Source of the DNA: Apteryx mantelli | Lineage: Eukaryota > Chordata > Aves > Apterygiformes > Apterygidae | Length of the DNA: 64,000 nucleotides | Assembly: GCF_036417845.1 (NCBI RefSeq) | Contig: NC_089978.1 | Span: 35,890,682 to 35,954,681 of the forward strand | Direction of reading: 5' to 3' | Shown here: positions 1 to 64,000 of the stretch, one piece after another | Layout of the letters: each line of letters starts with the position of its first letter | Numbering within the stretch: the stretch's first letter is position 1 | The notes under the pieces: generated by a model | The model's database searches: none | The model's input: the letters and a program-made list of their open reading frames with translations, nothing else | Told to the model about the DNA's origin: nothing | Made by a program: the position numbers and the translations under genes

Positions 1-3000
1 AAGGAAAGATAAAACATGAAGAGGGCAAATCATTGAAAGAAATTATTTGGATTGGCTGGCGAGAAGAACATAAGTGAATATATTTTAAACAGCCAAATGC
101 AAAGCTGTGCGCTTAAAACCAAAGCCTCGAGGAAACACTTATCTTTATGAGGGGTTCTTTAGGGGATGCCATGATTAGGAAAAGGACTTTAGGGTCATGG
201 CGAATAATCAGCTGTGCAAGAGCTACTAGCCAGAATCAAAATCTTAAATTGGATTTATGAGCAAAATTGGATTTATGAACAGAAGAATTTCTGGTACTAT
301 TAAGTGAGTTATATTGCCTCTGTGCTGGGTACTGAGGTGAATACGGTTGTGGTACAGACTCCAGTGCTGCTGCCTGCAGTTCAAGGGAGACAATTATTAT
401 TTGGAAAGGGTGCAAAAAAGAGCCTGCCAAACCGCTGAAAGATCAGAAAACATTTTTTATAGTTAAAGACTCAAGGAAGTTATTCTGATTAATGAAATAA
501 GTAGAGAGATTACTTAATCAAGCTTGGCAGTCCCAAAATAGGAAAGAGGTCAAGGGGATTCTTCATTCAACATACAAGCTATCAGAAGCTCTAACTACTA
601 TAAGTTTAAAACTAGGGCTAGGAAAAAGGCAAATTTTTGAGCAAAGGTACTTAATCATTGGAGCAACCTACCAAGGCTTATGGTATTCACCAAATTCTTC
701 AGCACTTCAAAAATTTTAAACAAAAGACGGTGTTGTTTTAAAAGAGGTTCTAATTCAAACTGGTCCTGCCTCAGGTATATCTAAAGACTTGTTCTGTACA
801 GGACTAAATAATCAAACACCTATTGTACAATCTATGTATGTGTAGTCTTATATAGTATGTGTAATCTATACTGACTAAATAATCACCAGGGAACCCTCTG
901 AGTTTATAGTCAATGGAAATATGAAATATACATTTTCCGTAGATCAAAAAAAGTCTGTTTTATTAGAGCAAATAGTGGTATACAAATGTCATCTCCCTTC
1001 CCCAAAAGCAATAATTTTTGCCATCGGAGCAGCAGAGCAGCTCTGGGACACTACAAAAACAAGAGCATTACAAATCCTGCAGCTGAGGCATCTCATCTGC
1101 ATCTTCTGTCTTGCGCTCCCGATGACATCCTAGATGGCAGTGATTGAAACTGTCTGTTTATTAGATGTGACGGCTTCCATTGATGAGGCTGTTTGTAATA
1201 CTAAGAAAAGAACAGATGCTAAGATGAAACAGCTTTAATTTTCTAACCACAGAGCTGTTGCTCTGTAGACTACTGAGACAGAGGCTCTGTGATCATTTAA
1301 CACCAGCTATGTGTGCTTGTACATCACGCAGCAGTACAAATTTGATGAAAATCAGGCAAGAGCATATGATTCCATTTCTGTTGGTTTAGCCAGAGCACAC
1401 AGTACAGTGTTTACATTGGCCTTATAATTTTATGTTGACTTTTTGCTGGCTGCAGGAAGACAGCATGAAGTTAGAGTAGCCTAGACAGAGAATACTTGCT
1501 CTGCATTAAATCTGCTAGGCCAAAATCCCCTCTTTTAAAAATCATGAACAAATTTGAGTCACCTGAGTGACTCTGTACCAGTATATTGCATCATATGATT
1601 ATGGTGGCTTTGGGATCTGGCGCTATAGGTCCTTAAAAATGGATTTACTATCTTTTTAAAACACAGCTTGAGAGCCAAGCTGGACTTAGAGTTAAAACAG
1701 TGATATCAAAAAATAATCTCATTGTGCCTGCTCTCCAACCACAAATGCTAGTATGCCAGGCCCTGTGATACCTTTGAAATTGCCAATGATTCCTGAAAAG
1801 AAAAAACAACCAGACAAAAACCTCTAGCTCCAGTCAAAATAGGAACACTTTCAGGAAAATAGCTGGAGGTGCAGATGGTTTACTTTGAACTTCCTTTTTC
1901 AAAATCAAGTTTTGTCTCTCTAGATGTAGTACATTCTTTGCAAAAGTGTAACTTCCCTCACTTCTGACATATGTTGAGTCCTCTGGTTTTGGGAGGGTGC
2001 TGGGTGAGCCAAGAAGGCCAATTAATTTTAAGCATGGTTGTAGTCAGTTTAAGTGAATGGTCTACAAGAATGAGTAACTTCTTTGTCATCTGACTAGGCA
2101 ATTTTAGAAACCATAAAGACAAGTCAGTTGGTGGTTGGGCTACAAGGTTTATGTTATTTTTAAGGCTGGAAGGAGGCACAGTGACACAGATGCACTTTGA
2201 AAGTAGGTTGGGAGAGAATATTCCATAAAAAAAGCAATGTATGCATCAGTGCAGTTTTCCCCAATACAGTATAGAAATGAAAACACAGTTGTGGTTGTCT
2301 GATTTCTAAGGACAAATACTTTGGATGTTCTGGAATTACAATATCAAAATATCAAAACCTACAATGTAGGTAGCATGGGAAACAAAGACTTCAAGAAGTC
2401 TGGACAGATAGTGAGCTCAGGCTCTGTGTTGGAAATCTGGAATAGCCCCACTGGTCTTCATGGCAGTAGATGAACTTGTCCCTGTGAAAGCAAGATCAGG
2501 ATCTATCTTATTACTTGACATTTTGAAAATGCAGAATCAATTTTTAAAATGTGCTTCAGGACATGGAACAGCTAATTCTCCTAGTTATGGAGTGTCACCT
2601 TCTGATCTGCTGAACTTCACAGGGCTTTTCTAATGTGAATCCACAAAGGCTCAAGCATTTATGAAGAGGCATTAACCATCATGTAGCTAGAACAGCTGTG
2701 TGTCAAGTCCCCAAACCACAAAATTCACATTACTGGGTAGTCTTTGAAGTGACATTTTGAAGATACCTGAAAGTATCACTTAATAAAAATATGCTATTAG
2801 ACTGATGGTCTTTTTTATTCCTTTACTCTGAGGTCCAAGAGCTCCCTTTCTCATGTAGTTTTAGAGTTCAGAGTCTCTCATTCTGTCATCCAGTACATTG
2901 GATATATGTTGTCTGGTTTTTTTGCTTATATTCATCCCGCATGAAGAAAATGCATAGCTAAAAAAAATACTTCAGGATGCTTTCCAGGGAATATCACCTA

Positions 3001-6000
3001 CATATCGCTCAAGATATTCTTTAACATTCCTTAAGCCCTATCATGATATTGAGTGTATCCAATGACAGACTGTCCCCCTATAAATAAGTTCCTAAAATGA
3101 GCATACAGTGGAATAGCTGCCTTAAAAGAATTTTGATGTTACAAAGGCAAGCAGTCACAGAGTTAGAGAAATGCCAAAATTAGGGTGGTCAATACAAACT
3201 TAGTATGGTCCTGTTGTGCAAATGCCCAGTCTGAGACAGTCTCTCATTACATGAGAGCGTATTTTTTCCTCCTGATTTATTCCAACTACAGGATACCTGG
3301 TATTCACCAGATGGTAAGCTACTTGATATTTCTTTTATTCTTTCTTTATAGTAGCCCTTGCCAGTGGCCTAATGTATTACCTTTTACTTCCCATCCCTAT
3401 GGTCTAAAAGTTCAGAGGTCAGTCAGCGTGAACATGGCTTAACTGACAAACCATTTTGATTGTGTCATTTACAATCCTCTCTGCATACCTTCTTTTTGGT
3501 GTGGCAAAGCTCTGTTCAGAAATCCATGGGACACGTTCGGCACTCCAGATAACATATCTCTATTTTAAGAAATTCCCCTGCTGTGTTTCCAAACACTTCC
3601 TTTCAAACAACAGGACCCAAGGATCCCTAATAATGGAAAGTATTATGAAAACCAAGCCTAGAGAGTGCTACTAGCTCCTTTTCCAACTCACCGTCACCCT
3701 CACAACTGCTATAGGCAGGAAAACTTGACCCATACCTCAGCAGTGTCTGTTCCAGAGCTGTACACCACTGAATGAGTGGGTGGAGCTGCTTTCCCATGGG
3801 AAGCATGAAGTGGTACTTGCCTATATGCATAATCTCCGCAGTGAGTATCCCTCCTTCCGTTGTCCCTCTTGGTTCCAGAAAACTGAATTCTATTGCATTG
3901 GTCACAGGGAGAAGACTTGCACTTAGATGCCAGGTCTGCATTTTTTCCAGGGGCAGGCATCTGCCTACACCATGCTGCAGAGAAAATCCCACCACCCAAA
4001 TCCTTTGAAAGTGGAAGAAAATACATTGTTTAGTAAATACTCAGAAAAACAGATGCCTGAAGGGGTGCAAAGTGTTGCTGCTGATATTAATGATGCAATG
4101 ATTAATGATTCCAAGTATTCAAGATGCAGTTAACTGCTTTCACCAACTCATCTCTAGCTGTATAGATAGAACTTGTAACTCGTATGACTTGAGTTCTTCC
4201 TAAAAGCCACATAAATACCCCATTTTGCATTAGGTCACAACAGCAGATTCAGAGATAAGTATGTTACTGACATGCAGAACTTCCTTTGCAAAAAATTACA
4301 GTTACCCCTTAAGAAAGGCAACTCCCCCCCTTCCCCCCCACTAGGCTAAAGTGCCTCAGAGCAGCCCTCAGGCACTCTGCTCCAGCTGTCAAAGTCTTTC
4401 TGACTAGCCTGCTTGGCCTTTGGAAGGGTTCAGAAATCCTTACTCACCTCTTCCAGGAAGGAGTGAACGAGATAAGCCCTAGCAGGCTTCCCTAAATCCA
4501 GTGCCTTAGAGAAAGGAAAGGCTTCTCAGAGCAGGCAAGGAAAGCTGCCAGCTTTGCCTTGAGCCAGTATTTTCTACCTAATGTTGCAGAATGGTCCTCC
4601 AAGCAGCGTTGCACTTGTTCTCTGCTACACAGAAGCTGTAAGATATATATATTTTTACTCTATTTTGAGAAGCAGGTTGTTTACTGGGAGATCAAACATT
4701 TTGCTTACTTATATCTTACTATCTCATATATGACTCCTTTGGAGTGGAACAGTCTGAAATGGTTATCCACATGTGTCTGCAACTTCCACTTTCCTGGGGA
4801 GCTGCTTCTGCAGAGTGGAGCCTTAGTAATCCTCAGTTATACAGATAAGATCAGCTCCCTCTTAGATCACCAGGTAAAAGCATGCACATCCTGCATAGTG
4901 CTGATATCAATTTTACACAAGCTGTGGGAGCTGCAGCTGGCAGAAGAACTGGAATATTTTTTAATTAAGGCACTAAATGGACCCAGGAAAAGTCTCGTTT
5001 AGCAAACAAAATGAGGACAAACAGCAAAGACAGGTACTTTGCTACTGATCTTAGCCAACTTTCCCTCAAGGGTGCATCAAGCTTCCCCCTCTTTTTTATC
5101 TGCTCTCCTGCTGAGTGTAAAAGGGAGAAAAAGTCCAAGACCTCAGTCCTCCCTGCTTTTCTAAGCTGGATCATGCCATAGAGGTGCAAAGGGAGATCCA
5201 TCCCTGTGCACCAGGGACTACAGAGACTGACCAGCTGTTTCCGCTGCAGGAAGGCAGACATCTTGCACTCTACACCTCCCAAACATAAGCAGTGGCACCT
5301 CCTTTCATACCACCTTTGGCTCCCATGTAGGCAGTGATTTTGAATCCCCAAGAGCACAGAAGTGTATGTCTGAGCTGGTGCGAGTTATCACAGGTACTGC
5401 AACTACGACCTGAAAGTGGCTGAGGGAGGCCTGGCTGAGGCACAGAGTTATTCAACTACATTTATCTTTTACAGGTTGGGAAGTGGAAGTAATGAGGAGA
5501 TGTATGTTGGTGGAACTGAGTAGCAGCAAGGAGGTGACATTTCACAGGAGCGAAAATGCAAATAAGAATCTAATGAAGGCCAGCTAATGGGAAGGGAAGA
5601 TGGAAGCTGAGCGGAAAAGGGGTGTATATAGTCATCATGCTGTCTATTCATATTATAGTTGGATCTGTGCTCTACATGCCTTTGCATAGCCTCTGCATAG
5701 GGAAAGACCTGCAAAGAATATATGGTTTTCTTTTTTACATATACCTGTCTAATTCACTCAACCATGCCAATTACATATTCATTTCCCTCCTCAAATAACA
5801 AGTGAATACAAGAAGACAGAAATAAATGAGAATGTAAGACATGCTCTTTCACACTCTCACAATCGTCAGACTAAATGGATCATTTCTGCAGCTCCACGGA
5901 AGGCAATGAAGCTGAAATTAGTTCTTCATGCATGGGTTATGGTATTGCATAGTGATTTTTAGGCATCCATAAAATGCAGTATAAATAGTTTGTGCTCAGT

Positions 6001-9000
6001 CCTAAGGGTGTGGTGTTTCATTTGTTTGTATACTTCTGTTAGATTACAGCTATTCTACAAGCTCAAGGAAATATTTAATTGAAAATTTTAGTACAAATGA
6101 GAGAATAATTTTGCAAAAAGGGTGGAAAAGAGCTGAAGAGTGATAAAATAAAAATCAGAATGTGCCTACATTTGAAGAAAGCTGGGAAAATAATTTTGAA
6201 AAATATAGTAGAGGCGAGCAAGCCTACAAACTACAGTATAAACAAAGTTATTATGTCCATTTTTATTTGTTCAAGCCAGGAGAAAATTAGAGAGAGACAT
6301 GAAAGGCAGTAGAGGCATCATGACAGACAACTTTCTGATGGATAACGGGCAATCCAAACATGCTGTTTTGTGTTCTTTCTCTTTCTTTGCCTATGCCTAA
6401 CATTCATCCATTTGGTTTTCCTGTACATCACATCCACATCCTGAACACAATTCAGGTGGACTGAATTCTTAAATGTTCTTCCTGAAGGAAAAAAAAAAAG
6501 TTCATTGAGGTGGAGAAGGATTGAAAGTCAATAACCTTTAATATAGAACAGACTCCAAATCAGGTTGTTTCCTAAAAAAGTTAACACACCAAAAAAACTA
6601 AAAATCAGATTATCAGGATAAAAACATAAACATTGAGCACAATAATAACTGATATAGATTAAATGCAGGTACATACCTAACTAGGCTAAACCTTTCAGTC
6701 ACAATCTGTTGCATCAGTGTACAGATTCTCAGGCTAAAGAATTCAGTCATTTCTGGTTCTTAAGGCATAAATGTCACTTTTTGTCCACTGACTACATCTG
6801 AAGTCAACAAATCCATCTGCTGAATCTCACACTTGCAGAATGTATTTACATCCTCTCTCAGCCAACGTCATTGGCCAGCTTAATATAGTTAAGTGGTCTG
6901 CATGACACATTCAGATCCTGTTGAATCTAAGCTCTCAAATTAAGTATGTGTATGACTTTCTCAGTTGCAGGAGGAAAGGGGAGCAAAAACAGAAATAGTC
7001 CTAAGATGCACATCTTGTTTTTATAGGTTGTCAAATGTGATGTTATTTGACAAATAGATTGCTAATTTTAACAAGTATAGTCTATTGCAAATTCTTTTAG
7101 AAAACCTTGTATCAATGTCCTTGGTAGAGGCTCTGGAGACTGAGGGAGGTGTGGAGAATAACTTATATCTCTTTCCATTAAAAGACTATAACATCTTTAT
7201 TCAACAACAGTATGGTAGCTTGTCGAAACTCACCATGAGCATGCTAGACAACATAACATTCCTTAATGCAACCCACTAGTATATTGTTACCTAGCTCACT
7301 TGGAAGGGAAATTCCACAAAAACTATTTTGTGTCATCCGTTGTTTGTCTGAGCAAGTCCCCTCTTTAGAAAATAACCCTTATGAGATGTTAATTGATCCC
7401 TTCTTTGGCAAAAGTCTGAAAAAACCTCTTGCATTGAACGAGTCTTAACATACTAAATTATTTGTATTTTTCCATTTATTTCTTTTAATCGAAAGCACGT
7501 TTTCTCTTTTTTTTCAGAGAAGCTTGAATTTCCTTCCAATTCTGGGTGAAATGCCAGTCCAACTAGCTGCCAATAAAGGTTGTCCCATCTTGGTAAAGAT
7601 TAAAACTAAAGAGAATTAGCAATCTTCTATATTGCTCCCCCAAATACTATGGTTTCTTTTTATCAGTTCATGTGGACATAATTTCTTTCTTTGAATAACT
7701 CTATTGCTAAACTATCTACACAACCACACTCCCTACTTGCTGAATCCATAAATTATGTTTTATATCAGGTTGTTTAGCATACATCTAATAATCAGTTAAA
7801 AAAAGAGCAGTAGAATAAAAAACCTTCAGAAGAGAGAGTCTTTTTTAGGAGAGAAAGTGCTTTTTTCAGTCAGAAGAATAAAAGCAATCTAGATACATTT
7901 ATGCTACGTGACTGAAGTTTTGTGTCTTTGTTCACTTTTTTGCTAGATTTGACATATCCCTCACAAGAAACTGTGGTTCTTGAGAGAGAGAAGAAGGTAG
8001 GAGATTGCAGCTTATTATTCACCTAGATGATAGGAAAATATCTTTTATATGTCAAGCGGTACAATGTAGGTGGTATAATTTCCCATTATCTTGCGTTGCT
8101 ACTCGTCTTTAACGACACTTTTTAAAATCTTCCTTGTCATTGGTATGGTGTCTACACAAAAAGTGATTGCACATTTTACCTTGTTGCAAAAAACAGATTT
8201 CCAAATATTAGAAGCAGCTCAGAAGAGTGACTATTCTTCACGAAAATGCATATATACAAATATACATATACAATGTGATTTAGAAGTTTTTACTTTATAA
8301 AGGTAACAGAGAATTTTCTATTTCGTAGTTTATTTCATTAACCAAAAGAATGAATGTGTTTGCAAATCAAAGCAATGAGAATTTAAAGCTAATCCACACA
8401 CTAATATGGAACTGAATTCTGAGGTTTAAATTAGATTATTAGCAGAACTGACTATTTTACAATCTACTTGGGAAAAGTACTAGGCAAAAAGCTTTCATGG
8501 CACTTTGCTTTTGCATGACCCATGTAGCAATATGGGCCCTGGTCACTTCGGCAACTGATCAACAACTTCACCTTGGCTTTAAATGCAAAGCTGGAAAGAC
8601 ATTGAGAAAGACATGAAGTAAAGAGCTAATTTGAATGGAAGAAGAACAATGCATGGAATCATGAGCAGGGAAGTATTTTTAGGACTCTGAGCAGTTCATA
8701 AGAAAGTAGAAGAAAAAGGGAAGTTGAGTCTTGGTCAGCCATTGATTCTTATACCCATGACCGTATAAAGTGGAATTTAAAGAAGTGAGAGAAAAGGTGA
8801 TGAGAGAATTTCAGAGCCTTTCCCATTGAGTCTTACAGAAAATGTCAGATTCTATATAGAGGAGGAAAACTGAAGGAAATATTCTTAAACAATTACAAAA
8901 ATAAAATAAAATGTGCAAATATTATCCTTTTCTGGCAATAAGGAAACTTTAAACTCTAGAAGGCTTAGGTTGCTTATCTGGGGTACACCTTACTATCGTA

Positions 9001-9619
9001 CACAGTATTTTTAATATTCTAAAGCTACTCAACAGCACTGGACTAAACCCCTTGTTTTTTTCCACCTTCTAAAAGTGACTGCATTATTCAAATAGGTTGA
9101 ATGCATGTATATTAAATATATAACTTGAATATTATCAAATCTACATAGATTAAGAATACAATTTTCTCTCTTTGCATTTCTCATTCTGTTTTCCCTCCAG
9201 TCAACAAAGTCTGGATATTGCTTGCTTGTTGGTGTTTTTTCTTTTTTTTTGGTATTATCTTTTAACAAACTCTGTGAGAATATTGCTTTTTATCTTGCAC
9301 CTGAGAAGGTCTTTCACCAGCAGCACACGAGCCATAATCCTGGGAAGTGGGATCAGGTTAGTATGAATCCAAGACTCTCACACTCTCCCACAGTAATACT
9401 GAGTCTATGACAGGAGACATGACAATGGATATAAGTTGTATGGGATGCAGTTTTAAAAATAAAAGCTTATATGGAAAGTGTAGATATGCGTGTATATTCT
9501 GTAAGGCATCTGATTTGGTACTTTTGGGCAATGCAATTGAGAATTTAGAACAATCAAAAATTAATATGATAATCAGTGGATTAAAAATCCACTAATTGAA
9601 AGATGACATGTTATCATTA
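1..9619. other. Intergenic, AT-rich, no recognised gene
   Basis: I read both strands and found no exon, RNA gene or transposon I can name. The open frames here are short (at most about 147 codons), show no family motif and match nothing I recognise. Small local structures are present: a 15-bp sequence repeated with an 18-bp period at 246-278, a C-rich tract near 4324-4340 and scattered A or T runs. Highly decayed old repeats could be hidden here; a repeat-library search would be needed to see them. Confidence 0.6.
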
Positions 9620-10120
9620 GGGAATTGTTTTATTAGGTGCTAAAGGGATTTGTTCTTATTCTACAGTACGATATTGTCATCAATAATTCCAAAGCAAACA
9701 CTCAGACTATATTATATATATTTCCAGATGATATGAAGCTTGAAGGAATGGCAAATAATGCAGAATAGAGGTCATAGAGCCCTCTCAATCATTTGATAAG
9801 CTACCTGTGCAATTTTTAGGACAGCCACATACCAAACAATAATTTGAAGAACAAAGGAAAGCATCTGAGGTCATGGAAACTAAACATCTGAACATATGCT
9901 CTCAGCCTGTTGCTGTTAGAAAAGGTGACCTCAATCTTTACTGTATAATAGGAATCCAAGTAGGAAATTAGACTATCTCTGACACTGATGCAACCATCAC
10001 CACAATACAGTGTCCAGCCTTAACACTGATAGATGAGGAGAAAATTGAAAGTGTTCAGTCAAGAGTCACAAAAATGACCCAAAGGCTACAGAATGATCCA
10101 TAACAACTCTCAATAAATTG
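9620..10120 (+). mobile_element. Old, decayed CR1 LINE fragment (reverse transcriptase to 3' region)
   Basis: This stretch follows the order of an old CR1 open reading frame 2. It has a Gly-Val-Leu-like segment near 9636-9655, a degenerate reverse-transcriptase active-site segment near 9722-9760 (a recognisable F-x-D-D-x-K-L pattern), and a segment near 10005-10075 resembling the late CR1 block that encodes the VQ-RR-TKM region. Every frame is broken by stops and indels. It is much more diverged than the CR1 copies at 11.6, 27.7 and 49.6 kb, so it is an older insertion. It is identified from motif order alone, so both edges are approximate. Confidence 0.6.
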
Positions 10121-11639
10121 TTCCACCATCTAACTAACTTAGCTTTAATTTCTGATCGTTGGAGTTTCTTACACTTTTGTCTGCTGAAGGGGAGACTCCT
10201 CTGTAATCAAATGGCTGCTCCATGTCATAGAAACCGTAATCAAGATAAATCAAACTTTCACCTAGGTAAGCTAAGTAGATTGAACTCACTGAGCTTTTTT
10301 ACTGCAATGCATGTTTTTTAATCTTTCAATTATTCTTTTGATTAATCTAGGCTCCTGCAATACGCTTTTAGTTTTTTTGGAGGGGTGGAAGGGTTGAGGT
10401 TTTTTTCTGACATTGTGTTTCAGTTGTAGTTAATGCAAAAGAAACTCCTTGTGTCCTGAGTGAGCAGGAAAATTGCCAGTACATAATATCTCTGACAAAA
10501 AGGTGAAGCCTGTTGCTGAAAATACTGGTTAAGTATCTGTTTATACTATTAATTCAGTTATTTTAATGGCTATCCTCTCAGACACGGTCAGGCATCTTTG
10601 TAAACTCAGACTCAGGATTATTCTGTGAAGATTTATGCACAAATCTGACTTCATGTACTGAAACTTCAGAGACTTAAGATGTTTGTGCTGAGTAATGTTA
10701 AGCAAATGTATGAGTTTTCTGAGCCCAAACTTTCCGTTGTCTCTCTGCAGAATCTAGAACGCAATTGCAAATGTTGGTACTAACTTTTAAAGGCTTGCAA
10801 TATCTCAAAGGGAGTTTTGTGAAGATTAGTTAGGAAGTTTTTCTTGTTTTTTTTTTTCAACTATGCATTGATGGCAAAATTCACTGCTTTGAGGAGCCCG
10901 GTGCATGGAATTTACTTCTTCTGCTGGTCCCCAGCTCTGAAGCTGAGGAAACTTCCATGCATGTATACACAGCATTTTCATTTGTGAGCTCCTTTGCAGA
11001 TACTGAGGATTCTTTCCCCTTTTTAAAGTAGCTCAATTCTACTTCTGAAATAAGGACTTTTTTGTCTACTTTTGTTTTTAAATGCAATTTATTATGCATT
11101 TGTTGCTCAGTAAATGAATTTATGTGGGCTACAACTGTACAGAATTTCAACCTTTCTTTAAAATCTGTCTTACAAATCAGTGTCCTGTTGCTACCAGTGC
11201 TGTCAAATATTAATAAAATAGAGGAAATATATTCTTCTATTTCAGGAAATGCCTGTAAAGCCATTTCAGCTTAAGAGAATCAGATTTAAATATTATTTAC
11301 AGACATGTCTAACACCTTACAACAGCAATAAATACTACTGGTATATTAAGCATTTGCTTAAATTCAGAAGATAGCAGCTGAACTAATTCTATGTTAGTTT
11401 TTCTCCTCCTGTACAAAACATGATATAACAGCTTGACAAAACATTTATTAAAAAAATCTGAAAACATTTTCAGGAAATGTATTTTATGTATGATATACCA
11501 GTTTGGAGTCTTGTATAATAATATTGCATGGGATGTTTGTATCTTCTTTATATATTACACATATGTATTAATTCACAGCAGAAAGGAGGAAAAGAGAGAT
11601 AATTATACTTTGGGATATATATGGGAAAACTGCATGCTC
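10121..11639. other. Intergenic, no recognised gene
   Basis: No exon or known repeat is recognised. A 127-codon open frame on the - strand (10881-11264) has no motif I know, and the opposite strand is also partly open, as expected by chance in AT-rich DNA. Confidence 0.55.
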
Positions 11640-13906
11640 GATCACCTCTCTGAAATGCCTGTACACCAATGCACACAGCATGGGGAATAAACAGGAAGAA
11701 TTAGAGATCTGTGTGCGGTCGCAGGGCCATGATCTCATTGCCATTACAGAGACATGGTGGGAGAGCTCACATAACTGGAGTGCTGTCATGGACCTACTTA
11801 GGGACCTACTTAGAGGAATCCCATGGGTTAGGGCCCTAGAAGGAAGGGGGTCTGAGAGAGCTGGTTAATATTCAAGGATCACTTCCTCCAAGCTCAAGAT
11901 TGGTGCATCCCTATGAGTAGGAAGTCAAGCAAAGGGGGCAGGAGACCTGCGTGGATGAGCAAGGAGCTCCTGGCAAAACTCAACCAGAAGAAGGAAGTAT
12001 ACAGAAAGTGGAAAGGGGGACAGGCCACTTGGGAGGAATATAGGAACGTTGTCAGAGTATGCAGGGATGTGACAAGGAAGGCTAAGGCCCGTTTGGAATT
12101 AAAGCTGGCAAAAGATGTCAAGGACAACAAGAAGGGCTTCTTCAAATACATCAGTAGCAAGAGGAAGACTAGGGAAAATTGCTGAATGGGGTGGGTGCCC
12201 TGGTGACGAAGGATGCAGAGAAGGCAGAGTTACTGAATGCCTTCTTTGCTTCAGTCTTTACTGCTCAGGCCGGCCCTCAGGAACCCCAGATCCTGGAGGC
12301 AAGAGAGAAAGTCTGGAGAGAGGAAGACTTTCCCTTGGTCGAGGAGGAGTGGGTTAGAGATCATTTAAGCAAACTTGACACCCACAAATCCACGGGCCCT
12401 GATGGGATGCACCCACGAGTGCTGAGGGAGCTGGCGGACATTATTGCTAAGCCACTCTCCATCATCTTTAAAAGGTCGTGGAGGACAGGAAAGGTGCCTG
12501 AGGACTGGAAGAAAGCCAGTGTCACCCCAGTCTTCAAAAAGGGCGAGAAGGAGGACCCAGGGAACTACAGGCCAGTCAGCCTCACCTGCATCCCTGGAAA
12601 GGTGATGGAGCAGCTCATCCTGGAGGCCATCTCCAAGCGTGTGGAGGACAAGAAGGTGATCAGGAGTAGTCAGCATGGCTTCATCAAGGGGAAATCATGC
12701 TTAACCAACCTGATAGCCTTCTCTGATGGAATGACTGGCTGGGTAGATGAGGGGAGAGCAGTGGATGTTGTCTACCTAGACTTCAGCAGGGCTTTTGACA
12801 CTCTCTCCCATAACATCCTCATAGACATGCTCAGGAAGTGTAGGCTAGATGAGTAGACAGTGAGGTGGACTGAGAACTGGCTGAATGGCAGAGCTCAGAG
12901 GGTTGTGATCAGTGGTGCAGAGTCTAGTTGGAGGCCTGTAGCTAGCGGTGTCCCCCAGGGGTCAGTCCTGGGTCCAGTCTTGTTCAACTTCTTCATCAGT
13001 GACCTGGATGAAGGGACAGAGTGCACCCTCAGCAAGTTTGCTGATGATCCAAAACTGGGAGGAGTGGCTGATACACCAGAGGGCTGTGCTGCCATTCAGA
13101 GAGACCTGGACAGGCTGGAGAGCTGGGCGGAGAGGAACCTCCTGAAGTTCAACAAAGGCAAGTGCAGGGTCCTGCACCTGGGGAGGAATAACCCCATGCA
13201 CCAGTACAGGTTGGGGGTTGACCTGCTGGAAAGCAGCTCTGCCGAGAAGGACCTGGGAGTGCTGGTGGACACCAAGTTAAGCATGAGGCAGCAATGTGCC
13301 CTTGTGGCCAAGAAGGCCAATGGCATCCTGGGGTGCATTAGGAAGAGTGTTGCCAGCAGGTCAAGGGAGGTGATCCTCCCCCTCTACTCAGTCCTGCTGA
13401 GGCCACATCTGAAGTACTGTGTCCAGTTCTGGGGATGTGGCACTGCTGGAGCAAGTCCAGCATAGGGCTACGAAGATGATTAGGGGACTGGAGCATCTCT
13501 CCTATCAGGAAAGGCTGAGAGAGCTGGGCCTGTTTAGCCTGGAGAAGACTGAGAGGGGATCTCATCAATGTGTATAAGTATCTGAAGGGAGGATGTCAAG
13601 AGGACGGGGCCAGACTCTTTTCAGTGGTGCCCAGTGACAGGACACGGGGCAACGGGCACAAACTGAAACACAGGCAGTTCCATCTGAACATGAGGAAAAA
13701 CTTCTTCACTGTGAGGATGACAGAGCACTGGAACAGGTTGCCCAGAGAGGTTGTTGAGTCACCTTCTCTGGAGATATTCAAAACTGCCTGGACATGGTCC
13801 TGGACAATGTGCTCTTAGGTGACCCTGCCTGAGCAGCGGGGTTGGACTAGATGATCTCCAGAGGTCCCTTCCAACCTCAACCATTCTGTGATTTTGTGAT
13901 TCTGTT
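11640..13906 (+). mobile_element. CR1 LINE, internally deleted and frameshifted (copy 1)
   Basis: This is a non-LTR retrotransposon of the CR1 group. It opens with the start of the endonuclease domain (11650-11780, Y-T-N-A-H-S-M-G-N type), then jumps to the linker before the reverse transcriptase, so most of the endonuclease is deleted. A frameshift lies near 12175. Reverse transcriptase runs 12179-13465 with the F-A-D-D active site at 13037-13048 and a TAG stop at 12854-12856. A short deletion near 13433 removes part of the segment after F-W. The 3' end has the CR1 signature (GGTTGGACTAGATGATCTCC) and three 8-bp terminal units at 13883-13906, of the ATTCTGTG type. It cannot encode an active protein. 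Its 3' half is nearly identical to the inverted copy at 27.7 kb. Confidence 0.95.
12179..13465 (+). pseudogene. CR1 reverse transcriptase remnant
   Basis: The frame from 12179 to the TAG at 12854-12856 (225 codons) and its continuation from 12860 (201 codons) together cover the fingers and palm of a CR1 reverse transcriptase. Recognisable in order are the H-K-S-x-G-P-D-G block (about 12382-12405), the D-F-S-R-A-F-D-T-L-S-H block (about 12778-12810), [10 protein letters not shown] (about 12949-12975) and F-A-D-D (13037-13048). The in-frame TAG, the shift upstream near 12175 and the premature end after F-W-G-C-G show that it is dead. The residue after F-A-D-D is Pro, where the copy at 49.6 kb has Thr. 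Confidence 0.9.
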
Positions 13907-14096
13907 ATTTTAATGGGGATAAACAACACTATTTCATTCTCATCAACAGAATTGCTGCTGTTCCATTTTTAATTCTAAAGCACCTTATTTTAAATTTTAG
14001 AGGATAAAAAGTCAAAATATATGTAGCATCACTAAACTGAAGAATTTTCTGATCATAACCCTATACCTTAATTTTCCTTTCTTCTCTTGTCTTGTA

Positions 14097-14132
14097 ACAG
14101 GTTATAAATACAGGACAGGTTATAAATACAGG
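14097..14132. repeat. 18-bp tandem duplication
   Basis: The unit ACAGGTTATAAATACAGG occurs twice in direct succession. It looks like a local slippage duplication; I see no function. Confidence 0.8.
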
Positions 14133-15063
14133 CTGATTCTTCATCACAGCTCAGAAGAATCCAGCTGCAGAATGGAAGAGGTTAATGGGAATAACACACT
14201 TTTAGTTCCCATCTTTAAGGCCACGTTATTTACTCTGACTGCTCTTCTAGTTTGCCCTTCTTGTCTTGGTCTAAAGGATGACTCTGGTCCCACTCCCTGC
14301 TGCCAGCATTTAGCTCATTTATAGAAGCAAACTATGAGAAAAAGAAATAAAGAACCGTGGCACTGGATCTATGGTAGCCAGGGAGCTTTCTTGATGCCCT
14401 ACCAGGACTGTAGCTACTCTTTGGTGATTGGTACAATCACCTCTATTGCCCCACCAGGGCTTTTCCAAACCTAACATAAAACTTTGCACATCCTTCTCTT
14501 TGTAGAATCTCAACAGTAAATTTCCAAACATTATTTTCTGTTTGCATCTGGCTGTCGTTTTGCCTCTCTCTCTTCCAGTTTATTTCACATATTCTGACAC
14601 AATCCAAGAAAACAACAGATGGCAACTTCATCCAAGTGGGTGTTATCCACTAGGGACTGCAAAACAAGAGCTTGTTTTCCAATAACTTCCTGCCTTTCAG
14701 GTTAAAAGTTTCAGATGAACCTACTGTGAGTCTCATATAATATGAGTCTCAAAAGCAAGTTATAATACAGTGGCCAGTTTAGACAGGGACAGATGTGCCA
14801 TTGACTTCAGTGAGTTGGGACTGAGCCCTGACCTTGAATGGAGTTTTGAATAAGTGCTAGATATACATCAAAACAGATCTAACTATAGTGACTAGCTTTG
14901 GATTTGTGATTTCTAATGTATAGTGCATGAGTAGCATTGATAATGCAGTCCACTGGGAGAAACAGGGACAGTATAAAGGAGAAGTAGCAGAATGAGAAGT
15001 TAGGTGGTTATATAGAAAATATCTGTTAAAAACTAGTTGGCAGATTAAAAGGCCAGTTGGCCT

Positions 15064-15135
15064 GGGAAAGAAGGGAAAGAGGGAAGAAAGAATGGAGGAG
15101 GGAAGGAAGAAGGGAAGCAAGGAGGGAAGGAAAGG
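15064..15135 (+). repeat. Polypurine GGAA/GAAG-rich tract
   Basis: About 70 bases are purine apart from single pyrimidines at about 15093 and 15118. They are built of irregular GGGAA, GGAAG and GAAAG units. Such tracts expand easily and can form triplex DNA; no gene is attached to it. Confidence 0.85.
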
Positions 15136-18100
15136 TACTGAATGGAGTGGGAATGAACGGTTTGGCTGAACTCCTCCTCCTGAACTCAGTTCCTACTTTA
15201 CAGCTGCCAACTGTGCCAAAAAGCAATGAAATAAATGCTGTAAAAGAGTTACAAGGCATAAAACAGACTTTTACTGGGATTCTTTGGGTAGAAGAGGGAC
15301 GATATCAGTATATTGTCCTGACAAGATAGTCAGGAAAAGTTTTCTTTGCATTCCTTAGCAAGAAAACATCCTTTTGATGAGGGAAGAAAGAGGACTGTGA
15401 ATACTTCAGGATAAATGTGGTGATGAGCTATGAAACTGCAAAGGAAGAGTGTGAAGCACCAGAAAGTTTAGCCCAGGTCACAGATGAAGTTTTAGCTTTT
15501 TCATATTTTGCTAGGGCTGTTCAGACTACAGCTGAATCAGTACAGCATGCTACAACTAATACAATTAATAGCAGTTACTGAAGAAAGGGCTACATATTAT
15601 TAGAAACAGTGTCAGAACACAGAAGAAATACTGAACATAGTAAAGTCAAGGTAGGAGATAACCCTTAACCCTGGGGTAAAGGGGGTACAAAATTGAACTA
15701 GAATACAGGACATTTATGTTGACACTGCTGAAGAGGTTTCAAAAGGCACACAAAAAGGAGCAATTGAGATCAGATAAAGAGGTAAGTGGTTGGGCTTATC
15801 TCATCTAGCTTTAGATATCGAAAGTAACCCATTTAGACTTGATCCAGTGAGGCAAAGCTCCCATTAGACATAAATAGATGTTTCAAGGGTACAGCTCATA
15901 TGAACACATATGCCTGCCTTTGGTAAAGATGACTTGCCTTTTCAGAGTGCCTCCTTCTTTTCCCTTATTATAAGGTGAACTTATGGTTGACTGCTCAGGC
16001 TTAGATGACTAACTTCTATTTGCTCAGGTTAGGACAAATAAATCCTACCCAAGATATGAACTCTGACAGAATAAACCATCAAGAACTTTGCCAATCATGA
16101 GGAAGACTTTCTATATTGGTCGGTCTTGTACTAAAATCTTGTATTTTGCCTGTTCATCAGGAAGACTTTGTACGATGGTCAATCTTGTTGACTTGAAAGA
16201 TCACTAAACAACTGTTTAAACCCCTGGAGTTATAAAAGCAATCTGAAATACTGCTATTATTAAAACATGTTTTGCACTAGACATTCCTTCTGTCAAGAAA
16301 CAGTAGGAATCGAAATGATGGGTCTTTCACATGGACTTGTTAATACTGAGAAAACCTTTCAGTGCCAAGAAATAGATTTTGTGAAATATGGATGTCGTAT
16401 ATTTAGCTGAATCACTTTGCCTGAACTAACATACTTAGCAAGAAACTCAAAACATTAAAATAGATGTCCAGATTTCCTGATATTGACAAAGAGGAGTAGG
16501 ATAAGTAAGACAGCTGAGTAAATTAATAACTAAAAAAAAAAAATTAGGGATTATTGTGTTTAATTTTACACACCCTTCTTATTTCTTGCACTTTTTCATG
16601 ATTTCAGTGCAATGATTTCTTCAGGTTTTCTCCCCCTGGTGGACCGCTCCTTCTGTGTGTCAGCAACATCTTTAATCCAGAATTTTTCTTATCATTCTTC
16701 ACCTTTACTGCATGGCTACAGTTTTCTGATTGTAATAGAATGAGCTTTACGCAGCAGTGCCTCTATTCCATCCCTGACGACTACTTCTTTCAAGTTTATG
16801 CTTGTTCTTATTGCCCCAGGTATCAGCTGTCTGGGCTACAATGCATGTAAAAAATCCTCAAGCCTTCTCATCTCACTTGAAAGAAATATAACTCAATTGT
16901 ATTGTTTTTCAACCATTCTTCTGTCAGTTCTGAAACTGGCTCAGAACGTAGGCTTGCACAAAGCAGACTTTTCAGAGGTCTAAATTAGGACCGCGTGAAA
17001 CAAAGCAGACTTAAAGCTAGCCATATTTAAATCTTGTCACAAGTTTGGCAAAGTTTTTCTAAGCCTCCAGCAAAAGTAATCTTTCAGAGGCATAGATACA
17101 TTCTAGTGCTTGACAGATAAAAGATAACATGGTCTACTCTAATTTTCAAACAATCTCTCTGTAATTTGAGAAAAACTATATATTTAATTATAACGGGCAT
17201 GGTATCTGTCTTGGGCTTATTCATATTACCTGTATTATGATCTTGGAGTTCTTGTGGTGGATCACAGTCCTTCTGTATTTAACACCTATAAACCACAATG
17301 AAAAGGGTATTTCTTGCCCCAAAGATCTTACACTACAAAAAGAAGTTCAGAAAGAAGGAGATTCAAAAATCAAGGAGGGAACGGAAGGAAGCAATGAGAA
17401 ACTTTGATGGTGGTTGCTGAATACTATTAATATTAGCATGGGCTGCCAAATACCATTGACTGCAGTATTTTGTAGGCAGAAGAAAGTTTTCAGGTTTACA
17501 AAAGCAAATCTGAAGAAGGAAAAGCCCATGATTGAAGGGACTTCTGTGTCTGAAAGGGCACACCTTTCTGAGTACAAGTTTTTTCCTGTGAAGGTATTCA
17601 AATTGTACTGCATTGCTGCTGATTTTCTTTCTTTCAGTGCTCATTCCAGAGGGCACTGCTATTCAAGCAGGGCATTAAGTAGATTCAGTAGTCATTAAGC
17701 AATTAGCTGCACAATTAAATCTGAAGTTAGATAAATGCTGTGAGCTGTACTCAGTAACTGCTTGCGAAGTGACACCCAGGTCATTTGTTTCCTGTTCACC
17801 AGGCCTTCTCTTCTTCAAATCCCTTCTAATACTAACAGGAATAATAATTAAGAATGATAACAAATAAAACTCACAGGAACTGTTAAGTTCCTGCAAACTG
17901 AGTGACGGTGCCAGAGCACTTTTGCTTGGGTGCACTGTCTCATAGGGCAGTGAGGTGGTTCATATTTCCCCAGCTCTAAGAGTACACAGAGGAGCTCATA
18001 CCTGTCCCTACTCACCTTCATATGTCTACGCAGGAAGGGATGTTCAGCTGTTGATTTACCGAGAGGAGCTCTGTAAGAGGGCATTAGTACCTTCCCCTCA

Positions 18101-21100
18101 TTACTACCTGCTTCCACATCACATAACGTAACTGTGGTTGGGCAGTCACCCACTCTTCATACAATATAAATCAAGGTCATGTTCACGCAAATCTTATAAA
18201 CCAAATCCTTCCTCCCGTGAACTCATTTACTGTGCTGCATGGACCAACTCTGTTGATGCCTACCCGCATGAATAACTGTATTCGTTCCTTAAAATCAAAG
18301 CATCATTGAGTAGTTGTATGCAAACTGGGTTAAACCCTTAAATTCTGAGCTTTTGAAGGCAAAACTGCATCCAATATGCTTTGCAATGCTCTTGGAATGC
18401 TTTAACATCCTATGAAGATAAGTAAGCAAATAAATGTAGAAATGAAGGTAAGGCTTTTGAGAAATCCTTAAGCTGACTTTCAGTCAAACACAGAGGAAAG
18501 AATTATGAATGAAGAATAATAGTTTCCCAAGTGTAAATGAAAGCTTCACAATCCCATTTAAGCATTCTTAGAAGAGCATTAAGCCGTTTAAGGTATTAGG
18601 GCAGTGAAAGACCATTGTTTAGGACAGTGAGTGAAAGTCTAGAAATATAGGGTTACTCCTTCTAACATGGACAGATACCATATTTCACTTTTGAAAATAC
18701 ATTCAGAGAAATTTGAGGAGATCTTTTATTATTTAGGAGGCTTCATACTCCTTAGGGATAGAGAAGGCCAGTTGGGGGCTTTAAAAGTATATATTTTAAA
18801 GCAAAAAAATAGGCCACTCATGTGGCCACTCACAAAACAAAAATAAAGATAAAAAAATCCAAATCTTAATGTATGGGCAAAACATGTACTGCATTACTCT
18901 AATCACTTCATAATTACCATTTTCACATTTCTTTTGCTTGTAATAAAATTGAATCTTCCCAGACTCTCTGATAAAATTACACAGTTAGCTACAGTACATC
19001 AAAGAGAGCAGGTGAAAGCGAGCTGCATATTCACACACTGAAATTCTAGTTGACCTAAAAAGAAAGAGGTCTTTGTATTTCCTGCTTTTTCTTTCAGAAG
19101 CAATCCTCACTTCATGTAGTTAATGTTGCTAATTTTCAATTTGAACTGTTTTATCTGAACATAATTGAGAAGCAAAACAAATAGCTGAAACAACAATCAG
19201 ATTATATAGGGTTTGTCTTTGCGCAGTTAGTAAAAGACAATGCTGCATTTCTGAAAACACTAAGAGAATTTTAATCAACTTGAAGTTTCTCTGGAGGATC
19301 TGTGTTAAATAGTCTTGTCCAGAGAAAGTAAAGATTGTACTTCATTTCAGATATGGACTTTATGAGAGACGAATATCAAACATGCTCAAGGTCTTTCCCT
19401 TTGGGAAGCAAATCCCATCATGGCCTCATGAGGACTGTTACTTTTTGTATTTCTTAAAGATTTTAGTTCATTCTTTAAATATAGATTTAATCAATTTTCT
19501 GCTTAAAATTCCTGGAAATAATAATCTCATTCATGTCAATTTATATTAAACATGAGATTACGTCAATGCAACTTTAAGTGGGATTTCAAAACTCAGATCA
19601 GGTCATTCAGAGCCATCTTAAATCTGCCCTTTTGTGCACACACAGACTGTGAAGGTTTTCCATTCGGTGTTCATGCAATGCTAATGCAATCGTGACATGC
19701 AGCACATAATGGCTCTTTCCACAGATGACAGCACAGAAGGCACAATTTTGTGTATTTTATTCACACTGACAAGGTTGAGGGGTCAGGCAGCTGGCTATGA
19801 ACTCTCCTTCTCTGTTATATGGACCAAGAACATATGCCAGCAGTGTATTCATCGGCAGCTCCCTTAAGCGAGGATTTAGGATATTACAGTGACTAAATGG
19901 AATAGCTGGGTGCTCACCTCAGCCTTCATTCTGGGCTAAATCCTTCACTGTGTGTCACCCACAGCTCTCCCCCGTGGCCAGCCAGGCAGGTTGACAATTT
20001 TTCATGAAGTAATGCCTGCAGAGAGTTCAAGGGTTCAGGAAGGAGGCAATAAATATTTTTATCCTTTGAGACTGTGTAACCCCCACAGATGCCCTCAGGC
20101 CCTACAGGACAAATGTTGCAAGTTCTGGATAAAGTTAAGTTTTGTTTGATAACAACAAATATGAGCTTGTGAGATTGCCTCACAATTTATTTAATTTTAA
20201 ATAACCTTTGTGACAGAATTAGCCTGTACTGAACAGGGCAACACTGAATTATAAGGGAGTAAGGTTAATCCTGTCTTCAGGAACTTTGACATTTTACTGA
20301 TGATGTTATCTCATCAACACATGCTGTCAGTGGCCCTTTAGAGATTATTCTGTACAATATTTTCTAAATAGCATAATGAAATCTATTACTACATAAATGT
20401 TAGGAAAAGCTAAGGTGTTTGTAACTTAAGAAGAAAGATTAAAAAACTATAATTTCAACATGAAAACAGAAAAAGACTTCTTACTGATTTCACATACAGT
20501 AATCTTTGATTAAATATTTTGCTTAGCTCTTAGTGTAGCAGCTCTACTAACATTTTGTGGCTGTCTTGGAGCCATGGGCTTAATTTGGAAAAAAAATTAG
20601 TGTATGGGCATATGGGACTGTGATTGAACTACCACATTTACCAAGCTACTACCCATCAACTATAGTAACCAACTTTATGTGCAGTTTTAGCCCACCCCAG
20701 TTTTAAGGTAAAATGCTAAATATGAACCAGTGAAGCTGATTTAGCAGATGTGCTGGGGTGGGTCAAGCACACACTGTTACAAGTGTTGTCAAACAGGATC
20801 AAGACAAACATGAAGGACTCAGGCAAGGACACCAGAAATCTTTGCTAATGAGCATGTTTTATGCAAGTACAGCTAAACAGAATAAGCCATAAATGGCCTG
20901 ATACCCTACACTGGTGATTAAAACACACATCCGTGGGTTCAATCATACTGAACTAGTCACTATCCAGGTGTTGTCCGCTTCAGCCAGAGAGACAAGATCT
21001 TGATGGATGGTTTTTTCTCTCTCTCTCTTTTTGAAGGGATCATTGTCTTCTCTAGTGTTAACACTACGCTACCTATATGCTAACTCTCTTGGCTCCTACA

Positions 21101-24100
21101 TACACATTAGGCATGCTAGGTCTTATCAGGATATGGGTATCTGTAAAGACAATGAAATCATGTTTTGTACCTAGGTCTTCAACAACAAAACAAAAGCTTA
21201 AAAATTTATGCTGCACTTGGGTAAGTGATGCTGAAGTTGTGCATCAGCCTATGCTATTGTGTATGCCTGTGTAAGCCTCAAGTACACCTATGGTAAGGCT
21301 TTGGCAGCGTTATAGTTTTTTAAACAGTGCATATAGCTGGAATATCAATGTGTATCATAGCTCAGATGCTAACCAGTAACTAGCAAGCCCTTGAAATTCA
21401 AGCATGATGTACCCCTGCCCTGGGGCAGCTCACTCCATTTGTTGCATGGCAATGCCCAAGCCGTTGTAGCTAGTCCCATGTTTGCCTCATCGTTGCGCCA
21501 TGGATCGCAGCACAGCTCCACTAGGCATGGTGGCATACTGGTAAATAATGAAGTAGTTTTGTATTGAGACAAAAGGCTGTGTACCAGCAACACCATCACC
21601 ATTTGGGAAGTGCTCTCTGGCTTCTGTGATTCCTTTCAGGATGATGCATGTTGCCTGGGGTTCTCTGATCGCCATGTGCCTTCATGTTGAGTTTTTGACT
21701 GTAAACACATACCTGTTCCCTGTTCATTTCTTTTTTCTCAGAATCTACCATGACCTGGTTCTGTGGGCTAACAGTGTGCCTTTCTTTATGTTTAAATGTA
21801 TGTGCACAACTCTCTGGTGTTTCTCCCAAGTCCACAGATTTTCCAAGTTTCCCAAGAAATGGAATGAAAGTTCTAAATAGACAATAGTCTCCTTCCCTGC
21901 ATAACCTTGATTCATAGCCAGAGCAGGCTCATCATGTGCACCAAGTGAAGTAGGAATCATGTAGGGAAAGAAGAAGGTACATAACCATACAAATAAAGGC
22001 TATGTCCTAATGCAAAAGGGCCACATTAGGAACATTGGGAGAACTCTGTTTCTGCATTTTCTTTTGGAACATTTGACTTCATGCAGTTATGAAGTCACTA
22101 AACTACTACATTAGTTTAACAGAGCATTTTGTAATTTTCTAGAGTTAAAAGTTACAAAAATGAAATAGAAACAACCCTCCTGCCCCAGAAGTCCCAATAA
22201 TCAAGCAGCAGAACAGCAACACAGATTCCCTCCGCTCAAGCTAACAGTGTGAGTGGAAGCTGTTGCAATTACCAGCTGCATGGAGTTTACTAGGTCAGTA
22301 TCATTTCAGTGGGTTTCACAGCTATTTGTCAGCAGCAGCATACTGCGACCTCCAGTGTTGCCCAGAACTTAGAAGAACTTAGTGGTATTGCCACTTTCAG
22401 CCCCTGTCCTAACCTGATCCTTTATGACTTTAGTTCATGTAGCTTTTTACTCTCAGTCTACATCCTTGTATCATTTTCTAGTCCCCCACTCTCATTTCAG
22501 ATGCCTGTGCTCAATTCACTGCTTTCTAACTGTCCCTCCAGGCTTGGCTGCTCATCCCTCTGCTTCCCCAGCCTGGGGAAAGATGAAGGAGTACTGAAAG
22601 CACATCAGAGACAGTCTCTTTGCCTGTAGTGCTCCCTGGCTTTGAAGAAGAAAAAAGAGGGGGCAGCCTGACTCAAGCCCTGTAGTCTTGTGCTAGACCA
22701 TGCTTGATACAAACAGAATATGATGACTTCAGGCTAAACTATAATGCATCTCTTCAGAGAATGTGACAATCCAGTTCTCAGAAGCTCGTGGTTCAGCAAA
22801 AATCAGGGTCATCAAAAAGCATCTTTCTGAAACCAGAATGACTCCCTTAGAAGAATTCTAGCCCTGGTTCTAAAGTATGGGAACAGTGAAGCTCCTAGTG
22901 TAAAAACTATTTTCATGTGGGTAAAACCAGATACAGATTTATCAGGAAAGAAGGAGGTTTCATTCTTTAGTCTCTCCTCTGCCCTCCATTAGCACCAGGC
23001 AGGGCAGTATGCATTTCCCTCATGTAATGTGGCTGCTCAGCTGTGTAGCCCTCCCAGTCAGGTAGGGGTTATAGTTACTCTTCAGTAAAACAACACTTTT
23101 TTTTTCTTTTCTGAAAAGTGGCTAAGCTATTTTTATTCAAGTTTTCAAAAAGAAGTCTTCAGCCTGAGGCAGAAATTCAGCATGAGAAATTTCTGCCCAA
23201 ATTATAAAAGAATGGCAGAGTTAAACTACTGAAAACAGATGGAGTTTGGCATCAAAAATTATAGATGCCATCACCTATGGCCTTTATACTCTGAACATTT
23301 ATATTGTAACACATATATGAACGTATATTTATGCAGTACCACATAGCACAGTACTCACTTTTCTTATCTTCTATGTTTCTTTAAAAAAAATGTACAGGTT
23401 TTATGACTGCAGTAATGATCTTCGAGACATGTACTTCCAAGTAGACAGAGGCTGTTAGGTCAACCTTAGCTCTTCTAGGGAGCAATCAGTTGGCAAGAAG
23501 CTCCTCACCTCAATGTCATTATTTCTTACAAAAATCAATAATGACCTTATCCTTACTTGCTGTTTTAGTTCCCTGTAACAGTGCAAAGCGCAAACAGCAT
23601 AATGCACACACAGAGGGTTCTGAACAGATACCAAGAAAGCTAATGGACTGAATGTTAATTTCTTGAAAGTTGTTGTAATATAAACAGGGAACAAAAACCT
23701 TTCAACCCTTAACTAAAAAGCAGTAATTATACATTCTTTGGGGGTGGAAAATCTATTATAAACACCATTTGTAGTACAAAACTTACCTTTGACACTTGCT
23801 TATTTTATAATAGGCAGAAGGAAAAGTTTCATCTTCTAATAATCATTAGATACAAAGAAAGAAATTATCACTGAGCAGCCAGTTTAGCACAAACCAGGAT
23901 AGAAGAAAACACAGTTTACATTGGAACCTTGGCATCTTATTGGTTGATCCATTCTTAAAATCAATTTTTGGTTAAAACAGGTAAATTTAGGGCTCAAACC
24001 AACAAAAGAATAGCTGTGCATTTCCATTTTGATTTGATTTATATCATTCCCAATTGATCCCAGACAAGAGAAGCACCTTCCGGTCTCAGAAAGCCTCTCA

Positions 24101-24544
24101 TTATTGTGAATTAGAGTAGCTCTGTGGAAATCAATACTTACATTGGTGCAAAACTGATGATACAAAACAGAAGAAAACAAGCCAGACTTTCTCCATCTAG
24201 CATCTAAAGCAAGCCAGCATTGTTATAGTTTGGGAAAACCACTGCTAATTTTAAACCAAGGAAACTAATTTTGTCTAACTGAAAAGAGACACTAAAGTAA
24301 TCTCTTGATCTCAGGAATGAAAATTACTGGCAAGCAAGGCCTGTCTCTATGGCTTGACTTTCTCTGTTAGCATCACCAGATGAAACCCATGTCACTCAGG
24401 AAATGTGTGAGTTCTAAGAGATTTTTTTTCCCCTCTTCACATCTTCTGTGCATACTTTCAGAGGACTTTAATGATAAACCTAACCTCCAAACAAACGTTT
24501 AATACTAAATGAAGACCGACTGACTTACATTACCATAGTTCAGC

Positions 24545-24630
24545 CATAACACTGGGGTAAAATTCAGGCCTCACTGCAATCAATGGGAGATTTCCTATCA
24601 ACTTCCAATGAAGGCAGGATTTCATTCCAG
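24545..24630. repeat. Imperfect palindromic repeat-like block
   Basis: The left half (TAAAATTCAGGCC, then AATCAATGGGAG) and the right half (ACTTCCAATGAAGG, then CAGGATTTCATTCC) are imperfect reverse complements. A similar CCATTGACTTCAGTGAGTTG stretch lies at about 14795-14815. The pattern resembles a degraded dispersed palindromic element that I associate with sauropsid genomes, but I cannot name the family. Confidence 0.4.
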
Positions 24631-27600
24631 CTGTCTGCTCTGCTCTTATGTGCGAGAATTGACTATAATTAGGCAAAAATGATGCATTGTTCTTCGTAGT
24701 CTCCACCTGCACCTAATTTAGTCTTGTAGCTAGAGCTACACAGCAAAGTAGTTGGTAGCTACTAGAGAGAACAGTCTGGAAGCTGTCAACTGATAAGAGA
24801 TGCTTTTTTTGAGCTCTCACTCGTTGGGATAAGTTCTTTTCTGTTAATCAAAGGAAAATTATTTTGGTTAAGAAACTTCATATTCCAAATAAGAATGTTG
24901 TTAAGCCAGGAAATAAAACTATGAAATAGCTATTTGTTACCAGTGCTGTAAATCATCTGTGAGAAGCCTTCACAAACACACCAGAAGCAGCCTGCTAAAT
25001 TCTTCCATTTCATGACAGGACTGAACTTAAGCAATGATGCTTTCAGTAGAGGGAAGTGAGCAAGTGCCATATATGTACAGCACACACAGAGCTTTCAGTT
25101 GTGATTAGAGAAGGAAGCAGATGCTATATTCAAGAAATAATGTAAACTTTTATAGCTAGATAAAATATCACATGTGGGTACATTCATATATGAGTGTTCT
25201 ATACCTTCACATTATTAAATTGCACTAAATTTTGAGTGGTGTCATTACTGTGAATATAGCACAAAAATGATGCAACGTTCAAGTTGTGCATCTAATTGTG
25301 TGTGTGCATGACTGTATGTGTATACAGGTATGTGTGCATATATAGTAAAATTTCCCTGCTTATAACTATGCATAGAGATAACAATGTTTCTATTAGAACT
25401 TTCCCAGGAATGTTTCAACACCAGTGAATTTTTTTTTTTTTTGCTGAAAATGGAAAGTTCAAGGCTGAACTTAAGACTGAAATCAAAGTTTTGGAAAAGT
25501 TGACTAATTTAGAAGTCTAAGATAATACTTTAAAAAAGCAAAACATTTTATAGATACATGACTCAGAAAGGACTCAAATTTAAAGCATTTAGCTTGACAG
25601 GTATATATATACAGAGGTAAAAGAAGGCTTTGTACATTCACAGCATGAAATTACTGTGAATCTATGCTAAATTTTGAAATGTATCAGTATTTCCAGTATA
25701 GCATAAAGCTATGCAGTTTTCAGGTTATTTAATTGCTTGGAGATCTGCTGCAATTTATTACTATTTATTATTCATTGTATATATCTGACAAGAGAATCAA
25801 TGTATTCGTCTAATTTAATATCCTAAGATTACAAACATTTTTTTCATAAATGATTCTACTGTTAGTGGCCTTCTACTCTATTCTGCCAGACCTTCTTTTC
25901 ACTTTACAGCCTACCTTTAGCCTTCAGCATTCATGAAATTCAGTATATAAGAAATTAGAGCAGAATCCATAAAAGGATGTTTCAATTTAGTTTACCCTCC
26001 TTAGACCCAGAAAGTAGGTTTGTAGACCTATATCAGTTACCAAGAATAGAATTCATACCCAACCAACATGTTAGCCAGTGGAAAACACTAAAGATTTTAA
26101 AATCTTACCTAAGCATTTAAAGCAGCGAATACTGAGCTGCAGAAATGCATCTAGGACAAGATCAGTCCTAGATCATACCATAACAGAAAAAACCCTTTTG
26201 GGGCTCAGAAGTCAAAATTGTGTATATTTAATCAGATGACTGGCTCACTCTTTAAAAACATCTCTAGAAAGAGATATAGAGGGTGTTGTCTTCTGGAAAA
26301 ATTGTTCAATGCTTAAGGCATTCTATGCTTAAAGCATCTAGGAAATAGGAGATTTACCGGAGAAAACCTCTCAGAGCCCAGGTAAGATACCTACGTATAC
26401 TGAGATACCTAAAAACTGAAGTATAGATAATAAAGATGATTCACTTAGAAACAGGTGACTTGACTCTGGCTTCTACCTTCGGCCAAGCTCCCTCACTATC
26501 TTCTTACTAGTGCTAAGATCCAAGTCTCAACTGAATTTTCCTTGAAATTAGTCTTGTGTCACTGGGACCTAATGAAAGTTTCAGCCTTTCACAAATTATT
26601 CTAAAATTTACTCCCAATCATCTTTTAAATATATTCAAGAGCAGTAACTTTTGTTAGAAAAGACAGCTTTTAAATATAACACTCCAGTAACATTATCCTT
26701 AATGAAAATCTAAAATCTAAACTACGTAGGTGCAAAATGCTACTACTGAATAACTACAATCTTGGGTTAAATTCTTCTTAAACTATAAAATAAAAAGTAA
26801 TTTAATTCCAAGAGTTTAGGTAAGAAGTCACATTGGGATAGTATGGCACATTAATTCAGCCTTATTTTATTTATGGACAGTCATATCCATGTCACGTGCA
26901 ATGTGGTAAATTATTGTAGCTCAAAGATCATAAGCTTTTGTGTCTCCTGACTTCAGTATGTTTAATTTATCAATTCTTTTGCTACAGCACAGTTTTATTC
27001 AATATTTAAAAATTATCTGCCCAGGATCTACATACAGTTTCAGAATATTTATCCACAAAACAGCATTCTAAGTGAAAAATTCAAAAAGGATTCCCAAAAG
27101 TGTATTAGTTGTATTTAGGGGAATTTTAAATGAAAGCCTTTGATACAAGAAATCAAATTTGATACAATTTCAAATTTGGACTACTAAACCTTGGGCTCTA
27201 GGTTTGGCTTCAACTAAAACTAAGCCTAGCTCATCTTCACATGTGAGAAAACAAAAAACAAAACAAAACAAAAAAACCTGCAGACTTTGGCTGGCAGAAG
27301 GCAAAGAATATTCAATTACAAGAAGACATAAAATTAGATAGCCAATGTTTTAGAAGCCTTTGTTCATAAAGGAAATTAGGTTTGAAAAGACCTTAAAAGG
27401 GAAAAGAGGGCAGAATTATAAAGCTGGGATGCAGGGTTACAGATAAATCAAGACAGGTACCTGCACCTGAGCTTCTGAAGAGCATTTATAGTATTTCATT
27501 AGTGCTATATAGATGAATTAACAGGCTGTGACAGAATTCAGGAAATTAGAACTGGGAAATCTCTTTTATGCACAAAATTAGTACAGCAACTGTGCCTCAT

Positions 27601-27729
27601 ACTTTATTTTCCAGGGTGTTTTAAATGTTTGTAGTTACAGAGTTCAGTCACATTCCTGTAAAGATCATCTCATTCTCATAGTTCACACTCCAACCAGCCT
27701 TACTGGACAAAACCTAAAACTTCCAATTT

Positions 27730-28890
27730 CACAGAATCACAGAATGGTTGAGGTTGGAAGGGACCTCTGGAGATCATCTAGTCCAACCCCGCTGCTCAGG
27801 CAGGGTCACCTAAGAGCACATTGTCCAGGACCATGTCCAGGCAGTTTTGAATATCTCCAGAGAAGGTGACTCAACAACCTCTCTGGGCAACCTGTTCCAG
27901 TGCTCTGTCATCCTCACAGTGAAGAAGTTTTTCCTCATGTTCAGATGGAACTGCCTGTGTTTCAGTTTGTGCCCGTTGCCCCGTGTCCTGTCACTGGGCA
28001 CCACTGAAAAGAGTCTGGCCCCGTCCTCTTGACATCCTCCCTTCAGATACTTATACACATTGATGAGATCCCCTCTCAGTCTTCTCCAGGCTAAACAGGC
28101 CCAGCTCTCTCAGCCTTTCCTGATAGGAGAGATGCTCCAGTCCCCTAATCATCTTCGTAGCCCTATGCTGGACTTGCTCCAGCAGTGCCACATCCCCAGA
28201 ACTGGACACAGTACTTCAGATGTGGCCTCAGCAGGACTGAGTAGAGGGGGAAAATCACCTCCCTCCACCTGCTGGCAACACTCTTCCTGATGCACCCCAG
28301 GATACCATTGGCCTTCTTGGCCACAAGGGCACATTGCTGACTCATGGTCAACTTGGTGTCCACCAGCACTCCCAGGTCCTTCTCCACAGAGCTGCTTTCC
28401 AGCAGGTCAACCCCCAACCTGTACTGGTGCATGGGGTTATTCCTCCCCAGGTGCAGGACCCTGCACTTGCCTTTGTTGAACTTCAGGAGGTTCCTCTCCG
28501 CCCAGCTCTCCAGCCTGTCCAGGTCTCTCTGAATGGCAGCACAGCCCTCTGGTGTATCAGCCACTCCTCCCAGTTTTGGATCATCAGCAAACTTGCTGAG
28601 GGTGCACTCTGTCCCTTCATCCAGGTCACTGATGAAGAAGTTGAACAAGACTGGACCCAGGACTGACCCCTGGGGGACACCGCTAGCTACAGGCCTCCAA
28701 CTAGACTCTGCACCACTGATCACAACCCTCTGAGCTCTGCCTTTCAGCCAGTTCTCAATCCACCTCACTGTCCACTCATCTAGCCTACACTTCCTGAGCT
28801 TGTCTATGAGGATGTTATGGGAGAGAGTGTCAAAAGCCTTCCTGAAGCTAAGGTAAACATCCACTGCTCTCCCCTCCGCTGCCCTCTCCT
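27730..28890 (-). mobile_element. CR1 LINE, 5'-truncated (copy 2, inverted relative to copy 1)
   Basis: Read on the - strand, this is a 5'-truncated CR1 ending in two ATTCTGTG units (reverse complement at 27730-27745). It covers the reverse transcriptase from the R-A-V-D-V block (about 28870) through F-A-D-D to the 3' end. It shares copy 1's private lesions: the same deletion after F-W, the same lost bases near the end of the frame, and Pro after F-A-D-D. That places both in one subfamily or one conversion history. The 5' edge is near 28883-28895, where similarity to the CR1 order fades. A long - strand frame (28163-29002) fuses CR1 to unrelated upstream sequence and is not a gene. The element ends about 450 bp from the VWA8 CpG island. 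Confidence 0.95.
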
Positions 28891-29344
28891 TCATCTGATA
28901 AGATACTTCTTTTGATACTGCACCAATAAATTCTTGTCTTTCTTGTTTCCAATGTTCAGACTTTAAACTATTACTTAGTGAAATAACACTGTAAGATGAC
29001 ACAGTTGGCCACTTAAAAGAGACAACACGGATTGTGTTCTCTGTTAGAATTGCCCTGGAAAGGGCCTTTGCTCCTCTGGACCGTAACCCGGCATTTCGGA
29101 GGGCCGGTGTCTAGTTCGTTGCTCGCACATGGTGAATGGTGAGATGAAGCCCTTTCTAGGCCAGTCCTCTTTTCCTAATGCAATACTGGGAGGTGAATTC
29201 AGCACCCTCGGGTGCCTCTGCAACTTAAAAAACAAACAAACAAAAAAAACCTTTCCTGGTGTCACATCCCATCACAAAGACAGCTCCAATTTACTTTCCA
29301 GAAGGAAAGCAAAAAGGAAGAAAAAAAAAAAGTTTCCTGCCTCC
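28891..29344. other. VWA8 5' flank outside the CpG island
   Basis: This is the transition from AT-rich DNA to the CpG island. It contains an AAAC-type run near 29229-29250 and an A-run near 29318-29330. No exon is recognised on either strand. It is a candidate place for a divergent promoter or transcript, but nothing in the sequence proves one. Confidence 0.45.
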
Positions 29345-29560
29345 CAGGAGCCCTGCTCCTCAACCGTGTTCCTGGGCGCTGCTGAGGGAGCTCTCCCGGT
29401 CTCCCCCGCCCCCGTATTTCTTATCCCCCCTGGCTCGCCGGGGCCCTTCTCCACACCTTTCCCCCTCAGCCTCCACCAGGTTCCCAGCCAGCCGCGGCCG
29501 CCCCGCTGGCGCTGCGCGCCGCCATCCCGCCGCAGCGGCGGTTGGCGGGGGGGGGGGGCA

Positions 29561-29570
29561 GCCGCCATCT
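29561..29570 (+). promoter_or_regulatory. Possible YY1 site
   Basis: GCCGCCATCT matches the core of the YY1 consensus and lies about 145 bp upstream of the ATG, where YY1 sites often sit near CpG-island start sites. This is a motif match only. Confidence 0.3.
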
Positions 29571-29713
29571 CCTCCCCGCCCCCCGCGGCGGCGCATCCCG
29601 GCCCCAGCCCGGGCCCGGGCCCGGGCCCCGGCCGGCCCGGCGCTAGTTTCCGGCGGGAGTTTGTGCGGCGGCGTTTCCCTTCCCCCGTCCCGGCCCGCCC
29701 CGCCCCGGCGCCC

Positions 29714-29858
29714 ATGGAGTCGCGGGTGCTGTGCCTCGGCCGCGGCGCCGGCGGCGCGGCGGCGCGCAGGGTCCGCCTGCTGCTGCGGCAGGTGCTGCGC
29801 GGCGGCGCCCCCGCGGCGCGGCCGCTCCGCCTGGAGGTGCGGGCGCTGCGCAGCGCAG
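29714..29858 (+). CDS. VWA8: VWA8 exon 1 (mitochondrial presequence)
   Basis: The coding part of exon 1 is 145 nt, or 48 codons plus one base. The product begins M-E-S-R-V-L-C-L-G and contains R-R-V-R-L-L-L-R-Q-V-L, which parallels the start of mammalian VWA8 as I recall it (R-R-M-R-L-L-L-R-Q-V-V). It is rich in Arg, Ala and Leu with very few acidic residues, as expected for a mitochondrial targeting peptide. The ATG has G at +4 but C at -3, a middling Kozak context; it is chosen because it matches the family start and lies in the CpG island. The donor is CAG|GTAACG. The split Gly codon is completed by exon 2. Confidence 0.9.
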
Positions 29859-31029
29859 GTAACGGCGCCCGCGCCGCCCGGCGCGGCTCCCCCCCGGCTC
29901 CGGGCCCGCCCTGGGGGCAGGTGGCGCCGGTGCGGGCCGCCGCTCCGTCCCTTCGGCGTTGCCGTGGTCGCGCCTTCCTCTGCGGATGAGTATTTGGGGA
30001 GGGGGACGGCGGGAGGCCAGCGCCGGGCCGGCCGAGGCGCTCGGCGCGGCTTTGCCCGGCTCCTCGCCAGGCGCCTGGCCGCCGGGAGCAGGAGGCGGCC
30101 CCGCCGCCCCGAACCGGCTCTCGCCGTCGTGCGACGCGGCTCGTTTGTGCGCGGCGCGGCCTTGTCCTTCTGCGGAGCCCGGGCCCTGCCGGCAGCAGGG
30201 GCTGCCGAGCCCCACGGCAGCTCGTACTTGCCTGCAGCGTAGTCTTGAAAGCGGCTTCCCTTAGGCAGCGCCAAAGGAGCGGTTGGGCTGACCTTGAGCC
30301 AGCGTAGGCTGGGCAGCACGACCTGAGCTGTCCCAGGGTGTCCCCTCGTGACCTCTGGGACAGGTGACGGCCTTGTGCAGGGCCCACGCGGTGTTCGGCA
30401 GTGGTGACTTACGCCTAGGGTGGGTGGCACGCTCCTGGATGAACGCCCAAAACGGCAAAACTGCTAAATATAGAGTGAATAAGGAGCAGCTGCGCGTTAG
30501 GGCAATAGAACGATACCAAGAGGTTCTGGTGGTGAGGTGCCTGCTAAAGTTCTTAATGCTTTTCATACTTTAATGCTTTTCACTTCCGTTTTTATTGTTT
30601 GATCAGAGGATTAGCTGACATCGGTTCATTTCTTTAGTGTATGTTTGAGTCTATCAAGAAGGAAATCTTTCTGAAGAATAGTTAACCGTAACATTCCATC
30701 GAGCCTTTTAAAATAGAAAATACTTTTTATTTGTGAGAAGTAAAAACACTTGTCTTTTTTGATACCTTAAAAAGAAGAGGAATAAAATGGAACAAGTTAA
30801 GGGTGTGTAAAAGGAGTGCCTGAAAAAGGTAGATCAGGTTGTTTCATCCCTTGTTGGGATAAACAGCCTTAAGAGTAAGGAGAAATTCAGTGAAACAAAA
30901 CAGTAACAAATGCCATATTTCTACAAATAATAATTTGACAGTAAAATTCAGTGCTATAGAATGTAACTTAACATTTAGCAATATTCACAATTATACTGGA
31001 TATGTATATGAATAATATAAGTATTCCCA

Positions 31030-31050
31030 GTTACCATCAATGATGGTAAC
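31030..31050. repeat. Perfect 21-bp palindrome
   Basis: GTTACCATCA, one central A, then TGATGGTAAC: ten perfect complementary pairs around one base. It lies in intron 1 about 1.2 kb after exon 1. It could be a dimeric protein-binding site or chance. Confidence 0.9.
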
Positions 31051-33619
31051 AGTTTTGGTAGGAAAATTTAAATGTTGTGCCTTAAAGCTCTCAGCAATCT
31101 TCTAACTATTAAAGACAGGATGAGAGATGATGTTAGGGGTATTTGCCTTCTGGGCACCTGAGACAAGCTCTCTTCCTCTATGGTGCCTGTTGTGCTCCTA
31201 TGAATTTGAGGCCTTGATGTTAAAAATACTATTTATTCTGCTTTTTTTTTTTTTTTTTAAAGTGCCTGCATATCCTCTTGCAGGCCCTATTACTTCTCTG
31301 AGATTACTGAAGATGCAAAAGAGATGGTCTGAAATTTTGTATGCAATATGTGTTTTCATGATTGCTATTATTGGCTGCTTTAATTGCAAGTCTTTGTGTC
31401 AAGGTTGCATGTCTCTTTTCTACTGGAAAGGGAGAAAGGAAAATACTTCTGAAAGGGCTGGAAGCTGTTAATCAGTCAGATAAAAAGTAAATTGTTGTCT
31501 ATTCAGTAATTTGTATCTGATGTCTCTGCCAGACCAGATTTCCTCTCTGATGATACTTTTTAAGTGTAAGGGAGAAACTGTTATCTGTTTTTGTCCTGTA
31601 ATATGTGAAGGAGTCATGCTCAACTCTTCAGCTCTGTCTTTGTAATGTGGAATGTGTCTTGCTGGCACACTGGGAGCTGTGGAGGAACTGACAGAGTTAT
31701 CTAGTGCTAAGGCTGAAGAGAAATCTCAAAAGACAGGCACACAGTGACTAAAGGGTAAGAGGAATAGCTGGGAAGGATTTTGGTTTGCTCAACTTAAATG
31801 AGAGAAAATTAATTTATAGAAATAAATATTGATATCTGATCCATTTTTTAAAGCATATTTTATGTTTCCTTCCAGAAGACAAAAGAAAAATCAAGCTGTT
31901 GCAGACAGCGGTTATTTGTGATGAACTGTTTTATTAAAAACATTTGCTGACCAAAGTAAAGTTCTAACTAAACTCAGTTCACTGGCATTTAAATATTTGA
32001 TCTGTCTAACTGTCTATAATATGAAACTTTTGATAAAAATCTAATGAAATACATAATTTCAGAGATTCTTTATGGGGATGATGGGAACAAATGCTGAGTT
32101 AGGTGAAAGTTGAAAAGCTTAAAAAACCTCTCTTTTCCAATCAGACAATACAGCCGGTATTACAGGCAAAGGAAGGTCTCACATGCTTTGTTGCTTAATA
32201 GACATATGACAACTGACGCTTCGTTGCTTATGTGGACCAAGATACATGCTAGCTTCATTCCCTGTTCCTGCAGGTCTTCCCTCCAGGTTTGCATCCTGTG
32301 CTTTCCAAAATATGGTCAGTCCCATTTTCTAACCAAACCCGTGCTTTAAGCCTAAAATATCTTAATAATACATAAAAGAGTGTTTGTCTGCTAGGTATAA
32401 TATGGTCTATTATGGAAAGTATATCAGATTTTGGAATCTGTAATGTTAATTATTGGTAAACAGGATGTTAGTGGTTGTGGTAAAAATTCATAATCTGAAA
32501 GAAGACTATGAATGGCACCATGTGTTTAGAAGGCTTTTTATTTTTTTCCAGGTCTGTCACTGTCCAAAGACTAAAGAACTGGTTGTTGATGGAAGTTAAT
32601 ACTTTTCGCCATAGTCCCTTTTCCCACTTTACCTAGGTTGTTAACTGGTCAGAGTTTGAAACGTTGACTGCTGGGAGTGTAGCTCTGGCAATATTTTCTT
32701 CACTGGCAAAACCTATTTAAGAGACTTCATCCTTTTCTCTTTCTCGTAACGTTCATGCTGTTGTTCACAGCCTCCTCAGTTGTACTTGCAGGGTTGCATT
32801 GTAAAAGTGATGACTGAAGTTATTCCAGTGATTTGCTTTACAGCAAGGCCTTACAGACTGTTACATCAGCAGAACTGAGAACACAGCAAATGGGGGCAGG
32901 GACTTTTTAAGTCAGTTGATGAAAGTTTGCGGAGCTATGCCTGACTTATTTAAACTGATTCTAACAGTTAAGAGAAAAAGGGGTTATGGCAAAAAAAAAA
33001 AAAGTATCTTTTATTAGACTTACAGATCTAGCTGGAAGAAAGGGATGAGCTGTCAGGCGGATAAGCTTCGGCCTGACACTTTACTGCCTTCGACCTTCTA
33101 CACTCTTCGGTAGGGTTTCATAGTTGTTCACAGGAGTAAATGTGAGTAAATAGCTTCTGAGTTTTAATATTTGGCAATTGTTCAAACTTTAACTTTTCCT
33201 GTTTAGCAGCTGTTACTGTCATGATATGTGTTGATATATTTACCAAGTACTACCTGTTTCAGTACATAAGCCTGAAGTTGAACCTGCTTGGCAAAGTCAG
33301 GAACTCTCAGAATAGTTGCATAGGAGATACCATAATGAATTTTGAAGGCAGTTTTGTCTATTTTGGTATCTTACCAGTATAGGAGGTTTTAAAAACAACT
33401 CTATATTGATTTTCAGTCATAATTTCATTTTAATTGAAATATGTTATTGAAATTATACTAATGCATTTGATGCCTAGGCTCAGTGTAGAATAGATTAATA
33501 GTTTGGTTTTTCTGCATTGAGCAAACTGTATTTCAGGAATTTTCACATAGTTTTAAAACACTATTAGCTAATTTTCACATAAGTAGCATTGGCCACGTAA
33601 ATAAGATTTGAAAGGGAAC

Positions 33620-35168
33620 ACTGGGGATGTGGTGGGTGTCTGTTACCGCATGACTAAGAGGAGGTAGTGGATATTGCTTTCTACAGACAGCTAGCAGAAA
33701 CCTCCCACTTATGGACCTTCATTCTCATGGGAGATTTCAGCCATCCAGACATCTTCTAGGAGGCCAGTCTGGTACTGTGGAAGCAATCTTGGAAGTTTCT
33801 AGACTGTGTTGGTAATAGTTTTGTGATGTGAATGCCAGAGAGGCTGGCCAGAGATAATGCTTTACTTGACCTGCTGCTCACAAGCAGGGGAAAACTGTGG
33901 CCAGTATAGTCAGAGATGGCAGCCTGAATAGTGGTGACCATAAAATGGTTGAGTTCAGGATCTGGAGGAAAGCCGGGAACGTGAGCAGCAGAACTATGAC
34001 TCTGGGCTTGAGGAGTGCAGAGGTTTTTCAGGAAATTGCTAGGTGGAATTCCTTGGATAACAGCCATGAAGGAGAAGGGATCCAGGAGAACTAGAAGATT
34101 TTTAAAGAAAACTTAATGATAGCTGAGCAGTGAACCATCCCACAGTGCAGGAAGATTGGGAATTTCAGCAGGAGGCCTGCTTGGCCAAGCAAGGAACCTC
34201 TCCATGGCCTAAAACACAAAAAGGAGACATATAAAAGTGGAAACAAGGACAAACAATAGAAGAGCTGTATAAAAGTACTACTTGGTATGTACGGACAAAA
34301 TCCCTACAGACTGACAAATGGCAGATCTTTAGTCCAGAGGGACCTATATAAGCTTGAGAACTGGGCCAAGAGAAACCTCATAGAGTTCAAGAAGTGTGAA
34401 GTTCTGCCATTGGACCTAAGTAATGCTGTCCATCCATACAGGCTGGGGAGGGACTAGCTGAGAAGCAGCTCTGCTGAAAAGGATGTGGGGGTTGTAGGGG
34501 ATATCAGTTGAATATGAGCCAGCACTGCGCTCTCATAGCACATCAGGCAAGCCAGAGACTCGGCTGCATTAGGAGGAGCATGGCCAACTATCAAGGGAAG
34601 GTTCATCTCTAGTAGGCATTGATGAGGGTTCATCTCTAGTAGGCATTGATGAGGCTCCACCTCGAATGCTGTGTCCAGTTTTGGGTCCCCCAGTTCCAGG
34701 GAGATATCAAGAAGCTGGTGGGGGTCTGGTTGAGGGCTGCCAAAATTGTTGGGGACCTAAAGCCTGTGACAGTGAGGAGAGTCTGAGGAAGGTGGGCTTG
34801 TTAGGCTTGCAAGGAGAAGGCTAAGGAGGAAAAGTGTAATTGCAGCTTACAATTACAGTTACAAAGATGATGCAACCAAACTCTTCTTAATAGTGGCAGG
34901 TAATGTAAAAAGGGGAAGTGGTCACAAATTGTGGCTTGGGAGGTTCAGACTGGACAACAGGAAAAATATTTTTACTAGGAGAGTGGTGCAGCACTGAAGC
35001 AGGTTAGCCAGAAAGGTTGTGCAGTCTCCATCCTCGCAAGTTTTCAGACTCGGCTGAAGCCAGAGCTGAGCTGATCTAGTGCTGCTGATAAGCTGTCTTT
35101 GAGCAGCAGTTGGAGTAGATGACCTCCAGAGGTCCCTTTTAATCAATATTTCTAAGATTTTTTGATAC
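33620..35168 (+). mobile_element. Decayed, internally deleted CR1 LINE
   Basis: On the + strand this carries an endonuclease remnant (G-D-F-S-H-P-D-I type, about 33731-33757) and the segment before the reverse transcriptase (about 33880-34250). It then jumps directly to the region after the reverse-transcriptase active site (from about 34320, L-x-x-L-E-N-W-A-K-R-N-L), so the palm domain is deleted. It ends near 35168, after a degenerate AGTAGATGACCTCCAGAGG tail at about 35113-35131. Many stops and indels, plus a 27-bp tandem duplication (34600-34653), mark it as older than the other large CR1 copies. It lies in sense orientation in VWA8 intron 1. Confidence 0.85.
34600..34653. repeat. 27-bp tandem duplication inside old CR1
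   Basis: The segment beginning GGTTCATCTCTAGTAGGC is present twice, 27 bp apart, with no visible difference. It arose after insertion of the surrounding CR1 and is confined to this copy. Confidence 0.9.
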
Positions 35169-36999
35169 ATTGGTGAGATGGGCCAGTAGCACTTTTGGAC
35201 ATGTTGACGTGCAAGACATATTAAGACATATTCTGAAGTATATATGAAGCCTGTGTAACATCATCATAGTATTAACCATATATAAAACTGATTATTTGCA
35301 TCATAACACTTTTGTAGCTGAGCATCATCAATCTTCCTAGCTTCTGGGCATGCTATTTGCCCAAACAAAAAATAGCTGTACTCTAGGAAATGACTGTAAG
35401 CTTCCTACATGACTGGATGTCAAAGAAGTTTTCATATTTATGTTGCAGATCTGGAAGTAATACAGAAAAATGGAGGAAAGGGATCACTTCCTCGAGTAAA
35501 TATAAATAAGATTTTCTTTTAATGATACTTTGGACTTTAACCAGTAAAGAGAATCATTAACTGAAAGTAGATAATTGAAAATTAAAAATTAGCTTCAAAA
35601 CTTAAAATGAAAAAAATGGGAGGTCTAACAATAATGTTGAGTAGAAATTAGGTAATATTCAGATTTTGTATGTTTGAAGTCATTATTTTGTTTTCTCAGA
35701 GGGAAAGGGGAAAGCATTCTTTTTGCTCAGAAAAACAGAAAGACTTAAATGAAACAGTTTTGCTGAGGTCGGAGACAGGTTTTGTTGTGTAAACATCCAA
35801 TTAATTTCAGTGCTGTAAGTCTACAGTGTCACATCAGCAGCAGTTAAGCTCCAGCTCATCTGTATGTGAAGGTAGTGGAGGTCAAGGAGCAAACCTAGTG
35901 AGTGCAGGGAATGTATTTCTGCCTGTGCTACTCTTCTGTTGGGAGGCTCTCAGTACCAATATAAGAAGCAAAATACATTACAGTGCTACCCTGTGTCTGT
36001 GTATAATGTTTGTCACCGTGAAGATGGCAGTGAACAAGCCAGTAAGAAATGAGAAAAAGCTGTGTAGACGTGGTTGCTTTTCTTTGTCAATAATGTATTC
36101 AAAAAAGTTACAGAAAAAGAAAAAACAAGTCCTTGGAATTGTCATTTCTGTTTCTTAAAAATAAGTTGGCTCTTCAAAGATGATGGTTGACACTCTCTTT
36201 TCTGTGCCCCTACAGAAATGTGTTGGATAAATGCATCAGCTGAAAGCATCGGTTTTTTATTTTCCTTCACATTACAATGAAATCAAGATCTAGAAATATA
36301 CATTTGGATATAATTTAGCTATTGAAGTTTTCTCTGATGTGATCTAATTGCACAGAGATTAGTGCTAGCAAAGCTTAGCACCTTTGCAGTTTTAATGTGT
36401 TTTTGGTGTTACTTGCTTTTGAGACCAGATGGACGGTCTGTGTACAAGTGAATGCGTAATATGCTAAGATCACTTTTGGAGAGTGTTAATCTCATAAACT
36501 GAGGACTAAAGAGGTCAAAAGGCAGTAAGCTCAGCCACCTAAAACCTAAGCGTATCAAAAGCTTCAGTGTGGTGTGTTATAAGAACCCTGATTGTGTAAA
36601 CTTTTACACATGAGATTGGAATTGTGTTATGTAAAATTATTACTCAAAAAATAAATACAAGTACACAAAAATGTGTTATTTCACTGCAAAAGTGGCAAAT
36701 AGAAGAAATAAAACCTTTCCTGCTATTTAAATTTTTAAATTGTAGTTGAGATGCAATCTATTTATCTTCAGATATGATGCATTACAGTAAAAAATTTAAA
36801 TTAAACAGCCATTCCTTTTTCTTCTTAGCATATAGAAAAATAGTATAATTAGGGAATAAGATTTTTGGGGGGAAGAAGGAGAAGAAGAGGGATATTTGAC
36901 ATGATACTAGATTTTACATAGAAGACAGGTCAAAGGCACCAATCTTGCAGTGTTACTGGTATGTGATTAGATGCGGCTTCAAGAAATCTTCTTACTGAG

Positions 37000-37290
37000 A
37001 TTATACAATAAAAGCATCCGCAGAGGGTCAGATAAAAGGTTCATCAAGCTCTACTATACTCTGTCTGAGAATGGTCAGTAGCAGGTGTCTGGGGAGGAAT
37101 AAAAGCCCGGGACATTCACACAGTGATACTCTCCCAGTCTCTAGCTGCCTCCCCTGAAGTTCGGGGACCTGGAGCTGGAGGTGGTGCCTTTGTTTTCAGT
37201 AGCCCTCAATGGATTTAGTAGGAGAAACAACATGATGAATAGCCCTGCTGACCCAAAGGGCCTTTGTCAGTTATAGTAAGAACAGATGTA
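37000..37290. repeat. Ancient interspersed repeat (CR1/L3-like 3' region?)
   Basis: The phrases GGGTCAGATAAAAGGTTCAT, AATGGTCAGTAGCAGGTGTC and CCTCAATGGATTTAGTAGG occur in the order I associate with an old amniote CR1/L3-type 3' sequence (a 'gtccatctagcccagtatcctgtctc' type motif, heavily decayed). The family name is uncertain and the limits are approximate. Confidence 0.4.
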
Positions 37291-40200
37291 TGTATTAATA
37301 CTGTTGTCTGTCTAAAATGTGTCCCTAAAGAAGGGAGTATATGAGTTTCCATGTGTTGTAGTTGCTGGCTAGCTACCTATACATATGCGAATTGCCATCG
37401 CAGTGGAGTTGCAATGCAGACCTGTCTACTCCTGACACAGTAGAAAGCTCATTGCACGTATTGAGGTTCCTTCCATATCCCTTTGCTGCAGTGACCTGTT
37501 ATCGGGTTGTAATCTTTATGTGCCCCCAATGTCTGACCCACATGGGATGGGCTCCTAAACCACCTGCTTTGTATGCTGACCGCCCCCCAAATGGGATGCC
37601 CCCCTTTCCCTTTGGACTCTGGCTTAGCTGGCACTTCCCTTGTTTCAGCAGACCAAGCTCTTTGTATACATCAGGCACTTCTTGTACCCCACTGTTTTCT
37701 CCAAAGATTGTGATAACTAAGATTATTATTTTCTGTCTGCGAGATAAGAAACCAGGGACACATCTTCACTGCAGTTAGCCTAAGCAAGTCTGGTATAAGG
37801 CTACAAAGCCATACCTGTATAACTTTTATCCACAACAGTGCAATAATAGCTTGGGAACTGGGATGGAGTATTTTGGGAGTATTCCATAATTCACAGTGGT
37901 CCATTGCATTGCTTACTCTATGAAGTTGTTTGTAGCATCTTCCATTTATTGTGGAGGTGGTGAGGCCAGACATTCTTAGTGGAATTGCTTATTACTAATT
38001 CAGACTGATAAGAAGGTGAAGACAGATAATATTCAGCAGCAAGAACTCCTCAGGAAACGAAGTGAGGCTGCAAATTGCAGGAGGATTCAAAACTCACCTC
38101 ACTGACTGCTCTGCCTTCTTGTTTCTTTCCTGATCACTAAATATAAACAAATTATTTGGGATACGTGTCCTCAAATTATGAGTCTTACTGATTTAACACC
38201 GCAGTTTACCAAGCAGGCTATTGTCAGTTCCTCACCACCCAGTAACACATTGGAAAGAGCCTATCTGGGATGACATCTCTGTTCAAAGAGTTTGGAAATG
38301 CAGTAGAAATGGAGTAGCCAAACACGAGATTTTAAAGAAGTACAGAAGAAACAAATTAGACAAGAAAATATAGCCCAGGTGGAAGGGTGTGATAAGATTA
38401 GTGGTCTAATCCCCCCTGTGCTCATTTAGCTTTCATCATGCAGGAAAATAGATACTGCTGTTTTGGTTTATTGTGGCTTGAAGTTCTATTACACACTGGT
38501 AATATTTTTTTGCTTTGTGGACAGATGCAAGTTTAAGGCAACATTTGTTTCCAGACAGCAACAAACCTGTTAAAAGCTGAATGTGCTAACTGTATGCTAA
38601 CTGTATGCTGTGTGCTCAGCTCTCTCCTCTTCCTCTGTAGAGTTCCCTCCCAGCCTGGTTTTCACTAAATTTTGTAGGGTCCATTAATGGCTGGAATATT
38701 CATTGAAATTTTGGAATTGATTAGATGCATTGTTCAAGAGTTAACATGTTATGGACTGACCTAAATACCATTAAAAGAGATGTATTTTTCATTTTTTTAC
38801 CTAGACCAAATTCAGTTTGTTGCTCAGTTTTTTAGAAAGTGTGGAGAAATGAGTGTAAAGCTTTCCAGTACTCAGCCAGTGAAATAGGTAATTAAAATAC
38901 TCTTATGGAGATGATATCATCATCCCAATGTATTAAAAAGTCTGACACCTTCTTGTTTTGGCATCTGGTATCTTATCCCTACTGTGTTTTGGAAGGCTGT
39001 GTCTGTACGAAAGAATATTTACAAGCTGAGTTGAGGTGATTTAAGCTAGAAGCTAATTAGTCGTATGCTCTTGTCTCATTGCATGTTGGCTGGGGAATGG
39101 TGAGAAAACAAATTGGCACTAATTTCCTAAGGATATATCAGGCAACCTGCTCTTTTTAGAATGTTAAAATTCTTCCTAGTTGAGCTAATGAGAGAGGTGT
39201 CAATTCTTGCAGGAAGCAGTGGGCTCCTGTGACGTTTCCTTCCTGGAGGCATTTTGGTCAACCCTTTAGTTGCTCTCCAGTGAGAAAAGTGGTTGGAGCT
39301 GTAGCAGAAGAAAGGGAATGGGAGACAAAGCTTAGACAGTAAACTAGTTTTTTTTGGTTTAAAACTTGGGTAAGTGGACACACCCCTGGGAGTGTCAAAT
39401 CCTAGATTCTCTTCCTTCCTGAGGTTGCATCTTTTGTCCAGTGACCCTTTAATTTAAAATATGTAACAGTTCCCAGAATGGGGGCCAGATCCCTGTACTG
39501 TTGCTGTACTTGCTTTTGGAGTGAGTTTAAACACTTCAAGCTGAAGAGGGCACAGGAATCATAGGTACGTTTTTACTGCAAATTTAAAGATGGGCAGGAA
39601 ATGAGCTAAAGCACTGAACTGTTATTCACTTGGTCTGCTTAACTGTTAGTTTGGCCCCAGCTCTATTTTGGACTGTCTGCTTCTTGGCTCTAGACAAATC
39701 AGCCAGAGAAGAATGCTTGCCTCTTAGCTGGGAAAGTAGCAACTGCTTGGTGGCACTTGGCATTAGGACTGGGATGAACCCTTGGTTGCCTTTTATATGG
39801 CAGTATTGCTGTTGCCCAAGTCTCCCACATACTGGCAAGCCATTTAAGCACTGTATTGTTTCATAAAATGTTGGAGGAACTACCAGTTTACCCTCTTCTG
39901 CCAATATTTTAAGGAAAAAAAGGTGGGCTGTTAATCTGGACTTCAGGAGCAGCAAAGACATCCAAGTGCAGACATGTATGCCAGGCTGTGAATCCCAGTC
40001 TCAGGGTCATTGTTAAGCACTTATATTTGGGAGGAAATCAGCTGAAATCCTTTCTTCAGCACTTCCTGTTTGTTGCTTTAGGTGCTTCTTCACTGGCTGC
40101 TATAAATCGAGTCCTAAATGTATAACTTTTCTTGGACTGTATGAGTAGTGTCAGAACCTATGAATTCTTGGTCCTGTAAGATCTGCAGTAACACCTGGAG

Positions 40201-41615
40201 AAGCTGGAAAAGAACTGCCTTTGAGTGTAAAACTATAGTCACTGCTGACTGAAAGGAGAGCTGCTGCATGGAAGCAGTTTTAGGTGCTTCTGTCCATTTG
40301 GACATGAGCTTCCTCTTCATCATCTTCCTCTCTGGTTCCAGCATTGGTCTTCTGAACTCTCTGACTTCTTATGTAGTGCTGCAAATAAGCAGCTGGAGAA
40401 TGGATCCTCTCAGTTGCTGTAGAAGGAGGTGCAGATTGACAACAGGATTTTTAGGGTTGGATCTTGTTCAAGGCCATGTCCTTTCTACCTCTCAATTCTC
40501 AGAAAACACAACCATAAACAGTTCTAAGATTTGGCTTTAATTCGTGGAAAGGTAGTGTAATCAGTGTGTCGTGGCAAAACTGCACTACTGTATAGCAGTG
40601 TTACTGCCAGTCATTATAATCCTCTTCATCTCACACACATACTACAGTGTGTTAGGCAGTGGAGATGGTGTTATCTTCAACAACAGTAATTGAAAAAAAG
40701 AAGTATAATTTTACTATATTCACCAGATGACTTAGCTTCATGGTCTTAATAGTCATGAACTTGTTTGTGTGGCTCAGTTCAGCTATTGAAAAATATAACC
40801 TTTGAGTTTGTTACTAGTCTGCAGCTCATTTTCTTGGCTTCACAAGTTTTGGCTGTTGTGCTGTTTCTCTGTATGACCAATGCCTTCTTGGTGCTAACCC
40901 ATTTCCTGGCTGCAAACTAGATTTCAGTTCTTATTTCTATGAGAAAGTACACAGGGCATGCCCTGCAATTTAATTCAAGCCTTTCAGTGCAGAAAGACAG
41001 ATAAGACTTTTGCAGGTCTTGGTAAGGGACCAGTAAATAAAATGACAGGTGCTTGGTTTTAGGAAATAGTGAAACCCAGAGCAAAAAAATGCTTGCATCC
41101 TCTGGAACCATTGAAAGGTGCTGGATTCTGCAGCTGTACTGTCAGAGAGTGCAGGATGGACCCATTGGTACGAAAACGTCATTTTGACCTCTGAGAGATA
41201 TTGTTTCAGGCTGATTGAAAACTTAGGAAAATCATCACTCCCACAAGCGTTTCTCACTGCTATTTCTGCAGGCAAACAGGCTAAAGATTTCATTTCAAGG
41301 TATCAGCGATGGTATCTGGAATGGAGTTCTATAGTGAGCTTGAATTCCATAGCTCCCATCAAAGTAAGTCCTGGTTATAACAACAATAACAAAATAAAAA
41401 AGTTGAGGATTATTAATTAAACATAAATTGTGTTGGTGCCTGATCTATTGAAAACTATTAGAGCCTAATTAGTAAACTAATGGTTCTCAAACACATTACA
41501 GCCTATGGTGAACTTGCAGTCAGCCTTCCCATAGCAGGCCTATGTTTTAGACGTTAGTATATTCTACACTTTAAAAGTATCTGGGAACTAAAATACTTCT
41601 TTTCTCTTTTTTTAG

Positions 41616-41693
41616 GTGATACTGTGACTATTGGAGATGTGTCTTTTAAACTCAAAACACCAAAGAACCCAGAACTTGTTCCACAGAACTACA
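41616..41693 (+). CDS. VWA8: VWA8 exon 2
   Basis: This 78-nt exon completes the Gly codon begun in exon 1 and encodes G-D-T-V-T-I-G-D-V-S-F-K-L-K, then T-P-K-N-P-E-L-V-P-Q-N-Y. It matches the segment of mammalian VWA8 just before the first ATPase module, with only a few conservative changes from what I recall. The acceptor is TTTTTTTAG|GTGAT and the donor A|GTAAGA. It ends with one base of the next codon, which fits the two-base start of exon 3. It is too short to show up as a long open frame and was found by homology and splice phase. Confidence 0.95.
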
Positions 41694-43896
41694 GTAAGAA
41701 TCTGTTTCCCTTTTGAATGGCTATCGAGACCTTATTCTATAAACTTGTATTCATTCAAATCACCCCATTGACTTAACTGAAATTATCTAAGAAATATATT
41801 TTGAAAAAGTACACAATGTGGGGAAGGCTATCTTTACTGAGTTGGAACTAATTCTTCATCATTTCTCTGATACAGCTGGTTAAATAGGAATCTCTTGACT
41901 GAATACAGCTAGTCCCATTAATCAATGGGATAGTAAAAGGATCTTTCATGTCTGTTTAAAAACTGTTCAAAAGGGGCCTCATCCAGCAATTGCTTCTACT
42001 AGTAATATAGTTATCTCAAGTTATTTGTTCAAACTGTGACAGTTTAAAATTATCTTTCAGTTGCAATATGATTATATGTCCTTGGAGTTTTGTCAGATTG
42101 AAGATGTATTGGATTTTTCTACTGTGATTTTTTTGTTATTTTCAGGTTGTCATGTTACTGTTGTCAGCAAACATACAGATCTTTGAAGTCCATCAAGTTA
42201 ATAAGAAGTCAGCTGCATAGTGCTAAAAAGTGCTATCAAATACTTACCAAAGTCACAGCCAATTATGTACATTAACAATGTATACATTAACGATGTATAC
42301 ACTTACAATGAATTCATATTACCTTTTTGAAACCTTATTGAAAATGCCATAGGGCCTTAGCCTCTATGTTTCTTCTTTGTTCTTTGAAGAATACATGCTT
42401 CTGCATTTTTCCTTTGCACCAGGGATCAGCAGGTGAATCATGCTTTTGTTGTGTATTTCTTAGGACAATACTGTCCAACTATCTTCTGATGATTCAAAAT
42501 GATTAGTTGCCATTTGCTCAGTACTTTCACACAGAGGCTGCTGGACCAAAAAAAAAAAAGTTCCAATCTTTCCACCCAGATAAATTTCAGGCCAAAAAAG
42601 AAGGCAAGTCTGGGAAAACAAGCACACATAGTATTTAAAAGGGCTATGTCTTTTACTATACTTATGCATGGCCAGGCCCTGAGAACTGCCAACCGCTGTC
42701 TTCATTGGGTTTGCAAGGTCCTATGACTGGAATCTGGGTGTCATCGTTCGCTTCAAGTGAATTTGCTTTCCAACATGTCTGCATTCACTCCATGACATTT
42801 TGAAGGGGAAACCAAGAAAACTGCTGGGGTGATGGGTTTTTTGAGGGAGGGAAAGGGATCCATGTTTTTTTTTCTTTCCTAAAGAGTGACACAGATTGTA
42901 CAAACAGCAGGCTTGCCAATGCACAGCTGGCAGGGTGGCAGGTAACTGCCATGAGAGAGCCTGTGGGGACTAGCGATGTTACAGGTGTACAGTGAGTGCT
43001 ACTAGTACAGCAGCAGCGAAGGCAGGAGCTGCTGTGCCACGGTTTATATTGTTGCATTCTTAGGCAAAGTACTTTAATACATTTCAGTACAAAAAGTACT
43101 TCAGTTCATCAGACACTCCTTATTTTATAGCAGCTGTGGGATAGCAGAGCTATGTTACTAGTGACATGTTTGGACTACTGTTTCTCAACTGCCCTCTCTT
43201 CTGAAATGCAATCTTTCTTCTGAAATGTAAAACGTTTCCGCAGCTTCTTTACATTTAATGTAAACATATATAAATAATAAATGTGTATTGATCTGTTTGT
43301 CCATTGAGAGATATAGCAGGAATATAGAATGGGAGATTTTGTTTGTTTTCAGTCAGTGATTAGTGAGGCCGGCCCGTAGTCTGCCAGGCCAAATCATTGG
43401 TCTGCGACTGGACTATGGACTGCTTAATTCCCGTGCCGCAGTTGGCATGACACTGTGGCACTTTCCTGCCAGGAGATCTAATGTACCAAAGATATCCTGT
43501 GCCATATGTCAGTCCCCACTGTAGTAACGCTTTCCATACTTTGTGAGTTCCCTGGGAATGTGGCCAAGCAATTGAGAAATACTAGTCTGTATCATTACTT
43601 TTTACAGCTTCTTAGATGATAGATTCTTACTTTTCATCATTTATTCTTGATATGTACTTTTTCATATTGATTGTGAAGTGAGTGCATCAGTCAATAAACG
43701 TGATCTGTTTCACTTATTTACATATTTTTGTAGATTGTTTTGCCTTCTGGTTTTCATGCACTGTACGAAATGTAAATGAAGGCTAAGTCTAAGTTGCTGG
43801 GACTTATGAAGTTATAGAATCTTTGCTAAATCTGATTCTACAACTAAAAGCAACCTCTATAAACACATATTAGATGTACCTTATTGTTAGTTGTTT

Positions 43897-43902
43897 CTCT
43901 CT

Positions 43903-43935
<33 letters not shown>
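43897..43935 (+). repeat. CT run followed by T30 homopolymer
   Basis: A short CT dinucleotide run leads into 30 consecutive T residues (43906-43935). On the - strand this would be a poly(A), but no retroposed sequence that I recognise precedes it. The length is likely to be polymorphic and error-prone in assembly. Confidence 0.9.
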
Positions 43936-43939
<4 letters not shown>

Positions 43940-46514
43940 AATTATAACTGAAAAGAGCTCATGTTGTAGCCTGGGACACTGTTGTTGATCAGGATGTATT
44001 TAATAGCAAGATTATTTAATGTAAATAATTTTGGTTATAAGCTTAAATATTTAATTAAAATTGAATAAGATAAAATATTCATATATTTAATAGGAGAAAA
44101 AATATTTCCAATACTTAAATACAATTTTTTTTTTGTACAGTTTAAATTTAGGAAACTTTATGCCTTAATGCTTAACTTCTATGATTATATTACCACCGGG
44201 GACAAAGTTATATTCATTTAATGAAATAAAATAGATTTTATTGGCTCCGTGTCAATTATATTCTCTCTGTGAGGCATTTAGAAAGTACAGGCATAACTAA
44301 CTAAGCATATTTTTTCTTATTTTAAGTGAATTACTTTTTGTTTTGCTGGATGAAAGATTGTGCTGTAGATGTAACATGTCTTAGTGCAAAACAGATGAAC
44401 ACAGTTGTGTATTTATACTCATCTGTAAACTAAAATTTCATATCTTTTGAAATTTTATTATAGCAACTAATACTACATTTTAAAGTGATCAAGCTAGTTA
44501 CCTAATTTCCTTTGAATTAGGTCCAGAAATAATTCAGTCATCCAGTTAAGTAGGAAATACCCCTGAAAAGGTCTGGAATCTCTCAGACATTGTGATGCTT
44601 GCCATGGAATAACAACTAAGAGGAGGGAATTGAAGCAGTTACCAGTTCATCTACCACTACTGCAAATAATGTTGTTATCTAGCTCATCATTTGTGTAAAA
44701 TAGAATGCTTCTGCTGCTGTTGTTCTGCCAGATAAAAATCATGTTAAGATGCAGTAAGGTTAAAAGTGCGTATCTATAGTTTAGAGGAAATTTTAGGGAT
44801 GTTATAACTTATTCTAAACTCAGCATTATTACTCTAGGCTTAAAATTGGCCTTAAAAATCTGAGAAAATCATAGCACAATAAGGAATGTAAATGCATTGG
44901 GTTACTTTAGCTTTGTCATTTTGTCACATAATTGATACCAAAACACTTAATTTTTGTGTTACGAAATTGACCTGCCTTTTAAGTCCTTTTTTGAACCTTG
45001 TTTCACATTGCAGAAGCACATAGGCTGTTTAGTGCTGGTTACTTTACGTTTTCATGTCTTTACTTTTCAGGTTTTATGTTAGGTACATAGCAACTTCTAT
45101 ATGAAATACTCCATTTTGTGTGTTAATATAAAATTAATTTGTTAATTTGTTTTGCTGTTGTTGGCAAATGACTTTTCTCAGAAGATTACAACTGAAGTTA
45201 TGTAAAATCTGAATTGTTCTTATTTTTCTGTTTATAAGCGACAGGTAAAATGAGTCATACAGAAGGGAATTTTGTTAATGGAATTTCTGTTATAACCATG
45301 TCTGACACATTCTGGAAAGAGGGCACTTATTTTTGCACTGCTTTTTCTTTTATCAGTAAGAATAAAACCTGCATTTTTAAAATCTTGCTATGCCTGAAAA
45401 GCATGATTGTTTCTTTAATTATACTTTGGAGAAACTTTATATGATTTTTCCATGGTAGTTTAACTCTAAAATTGAATTATGAGAATACACATTAATTTTT
45501 TATGTTGAGTTCGTGTCAGGGCACTGCTTTTGTTAATGGTTCTGGAAATTTTATGAAAATGGCAATGTACCTCATATTTCACATATTTATTAATTTTGAC
45601 AAAAAAATTCCTGACATAGCTCTTCCAGAACACTTTGTTCAATGACAGTGAATTCTCTGCAAAGTAGCAAATGTGCAGTTCCAGTCCAATGCCACATCCG
45701 CTCTGCTCTCTGAAGGGGCAATTGCATTTGGGAATTTGGCAATATTCATGTTGCATGTAACTGTATTGAATTGTGGACCATTAATTTCAAACTGAGTATG
45801 GTTTTATGCTGGGGGCTTGAGTCGAAAATGGGAGTTTACCTTAAGGGATTCGGTGTGCTTCCTTTAGGTTGATAAATCCAGTTACTGTTGTCAGTCGAGG
45901 TATTTGATAGGCTTCTTACTATGAGGAACTTAAACAGGAAGTTCGTGCATATAATAATGAATTAAAAATAGTAGCATTAAATAAAATGATGTGGTTGAAG
46001 GGAAATGGTTTTAATGTTGAAGAAATGAAGGTTGTTTCTGTGTAGTAGGATTAGTGGTGTCAGCAGGTCTTGTTTTTTTTATGCCTTACCTAAAACATCA
46101 GTACTGCCTTAACAGTAAGATGCCTCTGTATCCTTATCCTGGAATGATATGCCCCATTTGCAAAAGTAGAGAACAAGTATGTGTGTTCGGTTAATGCTCA
46201 AGGTAGGTTCAAAGTTGCATTGGAACGTGTCCTCATTCATCATTTTGTTTACTTTAAAAGTCTGAGTGTTGCAGAATGCAGCACATTATGGAGACAGGTT
46301 GTATTACATGATGACTGTAATTTTACGTTAACAAAGATTTTTGTCATTACATTTCTTCTTTTCTAACATAAAGAAAGATGTCTGATTTAGGAGATAGTGG
46401 TTATTTCAGCACTTAAGAGTTTTCATGTAGGCTTGCGACTGATACATTACTAGGCTGTTATCACCTAGCCAGGATCTTAAATAATGCTTTTGTCAGTAGA
46501 GCTCTGAATGCTTT

Positions 46515-46610
46515 GCATCATTACCTCATTTTGTCGATACATAGAGTGAGGCATAGGAAGGTACGTGAACACAGAAATCTTAGAAAACCTGGATGGAACT
46601 CAGGAAGTTG
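46515..46610 (-). repeat. MIR/L2-like fragment
   Basis: The stretch has the form of the common MIR-type core: ATTACCTCATTTTGT, then GAGTGAGGCATAGGAAGGTA, then GTGAACACAG. It resembles 'cattttacagatgaggaaactgaggc...aggt...g-cac-cag'. It is heavily decayed and was identified by phrase order only. Orientation is inferred from MIR elements. Confidence 0.4.
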
Positions 46611-47130
46611 TCCAGACTGTTCGTTTTGCCTCAAAGTTGGATCAACTAGATATGAACCATTCCTGGCAGATGTTTGCCCACCCTGTTCTTAAAAACTGCC
46701 AGTGATGAGATTCTAGAACCTCTCCACAAAATTTGCTCCAGTAATTAACCATTTTTCGGTTAAAAATTTTTTGTTGCCTCACCAAGATCTTTTTTGATGT
46801 ACTTTTACCTCATTAGAGCTCATTCTCTCTGGCAAGGCCATGGTGTACGGATTATTTTTTTATTCACTGTGATTTTATCTTACATAGTGGAAAGTAATTG
46901 TTATGATTTTTGAGTCATTTCTTTATTCTAGACTTAATTCCAATTTCTTTAACTGTTCCATGTTTTCTAGACTTTTGATCATTTTTCTTGCTCTTCACTA
47001 GAATATTTCGAGTTTGTCTATGCTGGACCGAGCTGTTGAACTCAAAACCAGGCACAGTACTTTCCTCCAGCCATACAGTGAGCTATGGAAAACTGCTCTA
47101 GCTATATATTTTCCTGCCAGTTGTGCATCC
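46611..47130 (-). mobile_element. Old CR1/L3-like fragment
   Basis: Read from the + strand, the order AGATGTTTGCCCACCCTGTT, CTTAAAAACTGCCAGTGATG, AGATTCTAGAACCTC, GCTCCAGTAATTAACC and, later, TGAACTCAAAACCAGGCACAGTAC mirrors the reverse complement of the 3' half of an old CR1. The younger copies carry 'cctgttccagtgctctgtcatcc' and 'cagaactgg-cacagtactccag' in the equivalent places. No open frame survives. Confidence 0.6.
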
Positions 47131-49573
47131 AGCTAAGAATTGTTCAATCTCTTCCATGTTTATGTGTCACTGATAGAAACTCAGTCTTCTGAGTCCTGTT
47201 CCGTGTTCCTTTTAGAAGGCTACTTGGATTTACATGGATTGACATTTACTCCTCAAATGGAGGAAATGATCTACCTGTATCAGCTTTCTTACACCTTCCT
47301 GTAAAGCAATTGGCTCAGAGGGGGGAAAAAAAAAGTTTACTGTGTACTCTGGGAAGGTAACTTCCCCCTTTCCAAGACGCTGCGAAGACTCACAACTTGC
47401 TTCCATATGACTGCAAGAACAAAAATTACTGGAATTAAAACTGTTTCTATGAAGAATTTATGATAGAGAATAGTATTCCAACAAAAACTGACTGTGATGC
47501 AGCCACATTATGAGAATTTGAAAAGCCTCTGTGCACCAGAATAAAATTGGAAGAGCAACAATGTTTTATTTGTAAAGGGCTAAATGTAAACAGCTGAGAG
47601 CAGGCCCCATATGAGTGCCTCACTCTTCAGCTCAGCCATGCTTCCTTCTTTACACTGTGCTGGACAACTCATTCCCTTCCTTTATTTCCCCCCAACCTGA
47701 AAAAGCTGTGAAATATGTCTCAGTGAGCTGAGTTTCTTGAACATTTTCCCTTTTTAAAATGTTTTGTGTTTGTAGACGAAGACTTCCCTCTCTGTCCCTT
47801 CCTTCCCCAAGCATATTTTACAGTAGCCACCCCCAGTGCTGGATGTACTACAAACTACCGTGTAATGCTAAAAGACCCTCTTAGTAACTAGAAGAGATTT
47901 TTTTCCCCCATTTACTTTCACCTCTCCTGATAAAAGGAGGCATTCTTGGTCTCCATCCATGTACTGTAACAAAGGTTCAGGGTATGCAGTGGTCTCTTTT
48001 ATTCAGTTGAAAATAACAAGCATTGGTGTCTTCTAAGTGCCTGTAGGTTAGTATGGATTGTCCAAACTAGAATCATACAGGGAAATGAGCTCTGATGTAT
48101 TATGCCTCACATGTGGAGTAGATATTCCTGAGAATCACTTTGTCCATCTGCATGTGAACAGTGGGAAGAGTAGGTATCTCCTGCATTTACGGGATATCTT
48201 CTGTAGGTTGGACACAGAGACCTGCCAGCAGATACTGTCTGCTATCTCCAGTGAATCTTGTGGCTTCACTGGGTGTAGCGTATGCCAAAAATCCAAGTAC
48301 GATTGAACTGGAAAGTTTCCGAAGCTAGCATAGCCATTTCAGTCTTCATTTTATCAAAAGCTGATTTGTGGATCAGACAACACCAGCTGCTGTGTTTGCT
48401 TCAAAATTTATCCACAGTGTTTTCTTCTTTTCTTCTTTTGGGATTTCTCCATTCAGCTTTAACTGCTCAGTTTACAAAATGTTTGCACAGATTCTGCTAG
48501 GTGTTGTCCTACTCATCACATATTACAAAGCAGTATAATGCAATTTATTTCTCTGGCCATCCTTGATACACAAGAATAGCAAATTGTAGTGCTGAGTACT
48601 CTTCTGCATGTGCCAGATGGTGTCTTTGAGAATACACCGTAGAGGCTTCCTACGCACCATCCTGCAGATAAATAATACAGTGCCAGCTACTCAACTGGTG
48701 CAAATCAGCAGAGTGCCACTGAAACAGATTGTGCAAACCCAGTTTGCTTTAGATATCTGACTCATGGGATAATTAATAAAAACTGCTGTAATATACATAC
48801 TGGTGCTGTTTTCAGCTAATTTGCCTCGTCTCCTAAATGTCACAGAAAATGATTCTGTGGTAGTTGTAGTAAAGTTGATGTATAGTACTTGAGCAGCAAG
48901 GAATTTTTTTCTAGTCAAGTTACAGAAAACATAGAAGTTTTGCGGTACAGATATCACAGTAAAAGTAGTCTAAATATATAAAAATAAAATACAAGATACT
49001 GCATATGTGCATCTGAAATTGCTTTTGAAAAGTAGGCTGTGCTTTGGAAACACTTTGTACATGAAGTCTATACTGCATACTGTATAAAGAAAGCTTTATA
49101 TTCTTCTGATGTTAGGAGTGAATACGTGGGAAACTTAAGTGGGCTTAATATGTGGAGAGAGGTACAGATGTTACACATTACACACTCTACAGTAGCTGGA
49201 ACTGAATAATGGGAGCTGGTGTCATGACTGTTCACCTTAGGAAATGCTCTCTTTGAATTTTCAGAGTTTATTTGTAACACACTTCATTTGAGTGAGCTTG
49301 CATATGGTCAGTGAGCTGACTTTGTAATTTGAAAAATGTTTTATAGTTGATCCAGCTGTAATCTGCATATGAGGAGAATGATTTAAATGTTGAAACAATG
49401 AAACCTTTTTTTAATAAATACAACCATATGGAATTCTGCCTTTTGTGTCCTTTTCTCAAAAAGAAAAGTTAAGAAATTATACAAGATTTTTAAAAGTTGC
49501 ATTTTGCATATTACTCTTCAGAGTAAATAATATGTACTGTTTAAGCAAGACCAAGAGAACATAAATGCCCTGG

Positions 49574-50522
49574 AATCACAGAATCACAGAATCGCTGAGG
49601 TTGGAAGGACCTCTGGAGATCATCTAGTCCAACCCCCCTGCTCAAGCAGGGTCACCTAGAGCACATTGTACAGGATCATGTCCAGGCGCGTTTTGAATAT
49701 CTCCAGAGAAGGAGACTCCACCACCTCTCTGGGCAACCTGTTCCAGTGCTCTGTCATCCTCACAGTGAAGAAGTTTTTCCTCATGTTCAGACAGAACTTC
49801 CTGTGTTTCAGTTTGTGCCTGTTGCCTCGCGTCCTGTCGCTTGGTACCACTGAAAAGAGTCTGGTCCCATCCTCTCGACACCCTCCCTTCAGATACTTGT
49901 ACACGTTGATAAGATCCCCTCTCAGCCTTCTCTTCTCCAGGCTGAACAGGCCCAGCTCTCTCAGCCTTTCCTCATAAGAGAGATGCTCCAGTCCCCTAAT
50001 CATCTTTGTAGCCCTTCGCTGGACTTGCTCCAGTAGTGCCACATCCCTCTTGTACTGGGGAGCCCAGAACTGGGCGCAGTACTCCAGATGTGGCCTCACC
50101 AGGGCTGAGTAGAGGGGGAGAATCACCTCCCTCCACCTGCTGGCAACACTCTTCCTGATGCACCCCAGGATATCATTGGCCTTCTTGGCCACAAGGGCAC
50201 ATTGCTGCCTCCTGCTTAACTTGGTGTCCACCAGCACTCCCAGGTCCTTCTCCGCAGAGCTGCTTTCCAGCAGGTCAACCCCCAACCTGTCCTGGTGCAT
50301 GGGGTTATTCCTCCCCAGGTGCAGGACCCTGCACTTGCCTTTGTTGAACTTCATGAGGTTCCTCTCTGCCCACCTCTCCAGCCTGTCCAGGTCTCTCTGA
50401 ATGGCAGCACAGCCCTCTGGTGTATCAGCCACTCCTCCCAGTTTTGTATCGTCAGCAAACTTGCTGAGGGCGCACTCTGTGCCTTCATCCAGGTCACTGA
50501 TGAAGAAGTTGAACAAGACTGG
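49574..50522 (-). mobile_element. CR1 LINE, 5'-truncated, well preserved (copy 3)
   Basis: On the - strand this encodes one uninterrupted frame (from about 50516 down to 49656, about 286 codons). It covers the reverse-transcriptase palm from [10 protein letters not shown] through F-A-D-D-T-K-L-G-G to the C-terminal [12 protein letters not shown] end. It then continues into a CR1 3' tail with two ATTCTGTG units (reverse complement at 49574-49589). It lacks the deletions shared by copies 1 and 2, so it represents the intact form of this region. It is cut off within the G-P-V-L-F-N block. The 7-bp sequence CTGGAAT occurs across both edges (49570-49576 and 50519-50525). It is antisense to VWA8. 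Confidence 0.95.
49656..50516 (-). pseudogene. CR1 ORF2 C-terminal part, open but truncated
   Basis: About 286 codons of CR1 ORF2 remain open, including the F-A-D-D active site, the thumb and the conserved C-terminus. Everything before the palm is missing because the insertion is 5'-truncated. There is no endonuclease, no fingers domain and no promoter, so this is a retroposed fragment and not a working gene. Confidence 0.9.
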
Positions 50523-51360
50523 AATACGTTAAGGCTTGCAGGGTTACTCCTAAGATTTTAGATTTTTTTGACTGCTGTACATTTATGTTCTCTTTTACAT
50601 GACAATTTGTCTTGCAGATGTTGCTAAACCTTCTTAAATCTTGTTTCTATTTATAGTACAGCTTTTAAGTCTGACCCAAGTTTTTTCTTGAGGCCATCCT
50701 AAAAATAAAGATAGCTACACATATTAATGTGAAACGCACCAGAGGCATTTGTAGTCATGCTGTGTCAAAGCTGTTTTTGCCATGCTTTTAATGCATGACT
50801 TTTGACATAAGAGAATTTAGTTTTTCAGCAAGATTTGCAAGCTTATTTGAAAAATTGTCTAATATATGTAGTGTAATCTTTCTTTGGAGAACAGTCATGA
50901 TAAAAATACACTAGAGGCATGTTCGTACAACAGGTGGAAGTAATAATGAATGTGCCTTTCAATGAGATCTTTGTCTTGCAATTTTGATGATACCTTTACT
51001 AAAACACTTTTTATTTGTGTGATTCTTTTCAAAAATAACAGATTTCTATACCTGTACAGTAGCAATTCTTCTGGTGTGTTGCATTAGCCCTTATTTCACA
51101 AGCAGTATGTGTAAATACTAATTTCCTTGAAAATCTCAAAGATTTGTTATTCACCAGGAACATATTATTCTCTGTGAGGAATTTATTTGGATTTTACCTA
51201 GTGTGTGTGTGAGAGATATGTGATGCTTATTGCTTTTGGAAAAAAAACAGTATCACAGCAAAGAATAATAAGAAAATATTCTTACATTCTTACAATATTA
51301 GCATACCAACATATGAGAGAACAGTATGTTAATTAAACATGGGCACATTAACAACAGTTG

Positions 51361-51394
51361 TATATATATGTATGTATATGTATACACACACACT
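51361..51394. repeat. TATG/TA/CA microsatellite
   Basis: A compound simple repeat of TA, TATG and CACA units in VWA8 intron 2. Confidence 0.9.
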
Positions 51395-52371
51395 ATCTGT
51401 AAGGTTTATTGACAACTGATTTGGTAATACTAATGCATGAAGTGCTCATGTGTATGTATCTTAGTCATGTTTTGTATTGGTGGTAAAGGTATAATAGATT
51501 TCCCTGGAACTTGAAGAGTGTTTCCTGAGTGGCAGATCAAAATATTCAGTTAAAATTTGTGATAATTGGGGGTTTTAGTCACTTTTATGCTTGAAAAGTC
51601 TTTTTTGAATCTCATACAATCACTTTATATTGTTTCTATGATTTAAAAAAAAATAAATTTAACTTTTGGTATATGCTGATTCAAAGGAGAGTTGAAGCCC
51701 CTTGGAATGTGTTGCTTGCTATCTCTGAACTCTGCCCTGCATATACTGCCTCCCCTGCCTCAGGAGAGCTCATGTAGAACCAGGGCTTGTTTTTAAATTT
51801 TGGCTTCTAATTGCAACCAGTAGTCAAACTGCAAAAGGGTAAATTAACAAGTATTAATTTGAGATTTGGTCTTCCCCTCCTTTTTTGTTGCACTTCAAAT
51901 GCATATATAGCATCCCAGGCACCGCCCTGTAGCCCCTTGCTTCAAACCCTATCATTGGTCCTGTCAGATTCTTCTGAAAGCAACCATATCCATACATGCA
52001 TAACTAAACCTTCTCCCTCCTGGCTTGCTTGTGCTCTCTCTAGCCTCCTGCGCTAGTGCTTTTTGCTTGTTTCTGGGAAGAGGCTAGGCTGTGCTGTGAA
52101 TATGTGAAGACATATTCAGGGGATAGACAGGTGCACCACAGCAGGAATACTGCCCCTCTTGCAATGTGCTCTCTCATTCTACATGATGCTTTCTAGTGCT
52201 TCCAACTTTGAAAAAAAAAAAAAAAGTTTAATTATAATCAGATTATTGTTTTTAAAAATAATAATGGTATGGTATGGTTTTAATTTTGAGAAAATGTATG
52301 GATGGCTGAGTATCTTTTTAACACTTTTTGGAACTACATGATATGTTCTTATCTTTATTTTTCTTGAAAAG

Positions 52372-52502
52372 TGACAGATTCTTTGGCCCAGTCTGTAGTC
52401 CACCATTTAAGATGGATAATGCAGAAAGATCTTCTCGGTCAAGATGTCTTTCTTATTGGTCCTCCTGGGCCCCTCCGGCGGTCTATTGCCATGCAGTACC
52501 TG
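52372..52502 (+). CDS. VWA8: VWA8 exon 3 (start of first ATPase module)
   Basis: This 131-nt exon begins with two bases that complete an ATG codon and encodes M-T-D-S-L-A-Q-S-V-V, then L-R-W-I-M-Q-K-D-L-L-G-Q-D-V-F-L-I-G-P-P. It continues G-P-L-R-R-S-I-A-M-Q-Y-L. This is the nucleotide-binding loop region of the first AAA+ module. Against the usual GPPGTGKST pattern the loop reads GPPGPLRRS, so the invariant Lys is not in its usual place. As I recall it, mammalian VWA8 has the same sequence, so this is a family trait. The acceptor is GAAAAG|TGACAG and the donor CTG|GTATGT. It ends in phase 0, after 118 complete codons. Confidence 0.95.
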
Positions 52503-54614
52503 GTATGTATGTTGGTTTAAATTCTTGGAAAAATAGTTGTTAACATTATTTAGTCATTCCTCTACTAGCCAAATTGTGAAAAGTAGCCCTAGAAAATCTT
52601 ACAGCTGGCTACTTAGGTGATAAATAACTTGTTCCATAAACATGCTTTCCTAAGTTCAGTTTTTGTTTTATGGTATTTAGAAAGTACAGGCATTTTAATA
52701 CATGTTTTTTTGCATAAACTCCAGGGAAAAAAAGAGAGTTGGATATCTATGTTACCATATGCTATTGCAAATGGAGAAACAGTTTGTTCTAGGCATTATG
52801 TATGTTAGAAGATTAAGATATCTGCCTGCTGTTACAGACAACAAATCATTTTTGCTTCATTGTACAAAAAAAGAAATGAAGGGGTTTGAGAGAGGAGTGT
52901 TCTGAGTAATATCTGGGAACCATTATCGGGAAGAGTAGATGCCTGTATGAACCTCTCTCAGGATGTAGGAAGAACTTGCCTACGTCCATCTGCAGGAACC
53001 ATGGCAGCACCACGTGCAAGATTTCATGTTTAAATCATCGTTGCCCTTAAGTGATCTGGAGGGTGGGTTGTTTGTTTCAAAAGATGATGTGGGTAGGACT
53101 TTGTCTGCTGTGGGCTCTGTCTGGAATCTGCTTGGGCAGAGGATCACAAATGGAGGTCTGTAAACTAAGACTGATAGGAAGGTCAGCCATTTCTTTTCAG
53201 ATCAGGAGATATGAATTCAAAGACTAGCTCTCAGAGGTAAAGCATACAGGAGAAAGCTGCAGTATTTTGAACTTTGGGAAGGAGAGCAAAGATTTCTTGA
53301 TCCAGCAGATCAGATATTCTACTTGCTTGCTCAGTGGACTCCGTAAAATAGATAGAAGAGTTTGGTACAACCTGAAAAGAGGGCTTAGGAGACACCTAAT
53401 ATCCAGACATGGGACATAGAATATATCTTGTTATTTATGCATCTGTCTGTATGCACCTGAGCTATAAGAAAAGCTGCAGCCTACTGATTCAGTGCCATGC
53501 CAAGCAACTGCATGAAGGCTGGCCTTTGCATGGGGACTGATACGTACTATCGTCCCTTTAACGAAGCTGTGTAAACCTGGAGAACTTCTGTCTGCCAGTG
53601 CTGAAAGCTGCTGCTGTGTGTGCTTACATGAGGCTGATTGTTAGAGAAGGCCCTCCTGTATTTCCCCTTCTGTTTTTTTCTTTTTAATCATAAGAAAATA
53701 AAATTGAGTCTATCTACACTGTAAAGGAGTTGGTGGCTTTGTAATCCAATAGGCACTGAAAAAGTGAAAAGGTAATCATTATTCAGGTTTTGATATCTTT
53801 GTTTGATTTTTATTTCATCCAACTAGAATTAAACGTTATCTCTGAAGAAAGATCTCTTAAATATCTCATACCTTTAAACAAGTGGTAAGGGCAAGGGCAA
53901 TTCACCATGAATCTGTGTTTCCTAGCAGTACACTTGATATCCCAGATATAGAAGTAGCAGGAATATCAGATATAAATGTGTTCTTTTTTTTTTTTGCCTT
54001 TAGGATAGAAAGTTCCAAATATAGTTCATAATGAATCAAAACAAAAAATAACCCAATGGTTTTCATTTTTTGAAATAGTCTATAATTTTACGGATGCAGA
54101 CTGCATTTCATGGTATTAAAGGGGATGAGAACAATACAGTTCATCAATGTATTGAGAAAGCATGTGCAGGTAATAATTATAACTGATTCACAAGATAAAT
54201 GTTTTTGAACAGTGGCAGAGTTGAAACTTTTGAATTCTTTATGGAAAACTTATGATTTTTATTCATGATTTGCAGATGCTGATTGTTCTTCAACGTCCAC
54301 AACCAGAAAATTAACTTAAAGGACTTTACAGATGTTCAGTTGAAAGAATTTATAGCTGGTTGTTACATTTTTAGAACAGGTTTGGGAAAAATAAAAGTTT
54401 ATTGAGCAGAAATTCAAACCATTTTGTTTGAGGCAGAACACACGATAAACATTTTAAAAATAAGAGATATTAGATTTTTGTTCAGAGTTATTTCAGATCA
54501 CTGTGCTGCTGCCTAGAGCTCTCTTGTACAATTAGACCATTAGGCCCGTTGTTATAGTTCACTTACTTGGGTTATAGCTTTATTTTTGTAATAACTTCAG
54601 ACTACTGTCCACAG
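52503..54614 (+). other. VWA8: VWA8 intron 3
   Basis: A GT-AG intron of 2,112 bp, with acceptor CTGTCCACAG. I recognise no transposon or RNA gene inside it. T runs occur near 53983-53995. Confidence 0.85.
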
Positions 54615-54725
54615 GAGCTGACGAAGCGGGAGGTTGAATACATTGCACTGTCGAGGGACACTACAGAAACTGACCTCAAACAGCGACGAGAGATACGAGA
54701 TGGTAGTGCTTTTTATCTTGATCAG
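54615..54725 (+). CDS. VWA8: VWA8 exon 4
   Basis: This 111-nt exon of 37 whole codons encodes E-L-T-K-R-E-V-E-Y-I-A-L-S-R-D-T-T-E-T-D, then L-K-Q-R-R-E-I-R-D-G-S-A-F-Y-L-D-Q. It is almost identical to my memory of the mammalian protein, which continues with Cys-Ala-Val. The homology ends exactly at CAG|GCAAGT, a good GC-type donor; no GT donor is available at that point. Reading on past the junction gives a TAG within 13 codons. The segment follows the Walker A strand and helix of the first AAA+ module. Confidence 0.93.
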
Positions 54726-57700
54726 GCAAGTTGCAATCACACACCAGCTATTGTTTACAACTAGTTTGAAGGAAATCCTGACTGATTTAAGTGATGTAAA
54801 ATTAGTACATGTAAAGTGGTATATTTGGATTGCAGAATGACTGACATGTTTCTGATACGGTTAAAAAGTCTCATGTAATACTCTTTATCTTGTTACTTCT
54901 GCAAATGTTGTCTTTACTCAAATCCAAGATTACTCTGTCTCTTAAGAGTACCACAAGGTTGGTTTAGCTAGAATATTTTCAATATGTTTCAATAAGAAGG
55001 GGTGAGATCCATTCTGTGCAAGTTATGGTGTAGTTTCACAATCGTTTCTCTTGGTGCATCTCCTACCTAACACTTGCAGAACATTAGATGTATTCCTGAA
55101 ATGAATCTTCTGATTTAGTTTCATTGAAAAAGAATCTAGTTCAGGTACATTAAGACTGCTGTGTTGTGAAACCCCAAAACAGTAAGTGAAGACAATTGGG
55201 AGATTTAATGCAAGAGCTCATTTCTGATCTGGACTAAAATACTGATGGCTCCTGCCATCGCTATTGTCCCAATCCATTAGTTGATTTAATACTACTGTAG
55301 AGTGACTTGAGTTAGCTAAGATTTCTCTAAGTTATCAAAAGCATGTCTCCCTTTTGATTCTTCAGGTAAAACAGGCATTTACTTTAGAATGTATAGTTTC
55401 CTAGACACCTAAAATTTGTATACAAGTTAAGCACGTAATTAAGCAAGCTGGGTCAGCTCTTCTGATGTAATCAAAATTTAAATGTGTTATCTAAAACAGC
55501 TTTCATTTGGTGATATTATAGAGGTTAATGATTTGACCATTATATATGTGAGATTTGTGGGAGGAAAGGGAGATGGGAACAGGAAGGAGAGCCTAAATGC
55601 TTTGTTCTCTGTTTTAAATAAATGTTTTCCTTTTTCTTAAATTCCCAATGATCTCTTTTTTTTTCCTCCCCTAGAATTAAAAAAAAAAAAAAGGCCTTTT
55701 CTTGAAACACAATGAGTAACTTTGAACAATAGAAAATTCTCAGAATGAAGGATGGCAACTCATCTAAATCAAGTATTTTTTAGTTAGTTTTGGGACTTCA
55801 AATTATCTCATGCTTATCTGGGAGTGTGTGGGCAAATGCTGCCTATTTGCAAAATATGAGATAATTTAAAGTTCTGTGCTGTGGATTAGGGCTTTAAACA
55901 GCTTCTCATTTGCAAGAGGATAAAAGCATTTATGGAGGCTGTGGGGTTAACTCATTAACTCATGTAAGCTCCATGGTTAGCTGCTGTTATGGACAGTCTT
56001 ACCTTATCCTCATGATTACTACAGCATAGTTTAGGCAATTTATCCCGCAGTGTAAGGGATAAGTTAACTAACATTTCTAAGAACCGCTGTGTCAAGAACT
56101 GTAAGAACCTCACCAAGATGTGAGATGATCTATTAATTCTGTACTTGTGTGAACCCTGTACTTCTGTGAAGACTTTGACCCCAGTGTAAATATGAAGCAG
56201 CTTAGTTCACTTTGCTCAAGCTATTCTGAATGATCTCAGTCTCCAGTAAGATGTGAATCTAAGATTACTTTTCTTCCTCAATCCACAGGAAATTTTCAAT
56301 TAAAAGGTTTTTCCCAGAATCCAGCACAACAGTACGTCAGACTAAGACTCTTCTTTAGCAACATACCTAAGTACTGAAATCAGTCTGAATTGTGATGTGT
56401 TTAAAACTCAGCATTCTGTATATTTAAGGTCTGAGAGAAAAATAGGACAATAAATCATTGGTATTTAGATGAGCACTCTTTAAATACTGTAAACATGAAG
56501 GATGAACTTGATAGATAGTGATGTTCCAGATGAAGTTTTCTAACCCTACATTTGTGTTAAAGACACAAAAAGTATGGTACATAATTATGTTTAAAACCAT
56601 CACAGATCTAATTACATGTTAGTAATAAAAAGGAATCAAGTTTTACAACTTACATGAGGGCAGAATTTTAATTAGTTTGTTTAGTAATTTTAAGGTTTTC
56701 AGATGGAAAGTTCTATATCAATTCAGAACATTACAGAAGCCAGGCACTACTTTTCTCCAAATCTCAGACTATGAACCGTTTCAAGACAGAGAACGCTATC
56801 AGTAGGTAACCTTGAAAAAATACTCCCAAAAGAGCTTGAATTGTTCCCATTGCCATAGGTGAGCTAAGGAACAGGTGAATGTTGTGAGAGACTGAAGGTA
56901 TTAAGTTATGCTGCTTAGATTCTTGCACCATTTTCCTTTCTGTGCAATATGCATGTCACCCAAGAGAAGAGAGCAAAGCTTAAAAGTCCGCTTTCCAGAA
57001 TATCTACTGTATGAATTTTGTGGGTTAAATAAAACATAGCTGTTAGTTGTTTAAGATAGGTGCTCTTTGCATGCAAATCATAATGTAATAATGTAGTTAT
57101 TTTATATTTTAAATAATAATATATTGTCCTATAATATACTATAATAATGTACTGTAATAATATACTAAAGTTGGCATCTTGTTACCGGAAATAACTTTAA
57201 TGTGGTGAATTACCAAGTTTACAGACCCACATAAGTTTGCAAAGTTGTCTGTGAGTGATTGTTAAGCTATTATAGTTGCTTATAACACTCCATTTAATAC
57301 TAGGAGATTAAATACTGTAAATGCATATCTCAGATGTTTAAAAACATCTGATATGTTTTAACATGAAGTTACTGAATATAATTGCAGTTAGGTATTTAAG
57401 AGATTTGGGAGATGATAATTTGGAAACAGTATATTGAATTCTATGTTGAAATGTATATTGAAAAGCCAATGGATCGAACGTTCTTGCAGATCTTGATTTC
57501 TTAGTACTTGAGTGAATGAACTGGGAGAAGATATGCAGTTAAAAGTTAGAAAAGATGTCTGATGAGCAAAAAAAAAAAATGCATGAGGCATAATTTTTTT
57601 CAAAAGTAGAGAAAATCAAACCAATGATTAGGCACTATTAAAATAAAAGAAAACTTGAATTATCAAATTTGTTCCCAATTAAAATTGTGTAAAATAAAGG

Positions 57701-58686
57701 ATTATATTGGGGTAATGGTGTCAATCTTATTTGTTTTCTGTCAAGTACTGACAGCAGAAAGTTCTGTTTTCTTGTCTATACCTTGGTCCATTAATTTTGG
57801 GATTCAGCTGTCAACTGACAGTTAAAAGCCTCAGAAATGCTTTTATTGCTGTTATTGAGACAATTAAGTAACCTCTTGACCTTATTCTGTAATTTATTGC
57901 ATGTGTTAATTATGTTGTGCATCAATTAATTAGTTAGAATTACTTTATATTACTTACATGTTTAATTTAGAGCTTCAAATTTGTTTTTTATAGATAGAAA
58001 AGCTGGTCTTATGTGGTGGTTTTATGTTGCTTTAACACTTTGTGCTTGAACCACCAACTTGATTGAACCAGTATGAACCTTGTCATATCAGCATATCGTA
58101 TTTTCAAAAATTAAGCAGTTAGGTTTGATAATTTTATGTCTTCATTGTGTCATTTCTGAGGCAGTTTTAGTTTTTATCTTGCATGTGTAGAAAAATATTA
58201 TATGGCTATGTGGTGAAAAACTACAAATACAAGGTCACATTTTGAAAGATTTTCTAATTGAACTACCCACTGAGTGGATAAGTTGTATTTCACTGTCATT
58301 TCTGTGTATGCAAAATTAGATACAGTATTTGGTGTATCTTTGAAATATGTGAGCATACTCATTTTTAATAGAATATCTTTGTATCCTTAGCTATACCAGC
58401 ATCATAAGTTACACGATGATAAAATGTAAAATTGATTGTCAAGATACCAGAAGAAGACTCTTATACCATGGCTTGGAAGACTTCATGTAGTAATCAATTA
58501 AACATCCAGAGTGACAGAAATGACAGCTTCAACTATCCTGTCTGTAAAATGAACATGACGTGAAACCCCCTGAGATAGCACTACACAGAATTGAGTTTGG
58601 TTTCTTCTAATGAAAAAAGATCAAAGATAATTAAAAAATAAAATAAGACATGAAGTTAATTGAATGAAACAATTCATGATCACATT

Positions 58687-58747
58687 TGTGTGTGTGTGTA
58701 TGTGTGTATATATAAATACGTACATATGTATGTATGTATATGTATGT
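58687..58747. repeat. TG and TATG compound microsatellite
   Basis: TG dinucleotides interrupted by TA, then TATG units. It is a simple sequence repeat within VWA8 intron 4. Confidence 0.95.
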
Positions 58748-59614
58748 CACAAAAACTCTTTATATACCCCAGGAAAGATATGGGCAAGAATAATTCAGCT
58801 TAAAAAAAATCAGCAGTGGGTGCCAATTGTGTAGTTCTGTGACGTACTAACTTACTGCCTTGGAGATCACAGTGGATTTTTGATGAACTGTTAGGTTAGC
58901 CACAGCAAAGGCACTGTCAAATAGTATAACTTGGTTTACTGGCTGTTCTGCACTGCAATATTTTATAATACAGGTAGATAAATAACAAAGTCCATACAAG
59001 AGGCACGCCAGGCAGTGCTCCAGGAGTTACCATTAATTTTCTTGTTGCATCAGACATTTCACAGAAAGAAAGAAATACTGTGTAGAGACCAACTGTATTT
59101 GGTTGAAATTAATCTTTGTTATCATGTACATAGTATATCTTATATCTAAGAAGAAAATGCATGATAAAGGACCCCTGTGTAGTAGCCTCAACTCTTAAAA
59201 GTGGTTTTGTTTTAATCATATGCCATACTTCTTCTGCATTCCTAAAAGTGCTAGCATTTAACTAGGTTTGTCAGATGAGGAGTTCAGAAGCCTTTATCTT
59301 GATTTGATGTGGAAGGCATTTATGTAAGAAGTATTAGGATTCTGTATTTATAATTCCTTATAGTTTAAAACTTAAGGTGTGTTTTGTGTGTTACATATAT
59401 ACAGGCACACCTCGGAGATACTGTGGGTTTGGTTCCAGACCACCACAATAGAGCAAATATTGCAATAAGGCGAGTCACATGAATTTTTTGGTTTCCCAGT
59501 GCATATAAAAGTTATGTTTACACTATACTGTAGTCTAGTAAGTGTGCAATAGCAGTATGTGTAAAAAAACAATGTACATACCTTAGTTAAAAAATACTTT
59601 ATTGCTAAAAAATG

Positions 59615-60745
59615 CTAACCATCATCTGAGCCTTCAGCAAGTTGTAGTCTTTTTGCTGATGGAGGGTCTTGCCTCGATGTTGATGGCTGCTGACCGATCA
59701 GGGTGGTGGTTGCTGAAGGTTGGGGTAGCTGTGGCAATTTCTTAAAATAAGACAGCAATGAAGTTTGCTGCATCGAATGACTCTTCCTTTCACAAAGGAT
59801 TTCTCTGTAGCATGCAATGCTGTTTGATAGCATTTTACCCACAAGAGAACTTCTTTCAAAATTGGAGTCAGTCTTCTCAAACCCTGCCGCTGCTTTATCA
59901 ACTAAGTTTATGTCATATTCTAAATCCTTTGTTGTTGTTTCAACAACGTTCACAGCGTTTTCACCAGGAGAAGATTCCATCTCAAGAAACCACTTTCTTT
60001 GCTCATCCGTAAGAAGCAACTCCTCATCCATTAAAGTTTTAATGTGAAATTGCAGCAATTCAGTCATATCTTCAGGCTCCACTTCTAATTCTAGTTCTAT
60101 TGCTGTCAGTTCTAGTTCTCTTGTCAGCCTGTCCTTTGAAATTTTGAAGCCAGGCATTGACTTCTCCTCTCTAGCTATGCAAGTCCTACATGGCAACTTC
60201 TTCCAATATAAGGCTGTTTCATCTACATAGAAAATCTGTTGTTCAGTGTAGCCACCTTCATCGGTTATCTTAGCTAGATCTTCTGGATAACTTGCTGCAG
60301 CCTCTACATCAGCACTTGTTGCTTTACCTGGCACTTTTATGTTATGGAGATGGCTTCTTTCCTTAAACCTCATGAACCAACCTCTGCTAGCTTCAAGCTT
60401 TTCTTCTGCAGCTCCCTCACCTCTCTCAGCCTTCACAGAATTGAAGAGAGTTTGGGCCTTGCTCTGGATGAGGCTTTGGCTTAAGGGACTGTTGTGACTG
60501 GTTTGATCTTCTATTCAGGCCACTACAACTTTCTCCATATCAGCAAGAAGGCTGTTTGGCTTTCTTATCATTCGTGTGTTCATTGGAGTAGCACTTTGAA
60601 TTCCCTTCAAGACCTTTCCCTTTGCGTTCACAACTTGGCGAACTGCTTGGCTCAAGAGGCCGAGCTTTCGGCCTGTCTTGGCTTTCATTGTGCCTTCCTC
60701 ACTAAGCTTCATCATTTCATCAGGCTTGCTCAAAGCAGGGTTGGC
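59615..60745 (-). pseudogene. Tigger1/TIGD1-like transposase remnant
   Basis: Read on the - strand, the first part (about 60745-60515) is a helix-turn-helix segment: K-L-S-E-E-G-T-M-K-A-K-T-G-R-K-L-G-L-L, then S-A-T-P-M-N-T-R-M-I-R-K. It ends in an in-frame TGA where TIGD1 has Trp. After it the frame continues through the CENP-B-type DNA-binding part (S-R-G-W-F-M-R-F-K-E-R-S-H-L-H-N-I) and the first catalytic Asp region (Y-V-D-E-T-A-L-Y-W-K-K). At K-D-R-L-T it jumps to the acidic C-terminal tail (E-L-E-L-E-V-E-P-E-D). The second and third catalytic Asp regions are therefore deleted. The tail through S-L-L-S-Y-F-K-K-L-P and the final A-E-G-S-D-D-G is intact. It cannot be an active transposase. 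Confidence 0.92.
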
Positions 60746-60780
60746 ACAAACCTTCAATTTGTAAAAAATGCAATATCTGC

Positions 60781-60825
60781 GAAGCGCAATGAAACGAAGC
60801 GCAATGAAACGAAGCGCAATAAAAT
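60781..60825. repeat. Three 15-bp units next to the Tigger right end
   Basis: GAAGCGCAATGAAAC occurs twice, followed by GAAGCGCAATAAAAT. It sits just inside the terminal inverted repeat, where the mammalian consensus as I recall it has two units. Confidence 0.9.
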
Positions 60826-63800
60826 GAGGTATGCCTGTAGTACACTTTTTGCTCAGCCAGTGCTTCCTATACTGGGGGAGGGGCAATATTTTGTAATATG
60901 TGGGGTGATAACATTCCTAGACAATAGGGACTTGATGGATGGTGCTCTGAATCCAAGTGTTTTAACAGTGATAGTAACTTTATCATGTTCACATATCTGT
61001 CCAGTACTTAATTCTCTTTTTACTCTATTTCTCATCAGGAAGAAGTATTTAAACAACTCATCTTCCTTATTCTTGTCCAGAAGACAAGTGTTGCATAGAA
61101 AGAAGATAAAAACCCCTGGGTTTCTTTGCTGGTAGATAGTTGTGCTCTTACACCTGTGCAAAACCTGAAATTGTTTCCTTCTGGCTTGCTCACTACCCAA
61201 GATGCGACATGTTCCAGCATACCTAATGTACAAATGCTGCAGTTCAAGTAGACCTGGCATGAAGCTACTCAGATGATTAGACCCTGCCTAGGTGGGGAGG
61301 TAGCCTCTTGTAAATGCAATTTGCAGGCACTACTTTAAACACAACTGACTGCAGTATTGGTGGAAGGAGTGATACAAATAAAACAGATAATTTGACCTGT
61401 GGTAGTTCAAAAAAAAAAAAAAAAAAGGAAGTGTAGAGGAAGCTAAAATTAAGTGACTTAAGCAACTGCTCCAGTTATTTTTGCATTAACATATTTATGA
61501 TTTCATCATATAGTGATTCATTTCCTAGGCTAAACTTAACCCTAGCCTAATTTTGAGAGTTGGACCTCCAGTAAATTCAAGTTGTCCGCTTCTAGTTGCT
61601 CTTCTTTCTTGCTGTCCTATGGCATTGCATCATGAATTAGCTGCTCACCAGTTCAGGCCTTTCTTCCCCACTGGAACATTACTGCTTCAGACAGATGAAG
61701 TCTCTTTTTGGATGCTAACTAGCCTGGCTGATAGTGCTCTGGTATACTGTGAATTCCCTGTTATCTTAAAAAAAAAAAAATTGAGTCAATAGCAGTATTA
61801 TTAAAAACAAATAGACTGTGTCTGGTAATTTTCCTAGCCTCACAAGGAAAATCTAATTATAAAACCCACCCAGAATACACTTGATTGGCTCAGGTGGGGA
61901 GGTAGGCTGAATGGTGATGTAGCCCCCCATTAGTGGGGAAGAAAAAGGTTGAAAGGTTGAATTATTTATTTCTCTAGTTACTTTTTTATTTGACTAACCA
62001 CATTAGTTACTATTTCCTTGCTTTTAATAAAACCTGAACATCGTGTTTGCAACATATAACTCAGTATACGCTGGCCTATATTTAGTGTATTGTAGCTGTA
62101 AAGTGCAAAACTATAGTTTGTATCGTAAACTACAGAGTGAAAAGTTTGTAATAAAAGAATAGAATACGTGTTTCTGATGAATAGTAGGTCTGTTTTTAAT
62201 CTTGTCTGTGAGTGACATTATACATTCAGAACTTTTTTATTAAATACATGTTTTTTTAAACAACTAACATACAAGATTTTGCAAGTATTTAAGGAACAAG
62301 ACAACATTAAGTCTTTATAAAAAGTTTGGCATTGTTGCTTTGAAATTGGTTGAATGTAGCTTTGAAATAGCCCTTTATCTTGCTACTTATTTTTGACAGT
62401 GTTTTTATGATGCAGGATGTATGCTATTACTTCAAGCTATTGAATAGTCATCCATCGCACTGTTGCTCCACAGCTTTTATGTTGGAAACATATGAGGAAA
62501 ACAAAAACCAAAGAAATAAGTGGTTTAAAAACTGAACAAATATGTTAAAGATGTTTTTAGGTAAAGTCATACCATTAGAAATGCTGTTTACCTTCCAGAT
62601 ATTTTTAAAATCTAGTAAAGTAGATCCCCCAATAGGTCACAGCTTTGTATGCTTCACTGCTTTCAACATCTGTCTGTACAGCTATATTTAGAACTGCTTA
62701 GAGACGGATTACTCTGCCTCTGATGTATTATTTTCTTGTTACTTCCATACAAGTATACAAAAATCTTGATGATTTTATGATTTGATTGTATCTTCTTAGA
62801 AAAATACCTCAGTCATTTACAGAAAATTAGAAGTCTTGGTCAATATCCTCTTCCTTCCCCAGTAAAATGAGGAAGAAGAGCTCATAGAAGTATGCCAGTA
62901 TACATCTCTGTCATTTATTTTCCTAATATCTTTTACATTTTGGCAAGTTTTAATGATTTATCTTTAAAAAATTTCATAAATTTTATTTGACCCATGGGAA
63001 GCAATTTAAAACATCTCAATTTCCTGTGCATTTTGTGACCTTTGTTAGCTTGGTAGGTTACAGGAACTCAAATTAATGCCCACCTCCCATCCCTAGAAGA
63101 CAGGCTGCACTGGCAATTTAATAGCTATATATTCTGTTAGCCTGCTGCAGCCAGTAGACAACATGTTAGCTCAGAACCAGCCAAAGCTGTGTGTTCTTTA
63201 CCAGATGGTAGAGATCTCTCTCTATCATAAGAGACCTCTGGGCATACCGTTGCTGGGATGTTTATGGGATACAGGAGAGAAGGGAAGGACTTTGGATGAG
63301 CTTGTGTAGGATATTGTGTTGGTGGAGGGAACAAGATAATTGCATTGGAAGGGACTTTTGAAACGTAGGACGCCAAAGCAGGGAAACCTTATCTCATTAG
63401 TTCTGTTGTTCACTATTACTTGCTTGTTCTGTTACTTTCCTACACTGTAATTTTGGGTGCTGTGCTTGAGATGTCATTATGGGGATCCAGTTTTCAGAGC
63501 AAGGGTGGTCATCTTCTACAAAGCATATCTCCAGGTAGCTTCCAAAAAGAAGACACTTCAACTAGTAATTACTGTTGTGCAATTTCCAGCAGCATTTGTT
63601 TTTGTAAAATTCTCAAACATAATCCTGATGGAAATCCTTTATGGAAACCCAGAATGATGTATGAGTCTGAAAGATAAAAGCTCTATACAGTTCCCGAGAT
63701 TATTCCTCTCTGATTTCAGGAAGAATAGTTTTTTTGTCTAATTATATGCATTTTCCTGAAAAAACAGAATTGATTACAATTGATTTCAATTCTGGTATTT

Positions 63801-64000
63801 CAAACTGTACTGTTAAAATTTGTACATCCTTGTGAACTATTTCAATTAGTTTTATAAAAATGTCCTTCTTTCTCTAGTGTTTATGCATTTCAGTATATGC
63901 ATTGTGTTGAGCTACTCTCTGTCCTTCCTCCCTTTCTGACACTGTATAACTTTGTTCATGTGTTTATACACTGTGATTTATGTCATGATTGGGGTTTACT

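Follow-up and report, generated by a model that had tools for sequence, protein, structure and literature searches.

The window, by which we mean the whole 64,000-nucleotide stretch of DNA analysed here, contains a copy of the cut-and-paste DNA transposon Tigger1, of the pogo type, that is dead, internally deleted and non-autonomous. Tigger1 is otherwise known from placental mammals, and its horizontal transfer into a bird lineage, directly or via a third party, is the best reading of our results. We are highly confident in an overall account in which a horizontally acquired Tigger1 spread through TA sites, gave rise to a derivative mobilised in trans and later died out, the window copy being a dead and deleted member. 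On balance, and with distinctly less assurance, we also favor the view that one Tigger1 lineage entered placental mammals as well as the ancestors of this kiwi-like bird nearly unchanged, and that the bird copies have since been homogenised by gene conversion over hundreds of kb, up to ~1.5 Mb, versus ~10 kb for human Alu. The presence of Tigger1 in kiwi is partly in print already. A 2016 report noted matches in brown kiwi, with more than 20 insertions at ≥97% over ≥92% with the element Tigger1_MNa, and left contamination open (PMC4971623).

Results

The insertion occupies positions 59402-60837 of the window (1,436 bp), and both ends are exact. A preliminary description of this DNA had proposed a mammalian-type Tigger1 with inverted ends, a TA duplication and a transposase remnant. 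These features are borne out: the left end CAGGCACACCTC and the complement of the right end GAGGTATGCCTG are identical in 11/12 positions, TA flanks the element on both sides, and on the minus strand the remains of a pogo/Tigger transposase can be read, interrupted by a single stop. The description has to be amended insofar that the element is one among hundreds of copies, internally deleted and non-autonomous. It lacks the DDE_1 catalytic core, and the same central stretch is absent from 39/39 derivative copies. A second loss removed ~386 bp close to the right end and is confined to the window copy. The features are as follows:

59400..59401, no strand: TA target-site duplication, left copy
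59402..59413, plus: left terminal inverted repeat CAGGCACACCTC
59402..60104, minus: segment common with full-length copies (element positions 1-703), comprising a non-coding end and the C-terminal part of the transposase, antisense (91% to copy L029 over 702 bp)
60083..60123, no strand: internal-deletion junction of the subfamily (about full-length positions 704-1336 gone, nearly all of DDE_1), with a ~21-bp tandem duplication; the window copy additionally lacks 3 bases here
60123..60718, minus: N-terminal part of the transposase (CENP-B-like/HTH region), antisense, with one stop
60718..60722, no strand: junction of the second deletion (~386 bp), in the window copy only (39/39 other derivatives keep the stretch)
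60780..60824, plus: 15-bp unit, three times, near the right end (in the window copy a 15-17 bp insertion relative to the majorities)
60826..60837, minus: right terminal inverted repeat GAGGTATGCCTG, pairing with the left end
60838..60839, no strand: TA target-site duplication, right copy

The setting is avian, as had been stated, and the host is probably a kiwi or a relative of kiwis; the one mitochondrial piece obtained for naming it, from cytochrome b, has 5 stops under table 11. Beta-keratin matches in the genome are clustered (at least 150 scored), and an alpha-globin exon gave its top scores, among single-chain entries, with alpha-A chains; we take the best-scoring of these to be bird chains. 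The host gene had been named as VWA8. Two AAA_5 exons do lie on the plus strand past the window end, the nearer one ~3.3 kb beyond, and we presume that they belong to VWA8, a name that the structure-library search with these exons did not return (midasins only).

A genome-wide count of copies and a dating by divergence from their own consensus had been proposed as checks. A first look gave ~914 candidate places for the window copy in the 1.5 Gb genome; 40 were scored, and the 39 other copies among these best 40 align with the window copy at 88-91% over ~1317 bases, so the family match is not due to chance. The DDE_1 core had 498 candidates, and 150/150 of those scored were above the cut-off; the 20 places inspected all belong to the Tigger1 family of the window copy. 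The resulting 60 copies sit at differing sites on many large, chromosome-sized contigs. A loose test recognises both ends in every one of them, though barely so in L053, whose right end is doubtful (10/28 mismatches). TA is present on both sides in 49/60 copies, the window copy included, consistent with the target-site duplication of pogo/Tigger elements; the other 11/60 do not have it on both sides.

Within this family, a 1.8 kb derivative is defined by its own deletion of ~633 bp, which removes nearly all of DDE_1. A genome-wide search finds its junction 169 times, against 0 for the control. When up to 3 mismatches are allowed, the junction is found in 38/39 derivatives and 0/20 full copies, the remaining derivative having 6 mismatches and the full copies 6-10. 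A pattern that includes the 3-base loss matches the window copy only. We know of no such derivative from mammals. Given ~914 candidates, 150 DDE_1 matches and 169 junctions, a single stray insertion is ruled out. A domesticated TIGD1 gene is ruled out as well, since there are hundreds of copies, those inspected have transposon ends, and none of 19 full copies retains an unbroken transposase frame, free of stops and indels. The three domains typical of a pogo/Tigger transposase are together in one open frame, P0001 of copy L068 (CENP-B_N, E 5.2e-22; HTH_Tnp_Tc5, 8.5e-14; DDE_1, 2.2e-56). The catalytic triad reported for TIGD1 is DD32D (PMC7325037). A literature search on the transposase peptides of the Tigger1 copies found no paper.

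Several lines of evidence support the identity with mammalian Tigger1. First, the majority sequence of 19 of the 20 full copies (L041 was left out as identical to L040) is 2,417 bp long, where TIGGER1 measures 2,408-2,419 bp in four mammals (PMC3517439). Secondly, the majority agrees with a working consensus of mammalian Tigger1 in 2392/2417 positions (~99%), non-coding ends included, single full copies differ from this consensus by 3.8-6.0%, and the window copy agrees with it in 1322/1420; these figures should be interpreted with some caution, as the working consensus is provisional and was written down after the translation of one copy had been seen. Thirdly, there are three human primer pieces, which we take to come from a Tigger1 end. 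As given in PMC5399404, they match the majority in 11/12, 19/20 and 18/20 positions, where the best of 300 shuffles of each reached 10, 15 and 16.

The mean K2P distance to the majority is 4.9% for the 19 full copies and 5.9% for the 39 derivatives, or 3.9% and 4.4% once CpG sites are excluded. Since the full copies had been selected by their DDE_1 scores and the derivatives by their similarity to the window copy, these divergences may be biased. For the window copy, the distance from the derivative majority is 8.7%. At substitution rates of 1-2e-9 per site per year, the horizontal arrival would date to ~20-45 million years ago.

Pairs of copies separated by less than 2 Mb resemble each other far more closely than the remaining pairs do. 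We compared 16 pairs: nine comprise every linked pair (<2 Mb) among the 60 copies, four (L074-L081) were picked for equal HMM scores, and three unlinked ones were picked by hand. The sequence of L080 stops short of the right end. Six of the seven mismatch-bearing pairs at most 419 kb apart have interior runs of 903-2,306 bases without a substitution, and the same six have at least one end with 3-12 substitutions per 100 bases. The longest substitution-free run is 474 in L061/L064 and 107-148 bases in L013/L028 and more distant pairs. Mismatches are also clustered in two of the three unlinked comparison pairs (p 0.005 and 0.01), and in unlinked pairs, too, the ends are somewhat more variable; it is therefore the long substitution-free runs, and not the clustering test alone, that carry the argument.

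Near-identical tracts, divergent ends and decay with distance are what interlocus gene conversion leaves behind, and the clean interiors and divergent ends of the nearest copies seem to be its mark over hundreds of kb. For L013/L028 and pairs farther apart, their likeness by itself would suggest the same process. Recent local hopping is an improbable substitute for gene conversion here. It would account for the near-identical pairs, which share a contig, occur in either orientation, differ in their flanks and are mostly bordered by a TA of their own, and for L040/L041, which are identical end to end. However, hopping predicts even identity, against the clean interior and diverged end of those six pairs, and every pair split between contigs or separated by more than 2 Mb differs by at least 6%. 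Current activity as the source of identical pairs is likewise ruled out, the close pairs all being linked.

Discussion

Horizontal transfer, or a source shared with mammals, had been suggested from the window alone, and the divergence of the copies together with the near identity of their majority to the working mammalian Tigger1 consensus speaks in its favor. According to our account, an intact Tigger1 would have entered the ancestry of this bird, coming either from a placental mammal or from a third party to which mammals, too, owe the element. The Tigger1 transposase would have bound the ends, excised the element and inserted it at TA sites, spreading full-length 2.4 kb copies. A single deleted derivative of 1.8 kb was then presumably mobilised in trans to ~170 or more sites, one of which would be the window copy, the ~386 bp being lost later. 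The family would thereafter have become extinct as a mobile element, its copies left to drift.

Direct passage from a placental mammal such as a bat, rather than a third-party source, is a serious possibility that we nonetheless judge to have less than an even chance. Substitution is slower in large flightless birds. With such a rate, the bat Tigger1, ~14% diverged (PMC4971623), could be of like age, and it was Tigger1_MNa from a Miniopterus bat that served as the query by which the kiwi copies were found. Against this, Tigger elements are widespread in arthropods and present in reptiles. One scan each of a prokaryote and a viral collection, in which there are hardly any animal genomes, gave 23 and 2 pattern matches and no confirmed relative.

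Vertical descent, in which birds would have retained an ancient Tigger family since the amniote ancestor, is barely credible. The amniote split lies ~320 million years back, and neutral DNA is saturated over such a time. Copies that are 5-6% from a majority nearly equal to the working mammalian consensus, non-coding ends too, are far too alike for such descent, and marsupials have just one or two degenerate copies (PMC3517439), even though TIGD1-like sequences are widespread in tetrapods (PMC7325037) and Tigger has been reported from crocodiles, turtles and one bird. Contamination by mammalian DNA, left open for kiwi in 2016, and an assembly chimera, against which the preliminary description had already argued, can be practically dismissed given the spread of the 60 copies over many large contigs, the TA on both sides of 49 of them and a shared deletion derivative of a kind not known from mammals.

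Horizontal transfer of Tigger1 would offer an example, open to dating, of a DNA transposon passing between mammals and birds or arriving in both from a single source. Should the host be a kiwi, the doubt of 2016 is settled, Tigger1 being no contaminant there but a family spread through the genome that has a deletion derivative of its own. Moreover, hundreds of sequences of 1.8-2.4 kb at all distances can serve as a natural yardstick for long-range gene conversion, and they carry a warning that transposons dated from close neighbors may appear falsely young.

In comparison with known systems, the family shares with mammalian Tigger1/TIGD1 its length, ends, TA target, the order CENP-B_N, HTH_Tnp_Tc5 and DDE_1, and, provisionally, ~99% of the working consensus. 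It differs in its bird host, its 1.8 kb derivative and a copy divergence of 5-6%, against 12.1-28.0% from consensus in four mammals (PMC3517439). The Tigger1_MNa of Miniopterus natalensis and its kiwi matches (PMC4971623) are probably the same element, seen here as hundreds of copies in chromosome-sized contigs. AviRTE (PMC4844689) likewise involves birds in horizontal transfer, but is a retrotransposon common to birds and nematodes. The mariner galluhop (PMC5556988) resembles Tigger1 in being a DNA transposon that has deletion derivatives (MITEs) and a history of horizontal transfer involving birds, in its case between Galliformes and Bucerotiformes. Finally, gene conversion between neighboring Alu elements (PMC8230782, PMC6598467) also declines with distance, yet over ~10 kb, whereas the linked Tigger1 copies point to a reach of hundreds of kb, perhaps as far as 1.5 Mb.

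The copy and its family

The preliminary description had read the insertion as a Tigger1 transposon with inverted ends, a TA duplication and a transposase remnant, and the structure bears this out. Features in the window are:

59402-60837, transposase remnant on the minus strand: Tigger1 copy with matching ends and TA at both sides
Near the right end of that copy: 15-bp unit in three copies
34600-34654: 27-bp unit in two perfect tandem copies

Elsewhere in the window, G+C content reaches 60% at 28001-30000, against about 36-44% on either side, perhaps a promoter island serving VWA8 and the adjacent gene.

Relative to full-length relatives (∼2.4 kb) the window copy lacks two stretches. One spans approximately positions 704-1336 and takes with it almost the whole DDE_1 domain; the other is a loss of about 386 bp close to the right end. 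The central stretch is also missing from all 39 of the 1.8 kb derivatives compared, whereas the right-end stretch is present in every one of them. The first-deletion junction, which includes a 21-bp tandem duplication, occurs in 38/39 derivatives and 0/20 full copies (up to three mismatches allowed). The window copy diverges by 8.7% from the majority (column-by-column) consensus of the derivatives.

The genome-wide copy count proposed in the preliminary description was made in the window's own assembly (1,504,198,195 bases, 408 contigs). The window copy as query gave 914 first-look candidates, and the 40 scored were the copy itself and 39 others at 88-91% identity. The derivative junction occurred 169 times (84 + 85, up to two mismatches) and its reversed-pattern control 0 times; the window copy, with a 3-base loss at the junction, is not expected among these matches. 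The DDE_1 profile (PF03184) yielded 498 candidates, and all 150 that were scored exceeded the cut-off; 20 of 20 compared as DNA were Tigger1 at about full length. Approximately eighteen same-contig groups of these matches share identical or near-identical scores, and five such pairs were compared in sequence.

Our sample of 60 copies comprised the window copy, 39 derivatives and 20 full copies. Both ends passed a loose test in all 60 (L053 only barely), and TA flanked 49 on both sides. The family looks dead now, and formerly had a working transposase: none of 19 full copies retains a frame without stop or indel, and their column majority has an open frame of 636 codons. The 1.8 kb derivative would have moved in trans.

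Identity, age and origin

In one copy the open frame encodes CENP-B_N, HTH_Tnp_Tc5 and DDE_1 domains and weakly matches the solved CENP-B structure (E 4.7e-4). The majority of the 19 full copies is 2,417 bp long and agrees at 2392 of 2417 positions with a provisional mammalian Tigger1 consensus, a match that is a strong lead short of a database comparison. Agreement is even along the element (196-200 per full 200 positions); the provisional consensus was written out with the translation of one bird copy already known. Human SNP primers, whose sequence we take to lie in a Tigger1 end, provide a small independent check. As printed in the excerpted text of PMC5399404, they match the bird majority at 11/12, 19/20 and 18/20 bases. 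In excerpts of PMC3517439, TIGGER1 measures 2,408-2,419 bp in four mammals, at 12.1-28.0% divergence from consensus, and marsupials have only one or two degenerate copies.

Mean divergence of the bird copies from their own majorities, by which the preliminary description had suggested dating them, is 4.9% for full copies and 5.9% for derivatives (3.9% and 4.4% with CpG sites removed). Avian substitution rates are around 1-2e-9 per site per year, and from these the spread would date to about 20-45 million years ago. Birds and mammals separated about 320 million years ago. Judged against that split, the near identity of the majority to the provisional mammalian Tigger1, non-coding ends included, is hardly compatible with vertical inheritance, and descent from the amniote ancestor was rejected. 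Mammalian contamination is untenable given insertions at numerous sites in contigs of chromosome size, the same contigs that bear bird-type genes. Horizontal transfer into this bird's ancestry is well supported, and the main point of the preliminary description was real and correctly read.

The bird-type genes include at least 150 scored beta-keratin matches and a globin cluster. For the alpha exon, the top-scoring single-chain entries are 3a59/3fs4, taken here to be ostrich, and the two beta exons tie or favour other chains, presumably from birds. One beta-keratin array (C15:26341346-26653072) has identical scores, many at ∼5.57 kb spacing, mostly on one strand first and mostly on the opposite strand after, and forms a large inverted gene array. 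Scoring all 11 cytochrome b candidates left a single match, a fragment at C5:76869236-76869688 that table 11 reads with 5 stops and that is probably nuclear; the assembly seems to lack the mitochondrial genome.

Among the matches listed in open-licence literature we found no report of a Tigger1 family in birds, except for a 2016 remark on brown kiwi (PMC4971623). PMC9219625 lists, for one bird species, a Tigger of 3,808 bp (584 aa), and the section examined has no bird among its transfer pairs. Excerpted repeat tables give 528 TcMar-Tigger elements (39,074 bases) for spotted owl and 0 for barn owl. The transfer is, on good support, a known type of event previously glimpsed in kiwi.

Probable gene conversion among linked copies

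Pairwise comparison of the 60 copies covered 9 linked pairs (under 2 Mb), 198 farther apart on one contig and 1,563 on different contigs. Mean difference was 4.2% in the linked pairs and 10.1% in both other classes (minimum 7.4% and 6.1%, respectively). It rose with distance from 0% at 12 kb to 1.4-1.6% at 117-128 kb, 4.5-6.3% at 383-623 kb and 6.0-7.6% at 0.9-1.5 Mb. With L066 as query, two other copies about 33 and 128 kb away matched at 99% and 37 other rows at 84-89%; with L013, linked copies up to 1.53 Mb away gave six rows at 92-95%, and the 35 others were at 85-90%. The copies at C3:14.45-15.98 Mb are among the linked ones that are more alike than unlinked ones.

Recent hopping could also yield linked look-alikes, but it predicts even identity. 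Six pairs (L053/L055, L066/L067, L074/L075, L076/L077, L078/L079 and L080/L081) instead have a substitution-free interior run of 903-2,306 bases and at least one end with 3-12 substitutions per 100 bases, between unlike flanks; the longest such run in three unlinked pairs is 61-96 bases. L040 and L041, inverted and 12 kb apart, are identical across 2,419 bases with different flanks. An assembly artefact could produce such look-alikes as well, but would hardly be expected to favor linked copies. Near-identical interiors with divergent ends favor long-range gene conversion, which probably acted among linked copies from ∼12 kb to perhaps 1.5 Mb apart. This is the part of our results that may surprise specialists most: in excerpts of PMC8230782 and PMC6598467, homogenisation of human Alu elements is reported within ∼10 kb, whereas the Tigger1 copies of this bird would have converted over ∼12 kb to 1.5 Mb.
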